Made by a program: the position numbers and the translations under genes
Notes under the pieces: model-generated
Database searches by the model: none
What the model was told of the DNA's origin: nothing
Seen by the model: only the letters and a program-made list of their open reading frames with translations
Source: Chryseobacterium potabilaquae
GTDB lineage: Bacteria > Bacteroidota > Bacteroidia > Flavobacteriales > Weeksellaceae
Direction: 5' to 3'
DNA length: 64,000 nt
NCBI RefSeq assembly: GCF_902728265.1
Contig: NZ_CACVBR010000001.1
Span: 124,001 to 188,000, forward strand
Part shown: positions 1-64,000 of the stretch, in pieces
How the letters are laid out: every line of letters begins with the position of its first letter
Numbering within the stretch: position 1 is the first letter of the stretch

Positions 1-1395
1 GTATTCCCATTTCCTGTAAGGCCGTTCTGCCAATTATATGTTGCCCCACCAGTAGCCGTTAATGTAACGGATTCCCCTACGCAGATTTGTTGATGCGATG
101 AAGTAACTCCTGCAACAGGAAGTGTTTTATCTTCAATTACATTGATACTTTTTGTGTAGGTGCAATTCAGATTTCCAGGTTGATTTACATTCGTCACAGT
201 TAGTGTATAGGTTCCTCCTGCATTTACTACAGGATTTAAAGTATTAGCCCCTGATACAATATTACCTCCGGTAGTAGTCCATGTTATTGTTGAGCCACTT
301 GGTATAATGGATGTCGAGGCATTTAAAGTCACTTGCGAGTTAGTACAGGTAATACTTTGTGGAGCGGCTATATTTAAAGTGGTTTCGGCTGTTTTCAATA
401 ATTGCAAGGTTACTACATAGCTACAGCCTCCATTTTTAACCAATACATAAATGGTTTGATTTCCTGCACTTGAATATGCAGTAGGATTCGGAATTGTATT
501 TGTATTTCCAGCATTGGCATCAGCCTGAACCAGATAATAGTCAAAGGTAATCCCTGAAGCTGTTGTTATCTGAGATTCTGCAGATGTAAGATCATATACT
601 ATATTACCTGGTTCATAACATTTAAGTAATGTTGCATTTTGAACCGTAATAGGTTGAAAAACCTCAATAGTGATACTCGCAGGATTTTGTGAAACACAAC
701 CTCCAGCTGAAACAGCAGTAACAGTATATGTTGTATTCGCTGTGGGAGTTACTACTTGTGTAGCTCCATTTCCTGTAAGACCATTCTGCCAATTATAGGT
801 CGCCCCACCAGATGCAGTCAATGTTACAGATTCACCCGCGCAAATCTTAACTTTAGTAGCGGTAAGCCCAGTCGTAGGAGGTGCTGTATCACCACTTACA
901 GTAACACTTCCAATAGCTGTACAAGTGGCATTTCCTGGCTGATATGTATTTAAGATTGTTAATGTATATGTTCCCGGAGCATTTATTGTTGGCGTTAATG
1001 TATTTCCCCCTGACACTATATTCCCTCCTGTTGTGGTCCAACTAAATGTGGCTCCTGGTGGATACACCGAAGATGTAGCATCTAAGGTCGTTTGCGGATT
1101 GGTGCAAGTTAAGCTTATAGGTGGTACTATTGTAACCGTCATTTGAGGTGCTTTTACCAACTGTAACTGAGCTATGCTGGAACAAGATCCATTTCTTACC
1201 AATACATATATTGTTCCCCCAGCACTTGGATATGCGGTAGGTGTAGGAATTGTATTTGCATTTCCGGCATTAGCATCTGCTTGATTAAGATAATAAGCAA
1301 ATGTAGCTCCCGGATTGGAAGTAATCGCCGATTCTGCTAATGTAAGGTTAAATGTGATATTACCTGCCACATAACATCCCGTTAATGTTGCATTC
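1..1395. repeat. Two intragenic tandem units of about 757 bp
   Basis: Blocks in the first 640 bases recur about 756-759 bases further right. The segment at 11-100 matches 770-860, the segment at 491-520 matches 1247-1276, and the stretch around 190-300 matches 950-1060. The shift is close to 253 codons and stays in frame, so each unit encodes the same pair of Ig-like domains. The copies have diverged at many third positions, so this is an old duplication. The left limit of the array is outside the window. Confidence 0.75.
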
Positions 1396-2570
1396 TGTAC
1401 AACCGGAGGAACTCCTCCCACAATAGTAATCGTCGCTTCTTCCGGACATGGATATCCAGGAATAGTAACTTTCACAGTGTAAGTTCCCGACTGTGTCGCG
1501 GTATAGCTTGCACCGGTTGCTCCCGGAATGGGATTAGTTCCCAAAAACCATTGGTAATTAGCCCCTGTAAAATTGCTAGATGCCACAAGTGTTTGAGATA
1601 TATTTCCACAGATGTTAATTGTTGATGGAAGTGTATTTCCTGAACCATCCTGGATCTTAACTCCTAAATTCAAAGAGCCAGCTTCCAAAAAAACTCCGGA
1701 ATCATAACTCCTATCCTGATAATCTGCCAACACAATTTTAAGATGATATGTTTCTCCAGGAGTTACTGTAGCAGATGCGGTGAGAGGAATTGTACGTCCC
1801 GAAAAGTTAGTTTCAATTTGAGGTGTATTTATCCCTGCGAAATATTGTACATTCTGGGCAGCGCAGAGCGAATAAGCAGGACGAACATTCGTCACACTTA
1901 CAGGTCCCCCTCCATTAGGAAGCACTGCAAGATTCGTATATGAAGATGGCGGATCACTTGCTTTCTTTAAAAGCAGTGCAAAACCATCTGTCTTATCACA
2001 AGCAAATTGATAACTTGGATCGTATTCTTTTGAAGCAAAAATATATCTAAATGATATGGTATTAGTAACCGGCACGAGATCAAATTCAATATATGTAGCA
2101 TCCTTCAACTGTGCATTAGCTACTCCTATTGCATTCGCAAGATCTTGATCTCCTCCTGTATTCAATGCATCACTTAAATCTCCTTCAAAAACGTTTCCTG
2201 CCTTCCTAACAAATCCTGTAGAAAGGGCTACCCCAGTAGCAAATGGAAAGTTTGTTCCTCCTTTATTAAAATATCCCCAACTTCTATTGGGAACTGTAGC
2301 CGCTAAATTAGGAGACACCACTACATTTGATATGACATTTGCATTACATGAACCTCCAGCCACAAGTACATTTTTTATGAGCTGCTCAATAGTGTAGTTT
2401 GTTTCAGGGTATCCAGAAGCATTAACATCAATAAACGCACCAGCTCTCAATGACTGTAGGGAGGGCTTTGCTGCTTTTTCTACTCTTTCACCTCTTTGCG
2501 AAAAAGCAAAATTATGAGCAAGCATCAAAAATAAAACAAAAAATATATTTCGCATTCTCCAATTTAACAT
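1..2570 (-). CDS. Large secreted choice-of-anchor-L / Ig-like repeat protein, C-terminus beyond window
   Basis: The reading frame is open from an ATG at 2570 to the left edge, giving 856 codons without a stop, so the C-terminus is missing. Residues 1-25 form a signal peptide ending FAFS before QRG. Residues 40-310 match the next gene closely (GAFIDVNAS, SWGYFNKG, the FASKEYDP block), which is the choice-of-anchor L type of N-terminus. After that come cysteine-containing Ig/PKD-like domains with GGATYNWQNG motifs, including two units of about 253 residues. It is probably a T9SS-exported surface adhesin or gliding-related protein, by analogy with its neighbour, which keeps a sorting domain. The actual sorting tail of this copy cannot be seen. 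Function beyond surface location is unknown. Confidence 0.85.
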   Translation of the reverse strand, partial: MLNWRMRNIFFVLFLMLAHNFAFSQRGERVEKAAKPSLQSLRAGAFIDVNASGYPETNYTIEQLIKNVLVAGGSCNANVISNVVVSPNLAATVPNRSWGYFNKGGTNFPFATGVALSTGFVRKAGNVFEGDLSDALNTGGDQDLANAIGVANAQLKDATYIEFDLVPVTNTISFRYIFASKEYDPSYQFACDKTDGFALLLKKASDPPSSYTNLAVLPNGGGPVSVTNVRPAYSLCAAQNVQYFAGINTPQIETNFSGRTIPLTASATVTPGETYHLKIVLADYQDRSYDSGVFLEAGSLNLGVKIQDGSGNTLPSTINICGNISQTLVASSNFTGANYQWFLGTNPIPGATGASYTATQSGTYTVKVTIPGYPCPEEATITIVGGVPPVVQNATLTGCYVAGNITFNLTLAESAITSNPGATFAYYLNQADANAGNANTIPTPTAYPSAGGTIYVLVRNGSCSSIAQLQLVKAPQMTVTIVPPISLTCTNPQTTLDATSSVYPPGATFSWTTTGGNIVSGGNTLTPTINAPGTYTLTILNTYQPGNATCTAIGSVTVSGDTAPPTTGLTATKVKICAGESVTLTASGGATYNWQNGLTGNGATQVVTPTANTTYTVTAVSAGGCVSQNPASITIEVFQPITVQNATLLKCYEPGNIVYDLTSAESQITTASGITFDYYLVQADANAGNTNTIPNPTAYSSAGNQTIYVLVKNGGCSYVVTLQLLKTAETTLNIAAPQSITCTNSQVTLNASTSIIPSGSTITWTTTGGNIVSGANTLNPVVNAGGTYTLTVTNVNQPGNLNCTYTKSINVIEDKTLPVAGVTSSHQQICVGESVTLTATGGATYNWQNGLTGNGN

Positions 2571-2586
2571 TTTATATTATTTTAAA

Positions 2587-2594
2587 CAAAATTA
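2587..2594 (-). promoter_or_regulatory. Candidate -7 box for the 2570 gene
   Basis: On the minus strand this reads TAATTTTG, a full match to the Bacteroidota TAnnTTTG -7 element. It lies 16 bases upstream of the ATG at 2570. No TTG is seen at the right distance for a -33 element, so this is a weak call. Confidence 0.3.
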
Positions 2595-2670
2595 CTATTT
2601 TTTTCGATTGAATTCTAAATGCCCATTATTTGCATTATCAAAAATGTAATTTTTTTGATTTAAATTAAAA

Positions 2671-2693
2671 GAGACTAACGTTAGGTTAGTCTC
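2671..2693 (-). terminator. Rho-independent terminator after the 2715-5102 gene
   Basis: GAGACTAAC and GTTAGTCTC form a perfect 9-bp stem with a 5-base loop. On the minus strand it is followed by TTTTAATTTAA. It sits 22 bases past the stop codon and separates the two paralogous genes into different transcripts. Confidence 0.8.
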
Positions 2694-2714
2694 TTTTATT
2701 ATATATATTAAAAA

Positions 2715-5102
2715 TTATTCTACATTTTTCAATAAAATCCACCCTGTTTTTACCGTTAATTGCTTACTAGCCGGATCTTCAAAAGTTATTTGATACCAGT
2801 AAGACGATGTAAGTAAACGTTTCCCTTGGAAATAGCCATCCCAAAATGGGCGAACTTTTTCAGCCTTATATACTTCACGTCCATATCTGTCAAATATACT
2901 CGCTTTAAAGTCTTTCAACCCAATCAATCCGCTAAAATCAATTTTATCGTTAATATTATCCCCATTCGGTGTAATTACATTTTGCATGACGAATGTAAAG
3001 TATTCGAGAAAACCTTCACAACTTGTTTTCTTCACCCTTACCCTAATGGATATCAATTTGTTTTTTGGAATAGAAGAAAAAATAGGAGAATCTTGCCAAG
3101 CTATTCCATTATCTACAGAATACTCTAATGGACCATTACTTGGGTTACTAGCTGTAAGGGTCATTGTTCCATTTTCATTATAATCTACTTTAGTAATTGC
3201 GGGAATAATAGCTTGGATAACCTGGGTAGTAAAAACTTTTGTACAAACCCCATTATCAATAGTTACTGAATAAGTCCCGGATGTTGCCACTGTAATAGTT
3301 TGGCTCGTATCTCCTGTATTCCACAAATACGTATAGTTTGGCCCTTGCCCTGCATCTAGAGTGATCTGGTCTCCAGTACATATCATTCCTCCGGAGAGAT
3401 GAGAAACAATAGCAGGAACCACTTCTATTGTAATTCTAGCAGGCTGAAGAGATTTACACCCTTTTGCTCCAATAGCATATACTATATATGTAGTTGTTTC
3501 ATTAGGGCTTAACGTTCTTGTAGCAACTGTTGTTGTTGCGTCATCCCATACATAAGTTACGCCTCCTGATGCTGTTAAAGTAACAGATTCACCTTTACAG
3601 ATTGACATTTGAGTAGCTGCAAGTTGAGCTACAGGAGTATCCTCTCTACTTAAACTTAAAGTTACTTTCTTACTACAAAAACCTCCATTTGAAACAACAA
3701 CATATAAAACCTGACCATCGCTTCCATTAAAATTTGACACATCACTAATATAATTAGTGTTTTGCGCATCGGCATCGGCCTGATTTACATAGAAACGTAA
3801 TACCGCATTAGATGTTGTGGTTATTAAAGGAGTCGCATCATTAAGATTAAAAGTATTCACAGTTGGAGTCGCGCAAAGTTTTAGGGTCGCATTTTGTGCA
3901 TTCGGAGTTATCCCTCCAATGATCTTAATCACAGCTGAACCGGAACATTGATTGCCTGGTATAGATACCCTCACTTCATAAACTCCAGGTTGATTGGCTG
4001 TATAGCTTATACTGGTAGCTCCGTTTATAATAGCCCCATCTTTAAACCATTGAAATGTCATTCCCGGAACGGTAGCAACCTGAGCTGTTAAGATCTGAGG
4101 TATGTTATCACATATATTTAATGTATCGGGTAAAGCTGTTCCATTACCATCCACAATTTTAATTCCTATATCAAAAGATCCTCCTTCCAAAAAAACCGCA
4201 GAATCAAACCCTTGGTCTCCTGCATCTGCTAAAACCATTTTAAAATGATAAGGTACGCCAGGAGTGACATCTGCAACAGCTGTCAAAGGAATTGTTTTAC
4301 CATTATAATTAGTAACGATTGGCTCCGTATTATATGCATCAAAATATTGAGCATTAACGGCCCCACACGCTAGTGTGCTAACTCCATTAAACTGAGTATC
4401 GGTATGAATATTAGTCACTCTTACAGGCCCCGCATTATTGGGAAGTATTGCCAAATTTACATAAGGGCCACCAGAAACAGGCCGTATTAATAACGCAAAT
4501 ACATCTGAGTATTGACAAGGATATGTACTATAATATTCTTCAGAAGCAAATAAATAATTAAACTTTACTTGATTAGAACCGGGAATAAAATCAAACTCTA
4601 AAGCTACTGCATCATGCAATGGTCTTGAAGGATTAGTTGCCGCCACTAGATCGGGATCGCTTTGTCCGTATGCTATTCGTGCCCCCAAATTGGAGGTAAA
4701 GTTGGGATCTGTATTTTTCGTAATGTTTCCGGCCTGTTTGGCATATCCTGTCGTCAATACAATTCCTTCTTCAAAAGGAAAATTAGTAGTTCCTTTATTA
4801 AAATAACCCCAAAATCGATTCTCATTCGTAACGTCATGATTAGGACTAATAGTAACATTGGTAACGTTTGCTGTTGCACATGTAGTCCCTCCATTAATAA
4901 GAATATCTTTTACGAGTTGTTCAGGTGTATAGCTTGATGCTACATATGAGGTTGCATTTACATCTATAAAATCTCCCGCTTTCATTACTGTTGCTTTCGG
5001 ATTTTTATAGACCAATTTTCTATTTTGTTGAGAAAAAATAATAGTAGGGATAAATAATACAAGTAATAAAAAAATAGGAGGCTTCAATCTAAAATTTAAC
5101 AT
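2715..5102 (-). CDS. Choice-of-anchor L protein with gliding-motility-type (type B) T9SS sorting domain
   Basis: This 795-aa protein starts at ATG 5102 with a signal peptide (LFIPTIIFS before QQN). Residues about 55-315 form the choice-of-anchor L domain, with FNYLFASEEYYSTYP and GFDSAVFLEGGSFDIGIKI blocks. Several Ig/PKD-like domains follow; SGGVTYVWDD is one signature. The last 90 residues start at ITPNGDNINDKIDF and run through IFDRYGREVYK to the end, the gliding_CTERM/CHU_C pattern that directs export through the type IX system. It is a paralogue of the gene downstream. Likely role: outer-surface adhesin; no catalytic motif is visible. Family assignment is firm, the biological role is inferred. 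Confidence 0.88.
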   Translation of the reverse strand: MLNFRLKPPIFLLLVLFIPTIIFSQQNRKLVYKNPKATVMKAGDFIDVNATSYVASSYTPEQLVKDILINGGTTCATANVTNVTISPNHDVTNENRFWGYFNKGTTNFPFEEGIVLTTGYAKQAGNITKNTDPNFTSNLGARIAYGQSDPDLVAATNPSRPLHDAVALEFDFIPGSNQVKFNYLFASEEYYSTYPCQYSDVFALLIRPVSGGPYVNLAILPNNAGPVRVTNIHTDTQFNGVSTLACGAVNAQYFDAYNTEPIVTNYNGKTIPLTAVADVTPGVPYHFKMVLADAGDQGFDSAVFLEGGSFDIGIKIVDGNGTALPDTLNICDNIPQILTAQVATVPGMTFQWFKDGAIINGATSISYTANQPGVYEVRVSIPGNQCSGSAVIKIIGGITPNAQNATLKLCATPTVNTFNLNDATPLITTTSNAVLRFYVNQADADAQNTNYISDVSNFNGSDGQVLYVVVSNGGFCSKKVTLSLSREDTPVAQLAATQMSICKGESVTLTASGGVTYVWDDATTTVATRTLSPNETTTYIVYAIGAKGCKSLQPARITIEVVPAIVSHLSGGMICTGDQITLDAGQGPNYTYLWNTGDTSQTITVATSGTYSVTIDNGVCTKVFTTQVIQAIIPAITKVDYNENGTMTLTASNPSNGPLEYSVDNGIAWQDSPIFSSIPKNKLISIRVRVKKTSCEGFLEYFTFVMQNVITPNGDNINDKIDFSGLIGLKDFKASIFDRYGREVYKAEKVRPFWDGYFQGKRLLTSSYWYQITFEDPASKQLTVKTGWILLKNVE

Positions 5103-5118
5103 TTATTTGTTTTTTGCC

Positions 5119-5126
5119 CAAAAATA
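5119..5126 (-). promoter_or_regulatory. Candidate -7 box for the 5102 gene
   Basis: The minus strand reads TATTTTTG, matching TAnnTTTG, 16 bases upstream of the ATG. No TTG lies at a suitable -33 distance. Confidence 0.35.
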
Positions 5127-5237
5127 CCGATTTTTATAATGAGATAAGCTATTTTTAATATATTATTAGCAACAATAATCAAATTATTTTTATTTATCAA
5201 TTTAAATAAAAAAATTAAAATTCATAAATAAAAAAAA

Positions 5238-5257
5238 GGATTAATTTCAATTAATCC
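5238..5257 (-). terminator. Terminator of the CPBP-rdgB-rnz cluster
   Basis: GGATTAAT and ATTAATCC form an 8-bp stem around a 4-base loop. On the minus strand it is followed by a run of eight T residues. It is the first strong terminator after the DUF1003-like gene, so the small ORF at 5247-5342 would end inside this hairpin. Confidence 0.75.
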
Positions 5258-5342
5258 CATACTTTGTGAAATATTTTTTCATAATCCTACCGGGTAATGA
5301 AGACAAAATTGACTCTATCCCACGCCAAAATCCATTGATCAT
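5247..5342 (-). CDS. Possible 31-aa small protein
   Basis: An ATG at 5342 opens a 31-codon frame starting MINGFWRGIESILSSLPGR and ending KKYFTKYGIN, with a TGA in the loop of the terminator. It lies 10 bases after the DUF1003-like stop on the same strand. The peptide is basic and amphipathic, with no cysteine and no clear membrane segment. I do not recognise the family. The only support is its position, its sensible composition and the snug fit between the upstream stop and the terminator, so it may be chance. Confidence 0.3.
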   Translation of the reverse strand: MINGFWRGIESILSSLPGRIMKKYFTKYGIN

Positions 5343-5352
5343 CCTAATAAAA

Positions 5353-5907
5353 TCATTCTTTATTCATTTCATCAATTTTATTTTGAAGCTCGTGTATCTT
5401 ATCTTTAAGAGTTTTAATTTCATTTTTATTGCTACTCACGTTACTTTTAAGCATTACATTTTTTGCTCTTTCACTATGATCTTCTTCATCCTCTTCCTCA
5501 TTGATCTCCTCAAGATCTTCCTGAATATCCTCAATATCTTCATTTATTTCTTCAATATCCTCACTGATCTCCTCTATATCCTCCTGAATATCTTCAATAT
5601 CTTCACTGATCTCCTCTATATCTTCTTGAATATCTTCAATTTTCTCATGACTTTTATTTACTGACATTTGAATAAAAATAGCCAGATAAATAGCTTCTAA
5701 TGAGACAACAGTTGTGAGAATCAACAACATTTTATCAAACTCCACAATATGAAGAAGGGGAAGAAGGAACGAAATAATAAAAAATAAAGTATGAACAATC
5801 AAAGATGGGATAGAGCCAATCCACCACGTAATACCGTTGGCAATTTTTTCTAAAGTATCCGTTTTTTCACTGTACTTCTTCATTTTTTTATATATTTTTA
5901 TACCCAT
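5353..5907 (-). CDS. DUF1003-like membrane protein with acidic coiled-coil repeats
   Basis: The 184-aa product has two membrane segments, residues about 33-53 (IPSLIVHTLFFIISFLLP) and 60-82 (LLILTTVVSLEAIYLAIFI), followed by an MSVNK turn. That arrangement is characteristic of DUF1003. Residues 90-136 are a highly acidic repeat built on IEDIQEDIEEISED, a 14-residue period expected to form a long coiled coil, and a second charged helix closes the protein. The start chosen overlaps the upstream TIGR02757 stop by 10 bases; an ATG at 5883 would remove the overlap. The gene is last or next to last in a co-directional cluster. Molecular function is unknown; the coiled coil suggests self-assembly or a partner. 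Confidence 0.7.
   Translation of the reverse strand: MGIKIYKKMKKYSEKTDTLEKIANGITWWIGSIPSLIVHTLFFIISFLLPLLHIVEFDKMLLILTTVVSLEAIYLAIFIQMSVNKSHEKIEDIQEDIEEISEDIEDIQEDIEEISEDIEEINEDIEDIQEDLEEINEEEDEEDHSERAKNVMLKSNVSSNKNEIKTLKDKIHELQNKIDEMNKE
5500..5640 (-). repeat. 42-bp period coding repeat in the DUF1003-like gene
   Basis: About three and a half copies of a 42-base unit encode IEDIQEDIEEISED and variants. Copies differ at single bases (ATC or TCT alternations), and the unit length keeps the frame. Copy number could vary by slippage without breaking the gene. Confidence 0.7.
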
Positions 5908-6668
5908 TCTTTTGTTACTCCTAAACCAAACAAAGCAAAATCATATTTTGCAGGATCTTCCTTATCAAATTTTCGAATAACTACATCTAGCTCTTCTACT
6001 GTTTTCCAATCATTCTGTGTACGGGAAATAAGTCCTAATTTACGAGAAATATTTCCAGTATGCACATCCAAAGGAATAGATAAATATTTTTGATCAATAT
6101 TTTTCCAAATTCCAAAATCAACTCCCCGTTTATCTTTACGAACCATCCAGCGTAAAAACATAATAATCCTTTTTGCGGAAGAGTTTTTGTAAGGTGAACT
6201 TACATGCTTATGACTTCTATGTTTTTCTATATCTAAAAACTGATTCCTAAACCTTTCAATAGCATGGTAGAAATTAATTTCTGAATCGTTAAGGATAAAT
6301 AACTCTTCTAAACTTGTATTTTTTCTATAAATTTTATTAAACTGTTTTATGAAGTATATAAAATCTTGCCCATTAAAAGTTCTGTGAATGCTTTTTTCTT
6401 GAATGCTTTTTAGATCATTTTCAGAATAGTTCATTATAAATTCATAGGGAGAATTTCCCATAATTTCCAATATCTTCTCAGCAGATCTTATAATCGATTT
6501 TCTATTCCCCCAGGAAATGGTAGCCACAAGAAAAGCAACAATTTCTATGTCCTGTCGTAAAGAAAAACGGTGCGGCATTTGAATAGGGTCATCCCCAATG
6601 AAATCAATATTATTATATTGATCAGCCTTTTCATCAAGAAAACTCTTCAGTTCTTTAGTATTAATCAT
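5898..6668 (-). CDS. TIGR02757 (DUF2400) family protein
   Basis: The 256-aa product matches the TIGR02757/DUF2400 family typical of Bacteroidota and some other bacteria. Visible hallmarks are the early D-PIQMPHRF segment, VAFLVATISWGNRKSI near residue 50, RWMVRKDKRGVDFGIW near 180, and the IPLDVHTGNISRKLGL block with GLGVTKEW at the end. The ordering resembles helix-hairpin-helix glycosylase-like folds, but no activity has been assigned to my knowledge. ATG 6668 is 4 bases below the rnz stop, so the two genes are almost certainly co-transcribed. Length is normal for the family. Confidence 0.85.
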   Translation of the reverse strand: MINTKELKSFLDEKADQYNNIDFIGDDPIQMPHRFSLRQDIEIVAFLVATISWGNRKSIIRSAEKILEIMGNSPYEFIMNYSENDLKSIQEKSIHRTFNGQDFIYFIKQFNKIYRKNTSLEELFILNDSEINFYHAIERFRNQFLDIEKHRSHKHVSSPYKNSSAKRIIMFLRWMVRKDKRGVDFGIWKNIDQKYLSIPLDVHTGNISRKLGLISRTQNDWKTVEELDVVIRKFDKEDPAKYDFALFGLGVTKEWV

Positions 6669-6672
6669 AACT

Positions 6673-7587
6673 CTAAATTTTCACGACCTCTAAAGCCTTG
6701 GGTAAAAATGTATTGGGAAAAACATTTCTTGCTTCATCAGTAAATACAGTAAGATCTGCATATCTGTTTGAAAAATGTCCTAAAATCAATTTACCAACTT
6801 CTGCTTTCTGTGCAATTGTTGCAGCCTCCATAGCAGTAGAATGGCCGGTATAATCTGCCATTTCTTTTAAATCATGAAGAAAAGTAGATTCATGATATAA
6901 AACTGTCACATTCTTAATAATTGGAATTACCTTCTCAAGATATCTTGTATCACTACAAAAAGCATAAGAAACCGGTGGCACCGGCTCTGTCGTAAGCACA
7001 TCGTTTTTGAGAACATATCCATCACTTAAAACGAAATCTTTTCCTGCTTTAAGATTATGATAATCACAAACTTCTATTTCATCATACTTCATAATTTCCG
7101 ACATATTAAGATGTCTGTCTTTTGGTTTTTCTTTGAAAAGATAACCATTACAATAGATCCTATGATCTAAAGGAATTGTATAGACTTCCACCCTATTATC
7201 CTCATATATTTTTTCGGAAGAATTTTGTTCCAATTCATGATAAACCACCTCAAAACCACGATGTGTCTCTGTAATGGTAAAAATTGTATCTAGCATCTGT
7301 TTTATACCTTTTGGCCCATACACATGTAGAGGAGTATCTCTTCCCAACAACCTAAAGGATGCAATAAGCCCAGGAAGCCCAAAACAATGATCTCCATGAA
7401 GATGAGAAATAAAAATATGATTAATTCTTGAAAATTTAGCTTTTGCCTTCCTTAGCTGAACTTGTGTTCCTTCACCACAATCAATTAGAAAATATCTCTC
7501 TTCCATCTCCAAAAGTTGTGCAGTAGGCGAAGAACTAATTGTTGGAATTGCTGAATTAAAACCTAATATCGTTAAATAAGTACTCAA
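6673..7587 (-). CDS. rnz: Ribonuclease Z (tRNA 3' endonuclease)
   Basis: A 304-aa short-form tRNase Z, which removes 3' trailers from tRNA precursors. The metallo-beta-lactamase motif HLHGDH is at residues 62-67, with CGEGTQ near 38, the CSDTRY aspartate near 213 and the GHFSNRY histidine near 270 completing the zinc site. The start is TTG at 7587: an in-frame TAA lies only 10 bases upstream (7597-7599), and the first strand (LTILGFNSA) is essential to the fold, so the next ATG, at residue 28, is too late. It lies between rdgB and the TIGR02757 gene in a tight minus-strand cluster. Confidence 0.92.
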   Translation of the reverse strand: MSTYLTILGFNSAIPTISSSPTAQLLEMEERYFLIDCGEGTQVQLRKAKAKFSRINHIFISHLHGDHCFGLPGLIASFRLLGRDTPLHVYGPKGIKQMLDTIFTITETHRGFEVVYHELEQNSSEKIYEDNRVEVYTIPLDHRIYCNGYLFKEKPKDRHLNMSEIMKYDEIEVCDYHNLKAGKDFVLSDGYVLKNDVLTTEPVPPVSYAFCSDTRYLEKVIPIIKNVTVLYHESTFLHDLKEMADYTGHSTAMEAATIAQKAEVGKLILGHFSNRYADLTVFTDEARNVFPNTFLPKALEVVKI

Positions 7588-7630
7588 ATTATTATTTTAT
7601 AAAGTAAATGTATGAAAGATCATTAAATTA

Positions 7631-8224
7631 TTATTTTTTTTCAGGCATTTTCAGAAAGTCTAAAAATAAATCCAAAGCCTGTTTTCGGTGGCTAATTTTA
7701 TTTTTATCTTGAGGATCCATTTCTGCAAATGTCTTATCTTTTCCCTCAGGAACAAATATAGGATCATATCCAAACCCTTTAGCTCCTTTATGATGAGTTA
7801 ACAAATTTCCCTGAACTCTTCCTTCAAAATAAATAGGTCCATTTTTATCGTAATAACACAAAACTGTTATGAAGTAAGCTTTTCTGTTTTCGATACCCTC
7901 CATCTCATCCAGCACTTTTTGAATATTTTTAGCAAAATCATGATCACCAGCATATCGTGCAGAGAAAATCCCTGGTCTTCCATCTAAAGCTTCAACAACC
8001 AAACCACTATCATCTCCTAGACTAGTAATATTCGTTTTTTCAAAACAATATTTAGCCTTTATTAAAGCATTGGCATTGAACGAATGACCATCTTCAATAA
8101 TTTCCTCATTAATATTATAATCAGACAAGCTTTTAACCATAAAATTATGTCCTAAGATTTGCTGAATCTCTTCTTTTTTATGTTCATTATGTGTTGCCAC
8201 CAATAATTCCATATTCATTTTCAT
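7631..8224 (-). CDS. rdgB: Non-canonical purine NTP pyrophosphatase (RdgB/HAM1)
   Basis: The enzyme hydrolyses XTP, dITP and similar deaminated nucleotides to monophosphates, keeping them out of DNA and RNA. Signatures are LLVATHNEHKKEE at the start, GDDSGLVVEALDGRPGIFSA in the middle, and GFGYDPIFVPEG followed by KNKISHRKQAL at the end. Length, 197 aa, is typical. The ATG at 8224 begins MKMNMELL; the ATG at codon 5 fits the family start better. It is 43 bases upstream of rnz on the same strand, consistent with an operon dealing with nucleotide and tRNA quality. Confidence 0.93.
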   Translation of the reverse strand: MKMNMELLVATHNEHKKEEIQQILGHNFMVKSLSDYNINEEIIEDGHSFNANALIKAKYCFEKTNITSLGDDSGLVVEALDGRPGIFSARYAGDHDFAKNIQKVLDEMEGIENRKAYFITVLCYYDKNGPIYFEGRVQGNLLTHHKGAKGFGYDPIFVPEGKDKTFAEMDPQDKNKISHRKQALDLFLDFLKMPEKK

Positions 8225-8278
8225 TTATTAAATTTTATTTTATCTACAGCATTTAGTTCACTATAGCCTATCTATTCC

Positions 8279-9109
8279 TTAATTTTCTACATAATGTACT
8301 TTATTTCTTTTCATAAAAAGATAATAAAATAATGAAAAAAGTATAATTCCCATTGCCAGAACAATCCACTCGGATACATTGAGTGCATCTGCGAAGCTTT
8401 CATTTTTCGTATATATGATCAACAGAGATGAGCACAAGTTATTAAAACCATGTAATAGCATAGGCAATAATAAAGATTTAGTTTTATAGTATACCAAACC
8501 CAAAATACATCCTAATAGCACGGCTCCTACTAATTGCCACGGATTCGCATGTACTAACCCAAAAATAATTGAGGAAAAAATAATGGCTTTCCAAGGTCTA
8601 ACCCCTTTATTGATCAATCCTTTCTGAATAATTCCCCTAAAAATAATCTCCTCAAAAATAGGTGCCATAATGACTGCTGTAATAATCATTATCACAGGAT
8701 CATCTGTTAGCTGATCCATCATTTCAGAAAAAAAATCATAATATTTTCCAAAAAAAGGGCCTGTTGTTGGGATTTGTGCCGTAATAAATTCGGCAATAAA
8801 CATCATTCCCAACATGAGAGGAAATATCTGAAAATAGGTATAAAAATTAGTGGATGAAAAATTAAAATTAAGTTTCTTTTTTGTAGTGCCCCTTACAATA
8901 AAAAAATCAAAAAATGCTATAGCTGTTAAAAATCCGACTGCATTAGATAACATAAAAAACCAATCCTTATATTGTAGGTTTATTTTGAAAAAGTACATCC
9001 ATAACACATTTAATAAAGAGACTAGCATCGTACCCACAAACAACCCGGCCAACAAAACGAGCCCTCCTATCCATGTGAATGTAAACTTCGGATATTTGCT
9101 ATTTTCCAT
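8279..9109 (-). CDS. CPBP family intramembrane metalloprotease
   Basis: A multi-pass membrane protein of the CPBP/Abi family. The catalytic motif EEIIFRG has glutamates at 153-154 and arginine at 158, and the second motif FGLVHAN carries histidine 187, as in the CAAX-processing Rce1 fold. I start it at ATG 9109 (MENSKYPKF) because the frame beyond that opens only with a TTG at 9133. That gives 276 aa and about seven hydrophobic segments. A promoter match lies just upstream. Substrates of bacterial members are mostly unknown; roles in peptide maturation or self-immunity are known for some. Confidence 0.85.
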   Translation of the reverse strand: MENSKYPKFTFTWIGGLVLLAGLFVGTMLVSLLNVLWMYFFKINLQYKDWFFMLSNAVGFLTAIAFFDFFIVRGTTKKKLNFNFSSTNFYTYFQIFPLMLGMMFIAEFITAQIPTTGPFFGKYYDFFSEMMDQLTDDPVIMIITAVIMAPIFEEIIFRGIIQKGLINKGVRPWKAIIFSSIIFGLVHANPWQLVGAVLLGCILGLVYYKTKSLLLPMLLHGFNNLCSSLLIIYTKNESFADALNVSEWIVLAMGIILFSLFYYLFMKRNKVHYVEN

Positions 9110-9135
9110 ATTTTCCTTTAATGGTTTATACAAAA

Positions 9136-9168
9136 CAAAGATAATTTATTTTAACGTATGATTGGCAA
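9136..9168 (-). promoter_or_regulatory. Promoter for the CPBP-led cluster
   Basis: On the minus strand, TTG (9168-9166), 22 bases, then TATCTTTG (9143-9136) matches the Bacteroidota TTG-N17-23-TAnnTTTG pattern. It ends 26 bases before the ATG at 9109, which also argues against the TTG start at 9133. Confidence 0.5.
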
Positions 9169-9375
9169 ATAATAAGTCATCCTATTATGAAAACTTATAT
9201 AGATTCATATCATTGTCTATTATATGACAATACTTATTTATATGATTCCAGCTCTAGTTCCATCTGCTATTTTGAAATATAAAAAACAATCAATTTACCT
9301 ATATCTTATAAGCCTTTTCAAATTGATTTTTAATTTCCATTAAAATTCCCGATTTTTGCTATTTCAAAATACAAT

Positions 9376-10968
9376 ATGTCAGACTTAATCAAAGAAATAC
9401 AAAAAAGAAAAACTTTTGGGATTATTTCTCACCCCGATGCCGGAAAAACAACTCTTACTGAAAAACTACTGTTATTCGGAGGGGCAATTCAGGAAGCAGG
9501 TGCAGTAAAATCCAACAAAATAAAAAAGGGAGCAACCTCCGACTTCATGGAAATCGAGAGACAGAGAGGGATTTCTGTAGCAACTTCCGTATTGGCATTT
9601 GAATATAGAGACCATAAAATCAATATTCTTGATACTCCGGGACACAAGGACTTCGCTGAAGACACCTATAGAACGCTCACTGCAGTCGACTCTGTAATTG
9701 TGGTTATAGACGTAGCAAAAGGGGTGGAAGAACAAACCGAAAAATTAGTGCAAGTATGCAGAATGAGAAACATTCCGATGCTTGTTTTCATTAATAAACT
9801 AGATCGTGAAGGTAAAGATGCTTTTGATCTTTTAGATGAAGTAGAGCAAAAATTAGGCTTACGTGTTGTTCCTCTTTCTATTCCTATTGGTATGGGAAGT
9901 GATTTCCAAGGAATTTATAATATTTGGGAAGACAATATCCAGCTATTCTTAGAAGAAAAGAAACAAAAAGTGGGCGAATCTATAAAGTTTGATAACATTA
10001 ATGATCCTTCGATTGATGAAGTCATTGGACCGAAAGCAGCTCAAAGCCTCAGAGATGAGCTGGAACTCGTCCAATCTGTATATCCAGAGTTTAATCGTGA
10101 AGATTATATGAAAGGAGACCTTCAACCCGTTTTCTTTGGTTCTGCTTTAAATAATTTTGGAGTACGAGAACTATTGGATGCTTTCATCGATATTGCTCCA
10201 ATGCCACAGCCCAAAGAAAGTGACACTCGTCTTGTAAAACCCGATGAGAATCAATTTACGGGGTTTGTTTTTAAAATCCATGCAAATATGGATCCCAAAC
10301 ATAGAGATCGTTTAGCTTTCGTTAAGATCGTTTCAGGAACGTTCAAAAGAAATGAAAATTATCTATTAGTACGAGAGGGTAAAAAAATGAAATTCTCTTC
10401 CCCCAATGCTTTCTTTGCTGATAAAAAAGAAGTAGTAGATGAAAGCTTCCCAGGAGATATTGTAGGACTTCACGATACAGGAAGTTTTAGAATTGGAGAT
10501 ACTTTAACCGGGGGTGAAAAACTAAGTTTCAAAGGTGTACCAAGCTTCTCTCCTGAGCACTTCCGTTATATAAATAATAATGATCCTTTAAAAGCTAAAC
10601 AATTAGCTAAAGGAATTGATCAGCTTATGGATGAAGGAGTTGCTCAATTGTTTACGCTTGAAATGAATGGCAGAAAAATTATCGGAACCGTAGGAGCATT
10701 ACAATATGAGGTTATTCAATATCGTTTAGAGCATGAATATGGAGCAAAATGTTCTTACGAACCTCTTTCTATGCATAAAGCTTGTTGGGTAGAAGCTGAC
10801 GAAAAATCAGAAGAATTTAAAGAGTTTGCAAGGTTAAAACAACGATTTTTAGCACGAGATAAATACAACCAACTGGTATTTTTAGCGGACTCTTCATTCA
10901 CTATCCATATGACACAAGAGAAATTCCCTAATGTAAAGCTCCATTTCATTAGCGAGTTTAATAACTAA
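9376..10968 (+). CDS. prfC: Peptide chain release factor 3
   Basis: RF3 is the GTPase that ejects RF1 or RF2 from the ribosome after peptide release. G1 is HPDAGKTT (residues 19-26), G3 is DTPGHKDF (from 86) and G4 is NKLDRE (from 140). The EF-Tu-like second domain and an RF3-type C-terminal domain (GALQYEVIQYRLEHEYGAKC) follow. At 530 aa it is full length. The gene stands alone, transcribed away from the CPBP cluster, with a near-match -7 box GATTTTTG at 9351-9358 and its own terminator. Confidence 0.96.
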   Translation: MSDLIKEIQKRKTFGIISHPDAGKTTLTEKLLLFGGAIQEAGAVKSNKIKKGATSDFMEIERQRGISVATSVLAFEYRDHKINILDTPGHKDFAEDTYRTLTAVDSVIVVIDVAKGVEEQTEKLVQVCRMRNIPMLVFINKLDREGKDAFDLLDEVEQKLGLRVVPLSIPIGMGSDFQGIYNIWEDNIQLFLEEKKQKVGESIKFDNINDPSIDEVIGPKAAQSLRDELELVQSVYPEFNREDYMKGDLQPVFFGSALNNFGVRELLDAFIDIAPMPQPKESDTRLVKPDENQFTGFVFKIHANMDPKHRDRLAFVKIVSGTFKRNENYLLVREGKKMKFSSPNAFFADKKEVVDESFPGDIVGLHDTGSFRIGDTLTGGEKLSFKGVPSFSPEHFRYINNNDPLKAKQLAKGIDQLMDEGVAQLFTLEMNGRKIIGTVGALQYEVIQYRLEHEYGAKCSYEPLSMHKACWVEADEKSEEFKEFARLKQRFLARDKYNQLVFLADSSFTIHMTQEKFPNVKLHFISEFNN

Positions 10969-10990
10969 AAGATAAATCCTCATGATAGCA

Positions 10991-11018
10991 AAACCGTTCG
11001 AAGTGATTCGAACGGTTT
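10991..11018. terminator. Bidirectional terminator after prfC
   Basis: AAACCGTTCGAA and TTCGAACGGTTT make a perfect 12-bp stem with a GTGA loop. On the plus strand it runs into TTATTATTTC. It lies between convergent genes, 22 bases after prfC. A weaker 5-bp hairpin at 11086-11099 is nearer to the metallopeptidase stop on the other strand. Confidence 0.9.
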
Positions 11019-11106
11019 TTATTATTTCTAAAAGAATTGATACAACCTTTAAAAATGATTTAACTATAAGTATATCATTATAAAATCTCTGGCAAGAGAA
11101 AAGTTG

Positions 11107-13623
11107 TTACTTTTTTATAAATTTAGAGGTAAATGATTTTCCATTATCTTTAATAGCAATAATATAAACTCCGTGTATTAATTGAGAAACATTAATTTGA
11201 TTATTTTGAATTTTCCCACTGCTGATAAGCTGGCCAACAGCATTATAAATATTATAATTGGCTTTATCTGAGATATTCAAAATATTAAGAACATCTGAGA
11301 CAGGATTAGGATACAAAGTAATGTCTTTAAGAGGATCTTTTAAATCAGTTTGAGTCACAGTTGCTGTCGTAAAATTAACATAATCGGAGAACGCTCCATC
11401 ATTCCCGCCAGAACATACCGCCGCAACCTGAGCTTCATACTCAACCTCAGGAATTAAATTTCTTAATACCACATAATTCGTATCCGAGTCTATTTCCTGC
11501 CATACAGATTCACTTGTTTTTTTATATCTTATTTTATAGGATAATACATCAGCAATTGGCTTCCAAGTAATCTCAGATGAATTTGCAGATAATCCTGTAA
11601 CAGCAATATGATTAGGGGCAGTTCCATCGCAAGGTGCAAATACAGTAACCAATACCGGTTTTATTGCATAAAATACATTACCAATAGCGGATATCCTTAC
11701 CTTAATTGTTTGTCCATCTAATGCTGACGGAAAAGTAAAGTTTTCATTCCCATCATTAGGTGTTGAAGCTGAAAGCACTGTCCAGGTTACCCCATTATCC
11801 GTGGTATAGTCAATTCGAACATTCGAAACATCATAAGGGGCAAGATTTGTATTTACAACGCTCCAATCAATTCTTGAAACTCCCTTAGACGAAACATATT
11901 GACTAATCATTTTAAACGGTCCATCATCCTCCACATTAATTGTTTGTTCCATAAATTGAGTTTGCTGCTGTGTAGGATCCGGATTATTATCCCTTACTGT
12001 TACTGCAAATTTTGTAGTTCTTGGAACCATAGATACAGATTCCCAACTAAGATTAGAGTTATCAAGGACTCCTTCTAAAACCGAGGACAACTGAGGAAAG
12101 TATCTTGTCGGGCTTGTAGTAGGGGGTAGAGATCTAAAAGTAGCACCCGTTTTAGTCTTTCCTAAATTATCTTTACCAATTATAGTACTTGCATTATCTA
12201 CTTCCTCCCAAGTATAGGTCAAAGAATCACTCTCCACATCTGTTACAGAAGCGGTTAATACAAATGCTGTTCCTTTCGGAATATGATAAGGGCGCAATGA
12301 TTCGATGACAGGTGGATTATTAATAATAGATGTTTCAATACCACAAGTTTTACTACTCAAATTACTTTGAATTTGCTTAATACTTACTATATGAAAATAA
12401 GCGTCCGAGTGGAACTGAATATTCTGTCCTCGGGTAACGCCGGCATACCCCATAATTGTCGTCCCTGAAGCTGGTTCTACATTGACTCCAGCAGGTTCAA
12501 GTTCATGAGAAAAAGTATGATTAGCTCCCAACTGATGGCCCATTTCATGAGCAACAAAATCAATATCAAAACTATCCCCTTGCAGTATATAGTTTGAAGT
12601 AAATCCAGCTCCTTTTCCCATAGATAAAGAGGTAGCAGGCGATCCGGTAGGATTAACACATACCAAACCTATACCCCCTGCATTTCCTCCGCTTCCTTTA
12701 CCCCCAAATAAATGTCCAATATCATAGTTCTCATTTCCTACATTCACACTAAGAGTTCTTTGCAGCTGAACACCCCAACCGTTAACATGACCAACATTAT
12801 TTACATTAGCCCCTATATCAGAATTAGAATAAGGATCGGAAACAGCATCAGTATAAATTATATTGGGAAAGTTTTGTACGATTAAATGTACTGCTAAATC
12901 TTTCTCAAAAACACCATTCACCCTTGTCATAGTGGCATTAATCCCAGAAAGAGCCCCCGCAACAGTCCCTCCATGGAAGTCAGTATACTCTCCAGTAGTG
13001 GATAATGCTAATCTAAAAGTTCTAAACTTTCGATCGGAACTTTTAGAAAAATCGGTCACTTGGTTGGCAAAAGACGTTCCATTTTCCAGCAATTCTTGGA
13101 GCTGTTTCTTAGCTAAAGGAGATTCATTCGTAGAGCAAGAAAATACATTCTTACTTTTCCCTGATTTAGAATGAACCCTATATATCGTTTTTTCTGTATT
13201 TTGAGAATCAATAAATTGATAAACTCCCTCTTTAATAATCATAGATTGAAAATCATTGGGACTTGTTGAAAATCTTACATACTTGGAAGGATCATCAATT
13301 CCAACACCTACATAAGACCCTAGTTGGTATTGCTCCGCCAATTCTTTAACCACTACAGGAAAACTATAAACAGAAAATTTTTCAATCTTATTATCTAAAG
13401 TAGGTAAAGATATTTCGATAGGCTTAGCGTCAGTTCCCACTTCTGGAGCTTGCAGAAGCTTTTGCCTCATTCCATTAATATCTAATTTATAGAAGCATTT
13501 CACATCAAATAAATCTTTGCTTCTTCTTTTTTGGGAAACCTGAACAGAAGTCCATTGCCCAAAAACGGTATTTACCAATAATGTACAAATTAAAGTAATA
13601 ATTATTTTTTTCATCCTTTTCAT
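11107..13623 (-). CDS. Secreted metzincin (reprolysin-like) metalloprotease with Fn3 and T9SS sorting domain
   Basis: An 838-aa exported protease. The signal peptide ends at NTVFG before QWT. A propeptide-like region fills residues 25-195. The catalytic domain holds HEMGHQLGANH with zinc ligands H359, H363 and H369 and the Met-turn TIMGYAGV (M391), which define the metzincin clan. A beta-sandwich region follows, then an Fn3 domain around 665-750 (ITWKPIADVLSYKIRYKK), then a type A T9SS tail beginning LYPNPVSDVLNI and ending SKFIKK. It likely digests extracellular protein. Start is ATG 13623, with a second ATG at codon 4 equally good. Confidence 0.92.
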   Translation of the reverse strand: MKRMKKIIITLICTLLVNTVFGQWTSVQVSQKRRSKDLFDVKCFYKLDINGMRQKLLQAPEVGTDAKPIEISLPTLDNKIEKFSVYSFPVVVKELAEQYQLGSYVGVGIDDPSKYVRFSTSPNDFQSMIIKEGVYQFIDSQNTEKTIYRVHSKSGKSKNVFSCSTNESPLAKKQLQELLENGTSFANQVTDFSKSSDRKFRTFRLALSTTGEYTDFHGGTVAGALSGINATMTRVNGVFEKDLAVHLIVQNFPNIIYTDAVSDPYSNSDIGANVNNVGHVNGWGVQLQRTLSVNVGNENYDIGHLFGGKGSGGNAGGIGLVCVNPTGSPATSLSMGKGAGFTSNYILQGDSFDIDFVAHEMGHQLGANHTFSHELEPAGVNVEPASGTTIMGYAGVTRGQNIQFHSDAYFHIVSIKQIQSNLSSKTCGIETSIINNPPVIESLRPYHIPKGTAFVLTASVTDVESDSLTYTWEEVDNASTIIGKDNLGKTKTGATFRSLPPTTSPTRYFPQLSSVLEGVLDNSNLSWESVSMVPRTTKFAVTVRDNNPDPTQQQTQFMEQTINVEDDGPFKMISQYVSSKGVSRIDWSVVNTNLAPYDVSNVRIDYTTDNGVTWTVLSASTPNDGNENFTFPSALDGQTIKVRISAIGNVFYAIKPVLVTVFAPCDGTAPNHIAVTGLSANSSEITWKPIADVLSYKIRYKKTSESVWQEIDSDTNYVVLRNLIPEVEYEAQVAAVCSGGNDGAFSDYVNFTTATVTQTDLKDPLKDITLYPNPVSDVLNILNISDKANYNIYNAVGQLISSGKIQNNQINVSQLIHGVYIIAIKDNGKSFTSKFIKK

Positions 13624-14351
13624 TTAAATTATTTAGCTCATTCTTTTCTTAAAAGAAAATGGTCCAGCATACATGATTTATCATCTTTGCGACTTTTCTT
13701 TTAATAGCTTAAATGTCACTTTAATTTAAAACATGCTTTTTGTTAATTTTTTTCATTAAAATCAAAATACACATATATATAAATAATAAAAAAAACATTA
13801 AAAATGTAATAATTACATCATTTTAAGCATTTGTGTTTTTATCATCAATATTGGATATATTTAAGTATTTCACATTAAAACAACGCAAAAATACAACTAT
13901 AATTTAAAAAAAATAAACTTTCATACAATATTTAACAAAAGTAGAAACACAAATTAAATAAAGCAACCTCAATAAATCCCATTAAAACAGCAAATCACAA
14001 ACAATAGAAACATCTACAACATCGTAGTTGAAAATTAACATTTTAAGAATATTTTAATGAGAATCAATACGCTCTAACTATTCTTTCTGTATAACTTTAT
14101 ACTTCTCTAATAATGAGTATCATTTTATCAAAAAGATTATGAAATGAGAAAGGTGAAACTATTAAAAAAAATAAATTGGAAAATTAAAGATAAAGTATCG
14201 ATTTATTACTATTTAGAAATCCATACTAGACACCATAAGAGACAGTAGAGATAAAAATGACTTCCTATAATCTTGTTAAAAAAGTATATTTAATACGTTA
14301 AGTTCGTAAATGAAAAGGCTCTCAATGTGAGAGCCTTTTATTTTATTACAA
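13624..14351. other. 728-bp AT-rich intergenic region
   Basis: No clear gene is present. On the minus strand TTG (13966-13964), 20 bases, TACTTTTG (13943-13936) resembles a promoter for the metalloprotease, though the leader would be about 310 bases. On the plus strand two copies of TAATGAG(A/T)ATCA occur at 14055-14066 and 14111-14122, followed by a 34-codon ATG frame at 14144-14248 (begins MRKVKLLKKINWKIK) whose coding status I cannot establish. The bidirectional terminator at 14313-14339 closes the region. Confidence 0.5.
14313..14339. terminator. Strong terminator after the 14352 gene
   Basis: AAAAGGCTCTCA and TGAGAGCCTTTT form a perfect 12-bp stem with a 3-base ATG loop. A and T tracts flank it on both sides, so it can work in either direction. 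It starts 13 bases beyond the stop of the minus-strand gene. Confidence 0.88.
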
Positions 14352-14714
14352 TTATTTCATACTGACGATTTTATCTACGACATACTTTGTGTTACCTCTC
14401 CAAGGCAAAGCCCCATTATATTCTTTATAATGAAGATCAAAAGTTTTACCACTGTTCATTTCTAGTTTTTTAAAAACTTCAGGATCTTCAACAGAGAATT
14501 CAAATTCATAACTTGTAACACCTCCTGTTTTTCCCCTTCCAAAACCTTCCTGAATTATTTTGCCTTCGTAGGTTTTAAAAATATATCCTTTTTTAATGGC
14601 ATAGTTTAAATATCCAGATTTTACCCCTTCACCAAATACGAAGAAATATTTATACCAGACAAAAACCCCTAAAAAAAGAAGAACAATGCTAAGAGTAATC
14701 CAAAGGTATTTCAT
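14352..14714 (-). CDS. Conserved membrane-anchored hypothetical protein
   Basis: The 120-aa product has one N-terminal hydrophobic segment (residues 3-22, LWITLSIVLLFLGVFVWYKY) and then a soluble domain facing the periplasm if the segment stays as an anchor. Recognisable parts are GEGVKSGYLNYAIKKGYIFKT, FEFSV and LPWRGNTKYVVDKI. Small proteins of this layout are common in Flavobacteriia and generally unassigned. It lies 28 bases after the acyl-CoA dehydrogenase on the same strand and may share its transcript. No catalytic residues are evident. Confidence 0.65.
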   Translation of the reverse strand: MKYLWITLSIVLLFLGVFVWYKYFFVFGEGVKSGYLNYAIKKGYIFKTYEGKIIQEGFGRGKTGGVTSYEFEFSVEDPEVFKKLEMNSGKTFDLHYKEYNGALPWRGNTKYVVDKIVSMK

Positions 14715-14742
14715 AGTATCGTTTTATTATTGTAAAATTAAA

Positions 14743-15882
14743 TTATTTAGCAATACTTCTGGAGATCACAATTTTTTGGATTTCAGAAGTTCCTTCATAG
14801 ATTTGTGTAATTTTTGCATCTCTCATCAACCTTTCTACATGATATTCTTTTACATATCCATATCCACCATGGATTTGTACCGCCTCAATGGTAGTATCCA
14901 TTGCTACTTGAGAAGCATATAATTTTGCCATAGCCCCACTTTCTGATATATCTTTCCCTGCATCTTTTTCAGTAGCCGCTTTATAGCAAAGCATCCTTGC
15001 TGCAGTAATCTGAGTCGCCATATCCGCTAGTTTAAAGGCAATCGCTTGATGGTTGATAATCTCTGTTTTGAATGCTTTTCTTGTCTTCGCATATTTTAAC
15101 GCCAATTCATAAGCTCCTGAAGCAATTCCTAAAGCCTGAGAAGCAATTCCGATTCTCCCTCCGTTCAATACAGCCATTGCAAAGTTAAAACCAAAACCAT
15201 CCTCTCCAATTCTATTTTCTTTTGGAACCTTTACATTATTAAAGATTAAAGAGTGAGTATCACTTCCTCTAATCCCTAATTTATCTTCTTTAGGTCCTAT
15301 TTCGAAGCCTTCCCAGCCTTTTTCTACAATAAATGCATTAATTCCTTTATGCTTTTTCTCAGGATCTGTTTGAGCAATCACCACATAATAAGAAGCATTT
15401 CCTCCATTAGTAATCCAGTTTTTAATACCATTTAAAAGATAGTAATCTCCTTTATCTTCGGCAGTCGTTTTTTGAGAGGTAGCATCAGAACCAGCCTCTG
15501 GCTCAGACAAAGCAAACGCCCCAATTACCTGACCACTAGCTAAAGGTGTAAGATATTTTATTTTTTGTTCTTCCGAAGCAAACTTCTCCAAACCAGCGCA
15601 AACCAATGAATTATTTACAGACATTACTACCGCTGCAGAAGCATCTATTTTCGCAATTTCTTCTATTGCCAAAACATAAGAAACACTATCCATCCCTGCT
15701 CCTCCATATTTAGGGTCAACCATCATTCCCAAAAGTCCCATTTCTCCCATTTTTTTCACTTGTTCTGTAGGAAACTTTTGATCACGGTCTCTTTCAATTA
15801 CCCCTGGTAATAATTCATTTTGTGCAAAATCCCTTGCTGCCTGCTGAATCATCAGCTGCTCTTCTGATAAATTAAAGTCCAT
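14743..15882 (-). CDS. Acyl-CoA dehydrogenase
   Basis: A 379-aa FAD flavoenzyme that oxidises an acyl-CoA to the 2-enoyl-CoA. Hallmarks: the FALSEPEAGSDA FAD/substrate loop near residue 118, WITNGGNASYYVV near 152, and MRDAKITQIYEGTSEIQ near the C-terminus, where E363 is the likely catalytic base of the short-chain/butyryl-type group. Length matches this group. The gene diverges from an acyl-CoA synthetase at 16032, so the pair can activate and then start beta-oxidation of a fatty or branched acid. The exact chain-length preference cannot be read from sequence. Confidence 0.92.
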   Translation of the reverse strand: MDFNLSEEQLMIQQAARDFAQNELLPGVIERDRDQKFPTEQVKKMGEMGLLGMMVDPKYGGAGMDSVSYVLAIEEIAKIDASAAVVMSVNNSLVCAGLEKFASEEQKIKYLTPLASGQVIGAFALSEPEAGSDATSQKTTAEDKGDYYLLNGIKNWITNGGNASYYVVIAQTDPEKKHKGINAFIVEKGWEGFEIGPKEDKLGIRGSDTHSLIFNNVKVPKENRIGEDGFGFNFAMAVLNGGRIGIASQALGIASGAYELALKYAKTRKAFKTEIINHQAIAFKLADMATQITAARMLCYKAATEKDAGKDISESGAMAKLYASQVAMDTTIEAVQIHGGYGYVKEYHVERLMRDAKITQIYEGTSEIQKIVISRSIAK

Positions 15883-16031
15883 AAAAATTTAATAATTAGA
15901 TCGTCGTAAATTTACACTTTTTGAGGAAATCTAAAAAAATAAATCATACTTGAAAATTATATCCAGATTTATACTATTTTTACAAAAATGATTATCTTTA
16001 AATTTCTTTAAAAAAATACTTAAATAAAATC

Positions 16032-17813
16032 ATGACGATTAAAAGATTATTCGACATACCTCACTTTGCTTTAGAAAAATTTCCAAAAACCGATATGTTC
16101 ATAACGAAGTATCATGGTGAATGGAAAAAAACCTCTACGCAAGAATTTATTAATGAGGGAAATAAAATATCAAGAGGGCTTTTAAAACTAGGTATAAAGC
16201 CGGGGGATAAAATCGCATTGATCACTACAAATTCTCGCACAGAATGGGCAATTATGGACCTTGGACTTTCGCAGATCGGGGTGGTATCTGTACCTGTTTA
16301 CCCCAGCATCTCTCCGGAAGATTATGAATTTATTTTCAACAATGCTGAAATAAAATACTGTTTTGTTTCAGATAAAGACCTTCTGAATAAGGTACTAAAA
16401 GTAAAACATAACATTCCTTCATTACAAGGAATATTTACTTTTGACAATATCAATGGGGCTCCAAACTGGAAAGAAATACTAGATTTGGGTGAAGATGATT
16501 CTACACAAATCGAAGTAGAAGATCTTTCTAATGCCATCAATACAGAAGATCTAGCAACTATCATTTACACTTCTGGAACAACAGGAAAGCCAAAAGGAGT
16601 AATGCTTACCCATCACAATATTGTTTCCAATGTTTTAGGTTCAATACCAAGAATTCCTAAAAAAAGAGGATTAGATTACAAAGATACAAGAGTATTGAGT
16701 TTTCTTCCTATTTGCCACATCTTTGAAAGAATGCTTTTTTACCTATTCCAATATAACGGTTTTTCAGTTTATTTTGCGGAAAGCATTGATAAAATGGGAG
16801 AAAATGTAAAAGAAGTTAAACCTCATTATATGAGTGTTGTACCAAGATTAGTTGAAAAAGTTTACGACAAAATATACAACACAGGATCTTCGGCAGGAGG
16901 ATTAAAATCAAAAATATTCTTTTGGGCATTAAATTTAATTACCAAGAAAAAAAGCGTTTCGAAACCCTCAGGATTAAAAGAAATTATTGCAGATAAATTG
17001 GTATTCAAAAAATGGAGAGAGGGATTAGGAGGCGAAATTGTCACTTTAGTTTCCGGATCTGCCGCCTTATCCACAAGATTGAATTTAATGTTTCAAAATG
17101 CAGGTATTCCTATTTTAGAAGGCTATGGTTTAACAGAAACATCTCCTGTAATTTCTGTAAATAGTTTCGAGAAAATGAAAATTGGAACCGTTGGACAACC
17201 ATTAGGAAATCTAGACGTAAAGATTCAAGAAGATGGAGAAATCACTGTAAAAGGTCCTTCAGTCTTTAAAGCCTATTTCAAAAATGAGGAGGGGACCAAA
17301 GAAGCCTTTACTGAAGATGGGTATTTCAAAACAGGAGATATCGGGCATATAGATAGCGATGGCTTCTTACAGATTACCGATCGTAAAAAGGAAATGTTTA
17401 AAACCTCAGGTGGAAAATATATCGCTCCCCAAACTATAGAAAACCTAGCCAAAGCTTCCAAGTTTATTGAGCAAGTGATGGTAGTAGGTGATGGCGAAAA
17501 AATGCCATGTGCATTAGTACAACCTGATTTTGAATTTGCAAAAAACTGGGCTATGAGAAATAATATTAATATTGGCTCTACCCCTCAGGAAATTGCTAAA
17601 AATCCTGAATTAAAGCAAAGGATTGAAAAGGAAATTGAAAGCACCAATCAACATTTAGGAAACTGGGAAAAAATCAAGAAAATTGAATTAACCCCAGAAA
17701 TCTGGAGTATTGAAAGCGGCCTCTTGACTCCTACATTAAAACTTAAGAGAAAAGCTATTAAAGAAAAATTTATAGATCTCTACAATACAATGTATGAGCA
17801 TAACCACGAATAA
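16032..17813 (+). CDS. AMP-dependent long-chain acyl-CoA synthetase
   Basis: The enzyme forms acyl-AMP and then acyl-CoA. The 593-aa sequence has the P-loop-like AMP motif IYTSGTTGKPKGVMLTH (about 178-194), the adenylate motif GYGLTETSPV, the YFKTGDIGHID motif and the hinge DRKKEMFKTSGGKYIAP. It belongs to the FadD15-like group of long-chain ligases rather than FadD. No membrane segment is obvious, so it is likely peripheral. Upstream 149 bases are shared with the divergent acyl-CoA dehydrogenase, suggesting joint control of fatty acid use. Confidence 0.92.
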   Translation: MTIKRLFDIPHFALEKFPKTDMFITKYHGEWKKTSTQEFINEGNKISRGLLKLGIKPGDKIALITTNSRTEWAIMDLGLSQIGVVSVPVYPSISPEDYEFIFNNAEIKYCFVSDKDLLNKVLKVKHNIPSLQGIFTFDNINGAPNWKEILDLGEDDSTQIEVEDLSNAINTEDLATIIYTSGTTGKPKGVMLTHHNIVSNVLGSIPRIPKKRGLDYKDTRVLSFLPICHIFERMLFYLFQYNGFSVYFAESIDKMGENVKEVKPHYMSVVPRLVEKVYDKIYNTGSSAGGLKSKIFFWALNLITKKKSVSKPSGLKEIIADKLVFKKWREGLGGEIVTLVSGSAALSTRLNLMFQNAGIPILEGYGLTETSPVISVNSFEKMKIGTVGQPLGNLDVKIQEDGEITVKGPSVFKAYFKNEEGTKEAFTEDGYFKTGDIGHIDSDGFLQITDRKKEMFKTSGGKYIAPQTIENLAKASKFIEQVMVVGDGEKMPCALVQPDFEFAKNWAMRNNINIGSTPQEIAKNPELKQRIEKEIESTNQHLGNWEKIKKIELTPEIWSIESGLLTPTLKLKRKAIKEKFIDLYNTMYEHNHE

Positions 17814-17832
17814 TAATTACAATTATGAATAA

Positions 17833-17870
17833 AAAAGTAAGGCTATTTCATTTGGGATAGCCTTACTTTT
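17833..17870 (+). terminator. Terminator after the acyl-CoA synthetase
   Basis: AAAAGTAAGGCTAT pairs perfectly with ATAGCCTTACTTTT over 14 bp around a 10-base loop, with further T residues beyond. It begins 19 bases after the stop. Confidence 0.88.
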
Positions 17871-17912
17871 TTATGATCTACAATATAAATCCGTTAAAAA
17901 GGAAAAATAAAA

Positions 17913-17939
17913 AAATGCTATCTCAAAGAAATAGCATTT
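17913..17939 (-). terminator. Terminator after the coiled-coil zinc-ribbon-like gene
   Basis: AAATGCTAT and ATAGCATTT form a 9-bp stem with a 9-base loop. On the minus strand the next bases are T-rich (TTTTATTTTTCC). It follows the 17962 stop by 22 bases. Confidence 0.7.
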
Positions 17940-17961
17940 ATATAATTAATCAATATTATTT

Positions 17962-18738
17962 TTAAAATTTGATTACAGACTTCATTCTCTCATTTTCTTC
18001 CATTACCAATTCGTCATCAACAAGAATCTTTCCTGAATGTTCATCAATAATGATTTTTTTTCTTTGAGCAATTTCCATCTGTTTTTGTGGAGGAATTGTA
18101 AAAAACGATCCTTTAGGAGCTCCTCTTTCCAATCCTACTACTGCAAGACCATTTACTGAATTTGTTCTAATTCTGTTATAAGAAGCCAACAATCTATCAT
18201 CAATTTTAGATCCAAATTCTTTAGACTGTTCTAAAAGATATTCTTCTTCTTTTTGAGTTTCAGAAATAAGACCTTCCAATTCATCTTTCTTAAACTTCAA
18301 GTGATTCTTCAACTCATTAATTTTTGAGTCAAGATCATTCAATGTTTCATTTTTATGACTAATCTTAGCTCCAAATTCTTTTATTCTTTTTTCAGCAAGT
18401 TGAATTTCAAGTTCCTGATATTCAACCTCTTTACTTAAAGCTTCAAACTCTTTATTGTTTCTTACATTATCTTGTTGAGACTTGTATTTATCAATTAAAG
18501 TTTTTGCATGGTTAATTACTTCATGCTTAGTTTTTATCTGATCTTCCTGATCTTTGATATCTGCATGAAACTTTTCAGCACGTTTCTCAAGTCCTTCAAT
18601 CTCAATTTCAAGATCTTCAACCTCAATTGGCAACTCTCCTCTTGTATTTCGGATTTCATCCAATCTTGAATCAATGATCTGCAAATCATATAAAGCTCTT
18701 AATTTTTCTTCAACTGAAATATCGTTGGTTTTTGCCAT
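17962..18738 (-). CDS. Coiled-coil protein with degenerate C4 zinc ribbon
   Basis: A 258-aa protein, mostly a long antiparallel coiled coil (residues 25-190), followed by the conserved tail LERGAPKGSFFTIPPQKQM and IIIDEHSGKILVDDEL. In the wider family this tail is a zinc ribbon with two Cys-x2-Cys pairs; here all four cysteines are absent (APKGS and DEHSG replace them), so zinc binding is unlikely. The stop-to-start gap to the upstream NIF3 gene is 2 bases, and NIF3 and zinc-ribbon coiled-coil genes are neighbours in many bacteria. Function unknown. Confidence 0.8.
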   Translation of the reverse strand: MAKTNDISVEEKLRALYDLQIIDSRLDEIRNTRGELPIEVEDLEIEIEGLEKRAEKFHADIKDQEDQIKTKHEVINHAKTLIDKYKSQQDNVRNNKEFEALSKEVEYQELEIQLAEKRIKEFGAKISHKNETLNDLDSKINELKNHLKFKKDELEGLISETQKEEEYLLEQSKEFGSKIDDRLLASYNRIRTNSVNGLAVVGLERGAPKGSFFTIPPQKQMEIAQRKKIIIDEHSGKILVDDELVMEENERMKSVIKF

Positions 18739-18740
18739 AT

Positions 18741-19838
18741 CTAAAGGAAATAATTTACTGGGTTTGTTTTTTCGCTAGATTTTGAGATTGCAAATGTACT
18801 AAATTTTTGTGACAAAATTTCAAATAATTGTTGAGTTACAAATTGTTCTGATTCATAATGTCCTACATCACATAATAACATTTTTGATTCTGCTAAAAAA
18901 TAATCATGATATTTCAAATCTCCTGTAAGATAAGCATCACATTTTTTTGATAATGCTGATTGTATTCCACTAGCTCCCGATCCACCTAAGACCCCTACTC
19001 TTTTAATTTTTTTATGAATAAATTGAGAATGTTTAATGACCTCAAGATTAAATTTTTCTTTAACGAATTCCAAAAAATATTTTTCATTCATTTCTTCTTC
19101 AAACTCTCCATACATTCCCAACCCTGAATATAGATTTTCATTATCAATATTATAAACTTGATAAGCAACTTCTTCATATGGATGCACAGATTTCATTGCC
19201 GATATAATTTGATTCTTTTTATAATCTTCAAAAATGAATGTTATCATATCTTCATCTACATTCTCACGTACATTCTTTTGTCCTAAAAAGGGATTTGAAC
19301 CTTCAATAGGTCTAAAGGTACCATTTCCATTTACTGTAAAACTACATTGATCATAAAAACCTATATTTCCAGCGCCCGCAGAAAAAACAGCTTCTTTTAT
19401 TTTCTCTGAAAAATCTTTCGGCACAAAAACAGTTAACTGCTTTAAATTATTTTTCTTGGGTTGAAGGATTTTTAAATTCCTCAACCCCAACTGAGTACAA
19501 ATTCCCGCATTAACTCCCAGAAAATCATTATCAAACGCAGTGTGAATGGCATAAATAGCAATTTTATTTTCTATAGCCTTCAAAATTGCTCTTTCCACAT
19601 AATTTTTACCGGTTAATGCCTTTAGTCCTGAAAAAATAATAGGATGAAAACATACCACAAGATTACAATTTTTCTGAATAGCTTCGGATATTACATTCTC
19701 CAAAGCATCATGACAAACCAATATTCCATTCACCTGACGATCCGGAGCGCCACATAATAACCCCACATTATCAAAACCTTCTGCCTGCTGCAACGGAATA
19801 CGCTCTTCTATTTTTGAAATCACCTCACTTATTGTCAT
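18741..19838 (-). CDS. NIF3-like dinuclear metal-centre protein
   Basis: The 365-aa product has both halves of the NIF3/DUF34 fold: GFDNVGLLCG near residue 21, CFHPIIFSGLKALTG near 63, IHTAFDNDFLGVN near 98 and, at the end, RVGVLGGSGASG and LLCDVGHYESEQF carrying the remaining metal ligands. The extra segment at about 130-235 is the PII-like insertion of the long YqfO type. It forms hexameric rings in characterised relatives; the reaction is uncertain. It is the first gene of a two-gene operon with the coiled-coil protein. Confidence 0.88.
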   Translation of the reverse strand: MTISEVISKIEERIPLQQAEGFDNVGLLCGAPDRQVNGILVCHDALENVISEAIQKNCNLVVCFHPIIFSGLKALTGKNYVERAILKAIENKIAIYAIHTAFDNDFLGVNAGICTQLGLRNLKILQPKKNNLKQLTVFVPKDFSEKIKEAVFSAGAGNIGFYDQCSFTVNGNGTFRPIEGSNPFLGQKNVRENVDEDMITFIFEDYKKNQIISAMKSVHPYEEVAYQVYNIDNENLYSGLGMYGEFEEEMNEKYFLEFVKEKFNLEVIKHSQFIHKKIKRVGVLGGSGASGIQSALSKKCDAYLTGDLKYHDYFLAESKMLLCDVGHYESEQFVTQQLFEILSQKFSTFAISKSSEKTNPVNYFL

Positions 19839-19900
19839 TTTATTCAGTATGTTTGCTACGAAAGTAAGGATAATTTGTTAATTTTAAAAAAACTGAAATA

Positions 19901-20728
19901 ATGGAAAGAGAACACAATCTTATTCCTGCAGATACCCTATGGAAAAGTTTTCTTTATCGGATTATCTATCGTTCTGATACTAGGCTCGGAAAATTATTTG
20001 ATATCATATTATTATCTTTAATTTTTCTGAGCACCATCATTATTATGATGGAGAGCGTTCCCAAAATTGACAAAAAGTTCCACTATACTTTTATTGTCCT
20101 CGAATGGATTATTTCCTTATTCTTCACAGCTGAATATTGGGCCCGTATAATTGTTGTTAAAAATAAAAAAAATTATATTTTCAGCTTTTTTGGAATCATT
20201 GATTTTTTGGCTTTAGTTCCATTTTACTTAAGCTTTATTTTTCCTGTTACTAAGTATTTTTTAATCTTCAGAATGCTTAGGATGCTTAGAATATTCAGGA
20301 TTTTCAATCTACTAGATTTCATGAATGACGGTTATTTTATTGTAAGAGCCTTAAAAAACAGTTCCAGAAAAATTTATATTTTTCTTTTATTTTTAGTTAT
20401 ATTTTCAGTGATCGTAGGTTCTTTGATGTTTATGGTGGAAGGAGGAAGAACCGGCTTTGAAACCATTCCCCAATCCATTTACTGGGCTGTTGTAACCGTA
20501 ACTACAGTTGGGTATGGTGATGTATCTCCCATAACCCCTATGGGAAAGTTTTTTGCAATTATTTTAATGCTAGCCGGCTATTCCATTATTGCGGTTCCCA
20601 CAGGAATTGTAACTGCTGAAATGAGAAACAAAAGACAAAACCTAGAAATAGTTTGTGATAGATGCGGTAATGAAGATATTGACGATGATGCTAGGTATTG
20701 TAAACAGTGTGGCAAGAAATTAGCTTGA
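19901..20728 (+). CDS. Voltage-gated-type potassium channel with C-terminal zinc ribbon
   Basis: The 275-aa protein has six predicted membrane segments. An arginine-spaced S4 (FRMLRMLRIFRIFNLL, 123-138) suggests voltage sensing, and the selectivity filter TVGYGD (202-207) indicates potassium. After S6 a short linker leads to a zinc ribbon with cysteines 252, 255, 267 and 270, a cytoplasmic add-on. The family is often labelled ion transporter. It is transcribed away from NIF3 and is followed closely by a small membrane protein gene. Potassium specificity is well supported; gating behaviour is inferred. Confidence 0.9.
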   Translation: MEREHNLIPADTLWKSFLYRIIYRSDTRLGKLFDIILLSLIFLSTIIIMMESVPKIDKKFHYTFIVLEWIISLFFTAEYWARIIVVKNKKNYIFSFFGIIDFLALVPFYLSFIFPVTKYFLIFRMLRMLRIFRIFNLLDFMNDGYFIVRALKNSSRKIYIFLLFLVIFSVIVGSLMFMVEGGRTGFETIPQSIYWAVVTVTTVGYGDVSPITPMGKFFAIILMLAGYSIIAVPTGIVTAEMRNKRQNLEIVCDRCGNEDIDDDARYCKQCGKKLA

Positions 20729-20771
20729 TATTATATATCACAATCTAATTATTAACTAAAATCACAGAATC

Positions 20772-20930
20772 ATGGAACCAAAAAAGAAAAACAAACCCAA
20801 TAGTTTAGTCATTATACTTTTTTCCCTCATTGTATTAATGATTATTATCTACTTTATACTAGCAACATTCTTCCCTACTATTTTTTCACATATGAATACA
20901 GGTGAAATTCAACCCGTTCCCAATAAATAA
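20772..20930 (+). CDS. Small single-span membrane protein
   Basis: A 52-codon frame from ATG 20772 encodes a lysine-rich head (MEPKKKNKPN), one strong membrane helix of about 25 residues (LVIILFSLIVLMIIIYFIL) and a short tail ending PVPNK. By the positive-inside rule the N-terminus is cytoplasmic. It starts 43 bases after the channel gene and a terminator follows it, so the two are probably co-transcribed. I do not know the family; it could be a channel accessory subunit or an independent small membrane protein. Confidence 0.6.
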   Translation: MEPKKKNKPNSLVIILFSLIVLMIIIYFILATFFPTIFSHMNTGEIQPVPNK

Positions 20931-20953
20931 TCTTTCAATACAGCATATAAGAT

Positions 20954-20981
20954 AATAGGTAGTATATCAATGCTACCTATT
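20954..20981 (+). terminator. Terminator after the channel and small membrane protein
   Basis: AATAGGTAGTA pairs with TGCTACCTATT (one G-T pair) around a 6-base loop, followed by TTTATTT. Confidence 0.8.
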
Positions 20982-21020
20982 TTTATTTAATTCAAAAGCA
21001 TTCATCATCCATAAAAATCA

Positions 21021-21048
21021 AATAACGACCACCAAAGTGATCGCTATT
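21021..21048 (-). terminator. Terminator after the 21074 T9SS gene
   Basis: AATAACGACCAC and GTGATCGCTATT form a 12-bp stem, with two positions that are G-T or A-C depending on the strand, around a 4-base loop. On the minus strand the pairs are Watson-Crick or G-T, and TGATTTTTATG follows. Confidence 0.65.
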
Positions 21049-21073
21049 TATTGATTGCTAATATTGATTAATT

Positions 21074-23815
21074 TTATTTTTTAATAATTTTTACTGTTTG
21101 GGTTGTCTTATCATTCAATTCCAATATGACAAGATACATTCCAGAGTTTAATTCTTCTAAGTTAAGAACTGAAGAAGGACTATTAATTACTTTCACTTGC
21201 TTTCCAGATGCATCATTGATAGTTATTGATTTTACTTTAGAAATATCGGTGATATTGACCACATTAACAAAAGGATTAGGATATAAATTAATCACCTCTT
21301 TTTTCGTTATATCCGGAGAAGGGCAATCTACAATTGCAGTAATTGCCTGCCTTTTAGAAGCACAGCCTCCATCAAATTTCCAATTATAAAAGCTCATAAA
21401 ATAGGTCGGATCAAATCCATTACCCGTAATATTTGCCACTTTTGAAGTATACGGATATACAGCTCCAGATGCATTTCTTTTTAAACCAGAAGAGGGAAGC
21501 TTAGGATAAATAGTATAGTTTCCGGGAGGAAGTTCTATATTAAGATTAATTGTTTGCGCAGTAGTCCCCCCTCCAACATTGGTAGTAAAGGGAACTTCCA
21601 ACAATGGTTTTTCTGATATTGAAGTCCCTTTAAATATTTTAATACCACCTGCTTCCCCTGAAGAAATTGGAAATATATCTACTGAAGAAAATTTTGTTTG
21701 CGAAAGTACAGTAAAATATACCGCCCAAGGAATCGAAGAAGATTGAGTAGTAATCCTTCCCCCTTGAGTCATTACCGACAGAGGTCCTACAGATATAAAT
21801 CTCTCATTAGCAGCTTCAGCATAGTAAGTCGTTGTATTCGTAATAAAAGGAGTCACAAAAGTAGATCCTGTTCCTAATAATTGACCTCCAATCTGACTAT
21901 CATACCATTTAATTATCGTATCAGAATTTGCTATAGCAGAAAGAGTAGCCTGGCTTCCAGGACATATCTTCGCTTCTGTACTAGAAAGGATAGAGGAAGA
22001 TTCACAATTTGTAGTAAAGGCAAAAGCGGACGACCAAGAACTCAACTCATTTTCTTTGCAATGAGATCTTATCCAAACATAGTAAGTTGTTGCAGAAGAA
22101 AGATTTCCTAATGTCACTGATTTTGAAAAACTATTTCCTGACGCAATAGTAGACGACGTAGGAGTATTACGATTCGTTGAGTAATAATATTCATATCCAT
22201 TAGCAGGAACGCCGCCAAGAGCAGTCCAAGAAATATCCGCTCCATAAGATGTCACATTAGAAAGCTTCACTTTGGTAGGAATAAAACACGATGAAGCTGG
22301 TTCCCAGTATACATCGTCCCAATAATATGATTTTGAATCTGCATTATTTTTTATTGCTAATCTAGCATTACCAGGAACTGTTTTTGGAACAGTAACTATA
22401 TATTCTGCATCAGGATCAGAATAAGATCTATTTTCAATATTTATAGTTGATAAATTAACAAAGGTATTTGAATCTCCAATATTAGTAACATACCCCACAT
22501 CTAAAGTTCCCATTCCTGAAGATACTTTAGCCTTAAATCTTAGCCAATGCGTTCCTGCATTAATGTTACTAAATATAGGAAGAACAACAATTGTCGGATT
22601 TTGTGAAGCAGAAGCACTTTGATACATATTTCGAGTTCCCGAAGCCGGACTTGTTGCTGAGATTTTTTGAGATCCTATTCCCGAAATTCTATCCCAACAT
22701 AATGGCACTCCACTTCCCGTAGAATATCCATCAAAGTTTTCATACATACTTGTCCTTTCCGCACAAAGTGTTGTAAAGGTTCCTAATGATGACCAAACAC
22801 TTTTATCAGAATTACCTGAAGAAGACCTTACCCATATATAATATTGTGTTGCAGAATTAAGCTTCTCTAAAAAAGCACTTTTAGTCAAACTTGTCCCCAG
22901 AGGTATTGTGGAAGGTGTAGGAGTTTCATTATCAGTGGAATAGTAATATTCATACCCGTTCAAAGGATTAATTACAGGAACTTTCCATGATATTTCAGCT
23001 GAATTTATAGTAATATTTGAAATGCTAAGGTCCGTAGGAGCTATACAGCTAGGAGGACTCCATGTATAGGTAAGTCCATTAGTCGGCATTCCAGAAGTCG
23101 CATTTGAAATAGTACCAAATGAAGAGGTAATATTAGACTTTTCAGAACTCGAACTTACTGATTCCTTTATGCTATATCCTATTTTATTATGATAATCCAA
23201 ATTATTGCTACCCCGAAGTCCTATTTGCCTTGAGCCAAAGACAGGTTCAGTCCCCATTAAATAGCCTCCATTTTTATATACTATCGATATTACATTAGAA
23301 GTTTCTTTCAATTTAATTTGAAAAGAAAATACATATACATTCGTTTCAGAAACAGAATATGCAGGACGAAAATCTTTCCATTGTATAACCACTTCCCTAT
23401 TAGGGTATACCCCTATTGTCTTCCAGCTTATATTACCCGTTGTTCCTGAAATATTAAAAACAGTATTTAAATCCCCTCCCCATGCAGAAATCGCCCCCTT
23501 ATAAGGTGTACGAGACGAAATAGGAGAAGTAGATGTTGTAGAAGGAGCAGTATCTCCAAAAGTGATAAACCCATTAGTAGATATATATAAGCCTCTATAA
23601 GGTTCACCATTAAAATAAAAGTCATACGGTAATGTGATATGATATACATTACTATCTAAACTACCTGTTGAAGAATTAGCGGTTGGCGTTGCTATTATAT
23701 TTCCTGCGGTAATTTCAGTATAGATTCCATTCGACTGTGAAAAACGATAAGCATTCACTTGAGCATTTAATAGTGTGGCCATTAAAAAAAGGCACATCAG
23801 TAAAGATTTCTTCAT
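21074..23815 (-). CDS. Secreted Fn3/Ig-like protein with type A T9SS sorting domain
   Basis: The 913-aa protein has a signal peptide (LFLMATLLNA before QVNAY). Residues 25-250 form a beta-rich N-terminal domain with GLYISTNGFITFGD, found in surface proteins of this phylum. Fn3 domains lie at about 257-350 and 510-605 (YYIWVRS and YYVWIRSHC signatures), separated by a jelly-roll-like region (NMYQSASAS to YYWDDVYWEP). An Ig-like domain (CPGSQATLSA) follows at 608-685, and the sorting tail runs from NLYPNPFVNVVNI to KIIKK. No catalytic motif. Probable surface adhesin or carbohydrate-binding protein. Its tail closely resembles that of the next gene. Confidence 0.88.
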   Translation of the reverse strand: MKKSLLMCLFLMATLLNAQVNAYRFSQSNGIYTEITAGNIIATPTANSSTGSLDSNVYHITLPYDFYFNGEPYRGLYISTNGFITFGDTAPSTTSTSPISSRTPYKGAISAWGGDLNTVFNISGTTGNISWKTIGVYPNREVVIQWKDFRPAYSVSETNVYVFSFQIKLKETSNVISIVYKNGGYLMGTEPVFGSRQIGLRGSNNLDYHNKIGYSIKESVSSSSEKSNITSSFGTISNATSGMPTNGLTYTWSPPSCIAPTDLSISNITINSAEISWKVPVINPLNGYEYYYSTDNETPTPSTIPLGTSLTKSAFLEKLNSATQYYIWVRSSSGNSDKSVWSSLGTFTTLCAERTSMYENFDGYSTGSGVPLCWDRISGIGSQKISATSPASGTRNMYQSASASQNPTIVVLPIFSNINAGTHWLRFKAKVSSGMGTLDVGYVTNIGDSNTFVNLSTINIENRSYSDPDAEYIVTVPKTVPGNARLAIKNNADSKSYYWDDVYWEPASSCFIPTKVKLSNVTSYGADISWTALGGVPANGYEYYYSTNRNTPTSSTIASGNSFSKSVTLGNLSSATTYYVWIRSHCKENELSSWSSAFAFTTNCESSSILSSTEAKICPGSQATLSAIANSDTIIKWYDSQIGGQLLGTGSTFVTPFITNTTTYYAEAANERFISVGPLSVMTQGGRITTQSSSIPWAVYFTVLSQTKFSSVDIFPISSGEAGGIKIFKGTSISEKPLLEVPFTTNVGGGTTAQTINLNIELPPGNYTIYPKLPSSGLKRNASGAVYPYTSKVANITGNGFDPTYFMSFYNWKFDGGCASKRQAITAIVDCPSPDITKKEVINLYPNPFVNVVNITDISKVKSITINDASGKQVKVINSPSSVLNLEELNSGMYLVILELNDKTTQTVKIIKK

Positions 23816-23936
23816 TTTAATAGCGTTTTAATTGTTATGTTAAATATACTAATTTTATTTCACATAATTGTAATTTAAGTTTAAAATATACACTTATTTC
23901 AACTACAAAACCACCATACATTATATAAATAAAAAA

Positions 23937-23958
23937 CAGCGGTTAAAATTAACCGCTG
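23937..23958 (-). terminator. Terminator after the 23983 T9SS gene
   Basis: CAGCGGTTA and TAACCGCTG form a 9-bp stem with a 4-base loop. On the minus strand six T residues follow directly. It prevents read-through into the neighbouring paralogue. Confidence 0.88.
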
Positions 23959-23982
23959 CTTATAATCAATATGATTTAAAAT

Positions 23983-26616
23983 TTATTTCTTTAAAACTTT
24001 AATTGTTTGTGTTGTTCCATCTTTCATTTCTAATGTCAACAAGTATGCACCCGATTTCAACTCACCCAAACGAAGAGTAGCAGATTCAAGAGTATTGATC
24101 GTTTTTATCAATTTTCCTGAAATATCATTTACCAATACTTTATTTACATTAGCTATATCTGAAATGGTCACTTCATTCACAAAAGGATTAGGATATACTT
24201 TAATTCCGTTTTCTTTTCTTGAAACTTCTGATGTCGCCAAAATAAGAGAGGCATCATAAGCAGATATCATGAAGCTGCCATCCGTTCCACCTCCAGCATT
24301 GGAATATCTCGACACACTAATATAAAGCACAGTACCCGGCGTCTGATTAGTTAAAGAAATTTTAGAAAAACTTCCTGTTCCACTATCATCATCACAAGCA
24401 ATACTGGTTGTACTTGTACAATCTGCAAAGACAGACACTACGGTATCCGTCAATGTCGTTCCTGTATTCGTATCAGTCTCTATTGTTAAGCTTCCCGAAG
24501 CTGGAACAATAACTTTATACCATACATTTCCTCCCACATTGGTTGGAGTATTCAGACAACTAGCAACATGCCCTCCAGTGTTTGTAGCCCCTATAGTAGT
24601 TCCAACAATCGCATTTTGTACAAACGTTCCTCCAGGGGTAAGAGTTGACACATTTGAACATTCATCATTACTAGGAGGTGTAGGCAAAGTTGTGAAAGAT
24701 ACGGATGACCAAACACTCTGAGTTCCCGCACACATTGACCTTACCCAGGCATAATAGGTAGTATTCGGCGTAAGTGGTGGCAAGTTCACACTTGTACCCG
24801 CAATAGGTGTACCGGACGTAGGAGTCGTATTTGTTGTAGAAAACACATATTCATATCCATTTGCAGGCGCTGCTGAAGGAGCGACCCATGTTATCGTAGC
24901 ACTTGTAGAAGTTACAGGTGTTGCTACAAATGACAACGGCTCAGAACAAGCTGGTGCAACGTCAACCTTTATATTATCTACATATAATCTGTTCATATTC
25001 GCTGCTGAATAAGCATTAAATCCAATATAATACACCCCAGAAGTTGGCGGAGTAAAATCTACTAAAGCTGCATTCGCTGTAGTACCATTGGTAATATTAG
25101 AAAAATCTAACAAATCATTATTCATAGACGAACTTGCTGCAGTTGTTCCATACGCAACTTTAAGTTTTTCAGGAAAAGATATTCCACTTGCATTACCATA
25201 AATAAAACTTAACCTATATGTAGTTCCGGCTGTAAGATTTAATCCTTGAGTAAAAAACCAAGCATTTGCGGCATTCGTAGAATGATATGTATAATTGAGA
25301 GCTTTAGTGTTAAAACTTCCAGTCCCAGGAGAGTAAGTAGTCCAATTATTACCACTTCCTACATTTTCTCTTGAAGTACACATAGGAATACTAGGCGTTG
25401 TGGCACTTTCGAAATCTTGAGTATATGGAATATTAGTCCCCCCACAAACTGTGGCAAAACTTCTTTCAGAACAAGAGGCCGAATTACTAGTTGCATTATA
25501 AGAGTTTACAGTATAAAAATAAGTGGTCGCCGTATTTAAAGCAGTAGGAAAAGTATAGGATGTTACATTCCCTAGATCTTGATTATTTAATACATCTGTT
25601 CCTCCTGCTGTAGTTCCCACTGATAATTTATATCCTGTTGCTGCTGTTACCACATCCCAAGTAATTGTAGGGGTTGTAGAAACCCCGCTTGCTGAAGCTT
25701 GAGGTGCAGTAATTGTTGGACAAGGAATCGCACGTGTTGTGAAAGAATTCTCTGTACAACCCGTAGAGGAAACACCCCCATTGTAAGCCGTGATGGTATA
25801 ATAATATTGGGTAGAATATTGTAAAGAGGTCGTTAAAGCATAAGTTGTAACATTCCCTAAATCCTGATTATTTAAAATATTAGTTCCTCCTGGCGTTGTC
25901 CCCATTGATATCCTGTAACCCGTTGCACCATTAACCGCATTCCAAGTAATAGTTGGAGATACCGCTACTCCGGTTGCAGTTGCAGTGGGAGCCGTAACCG
26001 TAGGGCATGCAGGAATAGCACTAGGAGTAAGTCCTAAAAAAGTAACAATAGACTTATTGGCAGTTCGAGCTCCATCAGGAAGTGTCCCCGTCGGATCGGG
26101 ATTGACAGTATCATCTCTAAAATACAATGTATTATTGGATGATCCTGCGTATACATACATGGCTTCAGCTGAACCATTACTATTGTATCCCGGTTTATTT
26201 TCTTCAGCTGCTATGACAAGATTATCTGCATTATTGTAAGGAAATGGGGTAGCAAATCCTATCTCTACCAATCCACCATTATTCGTAACTGTCCCTTCAA
26301 AAACTTTTGTTAATCCAGACAATGGAATCCAATCCGAAACAGAAGTAAAATTAGATTTAGCAGTATGCCCCAGATATACCACCCATTCGCTGGAATTAGT
26401 GATTGTGGCTGTTGAAGAAAGATAAAATTTAAGCCCAGTAATATTACCTGCCGCATCTGCATTAATTTCAGATTTAGGAAAAATCTGCTGCACATACGAA
26501 TACTCATAATAAGTACTAACAGGGGCTGGACCTTTAGTAGTCCCTGTTCCCAAGGTAATTTGCGCAGTAGCACCTATACTCAGGGCCACCATGCATGATA
26601 GTAGAAATTTTCTCAT
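23983..26616 (-). CDS. Secreted multi-Fn3 protein with type A T9SS sorting domain
   Basis: An 877-aa protein with a signal peptide (VALSIGATA before QIT). After an N-terminal beta domain come two nearly identical Fn3-like units (about 201-295 and 296-390, each with GTT-GG-LNNQDLGNVT), a choice-of-anchor J-like jelly roll (390-560, YTQDFES to YVDNIKV), another Fn3 (565-655), a PPC-like domain (660-795, NDECSNVSTL and ACDDDSGTGSFS), and the sorting tail from VYPNPFVNEVTI to KVLKK. No active site is visible. It is presumably anchored to or released from the outer surface, with a role in adhesion or binding. Confidence 0.88.
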   Translation of the reverse strand: MRKFLLSCMVALSIGATAQITLGTGTTKGPAPVSTYYEYSYVQQIFPKSEINADAAGNITGLKFYLSSTATITNSSEWVVYLGHTAKSNFTSVSDWIPLSGLTKVFEGTVTNNGGLVEIGFATPFPYNNADNLVIAAEENKPGYNSNGSAEAMYVYAGSSNNTLYFRDDTVNPDPTGTLPDGARTANKSIVTFLGLTPSAIPACPTVTAPTATATGVAVSPTITWNAVNGATGYRISMGTTPGGTNILNNQDLGNVTTYALTTSLQYSTQYYYTITAYNGGVSSTGCTENSFTTRAIPCPTITAPQASASGVSTTPTITWDVVTAATGYKLSVGTTAGGTDVLNNQDLGNVTSYTFPTALNTATTYFYTVNSYNATSNSASCSERSFATVCGGTNIPYTQDFESATTPSIPMCTSRENVGSGNNWTTYSPGTGSFNTKALNYTYHSTNAANAWFFTQGLNLTAGTTYRLSFIYGNASGISFPEKLKVAYGTTAASSSMNNDLLDFSNITNGTTANAALVDFTPPTSGVYYIGFNAYSAANMNRLYVDNIKVDVAPACSEPLSFVATPVTSTSATITWVAPSAAPANGYEYVFSTTNTTPTSGTPIAGTSVNLPPLTPNTTYYAWVRSMCAGTQSVWSSVSFTTLPTPPSNDECSNVSTLTPGGTFVQNAIVGTTIGATNTGGHVASCLNTPTNVGGNVWYKVIVPASGSLTIETDTNTGTTLTDTVVSVFADCTSTTSIACDDDSGTGSFSKISLTNQTPGTVLYISVSRYSNAGGGTDGSFMISAYDASLILATSEVSRKENGIKVYPNPFVNEVTISDIANVNKVLVNDISGKLIKTINTLESATLRLGELKSGAYLLTLEMKDGTTQTIKVLKK
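25446..26013. repeat. Two tandem Fn3 units of about 285 bp
   Basis: Matching blocks lie 285 bases apart; for example the segment beginning ACATTCCCTA at 25565 recurs at 25850. The shift equals 95 codons, one Fn3-like domain. The copies remain similar at DNA level, implying a fairly recent duplication. Confidence 0.7.
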
Positions 26617-26973
26617 TTAGTATATTTTAAATAGAACCGTAAATGTATAAAATTTATTTAACTAAAATTAAAACAAATTAGATTTTATTAAAACAAATAA
26701 ATCATATTTAAAATTTATTTACGAATAAAATAAGAAAAAACAAGAAAATACAAAACAATAATAAAAAATCAAAAACAATTGAATTATACACAAACAACTA
26801 AAAAACAAATACTTAAATTACAAAAACAAAACAATCATTTAATTATATTTTAATTCAAATAAGCATAAAAACTAAAAAAAATTCAATATTATTGATTTTT
26901 ATATTTATTTATTTCAAAATTAAAAAAAAAGCAACCCAAGGGTCACTTTCTCTATTAATATATTGGAGTTTTT
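26617..26973. other. 357-bp AT-rich spacer between a T9SS gene and dnaE
   Basis: Very A-rich, with several poly-A tracts and no credible reading frame. It must hold the promoter of the 26616 gene, but I find no full TAnnTTTG match on the minus strand. The only other item is the dnaE terminator at its right end. Confidence 0.5.
26931..26946 (-). terminator. Probable terminator after dnaE
   Basis: On the minus strand GTGACC and GGTTGC pair around CTTG, with G-T pairs, and are followed by nine T residues. The stem is short and partly wobble-paired, so confidence rests mainly on the T run and its place 28 bases after the stop. Confidence 0.5.
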
Positions 26974-29900
26974 TTAATTTAAATAAAATTCATACTTATT
27001 CAATAATTGAATTTCTTTAATAAGGTCACCATTTAAATTCACAGAATGTTTCATTGACTGCACTTCAAGAAGCGTATTATCTTCTTCATTCTTAATTAAA
27101 AACTTTAATTTTTGATTCCCTTGATTCTTTTCTAAAATAGTTCGGAAAAATAACAAGTCCTCCGATCTAAAATCCATAATATCCATAACCAAAGAAATAC
27201 TCTTCGCAAATCTTTCGAATGCCTCCTGCAATTCAATAACTTCATTTACATTTACAAATACACGACCATCCTTAACTTGAGCAAATTTGATCTTTAGAAT
27301 AACAAATCTCTGAACCTCCAGCTTTTCTTTTAAACGCATATAATCTCTATCTCCTAATCTAAAAGAATAGGATCCGGAATAATCTTCCAAAGTAACAAAA
27401 GCTACTTTTTCACCACTTCTAAACCCGTCTTGCACTCTATATTCAGTGATAAGACCTGCCACAGTGTATTCTTTACCCCCACCTCCATTCTCTCTTTCTT
27501 TTTGAAGGGTTTTCCAGTCTTTTTTCTTTTCTTCAAATAACTCTTCTTGCTTACCCGCAAAAGCTTGTTCTTTATAGGTATCCACCTCATCGAGATTTAA
27601 AAATCCAAAATGACCTTTCGGTTCTGCTTTTTTTGTTACTTCTTCAATAAGCTCTTCTTCACCCGTTAATAACTCATCCGAAACAATCTCCACAAGATCA
27701 ACAACCTCATCTTGAGCATCGCGTTCTAAAATAGGCACCTCATCAACCACTTTATCCCCATCTTCTTTTTCTAAAACAGCTTTTTTAGAAAGCTGTCCCT
27801 GCATAAATTGATATTGATATTTAAACTCATCCAATGGATGCGCAGAAAGATAGAACCCTATAATCTCTTTTTCTTTATTAAGCTTATGCATATTCGGCCA
27901 TTCCGGACAAGGCGCCAATTTAGGCTTTTCGATTTGAACTTCTTCTGCAAAGTCCGCGAAAAGAGAATTTTCCATTTCATTTTTCCCTTCTTGGAAACTT
28001 TGACCATACCGTAAAAGCCTCTCCAGATTAGTCCTTCCTGCTACATCAATATCAAAATATTGCCCTCTATGATACGAATCCAATTCATCAAAAGCGCCCG
28101 CAACAACTAAACTCTCCGCCACTCTTTTATTCACTTGAGATGAAGGAATTCTTTCAAAAAAGTCAAAAATATCTTTAAATCTTCCATTTTCTCTTTCCCT
28201 TGTAATACCCTCACTCGGCCCTTCTCCAATCCCTTTAATCGCTCCTAACCCGAAACGAATTTGTCCTTTTTCATTTACCGAAAACTTATACTGAGATTCA
28301 TTAACGTCCGGGCCTAAAACATCAACACCCATACTCTTACAATCCTCCATGAACATTGTAATCTGAGCGGTATTGTTAATGTTATTACTCATTACACTCG
28401 CCATATACTCTGCAGGATAATTAGCTTTTAAAAATGCTGTTTGATAAGCAACTAAAGCATAACACGTAGAGTGCGATTTATTAAAGGCATATTCCGCAAA
28501 TGCCTTCCAGTCATTCCAAATCTTTTCAAGCCTAGTTTCATCAAGATTATTTTTCCTACCTCCCTCAATGAATTTAGGATACATCTTATTAAGAACATCG
28601 ATTTGCTTTTTCCCCATCGCTTTTCTCAAAGTATCCGCCTCACCTTTTGTAAAGTTCGCCAGCTTTTGAGATAAAAGCATTACCTGCTCTTGATAAACCG
28701 TAATTCCATATGTTTCCTTTAAATATTCCTCTGTTTCCGGTAAATCATAAACAATCTCTTCGATACCATGTTTTCTATTAATAAAGTTAGGAATATACTT
28801 AATCGGACCCGGACGATACAAGGCATTCATAGCAATAAGGTCAGCAAAAACAGTAGGTTTGAGTTCCCTCATATATTTTTGCATTCCTGGACTTTCATAT
28901 TGAAAAATCCCCACCGTACGACCTTCTTTAAACAATTGATATGTTTTTACATCATCCAATTGAATTTCATCGGGATCAATATCAACACCATGTCTTTCTT
29001 TCACTAATTTTAAAGCATCTTTAATGATCGTCAACGTACGAAGACCCAGAAAGTCCATTTTTAAAAGCCCTGCACTTTCAGCCACCGAGTTATCAAATTG
29101 AGACACCAAAATATCAGCATCTTTTGCCGCTATAGTAACCGGAACTAAATTACTCACATCTTCAGGGGTGATAATCACTCCACAGGCATGAATTCCCGTA
29201 TTCCGAATACACCCCTCCATTTTTTTCGCACTTGCAAGCACTCCAAAACGAGGATCATGAGGACTATCCAAAACCAACCTCATCTCATCAACAAGCATCT
29301 GCTCCTCCGGCTTTAATTTATCATATTTTGCTAAAGCCTTTGCAATGTTCATACCAGGTGTGGAAGGAATTAACTTAGCAATATTATTGGTATCGGGAAT
29401 CGAAACATCCAATACCCTTCCCGCATCTTTGATGGCCGACTTCCCTCCTAAAACCGAATACGTAATAATTTGCGCTACCTGGCTCTGTCCATATTTTTCA
29501 ATTACCCATTTAATAATTCTATCCCTCCCTTCATCATCAAAATCAATATCGATATCGGGCATGGAAACTCTTTCCGGATTTAGGAATCTCTCAAAAAGGA
29601 GGTCATATTTGATAGGATCGACATTAGTAATACCAATACAGTAGGCTACCGCAGACCCCGCTGCTGATCCCCTACCCGGACCTACCCAAACCCCCATTTT
29701 ACGTGCTTCATTACAAAAATCTTGTACAATCAAGAAGTACCCGGGATAACCCGTATTTGCAATTACATCTAATTCAAAATCCAGACGTTCTTTTATCTCA
29801 TCAGTAATTCCGGTTTCTATGTATCTTCTTCTCGCCCCTTCATATGTCAAATGAGTAAGGTAAGCCATTTCACCACGTTTACCTCCATCCACATCATCTT

Positions 29901-31638
29901 CTGAATGAATAAACTCTTCAGGAATATCAAATTTAGGAAGCAATACATCCCTTTTTAAGGTATAAGGTTTAAATTTTGCAAAAAATTCTTCATAAGCCTC
30001 GAAAGCATCCGGATACGCTAAAAAAGCTTCTTTTATTTCATCACTGTTTTTAATATAGTACTCTCCACTTGCAAGCCCCCTTCTCTTTCCAAACCCTTTC
30101 CCTATGGGCGTAGATAGCTTTTCTCCATCTTTAATACAACTAACAATATCCTGTATATTAGAATCATCTTTATTGGTATAGAAAGTTTCATTTTGCGCCA
30201 GAATTTTAACATTATACTTATCCGCAAAGTATAATAAAACCTCATTTAGATGCTCTTCTTCCGGTAACTTATGATTTTGAATCTGTACATAGAAGTCATC
30301 TTCAAAAGTATCTTTCCACCATTTAAAAAGCTCTTCACCCTTCTGTTCCCCGGTATTTAAAATTGCATCAGGAATATCACCATAAATACCTGAAGTTAAA
30401 GCAATAATCCCTTCCTTGTATTGGGAAATTAATTCTCGATTAATTCTCGGAACTCCAAAATAAAACCCCTTTAAAAAACCTATACTTGAAAGTTTTGCTA
30501 AATTTTTGTATCCATTAAAATCCTTTGCCAAAAGCACCACTTGAGTTCTTCTGTCCGGGTCATCTTTAGTAAATTGTTTTTGTTCATATCGATCAGAAAT
30601 ATAAAACTCACATCCCACAATAGGTATCAATGGTTGCGAAGCAGGCTCCTCTTCATCAAAAATTTCTCCTTTTTCTTCCGCTTCCTGTTTTTTAGTTTCG
30701 TATTCCTTATATTTTTTTAGCCTGTCAGCGTTTGCTCCCTCTACAGCAGAAACAAATTTAAAAGCCCCCATCATATTTCCCAGATCTACCATTCCTACTG
30801 CAGGATAGTTTTCATCGATAGCTTTTTTTATGAGGTCATTGATTCCCGAAGTAGCTGTTAATGTTGAAAAAACACTATGATTATCAAAATTAAAGTATTT
30901 CCCAAGGTCAACCTCATCAATACTTCCAAAATCCGTTTGCTTTTTCTTAGCATTAAAGTCTGCTACTTGTCGCCTGATAACAATACTAAAAGGCTTTATC
31001 GGATCAGGATAAAGTGTTTTGAAATAGGCAAGTTGATCCTCTGAAACCTTTAATATTTCTGCGGGAATCACCCCAATTCTCATCATTTCAAAGAAAACCT
31101 GTGCTGTTGCATTTACATCCGCTGCTGCATTATGCGCTTCATCAAATTTATTTCCGTACAGTTTTTCATAGAGTTCCTCCAATTTGGGAGGTTTAAATCG
31201 TCCCCCTTTTCCTCCTCCTAATTGACAAAAATTAGTTCCCAAAATCATCGTATCAGCTTTGGGCTTTTCCTGAAGATTATCCTTTATTGTTTTTCTATAA
31301 AATTCAGCTCCTACAATATTGTAGTCGAACTCTACATTATGTCCAGAAACTACTCTCACCTTATCTATTACCTTGGAAAACTCTTCCAACACTTCTTGCA
31401 AATCACGCCCTTCATCATTGGCAATTTTGGTTGTAATACCGTGAATTCTAGCAGCATTAAAGGGTATATCATATCCTTCAGGCTTTATAATAAAATCCTG
31501 ATTTTCTATTAATGTTCCATTATCATCATGTAGCTGCCAAGCAATTTGCACCATTCGAGGCCAGTTTTCTGAATCTGAAAGGGGAGCATTAAAATTCTTT
31601 GGTAGTCCTGTAGTTTCGGTATCAAAAATTAAGTACAT
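26974..31638 (-). CDS. dnaE: DNA polymerase III alpha subunit with fused N-terminal 3'-5' exonuclease
   Basis: The replicative polymerase catalytic subunit, 1554 aa against about 1160 in E. coli. Residues 1-185 are a DnaQ-type proofreading domain: FDTETTG (D6, E8), HNVEFDYN and HNAAADVNATA carry the DEDDh residues. A PHP domain follows from about 245, but the usual HxH metal motif is replaced by NFDNHSVFSTL. The polymerase core includes GPGRGSAAGS and PDIDIDF (about residue 693), then helix-hairpin-helix and OB regions (EYTVAGLITEYRV). Proofreading is therefore built in, an architecture I know from Flavobacteriia. Confidence 0.95.
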   Translation of the reverse strand: MYLIFDTETTGLPKNFNAPLSDSENWPRMVQIAWQLHDDNGTLIENQDFIIKPEGYDIPFNAARIHGITTKIANDEGRDLQEVLEEFSKVIDKVRVVSGHNVEFDYNIVGAEFYRKTIKDNLQEKPKADTMILGTNFCQLGGGKGGRFKPPKLEELYEKLYGNKFDEAHNAAADVNATAQVFFEMMRIGVIPAEILKVSEDQLAYFKTLYPDPIKPFSIVIRRQVADFNAKKKQTDFGSIDEVDLGKYFNFDNHSVFSTLTATSGINDLIKKAIDENYPAVGMVDLGNMMGAFKFVSAVEGANADRLKKYKEYETKKQEAEEKGEIFDEEEPASQPLIPIVGCEFYISDRYEQKQFTKDDPDRRTQVVLLAKDFNGYKNLAKLSSIGFLKGFYFGVPRINRELISQYKEGIIALTSGIYGDIPDAILNTGEQKGEELFKWWKDTFEDDFYVQIQNHKLPEEEHLNEVLLYFADKYNVKILAQNETFYTNKDDSNIQDIVSCIKDGEKLSTPIGKGFGKRRGLASGEYYIKNSDEIKEAFLAYPDAFEAYEEFFAKFKPYTLKRDVLLPKFDIPEEFIHSEDDVDGGKRGEMAYLTHLTYEGARRRYIETGITDEIKERLDFELDVIANTGYPGYFLIVQDFCNEARKMGVWVGPGRGSAAGSAVAYCIGITNVDPIKYDLLFERFLNPERVSMPDIDIDFDDEGRDRIIKWVIEKYGQSQVAQIITYSVLGGKSAIKDAGRVLDVSIPDTNNIAKLIPSTPGMNIAKALAKYDKLKPEEQMLVDEMRLVLDSPHDPRFGVLASAKKMEGCIRNTGIHACGVIITPEDVSNLVPVTIAAKDADILVSQFDNSVAESAGLLKMDFLGLRTLTIIKDALKLVKERHGVDIDPDEIQLDDVKTYQLFKEGRTVGIFQYESPGMQKYMRELKPTVFADLIAMNALYRPGPIKYIPNFINRKHGIEEIVYDLPETEEYLKETYGITVYQEQVMLLSQKLANFTKGEADTLRKAMGKKQIDVLNKMYPKFIEGGRKNNLDETRLEKIWNDWKAFAEYAFNKSHSTCYALVAYQTAFLKANYPAEYMASVMSNNINNTAQITMFMEDCKSMGVDVLGPDVNESQYKFSVNEKGQIRFGLGAIKGIGEGPSEGITRERENGRFKDIFDFFERIPSSQVNKRVAESLVVAGAFDELDSYHRGQYFDIDVAGRTNLERLLRYGQSFQEGKNEMENSLFADFAEEVQIEKPKLAPCPEWPNMHKLNKEKEIIGFYLSAHPLDEFKYQYQFMQGQLSKKAVLEKEDGDKVVDEVPILERDAQDEVVDLVEIVSDELLTGEEELIEEVTKKAEPKGHFGFLNLDEVDTYKEQAFAGKQEELFEEKKKDWKTLQKERENGGGGKEYTVAGLITEYRVQDGFRSGEKVAFVTLEDYSGSYSFRLGDRDYMRLKEKLEVQRFVILKIKFAQVKDGRVFVNVNEVIELQEAFERFAKSISLVMDIMDFRSEDLLFFRTILEKNQGNQKLKFLIKNEEDNTLLEVQSMKHSVNLNGDLIKEIQLLNKYEFYLN

Positions 31639-31882
31639 GTAATTTTCTCAATGTTTTTTAAGAAGTAATCTGTAAAGTTACTCCAATTTTTTTTAATTAT
31701 TCATTCTATACAATTGTTTTAACAAATCAATTATTTAGTAAAATTTCAATTATCATTTTAATAATTAAGGATCATTTTTCATAAAACATATAAAAACATA
31801 TAGCATTTTTTATATTTACAAAAAAACATACTATAATGCATTATTTTTATTAATAAATTAAAAATAATATCATTATTTTATA

Positions 31883-31890
31883 TATATTTG
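31883..31890 (+). promoter_or_regulatory. -7 box of the S8 peptidase gene
   Basis: TATATTTG matches TAnnTTTG exactly, 36 bases before the ATG at 31927. No TTG stands at -33. The box covers an in-frame TTG at 31888, showing that this codon cannot be the start. Confidence 0.5.
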
Positions 31891-31926
31891 TTTTTCACAA
31901 TTTTATATAAAAACTTTACAACTGTT

Positions 31927-34056
31927 ATGAAGAAACCTTTACTTTTGGTTAGTGCATTAGCTATTAGTCTAATAAATGCACAAAACAATGATGCATTGAA
32001 AAGAGAGTTTGAAAAACAAAATAAAGAGAATAATGAAAAATTTGATCTTTATATTTCAAAACACTATGGAGCCAATAAATCCCCTGAAGCCTTACAAGAA
32101 ATTGAAAATGACAGAAGCAGACTAGCCGGCTTCTTACCTGGTGGAAGACCCTACTTTCACCAAGCACATGATATGGATCAAATATTAAATTCAAATTCTG
32201 ATTTTCTTCAGGAAGGGACTTTAAGTGGTCTTACAGGTTCATTTAATGGAGAAGGAATTAAATTTTCAATTTTCGATGGGGGTAACTCATCCGCGAAAGG
32301 AAGAGTATATGCAGATCATGTTTTTTTCAATAACGCGCCTAACAGAATTACCAATAAAGAGGCAAGCTCTATGAACTACGGAGCACACTCTACTGCTGTA
32401 GCCAGCTTCATTGGTGCGAAACACTATCCTTACACTATAACATTTCAAGATGGTACAACTCGCCAGGTCAACTTCAAAGGAATTGCTCCTAATTCAACTA
32501 TTGATGCCTATAATTTCGGAACAACAGTATTAGCAGGCAATACAGCAGAAAGTACTATTTTTGAAAAAATCCTTATCGCTCAACCCAATATTTCAAATCA
32601 TTCTTATGGAACAAATATGGGATGGGATCAAACAACCATTAACGGAGCTACAGCATTGATTTGGAATGGAAACTTTACAAGCCCCAACAATTCTCAAGAT
32701 GCCCAAGGTAGCTATTATGTTAATGACAGGAATTACGATCAAATTGTATATAATAACCCATCTTACATTATTGTAAAATCTGCCGGAAACTCATATGGAA
32801 TAGGTCCAACATCAAATTCTCTTCCTAAATATTACATTAATTCTTCAGGAAATCCGGAACTTTTTTCAGCAACAGATACCTTACCACAAAACAACTGTGC
32901 ACAAGGATATGATTGTATAGGATTTGGGTCATTAGCTAAAAATATTATCATAGTAGGAGCTACTGATAGAATAACAACCAATAATGGAAGATACACTACA
33001 AAAAATGATATAATACATTCCGCCTATAGTAGTGCAGGCCCTAGAGATGATGGAGGAATAAAGCCTGATATCACTGCTGTAGGAACCTCTGTCGCTACAG
33101 CATCAACTGCCGAAAATACTATAGGAGGTAATTTATTTACTATTGGCGATGGTACGTCCTATTCGGCACCTGTAGTAACAGGCGTTATCGGTCTTTGGAC
33201 TCAGATTAATAAGCAATTATTTTCTGGCAATATCTTAAATGCCGCTTCTGCTAAAACCCTTATGATACATTCCGCACAAGAAGCCGGCAATATTGGACCA
33301 GATCCACATTTTGGATGGGGGTTCATTGATGCAAAAAAGGGAGCTGAACTTTTAGTGGGAAAATCAAATAATACGGTGGTTTTTACTGACGAAGTTTTAA
33401 ATAACAGTGCTATCAATACCAAATCTGTAACGGCAATAGGATCAGAACCTCTTAAAGTTACCATTTCATGGATTGATCCTGAGTTTACCAACTTTAGCAA
33501 CCTCTGGTCTGACCTTCACAATAACAGAACTTCCAAATTAATCAATGATCTTGATCTCAAAATTACAGATACTACAACAAATACTGTTTATTATCCTTGG
33601 AAGCTTGATGCTCTTAACCCTATGACTCCGGCAACAAAAGGAGATAATACAGTGGATAACGTAGAACAAGTGGTTATTGATGCACCAGTTGCAGGAAGAA
33701 CCTATAAAATTGAAATTTCTCATAAAGGAGTTTTGAAAAATAATGCGGGAAATAGCGCACCTCAAAACTATTCAATCATCGTAACAGGCTTCGGAAGTGT
33801 TTTAGGAACCAATGAAACCATCACCAAAAGTGATGTTATTATCACACCGACCATTACAAAAGACATTGTTAATATCATGAAAGCGCCTAAAAAATCTACA
33901 TTTACCATGTATGATCTTTCAGGGAAGAAGCTACAAAGCGGAGTTATCAATAGTGATTTACAAACTATTGACGTATCTTCTTACACCAAAGGAATTTACA
34001 TCATTGAAGTAAAAACCAATAAAGATGTTATTTCAAAAAAGATAATTAAAGAATAA
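31927..34056 (+). CDS. Secreted subtilisin-like (S8) serine peptidase with T9SS sorting domain
   Basis: I start at ATG 31927 (MKKPLLLVSALAISLINA, a standard signal peptide), giving 709 aa; the longer frame would begin with TTG inside the promoter. Catalytic aspartate is in FSIFDGG (about residue 116), histidine in GAHSTAVASF (about 154) and serine in GTSYSAPVVTG (about 410), the S8 order. The oxyanion asparagine lies in VKSAGNSYG. A P-domain-like beta sandwich (about 510-625) precedes the type A sorting tail ending KKIIKE. Likely an extracellular protease exported by the type IX system. Confidence 0.92.
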   Translation: MKKPLLLVSALAISLINAQNNDALKREFEKQNKENNEKFDLYISKHYGANKSPEALQEIENDRSRLAGFLPGGRPYFHQAHDMDQILNSNSDFLQEGTLSGLTGSFNGEGIKFSIFDGGNSSAKGRVYADHVFFNNAPNRITNKEASSMNYGAHSTAVASFIGAKHYPYTITFQDGTTRQVNFKGIAPNSTIDAYNFGTTVLAGNTAESTIFEKILIAQPNISNHSYGTNMGWDQTTINGATALIWNGNFTSPNNSQDAQGSYYVNDRNYDQIVYNNPSYIIVKSAGNSYGIGPTSNSLPKYYINSSGNPELFSATDTLPQNNCAQGYDCIGFGSLAKNIIIVGATDRITTNNGRYTTKNDIIHSAYSSAGPRDDGGIKPDITAVGTSVATASTAENTIGGNLFTIGDGTSYSAPVVTGVIGLWTQINKQLFSGNILNAASAKTLMIHSAQEAGNIGPDPHFGWGFIDAKKGAELLVGKSNNTVVFTDEVLNNSAINTKSVTAIGSEPLKVTISWIDPEFTNFSNLWSDLHNNRTSKLINDLDLKITDTTTNTVYYPWKLDALNPMTPATKGDNTVDNVEQVVIDAPVAGRTYKIEISHKGVLKNNAGNSAPQNYSIIVTGFGSVLGTNETITKSDVIITPTITKDIVNIMKAPKKSTFTMYDLSGKKLQSGVINSDLQTIDVSSYTKGIYIIEVKTNKDVISKKIIKE

Positions 34057-34080
34057 TATAAAAATTACACAGAAATGTTA

Positions 34081-34108
34081 CAAAATACTAACACTTGTTA
34101 GTATTTTG
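34081..34108 (+). terminator. Terminator after the S8 peptidase
   Basis: CAAAATACTAAC and GTTAGTATTTTG form a perfect 12-bp stem with an ACTT loop, followed by seven T residues. It overlaps the -33 element of the next gene. Confidence 0.9.
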
Positions 34109-34126
34109 TTTTTTTACGTATATTTG
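34095..34126 (+). promoter_or_regulatory. Promoter of the fused E1 gene
   Basis: TTG at 34095-34097, 21 bases, TATATTTG at 34119-34126. The -7 box ends only 6 bases before the ATG at 34133, so the mRNA should be leaderless or nearly so. Confidence 0.5.
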
Positions 34127-34132
34127 CTATCT

Positions 34133-36205
34133 ATGGAAAATACTCTTCACCAACAAGTTTCTCAAGATATATTACTTAAAGCCTACAACCATATGATGCT
34201 TGCCAAAGCAATGGCTGATATATATGAAGAAAACCGAAATGTTTGTAAATATGTTCATAGCACCTCTAGGGGTCATGAAGCAATTCAATTAGCCACAGCC
34301 TATCAATTAAAGAAAGAAGATTGGGTATCTCCATATTACAGGGACGAAAGTCTCCTCTTAGGCATTGGCTTTGAGCCCTATCAACTCATGCTTCAGCTAT
34401 TAGCAAAAGCTGATGATCCTTTTTCTGGAGGGAGATCCTATTATTCACATCCTTCAAGTAGAAACGAAAACATACCTAAAATAATACACCAAAGCTCAGC
34501 AACAGGGATGCAGGCCATTCCAACCACGGGTGTAGCACAGGGAATAAAATATATTCAGGAATTTAAATTACAAGAATTCGAAAATGCTCCTGTCGTTATA
34601 TGCAGTCTTGGCGACAATTCCGTAACGGAAGGAGAAGTAAGTGAAGCTTTACAATTTGCTGCATTACATCAATTACCTATTATTTTTCTCGTTCAAGATA
34701 ACGAATGGGGAATTTCCGTAACAAAAGAAGAAGCAAGAACATGTGATGTCTATGATTTTGTTTCTGGGTTTGACGGGCTTAGCAGAATGCGAGTGGATGG
34801 TACTGACTTTGCAGAAAGTTTTGAAATCATGAAAAAGGCAGTTGATTTTGTAAGAACAGAAAGAAAACCTCTTGTTGTTTGTGCAAAAACAGTATTAATA
34901 GGCCATCATACCTCCGGAGTAAGAAGAGAGTTCTATCGTGATGAAGAAGATCTAGCAAAGCACAGAGCAAAAGATCCGGGAGAGATCCTTAGAAAACAAC
35001 TCCTTGACACCGGAATAGATGAAGAACTATTAAAACAAATAACAAAAAAGTCTAGATTAGAAGCCGAGGAAGCTTTTGAAAAAGCAAAAAATGCAGAAGA
35101 TCCTAAGGCCGAAACAGTAATGCAACACATTTTTGCTCCCACTCCAATTACTGAAGAAGTAGGTATGCGTGAGCCGGAAGGTGGGGAAAAAATCGTAATG
35201 GTAGATGCCGCAATCCATGCTATACAGGAATTGATGTGGAAACATCCCGAAGCTCTACTTTATGGACAAGATGTGGGTGAGAGAATTGGAGGTGTTTTCC
35301 GTGAAACCGTAACCCTAGGAAAAAAATTTGGTAATAAAAGAGTTTTTAATACCGCCATTCAAGAAGCCTATATTATCGGATCTACCGCAGGAATGAGCGC
35401 GGTTGGATTAAAACCTATCGTTGAAGTTCAATTTGCAGATTATATCTATCCCGGAATTAATCAATTGATTACAGAAATTTCGAAATCCAATTATTTAAGT
35501 AATGGAAAATTTCCAGTAAGCAATATAATTCGTGTACCCATAGGAGCTTATGGTGGTGGTGGTCCTTATCACAGCGGAAGTGTTGAAAGTATTTTAGCCA
35601 ACATTAAAGGAATAAAAATTGCGTATCCAAGTAATGCAGCAGATTTTAAAGGGTTATTAAAAGCAGCCTATTATGATCCCAACCCTATCATAATGTTAGA
35701 GCACAAAGGTCTTTATTGGAGTAAAGTTCCAGGAACTGAAGATGCAAAAACCATTGAACCTGCTGAAGATTATATTTTACCGTTTGGAAAAGGTAATATT
35801 ATTATTGAAGCTGATAAAAAGGAAGTAGAAAAAGGGAGAACATTACTTGTCGTAACTTATGGGATGGGAGTTTATTGGGCAAAAGAAGCCGTGAAAAACT
35901 TCAACGAGAGAGTCGAAGTAATAGATTTAAGAACGTTAATTCCTCTGGACGAAAGGCTTGTTTTTGAAAGAGTAAAAGTCCATGGAAAATGTATTGTTCT
36001 TACGGAAGAACAGCTTAATAATTCATTTGCTGAAGCGTTTGCCCATCGTATTTCTAAAAACTGCTTCCAATATTTGGATGGACCAGTGGAAACGATGGGA
36101 GCTCTTGATGTTCCTGCTGTTCCTATTAACCTAGTATTAGAAAAAGAAATGCTGCCTAATTCAGAAAAACTCGCTCTAAAAATTGAAGAAATGCTTCAAA
36201 ATTAA
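34133..36205 (+). CDS. Fused alpha/beta 2-oxoacid dehydrogenase E1 (branched-chain type)
   Basis: A thiamine-diphosphate enzyme that decarboxylates 2-oxo acids and passes the acyl group to an E2 lipoyl protein. The alpha half (about 10-325) has the ThDP motif GDNSVTEGEVSEAL (about residue 160) ending in VQDNEWG and the phosphorylation-loop-like TSGVRREFYRDEED. The beta half (about 340-690) has GQDVGERIGGVF and VEVQFADYIYPGINQ. In most bacteria these are two proteins. Branched-chain or general 2-oxoisovalerate specificity is inferred from resemblance. Start is ATG 34133; an upstream TTG at 34106 sits in a terminator. Confidence 0.88.
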   Translation: MENTLHQQVSQDILLKAYNHMMLAKAMADIYEENRNVCKYVHSTSRGHEAIQLATAYQLKKEDWVSPYYRDESLLLGIGFEPYQLMLQLLAKADDPFSGGRSYYSHPSSRNENIPKIIHQSSATGMQAIPTTGVAQGIKYIQEFKLQEFENAPVVICSLGDNSVTEGEVSEALQFAALHQLPIIFLVQDNEWGISVTKEEARTCDVYDFVSGFDGLSRMRVDGTDFAESFEIMKKAVDFVRTERKPLVVCAKTVLIGHHTSGVRREFYRDEEDLAKHRAKDPGEILRKQLLDTGIDEELLKQITKKSRLEAEEAFEKAKNAEDPKAETVMQHIFAPTPITEEVGMREPEGGEKIVMVDAAIHAIQELMWKHPEALLYGQDVGERIGGVFRETVTLGKKFGNKRVFNTAIQEAYIIGSTAGMSAVGLKPIVEVQFADYIYPGINQLITEISKSNYLSNGKFPVSNIIRVPIGAYGGGGPYHSGSVESILANIKGIKIAYPSNAADFKGLLKAAYYDPNPIIMLEHKGLYWSKVPGTEDAKTIEPAEDYILPFGKGNIIIEADKKEVEKGRTLLVVTYGMGVYWAKEAVKNFNERVEVIDLRTLIPLDERLVFERVKVHGKCIVLTEEQLNNSFAEAFAHRISKNCFQYLDGPVETMGALDVPAVPINLVLEKEMLPNSEKLALKIEEMLQN

Positions 36206-36211
36206 AATATC

Positions 36212-36233
36212 AACCTCTAAAATTTTAGAGGTT
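36212..36233 (+). terminator. Terminator after the E1 gene
   Basis: AACCTCTAA and TTAGAGGTT form a 9-bp stem around AATT, followed by a T run. It starts 7 bases after the stop. Confidence 0.88.
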
Positions 36234-36357
36234 TTTTTATGCCCGATTTCATATTTTTCATAACTTGTATTAGGATAGAGTTAAATCAGATTATTATTTT
36301 TTTAAATAATTAAACTAATAATTATTCGTTTACCTCTGTATATAATCGCCACAAGTC

Positions 36358-37380
36358 ATGATCACAACAAAATACTTCAACTACAAACAAGTCTTGAATT
36401 TAGCAGGAGGCCATCTGATCTGGCTTTCTATTTGGTGTTCTTTAGTTGCTACTCTTTTCTATTATTTCAACTGGCGATGGATGATAATCCCTTGGGTTCC
36501 CGTTGCACTCATTGGTACAGCAGAAGCTTTTTACGTTGGTTTTAAAAATAATCAAGCGTATGACAGACTATGGGAGGCTCGAAAAATATGGGGAGGTATT
36601 GTAAATTCTAGCCGATCATTTACTTCTATGCTATATGCTTTTGATACCCAAAATGGAAACGCTATCGATTTAGAAGAAAGAAAAAAGAGAATTATTTATC
36701 GTCATATTGCTTGGTTATATACCTTCCGCGAACAACTTTTGGTTCCTACAGAATGGGAACACATTAGCCTTAGAAAACATTTTGGATCCATCAATCAAAA
36801 ACGAAATAGACTCATTAAAGCCGGTTTCCCCGATTACGGAAGAACTCCTATTTTTTTACATAAATATTTATCTGAAGATGAACTTAAGCTACAATCTGAT
36901 TACAAAAATTTTGCTACTTATTTAATTTCAAAACAAGCAAAAGAAATCAACGAAATAAAAAATAGCGATTCCATTTCAGATTTTCATCAAATGCAATTAC
37001 AGTCCTGCCTTAATCAATTTTATGATTATCAAGGTCAAGCGGAAAGAATAAAAAAGTTCCCTTCTCCTAGACAGTTTGCGAGTACGGCATTTATTTTCAA
37101 TATTATCTTCATTCTACTCTTGCCTTTAGGTCTGGTTAATGAATTTGCCAAAATAGGAAGCTGGGGAGTTTGGCTAAGTATTCCATTTTGTATTATTGTA
37201 GGTTGGATCTATATTGTCATGGAACTCGTAGGAGATTATTCTGAAAATCCATTTGCAGGCTTAATGTTCGATGTTCCAATGCTTTCCATTTGTCGAACTA
37301 TAGAAATAGACTTACTTCAAATGGTTGGAGAAAGCGATCTACCCGATCCTATTTCATCTAAAAATGGTGTTTTAGTCTAG
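36358..37380 (+). CDS. Bestrophin-family ion channel
   Basis: The 340-aa protein has the bestrophin/UPF0187 layout: two membrane helices at about 20-65, the signature AFYVGFKNNQAYDRLWEARK and WGGIVNSSRSF, a long cytoplasmic helical part, and another hydrophobic pair at about 235-285 ending GDYSENPFAG. Bacterial members form pentameric channels, several of which pass cations. The stop codon lies within a CTAG tetranucleotide that also supplies the stop of the convergent Lrp gene. Ion selectivity cannot be told from sequence. Confidence 0.88.
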   Translation: MITTKYFNYKQVLNLAGGHLIWLSIWCSLVATLFYYFNWRWMIIPWVPVALIGTAEAFYVGFKNNQAYDRLWEARKIWGGIVNSSRSFTSMLYAFDTQNGNAIDLEERKKRIIYRHIAWLYTFREQLLVPTEWEHISLRKHFGSINQKRNRLIKAGFPDYGRTPIFLHKYLSEDELKLQSDYKNFATYLISKQAKEINEIKNSDSISDFHQMQLQSCLNQFYDYQGQAERIKKFPSPRQFASTAFIFNIIFILLLPLGLVNEFAKIGSWGVWLSIPFCIIVGWIYIVMELVGDYSENPFAGLMFDVPMLSICRTIEIDLLQMVGESDLPDPISSKNGVLV

Positions 37381-37835
37381 AGAACAATAGCCGTTGTATT
37401 TTTTACCTCGGAAATCATAAATGAACTATGCGTACTTGCAATATGTTGTAAAGTAGTCAATTTTGTTAGCATAAAATTTCTATAATCCGCCATATCTTTT
37501 ACACAGACCTTAAGAATATAATCATAATCTCCACTTACATGAAAACATTCTGTAACTTCATGCAGATTCATAACCTCTTTTTCAAAATGGAGAACATGTT
37601 CTTTTTTATGAAGGCTTAATTTTACATGACATAAAACCACAAAACTTTTTCCAATCTTATCCTTATCTAAAAGAGCCACATATTTTGAAATAACTCCGGT
37701 ATTTTCCAGTTTTCGAATACGTTCATAGACAGCAGTAACTGATAAACCTAACTGAAACGAAAGCTGTTTCGTCGTTTGCTTTGCATCATTTTGGAGAAAT
37801 AGTAATAGTTTTTTGTCAATTTCATCAAAGGCCAT
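37377..37835 (-). CDS. Lrp/AsnC family transcriptional regulator
   Basis: A 152-aa DNA-binding protein: winged helix-turn-helix at residues 4-60 (LLLFLQNDAKQTTKQL then LSVTAVYERIRKLENTGVI) and a C-terminal ligand-binding RAM domain (about 68-150, ECFHVSGDYDYILKV). It is divergent from the PLP-dependent enzyme at 37981 with a 145-bp shared promoter region, the usual arrangement for a local regulator that responds to the amino acid concerned. It overlaps the end of the bestrophin gene by 4 bases. Confidence 0.92.
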   Translation of the reverse strand: MAFDEIDKKLLLFLQNDAKQTTKQLSFQLGLSVTAVYERIRKLENTGVISKYVALLDKDKIGKSFVVLCHVKLSLHKKEHVLHFEKEVMNLHEVTECFHVSGDYDYILKVCVKDMADYRNFMLTKLTTLQHIASTHSSFMISEVKNTTAIVL

Positions 37836-37866
37836 AGATAATTTTTTGTTAAAATTTTATATGCAT

Positions 37867-37874
37867 CAAATATA
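37867..37874 (-). promoter_or_regulatory. -7 box of the Lrp gene
   Basis: The minus strand reads TATATTTG, an exact TAnnTTTG match, 31 bases before the ATG at 37835. A TTG lies 24 bases further, slightly outside the usual spacing. Confidence 0.4.
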
Positions 37875-37937
37875 ATAAACTTATTTTCTATAATATACCA
37901 AATCAATAGATTTATAATCTAATTATTCATTTTATCA

Positions 37938-37968
37938 TTGTAATAAATAGGAAAATAGCACATTTTTG
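37938..37968 (+). promoter_or_regulatory. Promoter of the 37981 PLP-enzyme gene
   Basis: TTG (37938-37940), 20 bases, CATTTTTG (37961-37968). The -7 box has one mismatch to TAnnTTTG and ends 12 bases before the ATG. Confidence 0.4.
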
Positions 37969-37980
37969 AAATAAAAAAAC

Positions 37981-39207
37981 ATGATAAAATTTAATGCTGC
38001 CAACGAGATACAAGATCTGCAATACTTTGGGGAATTTGGAGGAGTAAATCCTTCCATCTCGGATAGTTCAACTTATACATTTCTATCTGCAAAAACAATG
38101 TTTGATACCTTTGAAGGTAATGCTGATGGATGTTACCTATATTCAAGACATTCTTCTCCCATGAATTTATATCTGGCACAAGCATTAGCTAAGCTAGAAA
38201 ATACAGAAACCGCCAATGTAACTTCTTCCGGAATGGGCGCTATTACTTCAGTTTTAATGCAAGTCTGCAAAAGTGGGGATCATATTATTGCAAGCAGAAC
38301 CATCTACGGAGGAACATATGCATTCTTAAAGAATTTCTTTCCTACCTTCAACGTTGATACTACATTTGTAGATATTAATAACTTCGAAAGCATCGAAAAG
38401 TCCATCACTCCCACCACAAAAGCTATTTATTGTGAAAGTGTAAGCAACCCTCTTCTTGAAGTTGCCGATCTTAGAAAGCTTTCAGATATATGCAAAAGAA
38501 ATAATCTTAAACTTATCGTTGATAACACGTTTTCCCCTCTGTCTATTTCCCCCAAATTAATGGGAGCAGATATTGTAATCCATAGTTTAACAAAATTCAT
38601 TAATGGTAGTAGTGATACTGTAGGAGGGGTTTATTGTGGAACACAAGAATTTATTAATGACACTAAGAATGTAAATACTGGAGCCTGTATGCTTCTAGGT
38701 CCAACAATGGACAGTTTTCGATCTGCTAGCATTTTGAAGAACCTAAGAACCCTTCATATTAGGATGAAACAACATAGTTATAATGCGATGTATCTGGCAG
38801 AAAAATTTGAAAAAGATGGTTTGAAAGTTTCTTATCCAGGATTGAAATCTCATAAAAATCATGAACTCATGAAAAGTATGATCCATGAAGAGTACGGATT
38901 CGGAGGACTCCTCACTTTAGATGCAGGAACAACAGATAAAGCAAATGAATTAATGGAGCTTATGCAAACAGAAAACCTTGGCTATCTTGCGGTAAGCTTA
39001 GGATTTTATAAAACATTATTTTCCTGTTCGGGGAGCTCAACATCATCCGAAATCCCTGAAGAAGAACGAATTGAAATAGGTATTTCGGACGGACTCATAA
39101 GATTCTCCATCGGATTGGATCATGATATTGAAAGAACTTATCAGAAAATGAAAGAATGCATACAAAAAGTAGGCGTTTTTGAACAACATACAACTTCCAT
39201 ACTCTAA
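37981..39207 (+). CDS. Cys/Met metabolism PLP-dependent enzyme (methionine gamma-lyase-like)
   Basis: A 408-aa member of the cystathionine gamma-synthase / methionine gamma-lyase fold. The PLP lysine is K205 in HSLTKF. The phosphate-binding YSRHSSPMNLYL loop (near 47), the SGMGAITSVL loop (near 81) and VDNTFSPL (near 180) are all present. The adjacent Lrp-type regulator favours a catabolic role such as methionine gamma-lyase, but cystathionine beta- or gamma-lyase cannot be excluded from the motifs. Cytoplasmic, normally a tetramer. Confidence 0.85.
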   Translation: MIKFNAANEIQDLQYFGEFGGVNPSISDSSTYTFLSAKTMFDTFEGNADGCYLYSRHSSPMNLYLAQALAKLENTETANVTSSGMGAITSVLMQVCKSGDHIIASRTIYGGTYAFLKNFFPTFNVDTTFVDINNFESIEKSITPTTKAIYCESVSNPLLEVADLRKLSDICKRNNLKLIVDNTFSPLSISPKLMGADIVIHSLTKFINGSSDTVGGVYCGTQEFINDTKNVNTGACMLLGPTMDSFRSASILKNLRTLHIRMKQHSYNAMYLAEKFEKDGLKVSYPGLKSHKNHELMKSMIHEEYGFGGLLTLDAGTTDKANELMELMQTENLGYLAVSLGFYKTLFSCSGSSTSSEIPEEERIEIGISDGLIRFSIGLDHDIERTYQKMKECIQKVGVFEQHTTSIL

Positions 39208-39218
39208 ATTATCATGAT

Positions 39219-39245
39219 AAAAGCTGTTAAAATTTAACAGCTTTT
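39219..39245. terminator. Bidirectional terminator between convergent genes
   Basis: AAAAGCTGTTAAA and TTTAACAGCTTTT are perfect inverted repeats of 13 bases with one base between; about 11 bp can pair. A and T tracts on both sides serve the PLP enzyme and the glycosyltransferase. Confidence 0.88.
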
Positions 39246-39249
39246 ATTC

Positions 39250-40257
39250 TTAGTCTTTTTTATAAAAATGTTTGGGAAATGCTTCTTCAGGCTTCATTCT
39301 TAAAATATTCAATAATATCCAAGATTTCAGAAAACCATATCCATAGGAAAACATTTGAATATAAGTTGAAATAACAGCCATGGCTGCTATACTAATATTG
39401 CGAGTAACAAGTAATGCATGAAAGAAAACTAGAAATGAATAAAGTCCATAGAATGCGAGAATAATACCTCGTCCAAAAATAAAGTATTCTAAAAATCCCA
39501 TTATATATCCTATCAGAAAAAGAGCAGGAAAAGCAAATGAAATTTTCACATAATTCGGATGTCTTTGGTTTAATATAGGCCTAGCACATCCAAATTGATA
39601 TACCTGTTTTGAAAATTTACCAAAATCAACCCTCCGTTTATGATAAACAGAAATATCATCAAAGTAAGCGGTTGTATATCCCTTTTCCCAAAGCGTCATA
39701 GAAAGATCCGGATCTTCCCCTATTCGCATTTCAGAGAACCCTCCTACTTTATTAAAAACATCTTTTTTCACTCCCATGTTAAAGCTTCTCGGTTGAAATT
39801 TAGAAATAGCTTTTTTATTTCCTCTAATTCCACCGGTCGTAAAAACTGACGTCATAGAATAGGAGATTGCTTTTTGCATCAGATTAAACCCTTTATGGGC
39901 TTTGTCCGCTCCTCCAAAAGCATCACAAGGAACTTCAAGAATATCTTTTTTAATATTTTCGATATAGTCTTTTTCTACAATCACATCACTATCTACAAAA
40001 ACCAGCCATTCATTCTCAGCTCTTTTAGCTCCATAGTTTCTGGTAAGACCAGGCCCGGAATTATCCTTTTTGAAATATTTAATCTGCAAAATTTCTTCAA
40101 AGTTTCGTATCGTAGGTATAAGATCTATTAAAGATCCATCATCTACAATGATAATTTCAAAATCTTTATCGGTTTGTTGGGTTAAAGAATGTAATAGTTC
40201 GAAAAGTTCATCTCTTCGATTAAAAATAGCAACGACAATAGAAATAGTAGGTTTCAA
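39250..40257 (-). CDS. Membrane-associated family 2 glycosyltransferase
   Basis: The 335-aa protein has a GT-A domain (1-230): ISIVVAIFNRRDEL, IIIVDDGS with D39/D40, and the metal-binding VFVDSDV. GEDPDLSMTLWEKG and YHKRRVDF form the acceptor region. Three hydrophobic segments follow at about 235-320. The start is TTG at 40257: an in-frame TGA lies 15 bases upstream and no ATG precedes the first strand. It probably adds a sugar to a lipid-linked or surface glycan. It is a lone gene, not in a polysaccharide cluster. Confidence 0.85.
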   Translation of the reverse strand: MKPTISIVVAIFNRRDELFELLHSLTQQTDKDFEIIIVDDGSLIDLIPTIRNFEEILQIKYFKKDNSGPGLTRNYGAKRAENEWLVFVDSDVIVEKDYIENIKKDILEVPCDAFGGADKAHKGFNLMQKAISYSMTSVFTTGGIRGNKKAISKFQPRSFNMGVKKDVFNKVGGFSEMRIGEDPDLSMTLWEKGYTTAYFDDISVYHKRRVDFGKFSKQVYQFGCARPILNQRHPNYVKISFAFPALFLIGYIMGFLEYFIFGRGIILAFYGLYSFLVFFHALLVTRNISIAAMAVISTYIQMFSYGYGFLKSWILLNILRMKPEEAFPKHFYKKD

Positions 40258-40356
40258 ATTGAAAATTTTTCAAAATTAAATATTCATAAAACAATCCGCA
40301 AACAGTTTATGATAATTTATAAACGAAAATACCATGAAAATCATATATAAATTGGA

Positions 40357-40400
40357 ATTTTAAACAAAACTATTTGACATTTTAAACAAAATTATTTGAT
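40357..40400. promoter_or_regulatory. Tandem 22-bp direct repeat, probable AraC-type operator
   Basis: Two abutting 22-base units (40357-40378, 40379-40400) agree at 20 of 22 positions: ATTTTAAACAAAA, then C or T, then TATTTGA, then C or T. A period of about two helical turns puts both on one DNA face. The second copy ends 11 bases before the -7 box, where a -33 element would be. This matches how AraC-family activators bind, and such a gene lies just downstream. Confidence 0.55.
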
Positions 40401-40411
40401 TTCATCCACAA

Positions 40412-40419
40412 TACCTTTG
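40412..40419 (+). promoter_or_regulatory. -7 box of the SDR gene
   Basis: TACCTTTG matches TAnnTTTG and lies 23 bases before the ATG. No TTG is found 17-23 bases upstream; that space is taken by the tandem repeat, suggesting activator dependence. Confidence 0.5.
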
Positions 40420-40442
40420 TTATACAAACAAATAACAAAAAA

Positions 40443-41450
40443 ATGAAACAGAATCATTTACAAAAACCTATTAACTCAGGTTTTAATTCTCAATCAACAG
40501 CTCAAGACGTGATCAAAGGCATTGATCTTTCAGGAAAAACCATCATTGTAACTGGAGGATATGCAGGAATCGGATTGGAAACAACAAAAGTTCTTTCTCA
40601 GGCAGGTGCCAAACTGATCATTCCGGCACGAGATCCAAAAAAAGCAAAGAAAAATCTTTCCGGAATTGAAAATGTCCTCATTGAAGAAATGGATTTAATT
40701 GATCCTCATTCAATTAATCGTTTTACTGAAAAATTTCTTGCTAGAGGAATGAAATTAGACTTATTAATTAATAATGCAGGAATTATGTGGGTCCCCTTAA
40801 AAAGAGACAGTCGAGGAATTGAATCACAATTAGCTACCAATTATTTGGGACAATTCCATCTTACCTCCAATCTGTGGCCGGCTCTTAAAAAAGCTCATGC
40901 TGCAAGGGTCATTAACGTTTCATCTTATGGACACCAAATGTCACCGTTTAATTTTGAAGATCCTAATTTTGAACATAGGGAATATCAAACCTTATTAGCC
41001 TATGGGCAATCGAAAACAGCCAATAATTTATTCACCGTTGCATTAGACGAAAGAGCAAAAAAATTCAATGTAAGAGCCTATTCATTACATCCAGGCTCTG
41101 TCTATGGGACCGATTTGGGAAGGGAAGAGCCAATTGATCTTTATATTCAAATGGGAACTCATGATAAAAACGGTCAGATAAAGCCTGAAGTAAAAGCGAA
41201 ATTAAAAACTATTCCACAAGGTGCCGCCACAACAATTTGGTGTGCTACGAGCCCTCTTCTTGAAAATATCGGAGGTGTGTATTGTGAAAATAGTGATATT
41301 GCAGAAATTGATCATGGACAAATAGAACATACCTATGATGATCCATCCACCATCAGAGGAGTTCAACCCTATTCTATCGATCGAGAAAACGCTAAACGTT
41401 TATGGAAACTCAGTGAAGAATTAATTGGGATATCATTTAATGTAGAATAA
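40443..41450 (+). CDS. Short-chain dehydrogenase/reductase
   Basis: A 335-aa NAD(P)-dependent oxidoreductase. The Rossmann motif TGGYAGIG is at 37-44, NNAGIMW near 113, the catalytic serine in INVSSYG and the YGQSK pair at Y187/K191. The length and the C-terminal extension resemble the retinol-dehydrogenase/oxidoreductase-like SDRs. An arginine after the second strand (IIPARD) favours NADPH. The substrate is unknown. It is likely controlled by the AraC protein encoded 39 bases downstream through the tandem repeat upstream. Confidence 0.88.
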   Translation: MKQNHLQKPINSGFNSQSTAQDVIKGIDLSGKTIIVTGGYAGIGLETTKVLSQAGAKLIIPARDPKKAKKNLSGIENVLIEEMDLIDPHSINRFTEKFLARGMKLDLLINNAGIMWVPLKRDSRGIESQLATNYLGQFHLTSNLWPALKKAHAARVINVSSYGHQMSPFNFEDPNFEHREYQTLLAYGQSKTANNLFTVALDERAKKFNVRAYSLHPGSVYGTDLGREEPIDLYIQMGTHDKNGQIKPEVKAKLKTIPQGAATTIWCATSPLLENIGGVYCENSDIAEIDHGQIEHTYDDPSTIRGVQPYSIDRENAKRLWKLSEELIGISFNVE

Positions 41451-41467
41451 TTAGTTTTAATTAAATT

Positions 41468-41475
41468 TATATTTG
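41468..41475 (+). promoter_or_regulatory. Possible own -7 box for the AraC gene
   Basis: TATATTTG lies 14 bases before the ATG at 41490, inside the short gap after the SDR gene. It may allow expression of the regulator apart from the SDR. No TTG at -33. Confidence 0.3.
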
Positions 41476-41489
41476 AAAACTTGAACGCA

Positions 41490-42296
41490 ATGGATTTTCA
41501 TATTAAGTATATCACACCAGATATCAAATTATCTACGTATGAAGATAAGCTCTTTAAAACAGAAAACGTTTTTGAGTTTCATATGCTGGTTTGGTTTATT
41601 TCAGGGGAAACAAAAATTATTCAGGCAGATAAATCCTATGTTTTTAAAGCCGGAGATATCTTTCTAATTCCCAGGAATCATTTAGCAACCATTATTAATT
41701 ATCCTAAAAATGGATCGCCTCATAAAGCAGTAGTAATGCACTTAACAAAAGAGCGCCTGAAAGAATATTATTCAAATATTGAGATTAAACAAAAAAAACT
41801 TTCTGGAGAATCAAAAATCTATAGCTTTACTCAACATCCTTTATTGGAAAGTTGTCTTGCTTCTCTCATCCCTTATTTTGATATAAAAGAAACTTTTCCT
41901 GATCATATTGCTTCTTTAAAAATCACTGAGGCCATAAGTATACTAAGGGAAATTGATGAAAGTGTAGATAACCTATTAGCCGATTTTGAAGAACCCGGAA
42001 AGATTGATCTGGTTCATTTTATGGAAAAAAATTATATGTTTAATATGCCTTTAGAAAGATTCGGATACCTCACAGGTAGAAGCTTATCTACCTTCAATCG
42101 TGATTTCAGAAAGGTTTTTGAAACAACACCTCAGCGGTGGCTCACCCAAAAACGATTGCAATTAGCTTATTATCATTTAACTGAAAAACATAAAAAACCT
42201 TCTGATGTATTTTTGGAGGTTGGGTTTGAAGATTTATCTCATTTTTCTTATGCCTTTAAAAAACAATATGGCTTTTCACCTTCAATAGCAAGGTAA
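41490..42296 (+). CDS. AraC-family transcriptional regulator
   Basis: A 268-aa regulator if started at ATG 41490 (MDFHIKYITPD); three codons upstream is only a TTG. The N-terminal half is a cupin-like sensing domain (VFKAGDIFLIPRNHLATI). The C-terminal double helix-turn-helix covers about residues 170-265: MPLERFGYLTGRSLSTFNRD then PSDVFLEVGFEDLSHFSYAF and YGFSPS. It follows the SDR gene closely on the same strand, and probably activates that gene. The inducer is unknown. Confidence 0.9.
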   Translation: MDFHIKYITPDIKLSTYEDKLFKTENVFEFHMLVWFISGETKIIQADKSYVFKAGDIFLIPRNHLATIINYPKNGSPHKAVVMHLTKERLKEYYSNIEIKQKKLSGESKIYSFTQHPLLESCLASLIPYFDIKETFPDHIASLKITEAISILREIDESVDNLLADFEEPGKIDLVHFMEKNYMFNMPLERFGYLTGRSLSTFNRDFRKVFETTPQRWLTQKRLQLAYYHLTEKHKKPSDVFLEVGFEDLSHFSYAFKKQYGFSPSIAR

Positions 42297-42323
42297 TATA
42301 AATCTAGTGCAATTCTTTTTTAT

Positions 42324-42725
42324 TTATAAGAATAATCCTGATCTAAAATAAATGAAAAAAATGATGGAAACTAACAGAAGAATAGTAGAGCAACTAAAAA
42401 ACAACCACTGAAATACATTCTTAAAATAATACAATTCCAAAACATGCAAAATAAAGAATAATAAGCACGCTAATACGATTCCCATCAATGAAATTACCAT
42501 AATTGTTTGATTTAAATTTTCTTCAGGTAAAGAGTTTTCAAAAACAATTACGAATATAATCGCGGATATGGAAAGAAAAGCAAAACTGATTTTTTCAACA
42601 CTATATTTTGCTTTTTTATTAGAGGTCTGAATAGGGTAGCCTAATTCAGTAGAAGATGAATCCTTTGTAAACAAATCTAATGCATCTGTCACCAAGGATA
42701 AAATCTCAAGAAAATCCCAGTTCAT
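42324..42725 (-). CDS. Hypothetical three-span membrane protein
   Basis: The 133-aa product has a soluble head of about 45 residues (LVTDALDLFTKDSSS) and three hydrophobic helices at about 45-65, 73-95 and 107-130. I do not recognise the family, and no conserved charged residues inside the helices stand out. It lies downstream of the THUMP methyltransferase on the same strand but is separated from it by a long inverted repeat that may end transcription. Confidence 0.6.
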   Translation of the reverse strand: MNWDFLEILSLVTDALDLFTKDSSSTELGYPIQTSNKKAKYSVEKISFAFLSISAIIFVIVFENSLPEENLNQTIMVISLMGIVLACLLFFILHVLELYYFKNVFQWLFFSCSTILLLVSIIFFIYFRSGLFL

Positions 42726-42760
42726 AATTCGGTTCAGTGGTATATAAACTATTTATTATT

Positions 42761-42812
42761 CAAATTATAATCCCATCTCACTCACAAAAGAACTAGATGG
42801 GATTATAATTTG
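42761..42812 (-). terminator. 18-bp perfect inverted repeat after the THUMP methyltransferase
   Basis: Arms at 42761-42778 and 42795-42812 are exact reverse complements, 18 bases each, around a 16-base loop. The proximal arm begins one base after the stop codon at 42814. No T run follows on the minus strand (AATAATAAATAG), so it may act as an mRNA 3'-end stabiliser or a weak terminator. Confidence 0.5.
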
Positions 42813-42813
42813 A

Positions 42814-43974
42814 TTAACCTTCAATCTTATGGACTTTCTTAGTTCCCTCATACATTTCATATTGTAAAAATCTCGTCTCCAATTTGCCATTGAAAAGTTT
42901 AATTTTTCGCGAAGGACGAAGACCAATCTTTTTTACAGCCTCCAGATCAGATGAAATAAGCCAAGCTAAAGTATTGGGATAATGAGTTTTGAAAGTATCT
43001 CCTATTTTTTTATAAAAATCATCATCATTAATAGAAATTCTCTCATCATAAGGCGGATTGAAAACCATCAATAAAGGAAAAAGTTCTTTTTTAGAATCAA
43101 AGAAATTTTGTTTTTTTACTTCGATGACATCTTCCATTTCAGCGGCTTCGATATTTATTCTCGCTGCATTCAGCATTCTTGCATCAATGTCATATCCGAC
43201 AATTTTCCCATTAAATTCTTTAACCCGATTGATTCTAAATTCCTTAATTTTTGAAAATAACTCCGCATCATAATTGTTCCAGTTCTGGAAAGCAAACCTT
43301 CTTCTAAAAATCTGAGCAGGAAGATCCATCGCTATCATGGCTGCTTCTATAAGTAATGTTCCTGAACCACACATAGGATCAAGAAAATTTCCTTTTCCAT
43401 CCCATCCCGCAAGTTGAAGCATTCCACTTGCCAGCACTTCATTAATAGGAGCCTGTCCTTGTTCCTTTCTATATCCTCTTTTAAATAAAGGATCACCAGA
43501 TGAATCCATAGAAATTGTAACCAACTCCCTATCAATATGCAAATGAAATTTTATCTCAGGGTTTTTCGTTTCTATATTCGGACGCTTTTTGAATTTATCT
43601 TGGAAATAATCTACAATAGCATCTTTCATTTTCAAGGTAACAAACTGAGAATGTTTGAATGTCTCTGAATTGACAGTTGCATCTATAGCAAAAGTCTGAT
43701 CTACATCTAAAAACTGTTCCCAAGCAAATTGTGAAAGTTTATTATAAAACTGATGCTGGTTAAAAGCTTTGAACTCAAAAACAGGAATTAATATTTTAAG
43801 AGCCGTTCTTAATGAGTAATTGATTTTATAAAGAAAGCCAAGATCTCCTTCACAATTAACGGCACGATTTTTAACCTCCACTTTTCTTCCTCCTAATTTT
43901 TTGATTTCCTCCGCTAATATTTGCTCAAGTCCAAAAAATGTTTTTATTTGAATTTGTAAATTTTCTGTATCCAT
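42814..43974 (-). CDS. THUMP-domain class I SAM-dependent RNA methyltransferase
   Basis: The 386-aa protein belongs to the RlmL-N / YpsC group that makes N2-methylguanosine in rRNA. An N-terminal ferredoxin-like and THUMP RNA-binding region (1-160, TFFGLEQILAEEIKKLGG, CEGDLGFLYKINY) precedes the methyltransferase domain with DPMCGSGTLLIEAA for SAM binding and the catalytic NPPYDERI motif. Compared with E. coli RlmL it lacks the second (RlmK) domain. The target is probably 23S rRNA, by family. Confidence 0.9.
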   Translation of the reverse strand: MDTENLQIQIKTFFGLEQILAEEIKKLGGRKVEVKNRAVNCEGDLGFLYKINYSLRTALKILIPVFEFKAFNQHQFYNKLSQFAWEQFLDVDQTFAIDATVNSETFKHSQFVTLKMKDAIVDYFQDKFKKRPNIETKNPEIKFHLHIDRELVTISMDSSGDPLFKRGYRKEQGQAPINEVLASGMLQLAGWDGKGNFLDPMCGSGTLLIEAAMIAMDLPAQIFRRRFAFQNWNNYDAELFSKIKEFRINRVKEFNGKIVGYDIDARMLNAARINIEAAEMEDVIEVKKQNFFDSKKELFPLLMVFNPPYDERISINDDDFYKKIGDTFKTHYPNTLAWLISSDLEAVKKIGLRPSRKIKLFNGKLETRFLQYEMYEGTKKVHKIEG

Positions 43975-44164
43975 ATAGTCATGTTAAATAAAAGAACAAT
44001 TGAAAAACAAACCCTTAATTTCTTCATTTTAGAAAAATAAGATATCAATAGATAGTGTTAAAATTGTTTTTTTCTATTATTGTATTTTAATCAGTAAATC
44101 TCTTAAAACTAAACATTTATTACATTTAAAAGAGAATACTTCTTTTTAAGACCACAAATTTAGT

Positions 44165-44172
44165 TATTTTTG
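44165..44172 (+). promoter_or_regulatory. -7 box of the 44177 methyltransferase gene
   Basis: TATTTTTG is an exact TAnnTTTG match that ends 4 bases before the ATG. Transcription would begin at or just after the start codon, so a leaderless message is implied if the box is used. Confidence 0.4.
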
Positions 44173-44176
44173 CATT

Positions 44177-44899
44177 ATGGAATGGTTTGAATCTTGGTTT
44201 GATACCCCTTATTATCATTTGCTTTATAGTAACAGAGACTATACAGAGGCAGAAAACTTTATCACTAAACTTACTTCTGAGCTACAACTTCCACCCTCAT
44301 CCAAGATTATCGATTTGGCATGTGGTAAAGGAAGACATTCTGTTTTTCTAAATAAATTGGGATACGATGTATTAGGATTAGATCTCTCAAGACAAAGTAT
44401 TGAGTATGATAAACAATTTGAAAATCAAACTCTTATTTTTGATGTTCATGATATGAGAAATCCTATCGATACAGATCCTATTGATGCTGTTTTCAATTTG
44501 TTTACAAGTTTTGGATATTTTGATGATGAAAATGATGATAAAAAAGTTTTCCAATCCGTATACGATGCTCTAAAACCTGGAGGATACTTTGTACTAGACT
44601 ATCTTAATGAAGAATATGTGAGAAAAAATATTACTTCTGAAACTATTATTACTCGTGAAGGGATAGATTTTCAAATCACCAAAAAAATTGAAGGAAGACA
44701 TATCATCAAAGATATCCGTTTCAATGCGGAAGGAAAATCTTTCCACTTCTTTGAAAAAGTAAAACTTCACACCCTAAATGCCATCCAGTCTTACGCAACA
44801 GAATGTGGATTTGAAAGACTAAAAATTTGGGGAGACTATCAGTTAAATGATTTTAATGAAACTTCTTCTCGTTGCATCAATTTATTTAAGAAAAAATAA
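44177..44899 (+). CDS. Class I SAM-dependent methyltransferase
   Basis: A 240-aa soluble methyltransferase. Motif I is IDLACGKGRHSVFLNKLGYD (about 44-63) with the acidic ribose-binding residue in GLDLS, motif II/III around FDVHDMRNP and LKPGGYFVLDYLNEEYV. Family matches are to the general Methyltransf_25 type with no known substrate. Its stop TAA shares one base with the ATG of the ZIP gene, so the two are translationally coupled. A link to metal physiology is possible but not shown. Confidence 0.85.
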   Translation: MEWFESWFDTPYYHLLYSNRDYTEAENFITKLTSELQLPPSSKIIDLACGKGRHSVFLNKLGYDVLGLDLSRQSIEYDKQFENQTLIFDVHDMRNPIDTDPIDAVFNLFTSFGYFDDENDDKKVFQSVYDALKPGGYFVLDYLNEEYVRKNITSETIITREGIDFQITKKIEGRHIIKDIRFNAEGKSFHFFEKVKLHTLNAIQSYATECGFERLKIWGDYQLNDFNETSSRCINLFKKK

Positions 44900-45627
44900 T
44901 GATTACAGTACTATTACTGATATTTAGCGTCATTGCGGGAGTTCTCCTTGGAAAATATTTCGGAAAAAAAGAAAAATTAGCCAAAAACTTATTGATTTTA
45001 AGTGCCGGTTTTTTGATCACCATTTGTTTGAATGAAGTATTCCCTCAAGTTTATACGTCAGAAATAAGTCATAATTTAGGAATTTTTGTTATTGCAGGAG
45101 TTCTTTTGCAAATGATTCTTGAAGCGCTTACAAAAGGTTTTGAGCATGGCCATTTTCATCATCATAATGAACATAATATTCTGCCGGTAGCTTTAATGGT
45201 AGGTTTATTTATTCATGCATTCATTGAAGGAATTCCTTTAGCCAGTGAAGAACATACGTTTTCTCCTTACCTTTTAGGAATTGTATTTCATAACATTCCT
45301 ATCTCTTTCATTTTAGGAGCGTTTTTATTCAATCGACAAGAAGGACACAAAACACCTTCCTATCCTTCATTACTAATTATTGCATTATTTGCTTTAGCGT
45401 CACCAATGGGTATGTTATTAGGAAATTATTTTGATCCCAATCTGCAGCCCTATTTCTTAGCTATTGTAGGAGGTATCTTTTTGCATATTTCCTCAGTAAT
45501 TATATTTGAAAGTAATAAAAATCATAATATTGATTGGATTAAAATAGGATTGGTTATTTTGGGAGTTTCTTTAGCATTAATTATGCATTTGTTCCATTAT
45601 CATCCTACAGGTACTCATCTTCATTAG
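44899..45627 (+). CDS. ZIP family metal transporter
   Basis: The 242-aa protein has eight predicted membrane segments. The metal path is marked by HAFIEGIPLA (helix IV) and FHNIPISFILG (helix V), and a histidine-rich cytoplasmic loop HGHFHHHNEH lies between helices III and IV, as in zinc or iron ZIPs. Start ATG overlaps the previous stop by one base. A weak 7-bp hairpin without a T run follows. Zinc is the most likely substrate by family. Confidence 0.9.
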   Translation: MITVLLLIFSVIAGVLLGKYFGKKEKLAKNLLILSAGFLITICLNEVFPQVYTSEISHNLGIFVIAGVLLQMILEALTKGFEHGHFHHHNEHNILPVALMVGLFIHAFIEGIPLASEEHTFSPYLLGIVFHNIPISFILGAFLFNRQEGHKTPSYPSLLIIALFALASPMGMLLGNYFDPNLQPYFLAIVGGIFLHISSVIIFESNKNHNIDWIKIGLVILGVSLALIMHLFHYHPTGTHLH

Positions 45628-45876
45628 ACTTAATTTCAACTTAATAGAAACTACTCTATATCTTAAAACTAATCGTGTTTACGATTAAGTACAATTTTTA
45701 AAGCCATTAAGAAACCAAAGGTTTTGATTTCCGTTTTAGACAAAATTCAGAAAACAAATATTCTTGTATTCAGATCTTGAAAACAAAAAGGCTATATTTT
45801 GTTTTTCTCACCTATTGAAAGTAAAAATGTTTATTTACAATTTTCAAAAAAACATTTGAGTTCATTTTTCTACAAA

Positions 45877-45937
45877 ATATTGTAATCAAGATATTTTGAT
45901 TTCCATTTTCGAAATCAAAATATCTTGATTACAATAT
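45877..45937. repeat. Perfect 27-bp inverted repeat with 7-base loop
   Basis: Arms 45877-45903 and 45911-45937 are exact reverse complements; the loop is CATTTTC. No T run follows on either strand, so it is not a standard terminator. It is centred about 75 bases upstream of the fic -7 box. Confidence 0.85.
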
Positions 45938-45982
45938 CTACTTAATTTCGGAAATCAAATGACGCTGTATACTTTTTTTATA

Positions 45983-45990
45983 TATTTTTG
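45983..45990 (+). promoter_or_regulatory. -7 box of the fic gene
   Basis: TATTTTTG matches TAnnTTTG, 17 bases before the ATG. The position expected for -33 carries GGAAATCAAATG, a half-copy of the palindrome arm, rather than TTG. Confidence 0.5.
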
Positions 45991-46007
45991 TAAACAAATA
46001 AAATGAA

Positions 46008-47123
46008 ATGGAGTTTAATTTAGATAATTCTGTAAATTATCATTACGATCAATTTCCACCCAATAATATTAATTATGATTTTTTTATACAAGAGTTAATC
46101 AGTGCAACAGATACTTTAGCTCGATTTGACCAAATGATTAAAAACTTACATAATAGCGAATTATTGTTAGCGCCTCTTCGAAATCAGGAAGCAGTTTTAT
46201 CTTCTAGAATAGAAGGAACAATAAGTACAATAGATGAAATTTTACAATATGAAGCAGATAATGAAGGGGGACTTTCAGAAAATGCAAGAGCAGATGTAAT
46301 AGAAACAATTTTATACCAAAGAGCTTTAAAAAATGCCCAATTGGCTTTAGAAGAGGGATATAATTTTTCGCTTAGTTTCATCAAACAGATGCATCAGCAA
46401 TTATTATTTTCGGGAAGAGGAGCAACAAAGGCACCTGGAGAATTTAAAAAAGAACAAAACTTTCTAGCAGATCGTTCTGCTAAAAAGATCCAATTTATCC
46501 CTATAAGTCCCGAAAAACTAAATGATGGTCTATCCGAACTAGTAAATTATATAGAAAACGATTCTTCCCCTTCATTGATAAAAACTGGTATAGCCCACAT
46601 TGAATTTGAAGCATTACACCCTTTTCAGGACGGTAATGGAAGAATTGGGAGAATGATCATAACACTTTTATTATGGAAATCCGGCGTCCTATCACAGCCC
46701 CATTTTTATATCAGCGGCTATTTCGAAGAACATAAAGAGGAATACATAGAAGCCATGAGAAATGTATCCAAAAATAATGATTGGAACACATGGATAAAGT
46801 TCTTCCTCACCGCAGTACAAAAACAAGCCACTAAAAATTTGGAAATTGCAGAACGCATTAAAAATTTGTATGAAGAAATGAAAATAACATTCACTGACTT
46901 ACTTTCTTCTAAATGGAGTGTTGTCATTCTTGACTTTATTTTTACCAACCCTGTTTTTAGGAATAATAAACTCGTTAGTACTACACAAATTCCTGCTGCT
47001 ACCGCAACGGTAGTGATTAAAAAATTAATAGACAGAGAATATTTAGTGCAAAAAGAGGCCGCCTCAGGAAGGAGACCAGCACTTTATTCGTTTGAACCAC
47101 TAATGAAGTTAGTAAGAGTATAA
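46008..47123 (+). CDS. Fic family protein (AMPylase-type) with inhibitory motif and C-terminal winged helix
   Basis: The 371-aa protein has a Fic_N region whose helix carries SSRIEGT (65-71), the [S/T]xxxE[G/N] inhibitory motif that blocks ATP binding through E69 (class II Fic). The core active site HPFQDGNGRIGR is at 204-215 and intact, so it should transfer AMP (or another nucleotide part) to a target when relieved. Residues about 305-365 form a winged helix (STTQIPAATATVVIKKLIDR), which suggests DNA binding. No separate antitoxin gene is adjacent. Targets are unknown; autoregulation through the upstream palindrome is plausible. Confidence 0.9.
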   Translation: MEFNLDNSVNYHYDQFPPNNINYDFFIQELISATDTLARFDQMIKNLHNSELLLAPLRNQEAVLSSRIEGTISTIDEILQYEADNEGGLSENARADVIETILYQRALKNAQLALEEGYNFSLSFIKQMHQQLLFSGRGATKAPGEFKKEQNFLADRSAKKIQFIPISPEKLNDGLSELVNYIENDSSPSLIKTGIAHIEFEALHPFQDGNGRIGRMIITLLLWKSGVLSQPHFYISGYFEEHKEEYIEAMRNVSKNNDWNTWIKFFLTAVQKQATKNLEIAERIKNLYEEMKITFTDLLSSKWSVVILDFIFTNPVFRNNKLVSTTQIPAATATVVIKKLIDREYLVQKEAASGRRPALYSFEPLMKLVRV

Positions 47124-47274
47124 ATAAAATTACTAATCTAGCTCTAAAAGATAGATTATCATAATTTTATTTTGAATTTCTGAAAGGCAGTATTCCTGCT
47201 AAATGAATATATTTGATCAATCAATAATCATAGATATAACAATCCTGTTTTTAATTGAAAACTAAAAAAAAACA

Positions 47275-47302
47275 AAAACTCCGAATAATCATCCGGAGTT
47301 TT
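47275..47302. terminator. Terminator after the porin gene
   Basis: AAAACTCCG and CGGAGTTTT form a 9-bp stem with a 10-base loop. On the minus strand a G and then nine T residues follow; on the plus strand it can also serve fic. Confidence 0.85.
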
Positions 47303-47337
47303 ATTTATCTCATTACTTAATTACATTTGGATGACCA

Positions 47338-48792
47338 TTAAAATTTCCAACCCAATGTAATAAAGAAATTATTAAAAGTATTTTTCACATCAGATACTGC
47401 GTAGCTTTCATTCACTACATCAAAACTACCTGAGCTATATCCAGTAGCGAAGTATTGTGTAGGATTACCATTATCTACAATAACTTTTCCATATAAAAAC
47501 GGATTATTATATGTTGAACTGATATTCTGGTAAGAGGCATCAATATAAAAACCTCCAAAATCATATCCTAAACCTAATCCAAAAGTATTTCTTTGTCCTA
47601 ATGTCCAGTTATTATAATTACTAGACCCTACTGTTCCATTATTTGCGTAAGCATTTACAGACCCTGAATCAAATGGACTCGTAGCATAAGAATATCCTCC
47701 TCTTAATCTGAAACCTTGGATTCTATACTCTGCTCCTACTCTTACTTCAGAAAGGTTTTTATAATTATCCTTAAAGAAACCATTTAATTCTCTATCAACA
47801 TCTGCATCCTCACTGTATTTAGGTTTAGTAAGTCCCAATGTATAATCCACATTTAAAGCAAAGTTTTTATTGGGCACAAATGCTCCACTGAATGTTGCTT
47901 TCATAGGAGATCTAAAATTGATGCTTTCACCAAAAACATCAGAAACCATAGAGCTCTGACTATTTAATCCATATTCATTATACAGTCTATCAATTCTCCA
48001 CCAAGTAGGTGTTTCAAGAGTTGCTCCCAATCTAAACTCCTTACTTACTTTTCCAATCACACCAAAGGAAGCCGAAAATCCATTAGATTTTTCAGTATAT
48101 GGTGTATATTGTTTATCATAAGAACTCACTGAATTATCCAAATCCAATCCAAAAGCGGCCGTATCATGCTGTTCTACATCAGCATAATGAAAGTTTAAAC
48201 CGGCTCCTAAATAAAGAAAATTTTCATAGTTGGCTCCTACCCCAATATTCATTTTAGATTGAGTTCCATATCTATTATACGCATGTCCCAAATAGGTTAG
48301 ATTGCCTGTAACCGGGTTATTATTAGTATCTATTAAGCTTTTTGAAATAACTATATTTCCATTTCCGGGAGATTCTACATAGTTTTCAATAGACTGATTA
48401 GAAAAGTTTACCCCTACATTCAGAAACTTCCATCCACTATCGGACATCAATTGAAAAGCAGCAACGCCTCCTACATTTCCAAGATCAACCCTATTAATAT
48501 TATAATTAATAGAAGAACCCGCTAAAGAGCTTCTATTTTTATTATTGGTAATAGATAACGTCCCTGAAACATCACCGGAAATGGCAACTCCTATACCCGC
48601 TGGGTTTGTCAATAAAGAACTAGCGTCTCCACCTAAGGCTCCATTAGAACCTGCCATAGCATTAAACTTGGAAGAACCTGTCATTGGTGTATTGGAATAT
48701 ACATCAATGGAGTTCCTTAACACCGATATATCTTGAGCCTGAGCAAAAAATGCTGCAGAAACACTCATTAATACTAAAGATTTTTTTAACAT
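47338..48792 (-). CDS. FadL/OmpP1-type outer membrane transport protein
   Basis: A 484-aa beta-barrel with a signal peptide (SVSAAFFAQA before QDIS). The early NAMAGSNGALGGDASSLLTN with NPAGIG is the N-terminal hatch signature of the FadL/OmpP1/TodX family, and many alternating hydrophobic strands follow, ending in FFITLGWKF with the aromatic C-terminus of outer membrane barrels. It likely admits hydrophobic compounds such as fatty acids. The lipoprotein gene ends 29 bases upstream, so the two form an operon. Confidence 0.88.
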   Translation of the reverse strand: MLKKSLVLMSVSAAFFAQAQDISVLRNSIDVYSNTPMTGSSKFNAMAGSNGALGGDASSLLTNPAGIGVAISGDVSGTLSITNNKNRSSLAGSSINYNINRVDLGNVGGVAAFQLMSDSGWKFLNVGVNFSNQSIENYVESPGNGNIVISKSLIDTNNNPVTGNLTYLGHAYNRYGTQSKMNIGVGANYENFLYLGAGLNFHYADVEQHDTAAFGLDLDNSVSSYDKQYTPYTEKSNGFSASFGVIGKVSKEFRLGATLETPTWWRIDRLYNEYGLNSQSSMVSDVFGESINFRSPMKATFSGAFVPNKNFALNVDYTLGLTKPKYSEDADVDRELNGFFKDNYKNLSEVRVGAEYRIQGFRLRGGYSYATSPFDSGSVNAYANNGTVGSSNYNNWTLGQRNTFGLGLGYDFGGFYIDASYQNISSTYNNPFLYGKVIVDNGNPTQYFATGYSSGSFDVVNESYAVSDVKNTFNNFFITLGWKF

Positions 48793-48821
48793 TTTTTAAT
48801 AGTTATTATATGTTTTCTTGA

Positions 48822-49217
48822 TTATCTTCCTCCTCTAAAACCGCCACCGGATCTAAAACCGCCGCCGGACGATGAACCTCCTGATCTGAAACCTCCACCA
48901 CTATTAAATCCTCCTGATGATCTGAAACCACCACTGTCATTACTTCTGAATCCTGAATCATTTCTAAAAGATCCATTATATCTTGGTTGGCTATAATTAG
49001 GTCTTGGTTGAGAATTCATATTAGGGTTATTATTTCTAAATCCCCTACCTCCATTATATGTATTTCCTTGCATACTTTGTGGATTGTTACTTCTGAACCC
49101 ACCATTGGTTGGGTTATTTCTGAATCCATTATTATTTGTATTATTTCTGAATCCACCATTGGATGTATTACTAGTTCTAAACGTAGAGTTATTCATATTG
49201 TTTCTAAATCCAGAAGA
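48822..49217 (-). repeat. GFRNN/GFRSGG coding repeats
   Basis: More than ten degenerate copies of a short Gly-Phe-Arg-Asn/Ser unit, with spacing between 6 and 15 residues, make up the last 130 residues of the lipoprotein. Confidence 0.65.
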
Positions 49218-49862
49218 TGAATTGGATGATCCGAAACTTCCGTTATAGCTGTTATATCTTCCATCTACACCTCTTCTTTTATAAGGAACAGCATAACCTC
49301 CGCCCCAGAACGGACCATAGTATCCGCCCCAATAAGGTGAATATCCACCCCAGCCCCAAGAGCCGCCCCAGCCAAAGTTCCAACCGCCCCAGCCCCAGGA
49401 ACCACCCCAGCCCCAAGACAATCCAAGTCCCATTCCCCAACCGCTATTCCAACCCCAATATGGGCTATAGCCTCCATACAAACCATACCCCCAAGAATTG
49501 TCATAATAGTTGGTTACGTTTCCTGAAAAGTTTCCCCAGTCAGAATTGGTTGCATTGGTATTCAAATTATAATCATTCCAACCGCTATATCTATTACTTT
49601 GATCTTTGGAATTTTGTTCTGCATTTTGAATTACATTCGAACCTTGGTAATAATCATAATATTCCCCTACTCTATTTCCATCGTCATTAATGATTACTCC
49701 TTGAGGTAAAGTGTCTTTATTAGGATCATAATAAACCCCATCCGTCTCGCTGTATCCTCCTACTTGGGCGGTACAAGACATCAGCAATAATCCGCCCGAT
49801 ATAACTAAAACACCCTTAGATTTTAGTTGATCAAACAAATTTTTATGTATATTTTTTTTCAT
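48822..49862 (-). CDS. Gly/Trp/Asn-rich repeat lipoprotein
   Basis: The 346-aa protein has a lipobox LLLMSC with the acylated cysteine at 30. Residues 40-120 are polar ([12 protein letters not shown]). Residues about 121-195 are almost only Gly, Trp, Tyr and Ser ([11 protein letters not shown]), and residues 215-346 repeat GFRNN, GFRSN and GGFRSGG. The composition is low-complexity and aromatic-rich, suggesting a disordered or sticky surface protein rather than an enzyme. I do not know its function. It leads a short operon with the porin and diverges from proS. Confidence 0.75.
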
Positions 49863-49889
49863 GATAACGTAAAGAATTTATATTTAAAT

Positions 49890-49897
49890 TATATTTG
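49890..49897 (+). promoter_or_regulatory. -7 box upstream of proS
   Basis: TATATTTG matches TAnnTTTG. Transcription from here would give proS a leader of about 100 bases that includes two hairpins. Confidence 0.45.
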
Positions 49898-49902
49898 CAA
49901 AC

Positions 49903-49955
49903 TGTACCAAAAATGTACCAAAAAACTGGTACAAAATCTATTAAAAATAGATTTT
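49903..49955 (+). promoter_or_regulatory. Possible proS leader attenuator
   Basis: TGTACCA occurs twice (49903-49909, 49914-49920), and one TGGTACA (49927-49933) can pair with either. Immediately after, AAAATCTATT and AATAGATTTT (49933-49955) form a 10-bp stem with a 3-base loop, followed by TTATTTTT, a terminator-like structure 52 bases before the proS ATG. It overlaps the first hairpin by one base. Confidence 0.4.
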
Positions 49956-50006
49956 TTATTTTTAGATTACAATAATAGTCAAAAGTTAAAAAAAATTAAA
50001 AAAATA

Positions 50007-51482
50007 ATGGCAAAATTAACCTCAAGAAGTGAAGATTACAGCAAGTGGTATAATGAGTTAGTGGTAAAAGCTGACTTAGCTGAAAACTCAGGAGTAAGAG
50101 GATGCATGGTAATTAAACCATACGGCTACGCAATCTGGGAAAAAATGCGTGATGAAATGGACAAAAGATTCAAAGAAACGGGTCACGTTAATGCTTATTT
50201 TCCTCTTTTTGTACCCAAAAGCTTATTTGAGGCAGAAGAAAAAAATGCGGAAGGTTTCGCAAAAGAATGTGCCGTAGTAACCCATTACAGACTAAAAACC
50301 GATCCAAATAATCCTCATAAACTCATTGTAGATCCTGACGCAAAATTGGAAGAGGAATTAATCGTTCGTCCTACTTCTGAAGCCATTATTTGGAATACTT
50401 ATAAAAATTGGATCCAATCTTATAGAGATTTACCTATACTAATCAATCAATGGGCCAATGTAGTTCGTTGGGAAATGAGAACACGTTTGTTCCTCAGAAC
50501 TGCAGAATTTTTATGGCAAGAAGGGCATACCGCTCATGCCACAAAAGACGAAGCTATTGAAGAAGCTGAAAAAATGAATGATGTATATGCTGATTTTGCA
50601 GAAAACTTCATGGCTATTCCTGTAATAAAAGGATTGAAAACCCCATCAGAAAGGTTTGCAGGGGCAGATGAAACGTATTGTATTGAAGCTTTAATGCAAG
50701 ACGGAAAAGCCCTTCAAGCAGGGACTTCTCATTTCTTAGGTCAAAATTTCGCAAAAGCATTTGATGTAAAATTCACCAATAAAGAAGGTAAAATTGAACA
50801 TGCTTGGGCTACTTCTTGGGGAACTTCTACCCGTTTAATGGGAGCTTTGATTATGACTCACTCAGATGATTTTGGACTCGTATTACCTCCAACTTTAGCT
50901 CCGATCCAGGTGGTTATTGTTCCTATATTTAAAGGAGAGGAACAACTGAACCAAATTAGTGAAGTAGCTTTAGACATTCAAGCTAAATTGAAAGCCAAAG
51001 GAATTTCTGTAAAATTTGATAATGATACTCAAAACAAACCAGGTTGGAAGTTTGCTGAATATGAATTAAAAGGAGTGCCCGTAAGAATAGCTATTGGACC
51101 AAAAGATTTAGAAAACAAATCTGTTGAAATAGCGAGAAGAGATAACCTTACAAAAGAGGCCCGATCTATTGAAGGATTAGATTCTTATATCGAAGAACTA
51201 TTAAAAACCATTCAGAAGGACATTTATAATAAGGCATTCGATTTCAGAAAAAACAATATTACTAAAGTTGATACCTATGAAGAATTTAAAAAAGTTCTTG
51301 AAGAGAAGGGCGGCTTTATTTATGCACACTGGGATGGAACTGCTGAAGAAGAAGAGCAAATAAAGGATGAAACCAAGGCAACAATCAGATGTATTCCTCT
51401 TGATGAGGATATGGAAGAAGGAATTTCTTTAATTTCAGGGAAACCATCTAAAAGGAGAGTTTTGTTTGCTAAAGCCTATTAA
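50007..51482 (+). CDS. proS: Proline-tRNA ligase (archaeal/eukaryotic-like type)
   Basis: The 491-aa class II synthetase starts at ATG 50007 ([19 protein letters not shown]); the longer upstream frame runs through the leader and is not coding. Motif 2 is [20 protein letters not shown], motif 3 is near [17 protein letters not shown], and RPTSEAIIW lines the active site. It lacks the editing insertion of the bacterial-type enzyme and has the C-terminal extension ending in tyrosine (RVLFAKAY), which places it in the short archaeal-like class used by Bacteroidota. It charges tRNA-Pro. Confidence 0.95.
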
Positions 51483-51526
51483 TTTTTTCAAAAATTAATA
51501 TTTCCATAATGTTTTAATTAAAACTC

Positions 51527-51558
51527 TTGAAAAAATAAGGTGTTTTGATGAATTTTTG
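51527..51558 (+). promoter_or_regulatory. Promoter of the DUF937-OmpA gene
   Basis: TTG (51527-51529), 21 bases, AATTTTTG (51551-51558): one mismatch in the -7 box. It ends 39 bases before the ATG. Confidence 0.35.
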
Positions 51559-51597
51559 TTTAAATTTATACAACATTAATCTCAAAACATCTTACTT

Positions 51598-52890
51598 ATG
51601 TCTTTACACGTCATTGATTTAATTAAAGAGCAATTAGGTCCTGCTTTAGTATCACAAGCCTCCTCTCAATTTGGAGAAAGTGAATCTGGTATTTCTAAAG
51701 CTATTGGTGGATTATTACCAATAATAATCGGTGGATTGGCAAACAATCCTAATAATCCTACCGTTTTAGAAGCTATTGTCACTTCTCGATCTAGTGGGAT
51801 TTTAGGAAATTTATTAGGCGGATCTTCTAATAACTCCATGATATCAAATGTATTGTCTACTATTTTTGGTAACAAAATCAATGGATTGGTAAATACAATA
51901 GCCTCCTATGCTGGAGTCAATAATAATTCGGCCAGCTCTCTAATGAACTTAGTAACAGGAGCGACTATAGGTTCTATTGGAAAATATGCTACTGATAATA
52001 ATTTAGAAGCATCTGGTATTTCCAAACTATTAGATGACCAAAAAGGTATCGTATCTTCATTATTACCTGCGGGACTTACCTTAGGAGATTTAAATATGGG
52101 AGATTGGGCCAAAGGATATAAATTCGATCATGATACCATAAAAGCGTCATCCCAGGAACAACCTATAGAAATTACAAGAAGTACTACTCCTACAGGAACT
52201 TATCCTGATAGAAATAATGAAAGCGGAGGCTCAATCTGGAAATGGTTGCTTCCGCTTTTACTGTTAATTGCAGCAGGTTATTTCCTTTGGAAACAATGGA
52301 AGAAAACAGAAACAACGACAACTATGGCTGCTACTACGGATTCTACAGGAAAGAAAACAGATTCTGCAGTTATTACTCATACAAATCATGATATGGATAC
52401 ATCTACAACTGGAAAAGTAGATGAAAATATTGATTTAAATGGAACCTCTCTTAAAGGATACAAAGGTGGAATGGAAGACCAAATGATCACTTTTTTAAAG
52501 TCTAATGGTTACAAAAATGCTAAAGATGATACTATGCTAAAGGATAAATGGTATGATTTTGACCATGTAAACTTTAAAATGGGAAGCTCCTCAGAATTAG
52601 AAACAGGTTCTCAGGGACAGCTAGATAATTTAGTAGCCATCTTAAAAGCTTATCCAGATGCCAAAATTAAGATTGGAGGATACACGGATAAAACAGGTGA
52701 TGAAGCTACCAACGTAAAAATATCTAAAGCTCGAGCTACTTTTATAAAAGATTGGTTGTCTAAGGCAGGTGTTGGCGGACAGGTTTTAGATGCTGAAGGA
52801 TATGGAAGTCAATTTGCTAAAGTGGATGCTAAAGCATCAGATGCAGAAAGAGCTACTGACCGTAAAATGTCCATAAGATTCTCAAAATAA
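51598..52890 (+). CDS. DUF937 and OmpA-domain envelope protein
   Basis: The 430-aa protein joins two families. Residues 1-135 are a DUF937-type domain (GGLLPIIIGGLANN, GILGNLLGG). A membrane helix lies at about 211-229 (WKWLLPLLLLIAAGYFLW). Residues 305-430 are an OmpA C-terminal peptidoglycan-binding domain: VNFKMGSSSELETGSQGQL, KIKIGGYTDKTGDEATN and ATDRKMSIRF. No signal peptide precedes it, so the helix probably anchors the protein in the inner membrane with the OmpA part in the periplasm. A DUF937 head in the cytoplasm is inferred. Confidence 0.85.
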   Translation: MSLHVIDLIKEQLGPALVSQASSQFGESESGISKAIGGLLPIIIGGLANNPNNPTVLEAIVTSRSSGILGNLLGGSSNNSMISNVLSTIFGNKINGLVNTIASYAGVNNNSASSLMNLVTGATIGSIGKYATDNNLEASGISKLLDDQKGIVSSLLPAGLTLGDLNMGDWAKGYKFDHDTIKASSQEQPIEITRSTTPTGTYPDRNNESGGSIWKWLLPLLLLIAAGYFLWKQWKKTETTTTMAATTDSTGKKTDSAVITHTNHDMDTSTTGKVDENIDLNGTSLKGYKGGMEDQMITFLKSNGYKNAKDDTMLKDKWYDFDHVNFKMGSSSELETGSQGQLDNLVAILKAYPDAKIKIGGYTDKTGDEATNVKISKARATFIKDWLSKAGVGGQVLDAEGYGSQFAKVDAKASDAERATDRKMSIRFSK

Positions 52891-52915
52891 AAACTTTTAC
52901 ATATTCATATTATTC

Positions 52916-52942
52916 AAATCCCGAAAATCAGTATCGGGATTT
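52916..52942 (+). terminator. Terminator after the OmpA-domain gene
   Basis: AAATCCCGA and TCGGGATTT form a 9-bp stem with a 9-base loop, followed by TTTT. Confidence 0.88.
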
Positions 52943-52957
52943 TTTTGTGCAATCACT

Positions 52958-53001
52958 TTGTTTTTATATTTATTTAATTAAATTTGTTAGTCATTTCTAA
53001 C
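52958..53001 (+). promoter_or_regulatory. mntH promoter with small palindrome at the start site
   Basis: TTG (52958-52960), 18 bases, TAAATTTG (52979-52986) is a full promoter match. GTTAG-N6-CTAAC (52986-53001) covers the expected transcription start and could be a metal-regulator operator; I cannot assign it to a known box. Confidence 0.5.
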
Positions 53002-53005
53002 ATTT

Positions 53006-54340
53006 ATGAGCTTTAATATAAAAAACGCATGGCGAAAAGATAAAACATTGCATTCATTACCTGAAGTGTATTCATCAATAAAAGTACCTCGCAAAGCAAC
53101 ATTTTGGAGGAAGTATCTTGCATTTGCAGGCCCAGGATTGATGATAGCTGTAGGATATATGGATCCTGGAAACTGGGCTACTGATATAGCCGGGGGTGCT
53201 CAATTTGGATACACACTACTCTCCGTTATTTTAATTTCAAATATTTTTGCAATGGTATTGCAACATCTTTCAGTAAAATTAGGAGTTGTGGCAGAAAGAG
53301 ATTTAGCCCAAGCATGTCGAGATCATTTCAACCCTACTACCAATTTCATTCTTTGGGTATTTTGCGAAATTGCTATTGCTGCTTGCGATCTTGCGGAGGT
53401 TATAGGTTCTGCCATTGCACTTAATTTATTATTTCATATTCCTTTAACCTGGGGAATTGTGATTACAACGATTGATGTCTTGATTATTCTTCTTCTCCAA
53501 GCAAAAGGGTTTCGTTGGATTGAAAGTATTGTAGGAGGATTAATTTTTGTTATTCTTGCTTGCTTCATTTATGAAATTGTAATTTCAAAGCCTGCTTTTA
53601 ATGAAATTTTAGGAGGGTTAATTCCTCAAAAAGAAATCATTCAAAATCCAACTATGCTCTATATCGCCATTGGAATCCTGGGTGCGACTGTAATGCCTCA
53701 CAACCTGTATTTACATAGCAGCATTGTACAAACCAGAGATTATGCGCGTGACAAAGAGGGAAAAAAAGAAGCCATTAAGTTTGCTACTCTAGATAGTACA
53801 GTATCATTAATGTTAGCATTCTTCATTAATGCAGCCATTTTAATCTTAGCAGCCGCTACATTTCACACTACCGGAAATGAACATGTTGCGGATATTCATG
53901 ATGCATATAAAATGTTGACTCCTATTTTAGGAGCTTCCATGGCAAGTATTGCATTTGCTATTGCTTTATTAGCTTCCGGACAAAATTCTACCCTTACAGG
54001 CACACTTGCCGGACAAATTGTAATGGAGGGATTTCTAAATATTCGATTAAAACCTTGGCTAAGACGATTAATAACCAGATTAATTGCAGTGATTCCGGCA
54101 TTGATTGTAACCATTATATATGGTGAAAAAGGAACCACAGAATTATTAGTATTAAGTCAAGTTATTTTATCTATGCAATTGAGTTTTGCAGTGGTGCCCT
54201 TAGTTATGTTTACCAACGACAAAGCCAAGATGGGTGAATTTGTCAACAAACCTTTTATGAAAATATGCGTGTGGGCAATCTCAATAATTATTATTACCCT
54301 CAATCTTTACCTATTATATCAAACCTTTACAGAAAATTAA
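53006..54340 (+). CDS. mntH: Nramp family divalent metal transporter
   Basis: A 444-aa proton-coupled manganese/iron importer with eleven predicted helices. Metal-binding motifs are DPGN in helix 1 (YMDPGNWATD, near residue 50) and MPH in helix 6 (TVMPHNLYLHS, near 229). The helix 7-8 loop and GQNSTLTGTLAGQIVMEGF transport signature are present. The length is slightly above the E. coli protein. It is monocistronic with its own promoter, next to a small palindrome that may mediate metal control. Confidence 0.93.
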   Translation: MSFNIKNAWRKDKTLHSLPEVYSSIKVPRKATFWRKYLAFAGPGLMIAVGYMDPGNWATDIAGGAQFGYTLLSVILISNIFAMVLQHLSVKLGVVAERDLAQACRDHFNPTTNFILWVFCEIAIAACDLAEVIGSAIALNLLFHIPLTWGIVITTIDVLIILLLQAKGFRWIESIVGGLIFVILACFIYEIVISKPAFNEILGGLIPQKEIIQNPTMLYIAIGILGATVMPHNLYLHSSIVQTRDYARDKEGKKEAIKFATLDSTVSLMLAFFINAAILILAAATFHTTGNEHVADIHDAYKMLTPILGASMASIAFAIALLASGQNSTLTGTLAGQIVMEGFLNIRLKPWLRRLITRLIAVIPALIVTIIYGEKGTTELLVLSQVILSMQLSFAVVPLVMFTNDKAKMGEFVNKPFMKICVWAISIIIITLNLYLLYQTFTEN

Positions 54341-54370
54341 TTTTCTGCCTTAATGTCCTACATTTTCTAT

Positions 54371-54386
54371 TTGGCAGAATCTTTGT
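54371..54386 (+). promoter_or_regulatory. Sigma-54-like element upstream of grpE
   Basis: TTGGCAGAATCTTTGT resembles the -24/-12 pattern TTGGCACRNNNTTGCW, with mismatches at the -12 GC. It is also the right arm of a TTCTGCC-N23-GGCAGAA inverted repeat (54343-54379), which may instead be an mntH terminator remnant. The distance to the grpE ATG (54416) is suitable. Confidence 0.25.
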
Positions 54387-54415
54387 CAAAATATAAAGAA
54401 AATAAATATTGAATT

Positions 54416-54952
54416 ATGGAAAACCAGGATATTAACGAAGATAGCATCAATAATCAGGAAAAAAACAATATTCAGGAGGAAGCATATTCTGAACCTCATG
54501 TGACAACTTCACCTTCTGCTGAGGAACTTTTGGCAGAAGAAAAAGATCGTTATATTAGATTATATGCCGAATTCGAAAACTATAAAAAGAGAACTTCTAA
54601 AGAAAAAATGGAATTTTTCCAATATGCAAATCAAGATATGATGGTTTCTATGCTTGGTGTATTGGATGATTTTGAAAGAGCTTTAAAAGAAATTGCGAAA
54701 AATGGAAATCCAGCTGATTTACAAGGTGTTGAATTAATTTATCAAAAATTCAAAAACAAGCTTGTTGAAAAAGGATTGAAAACTATGGAGGTAAATGCCG
54801 GAGATAACTTTAATGTTGACTTTCATGAAGCGATCACACAAATTCCTTCGCCATCAGAAGACTTGAAAGGTAAAATTGTAGATGTCATTGAAACCGGTTA
54901 TACTTTAAACGATAAAGTAATCCGTTTTGCAAAAGTAGTAACAGGAAATTAA
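54416..54952 (+). CDS. grpE: Nucleotide exchange factor GrpE
   Basis: The 178-aa cochaperone releases ADP from DnaK. An acidic disordered N-terminus (1-40) is followed by the dimerisation coiled coil (RYIRLYAEFENYKKRTSKEK) and a C-terminal beta wing containing VNAGDNFNVDFHEAI and VIETGYTLNDKVIRFAKV, the family signature. It precedes dnaJ by 81 bases on the same strand, the standard flavobacterial order, with dnaK elsewhere. Confidence 0.95.
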   Translation: MENQDINEDSINNQEKNNIQEEAYSEPHVTTSPSAEELLAEEKDRYIRLYAEFENYKKRTSKEKMEFFQYANQDMMVSMLGVLDDFERALKEIAKNGNPADLQGVELIYQKFKNKLVEKGLKTMEVNAGDNFNVDFHEAITQIPSPSEDLKGKIVDVIETGYTLNDKVIRFAKVVTGN

Positions 54953-55033
54953 TAATAAATGAGAACTAGATGTATCTACTGTACATTGTAAAAACATTTA
55001 GTTTCATTTATCAATCATCAATTAAAGAAAGTC

Positions 55034-56161
55034 ATGTCAAAAAGAGACTATTACGAAGTTCTTGAGGTAAGCAAATCCTCATCTTCCGACGAAATAAAGA
55101 AAGCATACCGTAAAATGGCCATTAAGTATCATCCTGATAAAAATCCGGGCGATAAAGCGGCTGAGGAAAAATTCAAAGAAGCAGCTGAAGCTTATGAAAT
55201 ATTAAGTGATGAGCAAAAACGAGCAAGATATGATCAGTTCGGCCATGCAGGAATGAGTGGAAACGGCGGCTTTGGTGGCGGTGGTTTTGGTGGCGGAATG
55301 AATATGGAAGATATTTTCAGTCAATTTGGAGATATTTTTGGAGGACATTTCGGAGGAGGTTTCGGTGGCGGCTTCGGAGGAGGTGGACGTCAGCAAATAA
55401 AAGGTTCTAATCTGAGAATCAGAATCAAACTGAACCTCGATGAAATGGTGAACGGAACTCAGAAAACCATTAAAGTAAAAAAGATGAAGATGGCAGAAGG
55501 AGCCACTTCAAAAACCTGTCCTACATGTAATGGATCTGGTGTTCAATTAAAAGTGATGAATACCATGTTTGGGCAAATGCAAACTCAAACAACCTGTAGT
55601 ACTTGTCAAGGAATTGGAAAGGTTGCTGATAAAATCCCTGCTGGTGCCAATGCACAAGGCCTCATCAAAGATGAAGAAGAAGTATCTATTAATATTCCTG
55701 CGGGTGCAAGAGATGGAATTCAGCTGAATGTAAGAGGAAAAGGAAATGATGCTCCTTTCGGAGGTATTCCAGGTGACCTTTTGGTAATCATTGAAGAAGA
55801 AATTGACAAAGTAATTAAAAGAGAAGGTGACAATCTTCACCAAGAGTTGTATATTTCTTTCGCAGAAGCTGCTTTAGGAACTAAAAAAGAAGTTTCTACG
55901 GTCGGTGGTAAAGTAAAAATCACCGTTGATCCAGGAACGCAATCCGGAAAAATCTTAAGATTAGCAGGAAAAGGACTTCCTAGTATTGATAGTTATGGAA
56001 AAGGTGATATGTTTATTCATATTAATGTATGGACGCCACAAAAACTAACAAAAGAGCAAAAAGACTTTTTTGAAGCACAGATGTCCAGTGGAGAAATGGT
56101 AGCGGAACCTTCCGGAAAAGAAAAAACTTTCTTCGATAAAGTAAAGGACTTATTCAATTAA
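55034..56161 (+). CDS. dnaJ: Chaperone protein DnaJ with a single zinc centre
   Basis: A 375-aa Hsp40. The J domain (1-70) has HPD at 33-35, followed by a Gly/Phe-rich linker (74-125, [11 protein letters not shown]). The cysteine-rich domain has only two CxxCxGxG motifs (CPTCNGSG and CSTCQGIG) instead of four, so just one zinc site can form. Substrate-binding and dimerisation domains complete it. The family is clear; the reduced zinc finger is seen directly and resembles what I recall from other Flavobacteriia. It works with GrpE and DnaK. Confidence 0.95.
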
Positions 56162-56170
56162 ATATATTAT

Positions 56171-56195
56171 AAGAGGCTATTTTAAAAAGCCTCTT
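56171..56195 (+). terminator. Terminator after dnaJ
   Basis: AAGAGGCT and AGCCTCTT form an 8-bp stem with a 9-base loop, followed by TTTATTT. It begins 10 bases after the stop. Confidence 0.85.
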
Positions 56196-56232
56196 TTTAT
56201 TTGCATAGACCTTACCATAGTGAATTCAAAGT

Positions 56233-57162
56233 TTACAGCAAATATTTTATTCTTTTATTTATATAGACCAAAATACAACTTACACTTAGTAACGTTATAA
56301 TAAAAATTTCATTTTCAAATGCTCTGATATAAGCATACGAAGATTTAAAAATGAAATGCATGAGCAACGGATGTATCAAATAAATGGCTGTAGAGATATT
56401 GGCTAACATTCTAGAATCTGTTTTTATCGTGATATTTTTACAATATAAAAACAATAATGGACAAGCCCACATTAAAGAAAGTAAGATATCCACACTTTCT
56501 TTTTTATTCAAATTAAGAACTTTATAATTTAAAAAAGCTTCAAAAATTACCAAACATATCGAGACTAGCACTAGCCAAAGTGAAGGTTTAACAGCGGCAT
56601 CCAGATTAAGCTTTTTAATAAGAAAACCAATTCCTAAAAAGGGAAAGCAAACAAACAGAAAGTTTCTATACGTTGGAAATATATTTAATACTATATCAAC
56701 CTCTCCTACAAAATAATGTGAGTTTGCTAAAAACTGTATACTATATCCACAAATGAATAAACCTACAATACTTATCCCTAGTATTTTGGCATCTATATTT
56801 TTTAATAAGTATAATAAAATCCCTGAGAAAAAAATCCCTATTAAATACCATAGATGATGATACCCAAAAAGAATATTCAGTAGATAATGATCATCTTCTT
56901 TCCAAAGCGGAATATAGATAATTGACCAAATCAAATACAATAAAAGAATTCTTATGGACCATTTTTTGAATTTATGAAAAGTATCTACATAATAGAAATA
57001 ATAGCCCGTAATGATTAAAAAAATAGGCACGCCTATTCTAAAAAGCCCATTTACCAAGACATAACTTAGCTCCGGGTGAGAAACTTTTAAAACATGCATA
57101 TGCAAAAAAACGACAAAAAATGCCATTATAATTTTCAATACATCAATCGATAAGTTTCTCAT
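56233..57162 (-). CDS. Acyltransferase family 3 membrane protein
   Basis: The 309-aa protein has about ten membrane helices. The N-terminus (LSIDVLKIIMAFFVVFLHMH) carries the conserved early histidine of the OafA/YrhL-type acyltransferases, and ITGYYFYY and AIYLIHPLLMHF are further family positions. Such enzymes move acetyl or other acyl groups onto surface sugars or lipids. It is not in a polysaccharide cluster, so the acceptor is unknown. Confidence 0.82.
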   Translation of the reverse strand: MRNLSIDVLKIIMAFFVVFLHMHVLKVSHPELSYVLVNGLFRIGVPIFLIITGYYFYYVDTFHKFKKWSIRILLLYLIWSIIYIPLWKEDDHYLLNILFGYHHLWYLIGIFFSGILLYLLKNIDAKILGISIVGLFICGYSIQFLANSHYFVGEVDIVLNIFPTYRNFLFVCFPFLGIGFLIKKLNLDAAVKPSLWLVLVSICLVIFEAFLNYKVLNLNKKESVDILLSLMWACPLLFLYCKNITIKTDSRMLANISTAIYLIHPLLMHFIFKSSYAYIRAFENEIFIITLLSVSCILVYINKRIKYLL

Positions 57163-57227
57163 AGCTCATAAAAAAGCTTATAAATATTATGGGGAATATA
57201 ATGTATAAGCATCCATACAATAAAAGT

Positions 57228-58109
57228 TTATCTTCGAGTAGCTAAAGAATAAATTTTCTTGCTTAAAGTAAATAATATCACCGCTAATAATCCACCAATT
57301 ACCCCAAAAGTAAATTCTTTAAGGATTGATGGCCAAGTAGGAAGCAAATGATGAATATACTCAATATTATGAACAAAAATACCTCCTGAAACAAGAATTA
57401 AAGCAACCGTTCCCACTACTCCTAACAACTTAATCACAAAAGGTAATGCCATTACTAATAAATGCCCTAACTTAGAAAAGAATCCTTTATCATTACTTTT
57501 TTTAATCAGTTTAAAACCGGCATCATCCATTCTTACGATAAGTGCCACAATACCATATACCCCCACAGTGGCAAGGAATGCTACAAAAGTTACTGTAATA
57601 ATTTGTGTTAATAATGGGTGCTCTTGCTGGATTACCGTTCCTAATGCAATGATTACAATTTCTATTGAAAGAATAAAATCCGTCATAATAGCTGATTTTA
57701 TTTTTGCCTTTTCGGAGTCTTCTGCATTTTCCTCTTTCACACTCTCCTCTACTACTTCATGGCCTTTCCTGGAACGATGAAACAAAAACTCAATTACTTT
57801 TTCAACCCCTTCAAATGCAAGGTAAAGACCACCTAAAATTAGAATGTATTGTATAGCTAAAGGAAAAAATGCATTGAGCAAAAATGCTATCGGGAGGATA
57901 ATCAATTTATTAATAAATGAACCTTTTGTAATCGCCCATAAAACCGGCAATTCCCTGGAAGAAAGAAATCCAGTTGCTTTTTCAGCATTTACAGCCAGAT
58001 CATCTCCTAAAATCCCTGCTGTTTTTTGAGTTGCTAACTTACTCGTTACTGCAACATCATCCATTAAAGCTGCAATATCATCTAGGATTGCAAAAAAGCC
58101 TGACGCCAT
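57228..58109 (-). CDS. DUF808 (YedI-type) membrane protein
   Basis: The 293-aa protein begins with the diagnostic MASGFFAILDDIAALMDD and KTAGILGDDLAVNAEKATGF, then has around six hydrophobic helices. The family is widespread in bacteria and has no assigned activity. The first segment is amphipathic, and membrane topology is uncertain. It sits 65 bases upstream of the acyltransferase on the same strand; co-transcription is possible. Confidence 0.9.
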   Translation of the reverse strand: MASGFFAILDDIAALMDDVAVTSKLATQKTAGILGDDLAVNAEKATGFLSSRELPVLWAITKGSFINKLIILPIAFLLNAFFPLAIQYILILGGLYLAFEGVEKVIEFLFHRSRKGHEVVEESVKEENAEDSEKAKIKSAIMTDFILSIEIVIIALGTVIQQEHPLLTQIITVTFVAFLATVGVYGIVALIVRMDDAGFKLIKKSNDKGFFSKLGHLLVMALPFVIKLLGVVGTVALILVSGGIFVHNIEYIHHLLPTWPSILKEFTFGVIGGLLAVILFTLSKKIYSLATRR

Positions 58110-58318
58110 GTTTTTAATATTTTTTTAATGTATGTTAAGCTGGACAAAAATAATTATTTAATTCGACTTTCAAATTGTAGTTACCCTATAATTTTAATTT
58201 TATACCGATTAAAGTTATAAAATGATATTACTGAGAATAAAAAGTAAAAGCTTCTGATACTGAGATAAGTCACATTATAAGCTTTTGCCTTTATATTAAT
58301 TTTATGTACATTTAACCT

Positions 58319-59188
58319 GTGAAAAAGCTAATCATTAAATACCATTTTTTTATTTTAGGATGTATTGGCTTTATTTTAAATTCTTGCCATTCAAAATTCA
58401 GAATTTGGATAGGGCCTAATAAGGAACAAAAAATATACAATTTAAAATATGGTGAAGATAAAAAGCAAAAAATGGATATTTTTCTTCCTTCCAGCTATAA
58501 TAAAACTTCGCCTACAGTGATTATTGTTCATGGAGGAGCTTGGAAATATGGAAGGAAAGAACAAATGATTCATGTCCAGAAAATGCTATTCAAAAATAAT
58601 ATTCCAAGTATAAATATCAACTATCGATTAGTTTCCGGATCCAAAAAAATCACTTATAGAGAACAGCTAGACGATATTGCTGCAGCTATTAGAAAATTTA
58701 ATTCTTTAGCAGATAAAGCAGAATTAGAACCGGATAATTATATTCTTCTTGGGGAAAGTGCGGGCGGACATTTAGCATTACTCTATGGATATCAACATCC
58801 AGAACAAATTAAAAAAATTATTTCGATGAGTGGGCCCACGGATTTTTATTCCAAAGAATATCTAAATTCATTTTATTCAAAATACACTTCCCCTACCCTT
58901 CAAAAAGTGGTAGGTACAAAATTTAACCGACAGCATCTTTCGGATGAATTTAAAAAAGCAAGCCCTATTGCTAACATTTCCCATGTCCCTACTTTGATTT
59001 TTCAAGGTAATAAAGACTTCTTGGTGAATAAACGTCAAGGGTTAGCTTTAGATTCGGTTTTAACAGCTCATCATATTCCTCACCAATTGGTATTTATGAA
59101 AAATACAGGGCATACTCCTCGCTTTTTTAGCAAAAGAAAAAGGGATAGTATTATCTATCCCAATATACTGAAGTGGATTAAAAATTAG
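58319..59188 (+). CDS. Lipoprotein alpha/beta hydrolase (esterase/lipase-like)
   Basis: The 289-aa product starts at GTG 58319; there is no in-frame ATG before the signal peptide, which ends in lipobox ILNSC (cysteine 23). The hydrolase core has the oxyanion HGGAW near residue 77, nucleophile elbow GESAGG with S147, an acid in QGNKDFLV and histidine in NTGHTPRF. This is the BD-FAE/hormone-sensitive-lipase type of esterase. It is probably attached to the membrane outside the cytoplasm and cleaves small or acyl esters. It is followed by a T9SS-tail pseudogene on the other strand. Confidence 0.82.
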   Translation: MKKLIIKYHFFILGCIGFILNSCHSKFRIWIGPNKEQKIYNLKYGEDKKQKMDIFLPSSYNKTSPTVIIVHGGAWKYGRKEQMIHVQKMLFKNNIPSININYRLVSGSKKITYREQLDDIAAAIRKFNSLADKAELEPDNYILLGESAGGHLALLYGYQHPEQIKKIISMSGPTDFYSKEYLNSFYSKYTSPTLQKVVGTKFNRQHLSDEFKKASPIANISHVPTLIFQGNKDFLVNKRQGLALDSVLTAHHIPHQLVFMKNTGHTPRFFSKRKRDSIIYPNILKWIKN

Positions 59189-59201
59189 ACTCCAATTCAA
59201 T

Positions 59202-59380
59202 CTACTTAATAAACTTCTTGCTTACTGTTTCATTTTCTGTTTCTATTGAAATCACATAATTTCCCTTTTCCACGAAAGAAAGATTAATTTCTTGCTGATT
59301 TCCTTTCAATGAAACAGATGATGTATTTGAAATTACAGACTACAGGTAACCAGCAAGATTAAAGTAAAATTTTTTCCCAT
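59202..59380 (-). pseudogene. Broken small secreted protein or T9SS-tail remnant
   Basis: On the minus strand ATG 59380 begins MGKNFTLILLVTCSL and hits TAA. In another frame the same stretch gives SNTSSVSLKGNQQEINLSF, then VEKGNYVISIETENETVSKK and FIK with a stop at 59202. The last part is the consensus of type A sorting tails (G-Y-I-I-x-K-K-F-I-K). A signal peptide and a sorting-like tail in different frames over 179 bases (not a multiple of 3) point to one frameshift, plus perhaps an internal deletion. A sequencing error cannot be excluded. Confidence 0.6.
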
Positions 59381-59462
59381 TTTGTAAAGATTGTGCTATA
59401 CTAAAAAATATGTAATACAATTTAATCTCCTACTAACCTATCATCAAAAAATTAAATAAAAA

Positions 59463-59482
59463 AACCTTCTGAGAAGAAGGTT
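59463..59482 (-). terminator. Terminator after the DedA gene
   Basis: AACCTTCT and AGAAGGTT form an 8-bp stem with a GAGA loop. A and T runs on both sides make it able to act in either direction. It lies 30 bases after the dedA stop. Confidence 0.85.
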
Positions 59483-59511
59483 TTTTTATTTAATTTTTAT
59501 TATTTCTTTTT

Positions 59512-60207
59512 TTATTCAGAATCGTGATTTTCATATTTAGAAAAATCATTTTTTTTCCCGAATAAAAACTTAAAGATCACAGGTAAAGTAGTAACCAATA
59601 CAATGACGATAATAATTAATTCTAATTTCTTTTTTAGATCAATCCCAAACTGTTGAATGAACAATTTATCAAGATAATGTCCCGCAAAAATAAGTAAGAA
59701 TGACCAAAGAATAGCTCCAATAATATTATCTCTTAAAAACTCTTTTTTATCCATTTTTACAATTCCTGCCACAATAGGAGTAAAAGTTCTTACAACAGGT
59801 AAAAACCTTGCCATAATAACGGCTAAAGCACCATGTTTTTCAAAAAAGTCATGAGCTTGATAGAGATATTTCTTTTTGAATAACATCGTATCTTGCCTTT
59901 TGTATAATGTAGGACCTGTTTTTACTCCAAAATAATACCCTACTTCGTTACCAATAATAGCTGCAAGAGAAACACTCGATGCTAAAATAGTAGTATCTAG
60001 CAGCTCACTTCCTGTAGAGCCAAACGTTTCTCTCATAATATCAACAGCATAAATTCCTGAAACAAAAAGCAGAGAATCTCCTGGCAAAAAAAAGCCAACA
60101 AAAAGTCCTGTCTCAGCAAAAATAATGAATAAAATGAGCCAAAACCCACCTAATTTTATATAAAACTCAGGGTTTAATAAATCCTTCCAACTATTGAAAT
60201 CTTCCAT
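59512..60207 (-). CDS. DedA family membrane protein
   Basis: The 231-aa protein shows the DedA/SNARE-associated pattern: ETGLFVGFFLPGDSLLF near residue 30, GNEVGYYFGVKTG near 85, and FFEKHGALAVIMARFLPVVR, TFTPIVAG near 120-145, which includes the conserved arginines. Four or more membrane helices are predicted. Family members act as lipid flippases or transporters needed for membrane and proton homeostasis. It stands alone with a terminator after it. Confidence 0.92.
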   Translation of the reverse strand: MEDFNSWKDLLNPEFYIKLGGFWLILFIIFAETGLFVGFFLPGDSLLFVSGIYAVDIMRETFGSTGSELLDTTILASSVSLAAIIGNEVGYYFGVKTGPTLYKRQDTMLFKKKYLYQAHDFFEKHGALAVIMARFLPVVRTFTPIVAGIVKMDKKEFLRDNIIGAILWSFLLIFAGHYLDKLFIQQFGIDLKKKLELIIIVIVLVTTLPVIFKFLFGKKNDFSKYENHDSE

Positions 60208-60282
60208 TACGTTTTAATAAGAAACAAAAATAAGTCTAATATGTCTGAAAATGAAATTAATTATAAGTTTTTAACAAATATT

Positions 60283-61395
60283 TTACAGTTCCATATCATC
60301 ATCGGAAGCGGCTGTTCCATCGGCCATTAGGAATGCCTTTAGAAATGGAGTAATATTTCCATTCATCACAGAATCCACATCGGAAGTTTCATAGGCAGAG
60401 CGTACATCTTTTACGAGTTTATACGGATGCATCACATAATTTCTAATCTGGCTTCCCCACTCAATTTTCATTTTATTCGCTTCAATTTCATTACGAGCCC
60501 GCATGCGTTCCTCAAGTTCCATTTCATATAATCTTGAACGAAGCAACTGCATTGCTTTTTCCTTATTTTGAAGTTGCGAACGTGATTCTGAGTTTTCAAT
60601 AATAATTCCGGTAGGAGCGTGACGAAGACGAACTGCTGTTTCCACTTTATTTACATTCTGTCCCCCTGCTCCGGATGATCTCATTGTTTCAAAACTAATA
60701 TCGGCAGGGTTTATATTAATTTCAATTGTATCATCCACCAACGGATACACATACACGGAAACAAAACTTGTATGACGTTTCGCATTACTATCAAAAGGAG
60801 AGATCCTTACCAATCTATGAACTCCATTTTCTCCTTTCAAATAGCCAAAAGCATATTCACCGTCAATTTCTAATGTAACGGTTTTCACTCCTGCCACGTC
60901 ACCTTCTTGGAAATTGAGTTCGCGGATTTTGTACCCTTGTTTTTCTGCCCACATTGTATACATTCTCATTAGCATAGATGCCCAATCACAACTTTCTGTT
61001 CCTCCGGCTCCAGCTGTAATCTGAAGCACTGCAGAAAGCTCATCACCTTCATTTGAAAGCATATTTTTAAATTCTAAATCCTCTATCTTTTCAATCAATT
61101 GAGGGAATGTCTCATCCAACTCTTTTTCTGAATCCGGATCTTCTTTTGCGAATTCTACTAACACCTGCAAATCTTCAAACTGGCCATTAATTTCTTCATA
61201 ATCTTCTACCCATTTTTTCTTGGAACGAAGTTGTTTGAGAAAGGTTTCTGCTTCTTTAGGATTATCCCAAAATTCAGGAGCTGCCGTTTTCTCATCATCA
61301 TTGGCAATTTCTATCTTCTTTTTTTCAATTTGAAGATATTTATATAAGTCTTGAATTCTTAATTGAATTTCTTTGATTTGATCGTTACTAATCAC
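60283..61395 (-). CDS. prfB: Peptide chain release factor 2
   Basis: RF2 reads UGA and UAA. The codon-recognition tripeptide SPF is at about residue 199 ([12 protein letters not shown]) and the peptidyl-transfer GGQ motif in [16 protein letters not shown] at about 242. It is 370 aa and starts with GTG at 61395. Where many prfB genes have the programmed frameshift (CTT TGA C after an R-Y-L), this gene reads [10 protein letters not shown] with CTT CAA ATT, so the frame is continuous and no frameshift is needed. Confidence 0.95.
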
Positions 61396-61483
61396 TAATT
61401 TCTATTTTTTGCAAAAATAAGCATAAATTAATTTGAATGTTTAGCTATATTTATATTAATCAAAACTAAAACCAAAAATACAA

Positions 61484-61768
61484 ATGGACATATTAATGAA
61501 TGAATACAATAGTAATTTCAATGACTTAAAAAGGCTGATCATTCTGATGGAGTTAGTTCCGGACTTTTCTAAAAGTCAATTTGAAATTTTGACAGAAAAA
61601 ATTCTAAAACTTTTGGAATCTGGGGCTTATTCAGAAAAGATAAAGAAAATCATTGAAAACGAATTAATTGTAAACTATGGGCTTTATTCTGATGAATTTG
61701 ATGCTCCTGCAATTACCAATAACATTATGAAATGGTGGATGGATAATAACCAAAAGCCCCTTGCTTAA
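61484..61768 (+). CDS. Small hypothetical protein, 94 aa
   Basis: An all-helical looking soluble protein beginning MDILMNEYNSNFNDLKRLI, with no signal peptide, cysteine or membrane segment. The alternating hydrophobic pattern suggests a helical bundle (FEILTEKILKLLESGAYSEK). I do not recognise a family. An alternative start is the ATG at codon 5. It is transcribed opposite to prfB with 88 bases between them, and stands alone before the FAD enzyme gene. Confidence 0.6.
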   Translation: MDILMNEYNSNFNDLKRLIILMELVPDFSKSQFEILTEKILKLLESGAYSEKIKKIIENELIVNYGLYSDEFDAPAITNNIMKWWMDNNQKPLA

Positions 61769-61797
61769 GTAAGCTTTGAGGGTTTCAGAGTATTAAT

Positions 61798-62916
61798 TTA
61801 ATCCTGGCCATACACCATACTTGACATAACCTCCCCTATTTCGGGAGCTAGAGCGACACCCATCCCCGATAATCGGACAGCACAAAACTGTCTGGTTGAA
61901 ATTTTTTTTACGATTGGAGTTTTTTCTGCCCCCATTGCCATAATCCCTGACCAACGAAGAGCAATTATAAAATCTTGGTCAGGTAATATTATCTCTTTTA
62001 AAAATTTTTCCAAATGATTTTGTAAAAATCCTGTGGTCGCCAATAGGGTTGTTTCTTCTGTTTTAAAATCCTTATTTCTTCCTCCTCCCAATAATACGCG
62101 ATTTCCTACATTTCGAAAATAATAAAATCCTTCTTCATAATGAAAGGTACCTTTTAACCTAAGTCCCTCAATAGGTTCCGTAAGTATAATTTGTCCTCTT
62201 GCTGGAATAATCTCTTCTTCTTTCAAAAATTCAGTACTAAAAGCATTGGTACAATAAATTAATTTTTCTCCCTTGATAGAAACTCCTTTTGGGAGATGAA
62301 CTTCAATATCATTATCATGTTCAACTACAGATTTCACTTCCATTCCAAAAAGGAATTCTATTTTTAATTCTTGAGATTTTTCCAGTAATTTCTGCAATAA
62401 CTTTCCAGAATGAAGACTTCCCTCACAGGGATTTTCAATTAAAAAGTCACATTTATTTAATCCAAACTCTTTAATTTTATTTTGATTTAAGAAATAAGTT
62501 TCGGGGATACCTGTAATAGATTTCAATTTTTCATTGACCTCATCCATCATTCCCAAAGAATGGTCGCTATCAAGAATTTCAAACCCCCCACTCAATTCAA
62601 AATCAATATCACTTCGATGAAAATAATTTTGAATTTTTTGAAGCCCCCGAAATCTCATTTCCACTAATTCTAATGTTTTATCCCATCCCATTTTCTGAGA
62701 ATCGGCTATTACTTCGGTCAAACTTCCAAAGCATGCAAAACCTGCATTTCGGGTTGAAGCTCCTAACGGAATGGAATTTCTTTCAATAATTAAAACTGAT
62801 TTTTCAGGATATTTTTCTTTGATGGAAATTGCCGTCCAAAGTCCTGTAAATCCACTTCCTATAATAATAACATTTCGATTTCTATAAAATGTTTCAAGCT
62901 CCCAAATACTATTCAT
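61798..62916 (-). CDS. FAD-dependent oxidoreductase (DAO family)
   Basis: The 372-aa flavoprotein has the dinucleotide motif VIIIGSGFTGLWTAIS (GxGxxG, residues 20-25) and the second conserved PLGASTRNAGFA block. The central substrate domain and the C-terminal LSGMGVALAPEIGEVMSSM follow the glycine/D-amino acid oxidase pattern. It probably oxidises a secondary amine or amino acid; the exact substrate cannot be told. No carrier or transport gene is adjacent. The AAA gene stop lies 63 bases upstream on the same strand. Confidence 0.85.
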   Translation of the reverse strand: MNSIWELETFYRNRNVIIIGSGFTGLWTAISIKEKYPEKSVLIIERNSIPLGASTRNAGFACFGSLTEVIADSQKMGWDKTLELVEMRFRGLQKIQNYFHRSDIDFELSGGFEILDSDHSLGMMDEVNEKLKSITGIPETYFLNQNKIKEFGLNKCDFLIENPCEGSLHSGKLLQKLLEKSQELKIEFLFGMEVKSVVEHDNDIEVHLPKGVSIKGEKLIYCTNAFSTEFLKEEEIIPARGQIILTEPIEGLRLKGTFHYEEGFYYFRNVGNRVLLGGGRNKDFKTEETTLLATTGFLQNHLEKFLKEIILPDQDFIIALRWSGIMAMGAEKTPIVKKISTRQFCAVRLSGMGVALAPEIGEVMSSMVYGQD

Positions 62917-62978
62917 TGGTAATAGTTTAGTACGTAAAAATGATGGTAAATTTTAATTTCCAAATGGTAAGTTATCCA

Positions 62979-64000
62979 CTACTCATTATTTCCTTTCTCT
63001 TCATCTTCATTATGATGAAAACCAATCGCTCTTCGAGGTTCTTCTACTATTTTATATGCATCCAATTCATTTTTAAGAGCTTTCACTCTATATTGAAACT
63101 GATCAAAGTTATTAATAACCACATCTTCCAAAAACCGCGATACTTGTTCCAGATATTCTTCGGTGAGCTTTCCCGCAGCATCCCTTAAGGCTCCATGCAA
63201 AAGATTTTGATCAATCTTAATATCTTCATTTCTTGTTCTTTGGTATACATTTTTAATACGCTTTTTTAGGCTCTGGGTAAAGTCAATGATCATTGTATTA
63301 CTAAAAGCTTTCATCTGAGAAGAGACTTCATGCCAAAAAGGTACTTGATCAGCTTTATTATTTTTAAGTATTTTATATAATAATGAATCATTTTCAAGGC
63401 CTCTACTCATTCCATATAAAATAATTTCGGCTCTTTCAGCAACATTGGGTGGAAAAATAGGAATTATTACATCAAATCTTCCGGGAGCAAGAATTTCCTC
63501 GTCTACTTCAGCCACAGAATTGGCAGATCCTATCATCAAAAGATCTTCCTTTTCAAACTTTCCTATATAATGAAGAATAATTTCCTGTGTTTCTAGATTA
63601 CAAGAAGCCACATTGGTTTCTGCTGTTCTCTCCATCATAATTTCATCAAAATCATCCAAAAAAAGAAGAACCTTATCTTCGTTCATCATAGTAACTAGAA
63701 AATCATTGAAATTGGTTTTATTTCCGTCTACAAAGGAGGTTCCAAGATAATGTTTTTTAACCTCTTTAAATTGATAACCAATTATTTCAGCAATTTTATT
63801 AGCCCAAAAAATCTTACCACTTCCTGGTGGACCATATAGAATTATCCCGGCCGGTTTATTGATTCCCCAATCTTTAATTTGTTGTGGATTTAAAAAAGGT
63901 TCCAATACTCCGGAAATGTAAAAAAAAAGATCTCTATATCCGATAAAGTCCCTATATTGAAGACTCGTTTTGTGCCCAAAATAATCATATACGAATTGAT
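62979..64000 (-). CDS. AAA family ATPase, N-terminus beyond window
   Basis: The frame stays open to the right edge, so the start is outside; the leftmost codons encode QFVYDYFGHK and YRDLFFYISGVLEPFL. A single AAA module follows: Walker A GPPGSGK, Walker B LFLDDFDEI, a sensor region GSANSVAE and the arginine-finger area LAPGRFD. A C-terminal helical domain of about 120 residues ends in NEDEEKGNNE. The sequence resembles CDC48/FtsH-type AAA modules without a visible protease domain. Role unknown; the TTG at 63905 is not the true start. Confidence 0.75.
   Translation of the reverse strand, partial: QFVYDYFGHKTSLQYRDFIGYRDLFFYISGVLEPFLNPQQIKDWGINKPAGIILYGPPGSGKIFWANKIAEIIGYQFKEVKKHYLGTSFVDGNKTNFNDFLVTMMNEDKVLLFLDDFDEIMMERTAETNVASCNLETQEIILHYIGKFEKEDLLMIGSANSVAEVDEEILAPGRFDVIIPIFPPNVAERAEIILYGMSRGLENDSLLYKILKNNKADQVPFWHEVSSQMKAFSNTMIIDFTQSLKKRIKNVYQRTRNEDIKIDQNLLHGALRDAAGKLTEEYLEQVSRFLEDVVINNFDQFQYRVKALKNELDAYKIVEEPRRAIGFHHNEDEEKGNNE

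What the first reader, a model, noticed from the sequence alone, without database searches (positions are those of the whole stretch)
45722..45990. 27-bp perfect palindrome and satellite half-sites upstream of fic
A perfect 27-bp inverted repeat, a second TTTTGATTTCC motif about 170 bases upstream, and a half-copy over the -33 position form an ordered array before a Fic gene. The Fic protein has its own winged helix. No T tract, so it is not a terminator. This may be an autoregulatory operator array, or a cruciform or MITE-like element.
Basis: partly seen in the sequence, partly recalled or inferred. Interest (0 to 1): 0.6.

Follow-up and report, generated by a model that had tools for sequence, protein, structure and literature searches.

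The report
Operator lattice before a defence-like fic gene
The perfect palindrome is two neighbouring copies of a control site in a regularly spaced array that sits in front of a toxin-like Fic gene in many distantly related bacteria, and through which the Fic protein most likely switches its own gene off.

Summary
In detail: a 27-nt perfect inverted repeat (45877-45903 / 45911-45937, 7-nt loop), one locus in the genome, no + strand T tract. Each arm is one 24-bp palindromic operator (TGwAwwCAA-N6-TTGwwTwCA). Upstream of relatives of this fic gene the operator recurs on a rigid lattice, starting near -58, -98, -127, -167, -196, -236, -265 from the ATG (alternating 40 and 29 bp). With held-out models 23 of 31 regions show it; 69 of 73 neighbour spacings are 29, 30, 40 or 70 bp. 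A lone half-site lies another 40 bp downstream, over the -7 box. The 'second motif' and 'half-copy' are further lattice positions. More distant Fic relatives (31-40% identity) carry other words at like spacings (23 of 36; control spacings 1 and 2 of 36). The gene is a class II Fic with C-terminal winged helix, resembling the anti-phage protein SoFic; array plus fic form an insertion here. Most likely: cooperative negative autoregulation, as shown for CccR, but through a multi-site lattice that six searches of an open-access library did not show in print. Binding is untested.

The parts
   Evidence: 11.3 bits with the window in training, below 9 when held out; 40 bp from the next site
45749..45772 (+). 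operator at -259, AGAAAACAAATATTCTTGTATTCA
   Evidence: 17.7 bits; 16.1 held out
45778..45801 (+). degenerate lattice position -230 (left half TGAAAACAA)
   Evidence: 4.7 bits, 29 bp after the -259 site; placed by spacing
45816..45839 (+). weak operator at -192
   Evidence: 10.7 bits, 7 of 9 dyad matches; below 9 when held out; 4 bp off the relatives' -196
45841..45864 (+). degenerate lattice position -167 (right half TTGAGTTC)
   Evidence: 1.5 bits; placed by spacing only
45877..45937 (.). 27-nt perfect inverted repeat with 7-nt loop = operators -127 and -98 as exact inverted copies
45881..45904 (+). operator at -127, TGTAATCAAGATATTTTGATTTCC
   Evidence: 20.8 bits; 20.2 held out
45910..45933 (+). 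operator at -98, CGAAATCAAAATATCTTGATTACA
   Evidence: 19.6 bits; 18.8 held out
   Evidence: 9.4 bits, below 9 when held out; its position is the one kept in relatives
45983..45990 (+). TATTTTTG, match to the Bacteroidota -7 box TAnnTTTG (consensus recalled)
   Evidence: TAnnTTTG starts at -22 to -26 in 14 of 31 loci
45989..45997 (+). lone promoter-proximal half-site TGTAAACAA, sharing TG with the -7 box
   Evidence: 39 bp after the -58 site here; at +40 the best of 26 offsets in 17 of 20 loci that have a proximal site, the window not among the 17
46008..47123 (+). fic: 371 aa, Fic_N + Fic, inhibitory motif SSRIEG 65-70, HPFQDGNGRIGR 204-215, C-terminal winged helix (recognition helix about 328-342, wing about 346-362); SoFic-like
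45628..47262 (.). approximate extra DNA relative to genus relatives, in which the ZIP gene (44899-45627) is followed directly by the outer-membrane gene (47338-48792, minus strand)
   Evidence: right-hand homology resumes between 47211 and 47274 in 15 of 16 alignments, left edge not sharply defined

Best explanation
The element is the autoregulatory operator array of a horizontally moving, SoFic-like class II Fic gene. Fic, through its C-terminal winged helix, binds 9-bp half-sites (TGwAwwCAA). Two of them in inverted orientation with 6 bp between make a 24-bp operator; operators stand 29 or 40 bp apart, which suggests that neighbouring Fic dimers touch and fill the array cooperatively. The site at -58 covers the -33 region and the lone half-site at about -19 covers the -7 box and start, so filling the array shuts off fic and keeps a toxic AMPylase scarce. 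Steps shown: operators, lattice, conservation, linkage to fic, overlap with predicted promoter elements. Steps inferred: that Fic itself is the ligand, cooperativity, repression, and relief during phage infection. The perfect 27-bp hairpin is a secondary product: two neighbouring operators made exact inverted copies, probably by template-switch correction, not the functional shape.
For: Held-out motif models find at least 2 operators in 23 of 31 upstream regions, all 23 with a lattice step; spacings 29 (26), 30 (6), 40 (31), 70 (6), other (4). With one model: 109 sites in 9213 bp upstream, 0 in 21,700 bp of coding, 0 in 8886 bp just downstream of fic, 4 in 15,627 bp beyond, 3 in 10,500 bp further upstream, shuffles 0.95 on average. 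Lone half-site at +40 ranks first of 26 offsets in 17 of 20 loci that have a proximal site. No Fic match at E <= 1e-60 and no array match in the other 172 genus genomes; in 27 of 29 inspected ones the flanking genes are neighbours. Apart from fic, by which the loci were chosen, no neighbouring ORF family occurs in more than 5 of 28 loci. Operator base 2 (G or A) goes with residue 337 of the recognition helix: Ile in 12 of 12 TG-type loci, in 0 of 15 A-type. Distant Fic relatives keep 30/40/41-bp repeats with other words: 17 of 30 as first drawn, 23 of 36 with six loci I had left out; control spacings 1 and 2 of 36, coding 2 of 36. All 43 aligned proteins match the PADLOC SoFic profile. Model pLDDT 90.7; best fold SoFic 3zcn Z 39.2 over 350 residues (6-371) including the winged helix. 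Precedent: CccR, a Fic-HTH protein, represses its own promoter through AGATAATCAT palindromes near -35/-10 (PMC9755527, passages).
Against: No binding or expression data. 8 of 31 close loci (L046-L049, L051-L053, L056) show no lattice with this motif, 11 of 31 have no proximal site, and 13 of 36 distant loci show no repeat at the tested spacings. In the window itself only 3 sites pass when it is held out; 2 of 8 positions are very degenerate, and its lone half-site is one base off. The recognition-helix correlation needs only about 3 changes on the tree, one origin is not ruled out, and several A-type calls rest on a single site. CccR's reported operator has a 26-bp spacer in convergent orientation, which this lattice does not contain. 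GC-rich alphaproteobacterial relatives show at most weak 70/71-bp repeats (2 of 4).
Confidence: 0.8

Rival explanations
1. The array is bound by a host regulator other than Fic, and fic is merely its target.
For: No binding was tested; the half-sites are AT-rich words that a host factor could know; a related pair of words lies before another gene (40360-40404).
Against: No other cluster in the genome: the degenerate palindrome with up to one mismatch has 40 places (control pattern 16), of which 4 lie here, 7 belong to one dispersed repeat and the rest are scattered. The lattice occurs next to fic in Bacteroidota, in MAGs labelled Rickettsia typhi and Eubacterium, and on a viral contig, with no shared neighbour in more than 5 of 28 loci. 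Operator words drift while spacing stays, as expected if the ligand travels with the array.
Confidence: 0.12
2. The 61-bp hairpin works as such: cruciform, mRNA hairpin, terminator or recombination site.
For: Perfect 27-bp arms, RNA fold z -14; one minus-strand terminator-like call; other long inverted repeats between neighbouring sites in L033 (arm 17, one mismatch, same pair) and L054 (arm 28, two mismatches).
Against: It lies upstream of the predicted start, so it would not be in the fic mRNA. No + strand T tract. In the other relatives the same pair is not a long perfect repeat, and the 6-bp centres of neighbouring sites are mostly unrelated (mean 2.4 of 6 inverted matches over 79 pairs; 6 of 6 only in the window and L033).
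Confidence: 0.05
3. A MITE-like or REP-like mobile repeat that landed before fic.
For: The whole fic segment looks like an insertion.
Against: One locus in the genome and no match in 172 other genus genomes at E <= 1e-6; lattice position is fixed relative to the fic start codon across genera.
Confidence: 0.02

Closest known systems
CccR of Yersinia pseudotuberculosis (PMC9755527; passages read)
   Same: Class II Fic with C-terminal HTH; its loss raises its promoter's activity 3.3-fold; palindromic half-site AGATAATCAT shares TAATCA with TGTAATCAA; sites near -35/-10.
   Different: One footprinted operator with a 26-bp spacer; no multi-site lattice in the passages read; a secreted effector. Its sequence was not fetched.
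SoFic (PDB 3eqx, 3zcn, 9tc4; PADLOC SoFic; PMC12249575 passages read)
   Same: Fold Z 39.2, same domain order, class II motif; SoFic is dimeric and hard to clone because leaky expression is toxic.
   Different: 24-27% identical in structural alignments; NCBIfam SoFic score 160.7, below its 550 cut-off. [quoted passage not shown] A 47-residue antitoxin AS1 is reported downstream of E. coli SoFic; here no ORF above 21 aa lies between fic and the next gene.
CbFic2 (PMC10628234, abstract, outline and passages)
   Same: Class II Fic with winged helix; DNA binding drives dimerisation and changes activity.
   Different: Tested on random DNA; a specific operator is not known from the passages read. 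Its sequence was not fetched.
AbiE-type toxin-antitoxin operators (PMC7319586, start of abstract in search listings only)
   Same: Autoregulation of a phage-defence toxin locus through multiple inverted repeats.
   Different: The antitoxin, not the toxin, is the DNA-binding protein; another protein family.

Membership tests
SoFic anti-phage Fic | Fic_N + Fic domains with HPFx(D/E)GNGRxxR | tested here: met
   PF13784 5.3e-21, PF02661 3e-18; motif 204-215
SoFic anti-phage Fic | class II inhibitory motif (S/T)xxxE(G/N) before the Fic core | tested here: met
   SSRIEG 65-70; motif definition recalled
SoFic anti-phage Fic | C-terminal winged helix in the SoFic position | tested here: met
   model aligned to 3zcn over residues 6-371, Z 39.2, rmsd 2.3, 350 aligned
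SoFic anti-phage Fic | NCBIfam equivalog cut-off NF046030 | tested here: not met
   160.7 bits, cut-off 550; so filed as SoFic-like, not SoFic
SoFic anti-phage Fic | PADLOC SoFic profile | tested here: met
   363 bits, residues 10-369; all 43 of 43 aligned relatives match too; no cut-off given
SoFic anti-phage Fic | protects against phage | not testable with these tools
   needs a plaque assay
CccR-type autoregulated Fic | palindromes over its own promoter | tested here: met
   sites at -58 and about -19 over the predicted -33/-7 elements
CccR-type autoregulated Fic | two 10-bp half-sites with a 26-bp spacer, convergent (starts 36 bp apart) | tested here: not met
   convergent half-sites of one or neighbouring operators start 15, 44 or 55 bp apart here (from the lattice)
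CccR-type autoregulated Fic | Fic binds its operator and represses | not testable with these tools
   needs EMSA and reporter
Intrinsic terminator | U tract after the stem | tested here: not met
   + strand tail CTACTTAA; the - strand tail ACAATATTTT passes the loose pattern scan
MITE/REP element | many dispersed copies | tested here: not met
   one locus

The most novel reading that the evidence does not exclude
The lattice is a DNA scaffold on which Fic dimers assemble into an ordered filament with constant geometry while operator words diverge between lineages. The bound assembly both silences fic and stores AMPylase in an inactive form, so the promoter acts as the sensor: phage takeover of host DNA or transcription strips the array, releasing stored toxin and opening its gene at once.
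Probability: 0.15. Interest if true: 0.8.

Novelty: new variant of a known kind. Interest (0 to 1): 0.62.

Why it matters
How SoFic-type toxins are kept silent and what triggers them is described as open in PMC12249575 (passages). A conserved multi-site operator lattice gives a concrete, testable answer for silencing, supplies exact DNA for binding and structural work, and shows spacing kept while recognition words drift: a natural set of possibly orthogonal repressor-operator pairs. It would also mean that SoFic-like cassettes carry their own safety catch when they move between lineages.

Tried and rejected
Rfam: 19 matches up to E 1, all below their gathering scores, mostly microRNA models that any long hairpin resembles. 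Sigma-70 promoter scan no better than shuffles (5 against 5.3). TTTTGATTTCC alone is weak. blastn in plasmids found 4 Riemerella records only. All 25 phage records with a match are below 60% identity. Neighbour analysis: no shared partner beyond a helicase-like ORF in 5 of 28 loci; the fic ORF itself leaked into the largest cluster and was ignored; four of the loci had only 1.5 kb of flank. In one search four loci (L060, L063, L064, L065) were read on the wrong strand; this was found and mended, and no number is used. VIA-align lists only Foldseek's candidates, so absence of other winged-helix proteins there says nothing.

Rows dropped before counts: of the 27 loci, L055 (start missing), L057, L058 (36 and 32% identical) and L059 (partial) are not among the 31; L049 has only 213 bp upstream. 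The 31 include near pairs (L033/L060, L034/L035, L041/L065, L044/L064, L052/L053), held out together with their kin. Of the 42 distant loci L070-L111, 35 were oriented and 5 near-duplicates dropped, leaving 30. Of the seven left out, L084 is a close relative; the other six (L074, L076, L079, L102, L106, L110) had been left out mainly for shorter flanks, L110 without good reason. L033 was left out of the protein alignment because of its stop codon. Only 30 of 59 ZIP loci were fetched and 16 gaps inspected letter by letter. Literature: open-access library only; preprints and most subscription papers not searched.

Full report
What is there. The window lies in a 4.35-Mb genome. The 27-nt perfect inverted repeat is at 45877-45903 / 45911-45937 with a 7-nt loop, in a 380-bp gap between a ZIP-type transporter gene (44899-45627) and a fic gene (46008-47123). 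It is the longest perfect inverted repeat of the window.

The arm is an operator. One search fetched relatives of the Fic protein from other species. Their upstream regions mostly lack such a hairpin; they share repeated 24-bp palindromes. A symmetric weight matrix fitted to 31 regions reads TGwAwwCAA-N6-TTGwwTwCA; the central bases carry almost no information. Each arm of the hairpin is one such operator (start -127 and -98 from the ATG); because the two neighbours are exact inverted copies including the centre, a perfect hairpin arises. In 79 neighbouring pairs the centres match in inverted sense 2.4 of 6 on average, and 6 of 6 only in the window and in L033, at the same place and with different letters. 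L054 has another long inverted repeat involving a site. I infer recurrent template-switch correction.

The lattice. Sites start near -58, -98, -127, -167, -196, -236 and -265, that is, alternating steps of 40 and 29 bp. Because that matrix was trained on the same data, I rebuilt it for each locus without that locus and its near kin: 100 sites, 23 of 31 loci with two or more, all 23 with a lattice step, and spacings 29 (26), 30 (6), 40 (31), 70 (6), others (4). With the full matrix there are 109 sites in 9213 bp upstream, 3 in 10,500 bp further upstream, 0 in 21,700 bp of coding sequence, 0 in 8886 bp just downstream, 4 in 15,627 bp beyond, and 0.95 on average in shuffles. The eight close loci without a lattice step are L046-L049, L051-L053 and L056; six of the eight are labelled as outside Bacteroidota.

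The window's own array. Held out, three sites pass 9 bits (-259, -127, -98). With the window in training -299, -192 and -58 also pass; -230 and -167 are placed by spacing only. Steps are 40, 29, 38, 25, 40, 29, 40, so two small deletions would explain the upstream drift (inference).

Promoter. TATTTTTG at 45983-45990 matches the Bacteroidota -7 box (recalled consensus TAnnTTTG), found at -22 to -26 in 14 of 31 loci. Twenty of 31 loci have a proximal site of at least 8 bits; one lattice step (40 bp) beyond it lies a single half-site, best of 26 offsets in 17 of the 20, with a mean score of +4.2 at +40 and below -9 at every other offset. The three exceptions are L039, L068 and the window, where the half-site is 39 bp away and shares TG with the -7 box (window position). 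A filled array would thus cover -33, -7 and start. That the array ends in a lone half-site hints that one Fic dimer may bridge the facing-away halves of neighbouring operators; this is conjecture.

Geometry outlives the word. More distant Fic relatives (31-40% identical) have other words at like spacings: in L075 half-sites alternate 15, 25, 16, 25, 15, 25 and also end in a lone half-site at -19; L077 17, 24; L081 16, 24; L094 direct 30, 40, 30, 40. In 30 such loci direct 9-mer repeats (up to one mismatch, at most 4 counted per locus) peak at 41, 30 and 40 bp (40, 32 and 28 against 1 to 3 expected); coding and far-upstream controls are flat. At least three such repeats at 29/30/40/41/70/71 bp occur in 17 of 30, at one set of control spacings in 1 of 30, in coding sequence in 2 of 30. 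With the six loci first left out the figures are 23 of 36, 1 and 2 of 36 for two sets of control spacings, 2 of 36 in coding sequence. Of four GC-rich alphaproteobacterial relatives at 48-56% identity, L144 and L145 show weak 70/71-bp repeats, L143 and L146 none.

What binds. Fic itself is the simplest ligand. It has the class II motif, the Fic motif and a C-terminal winged helix; the model fits SoFic at Z 39.2 over 350 residues, and all 43 aligned relatives match the PADLOC SoFic profile, though the window protein misses the NCBIfam SoFic cut-off. Apart from fic, by which the loci were chosen, no neighbouring ORF family is in more than 5 of 28 loci. No Fic match at E <= 1e-60 and no upstream-DNA match at E <= 1e-6 was found in the other 172 genus genomes. 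Operator base 2 is G in most half-sites of 12 loci and A in most of 15; residue 337 in the recognition helix is Ile in 12 of 12 and in none of the 15. This is suggestive only: about three changes on a tree of the N-terminal part, one origin not excluded.

Mobility. In the sampled genus genomes the ZIP gene is universal (59 of 59). Of 29 other loci fetched there, 27 show the outer-membrane gene beyond it; in 16 inspected gaps the distance between tblastn ends is 69-306 bp, at most 112 in 12 of them, against 1710 bp here. So array plus fic look like a small cassette that came in alone. The Fic tree mixes phyla (some labels are of MAGs), relatives lie in plasmid records and one on a viral contig.

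Mechanism and precedent. CccR, a Fic-HTH protein, represses its own promoter by binding AGATAATCAT palindromes near -35/-10 (PMC9755527, passages). SoFic is toxic on leaky expression and its control is called unresolved (PMC12249575, passages); DNA binding of SoFic was undemonstrated in 2023 (PMC10628234, passages). I therefore commit to cooperative negative autoregulation by Fic (about 0.8). The layout differs from CccR's 26-bp spacer. Six searches of an open-access library listed no paper with such a lattice.

Verdict. A new variant of a known kind: self-repressing Fic-HTH proteins are known; a conserved multi-operator lattice of fixed pitch with drifting words is, as far as I could search, not.

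Noticed in passing
40360-40404: Two near-copies of TTTAAACAAAA(C/T)TATTTGA 21 bp apart upstream of a short-chain dehydrogenase gene (40443-41450) that is followed by an AraC-type regulator gene (41481); the second copy scores 16.3 with the fic operator matrix.
   Followed up: partly
L033 1383-2495: The Cloacibacterium normanense relative has an in-frame stop in fic while its operator lattice is intact.
   Followed up: no
L144, L146, L147: Alphaproteobacterial fic relatives lie near conjugation genes on plasmid records (TraG and TrbB; a type IV DNA-transfer protein; TraE and TraL); L144 shows its own repeats upstream.
   Followed up: partly
L034 4136-6130: A helicase-like ORF directly after fic, with relatives after fic at L035, L036, L044 and L063: possible defence partner or island (the name is my reading of the sequence, no family search was run).
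   Followed up: no
59447-59498: 24-bp perfect inverted repeat with T runs inside the stem, terminator-like.
   Followed up: no
L112: A 63% identical Fic on an IMG/VR contig with three of its operators 70 bp apart.
   Followed up: partly
G000 contigs C1, C59, C63, C74, C84: Seven near-identical copies of a 22-mer GTATTCTA(C/A)TC(..)GTTGCATTC turned up in the palindrome search: a dispersed repeat of the genome, unrelated in position to the fic array.
   Followed up: no
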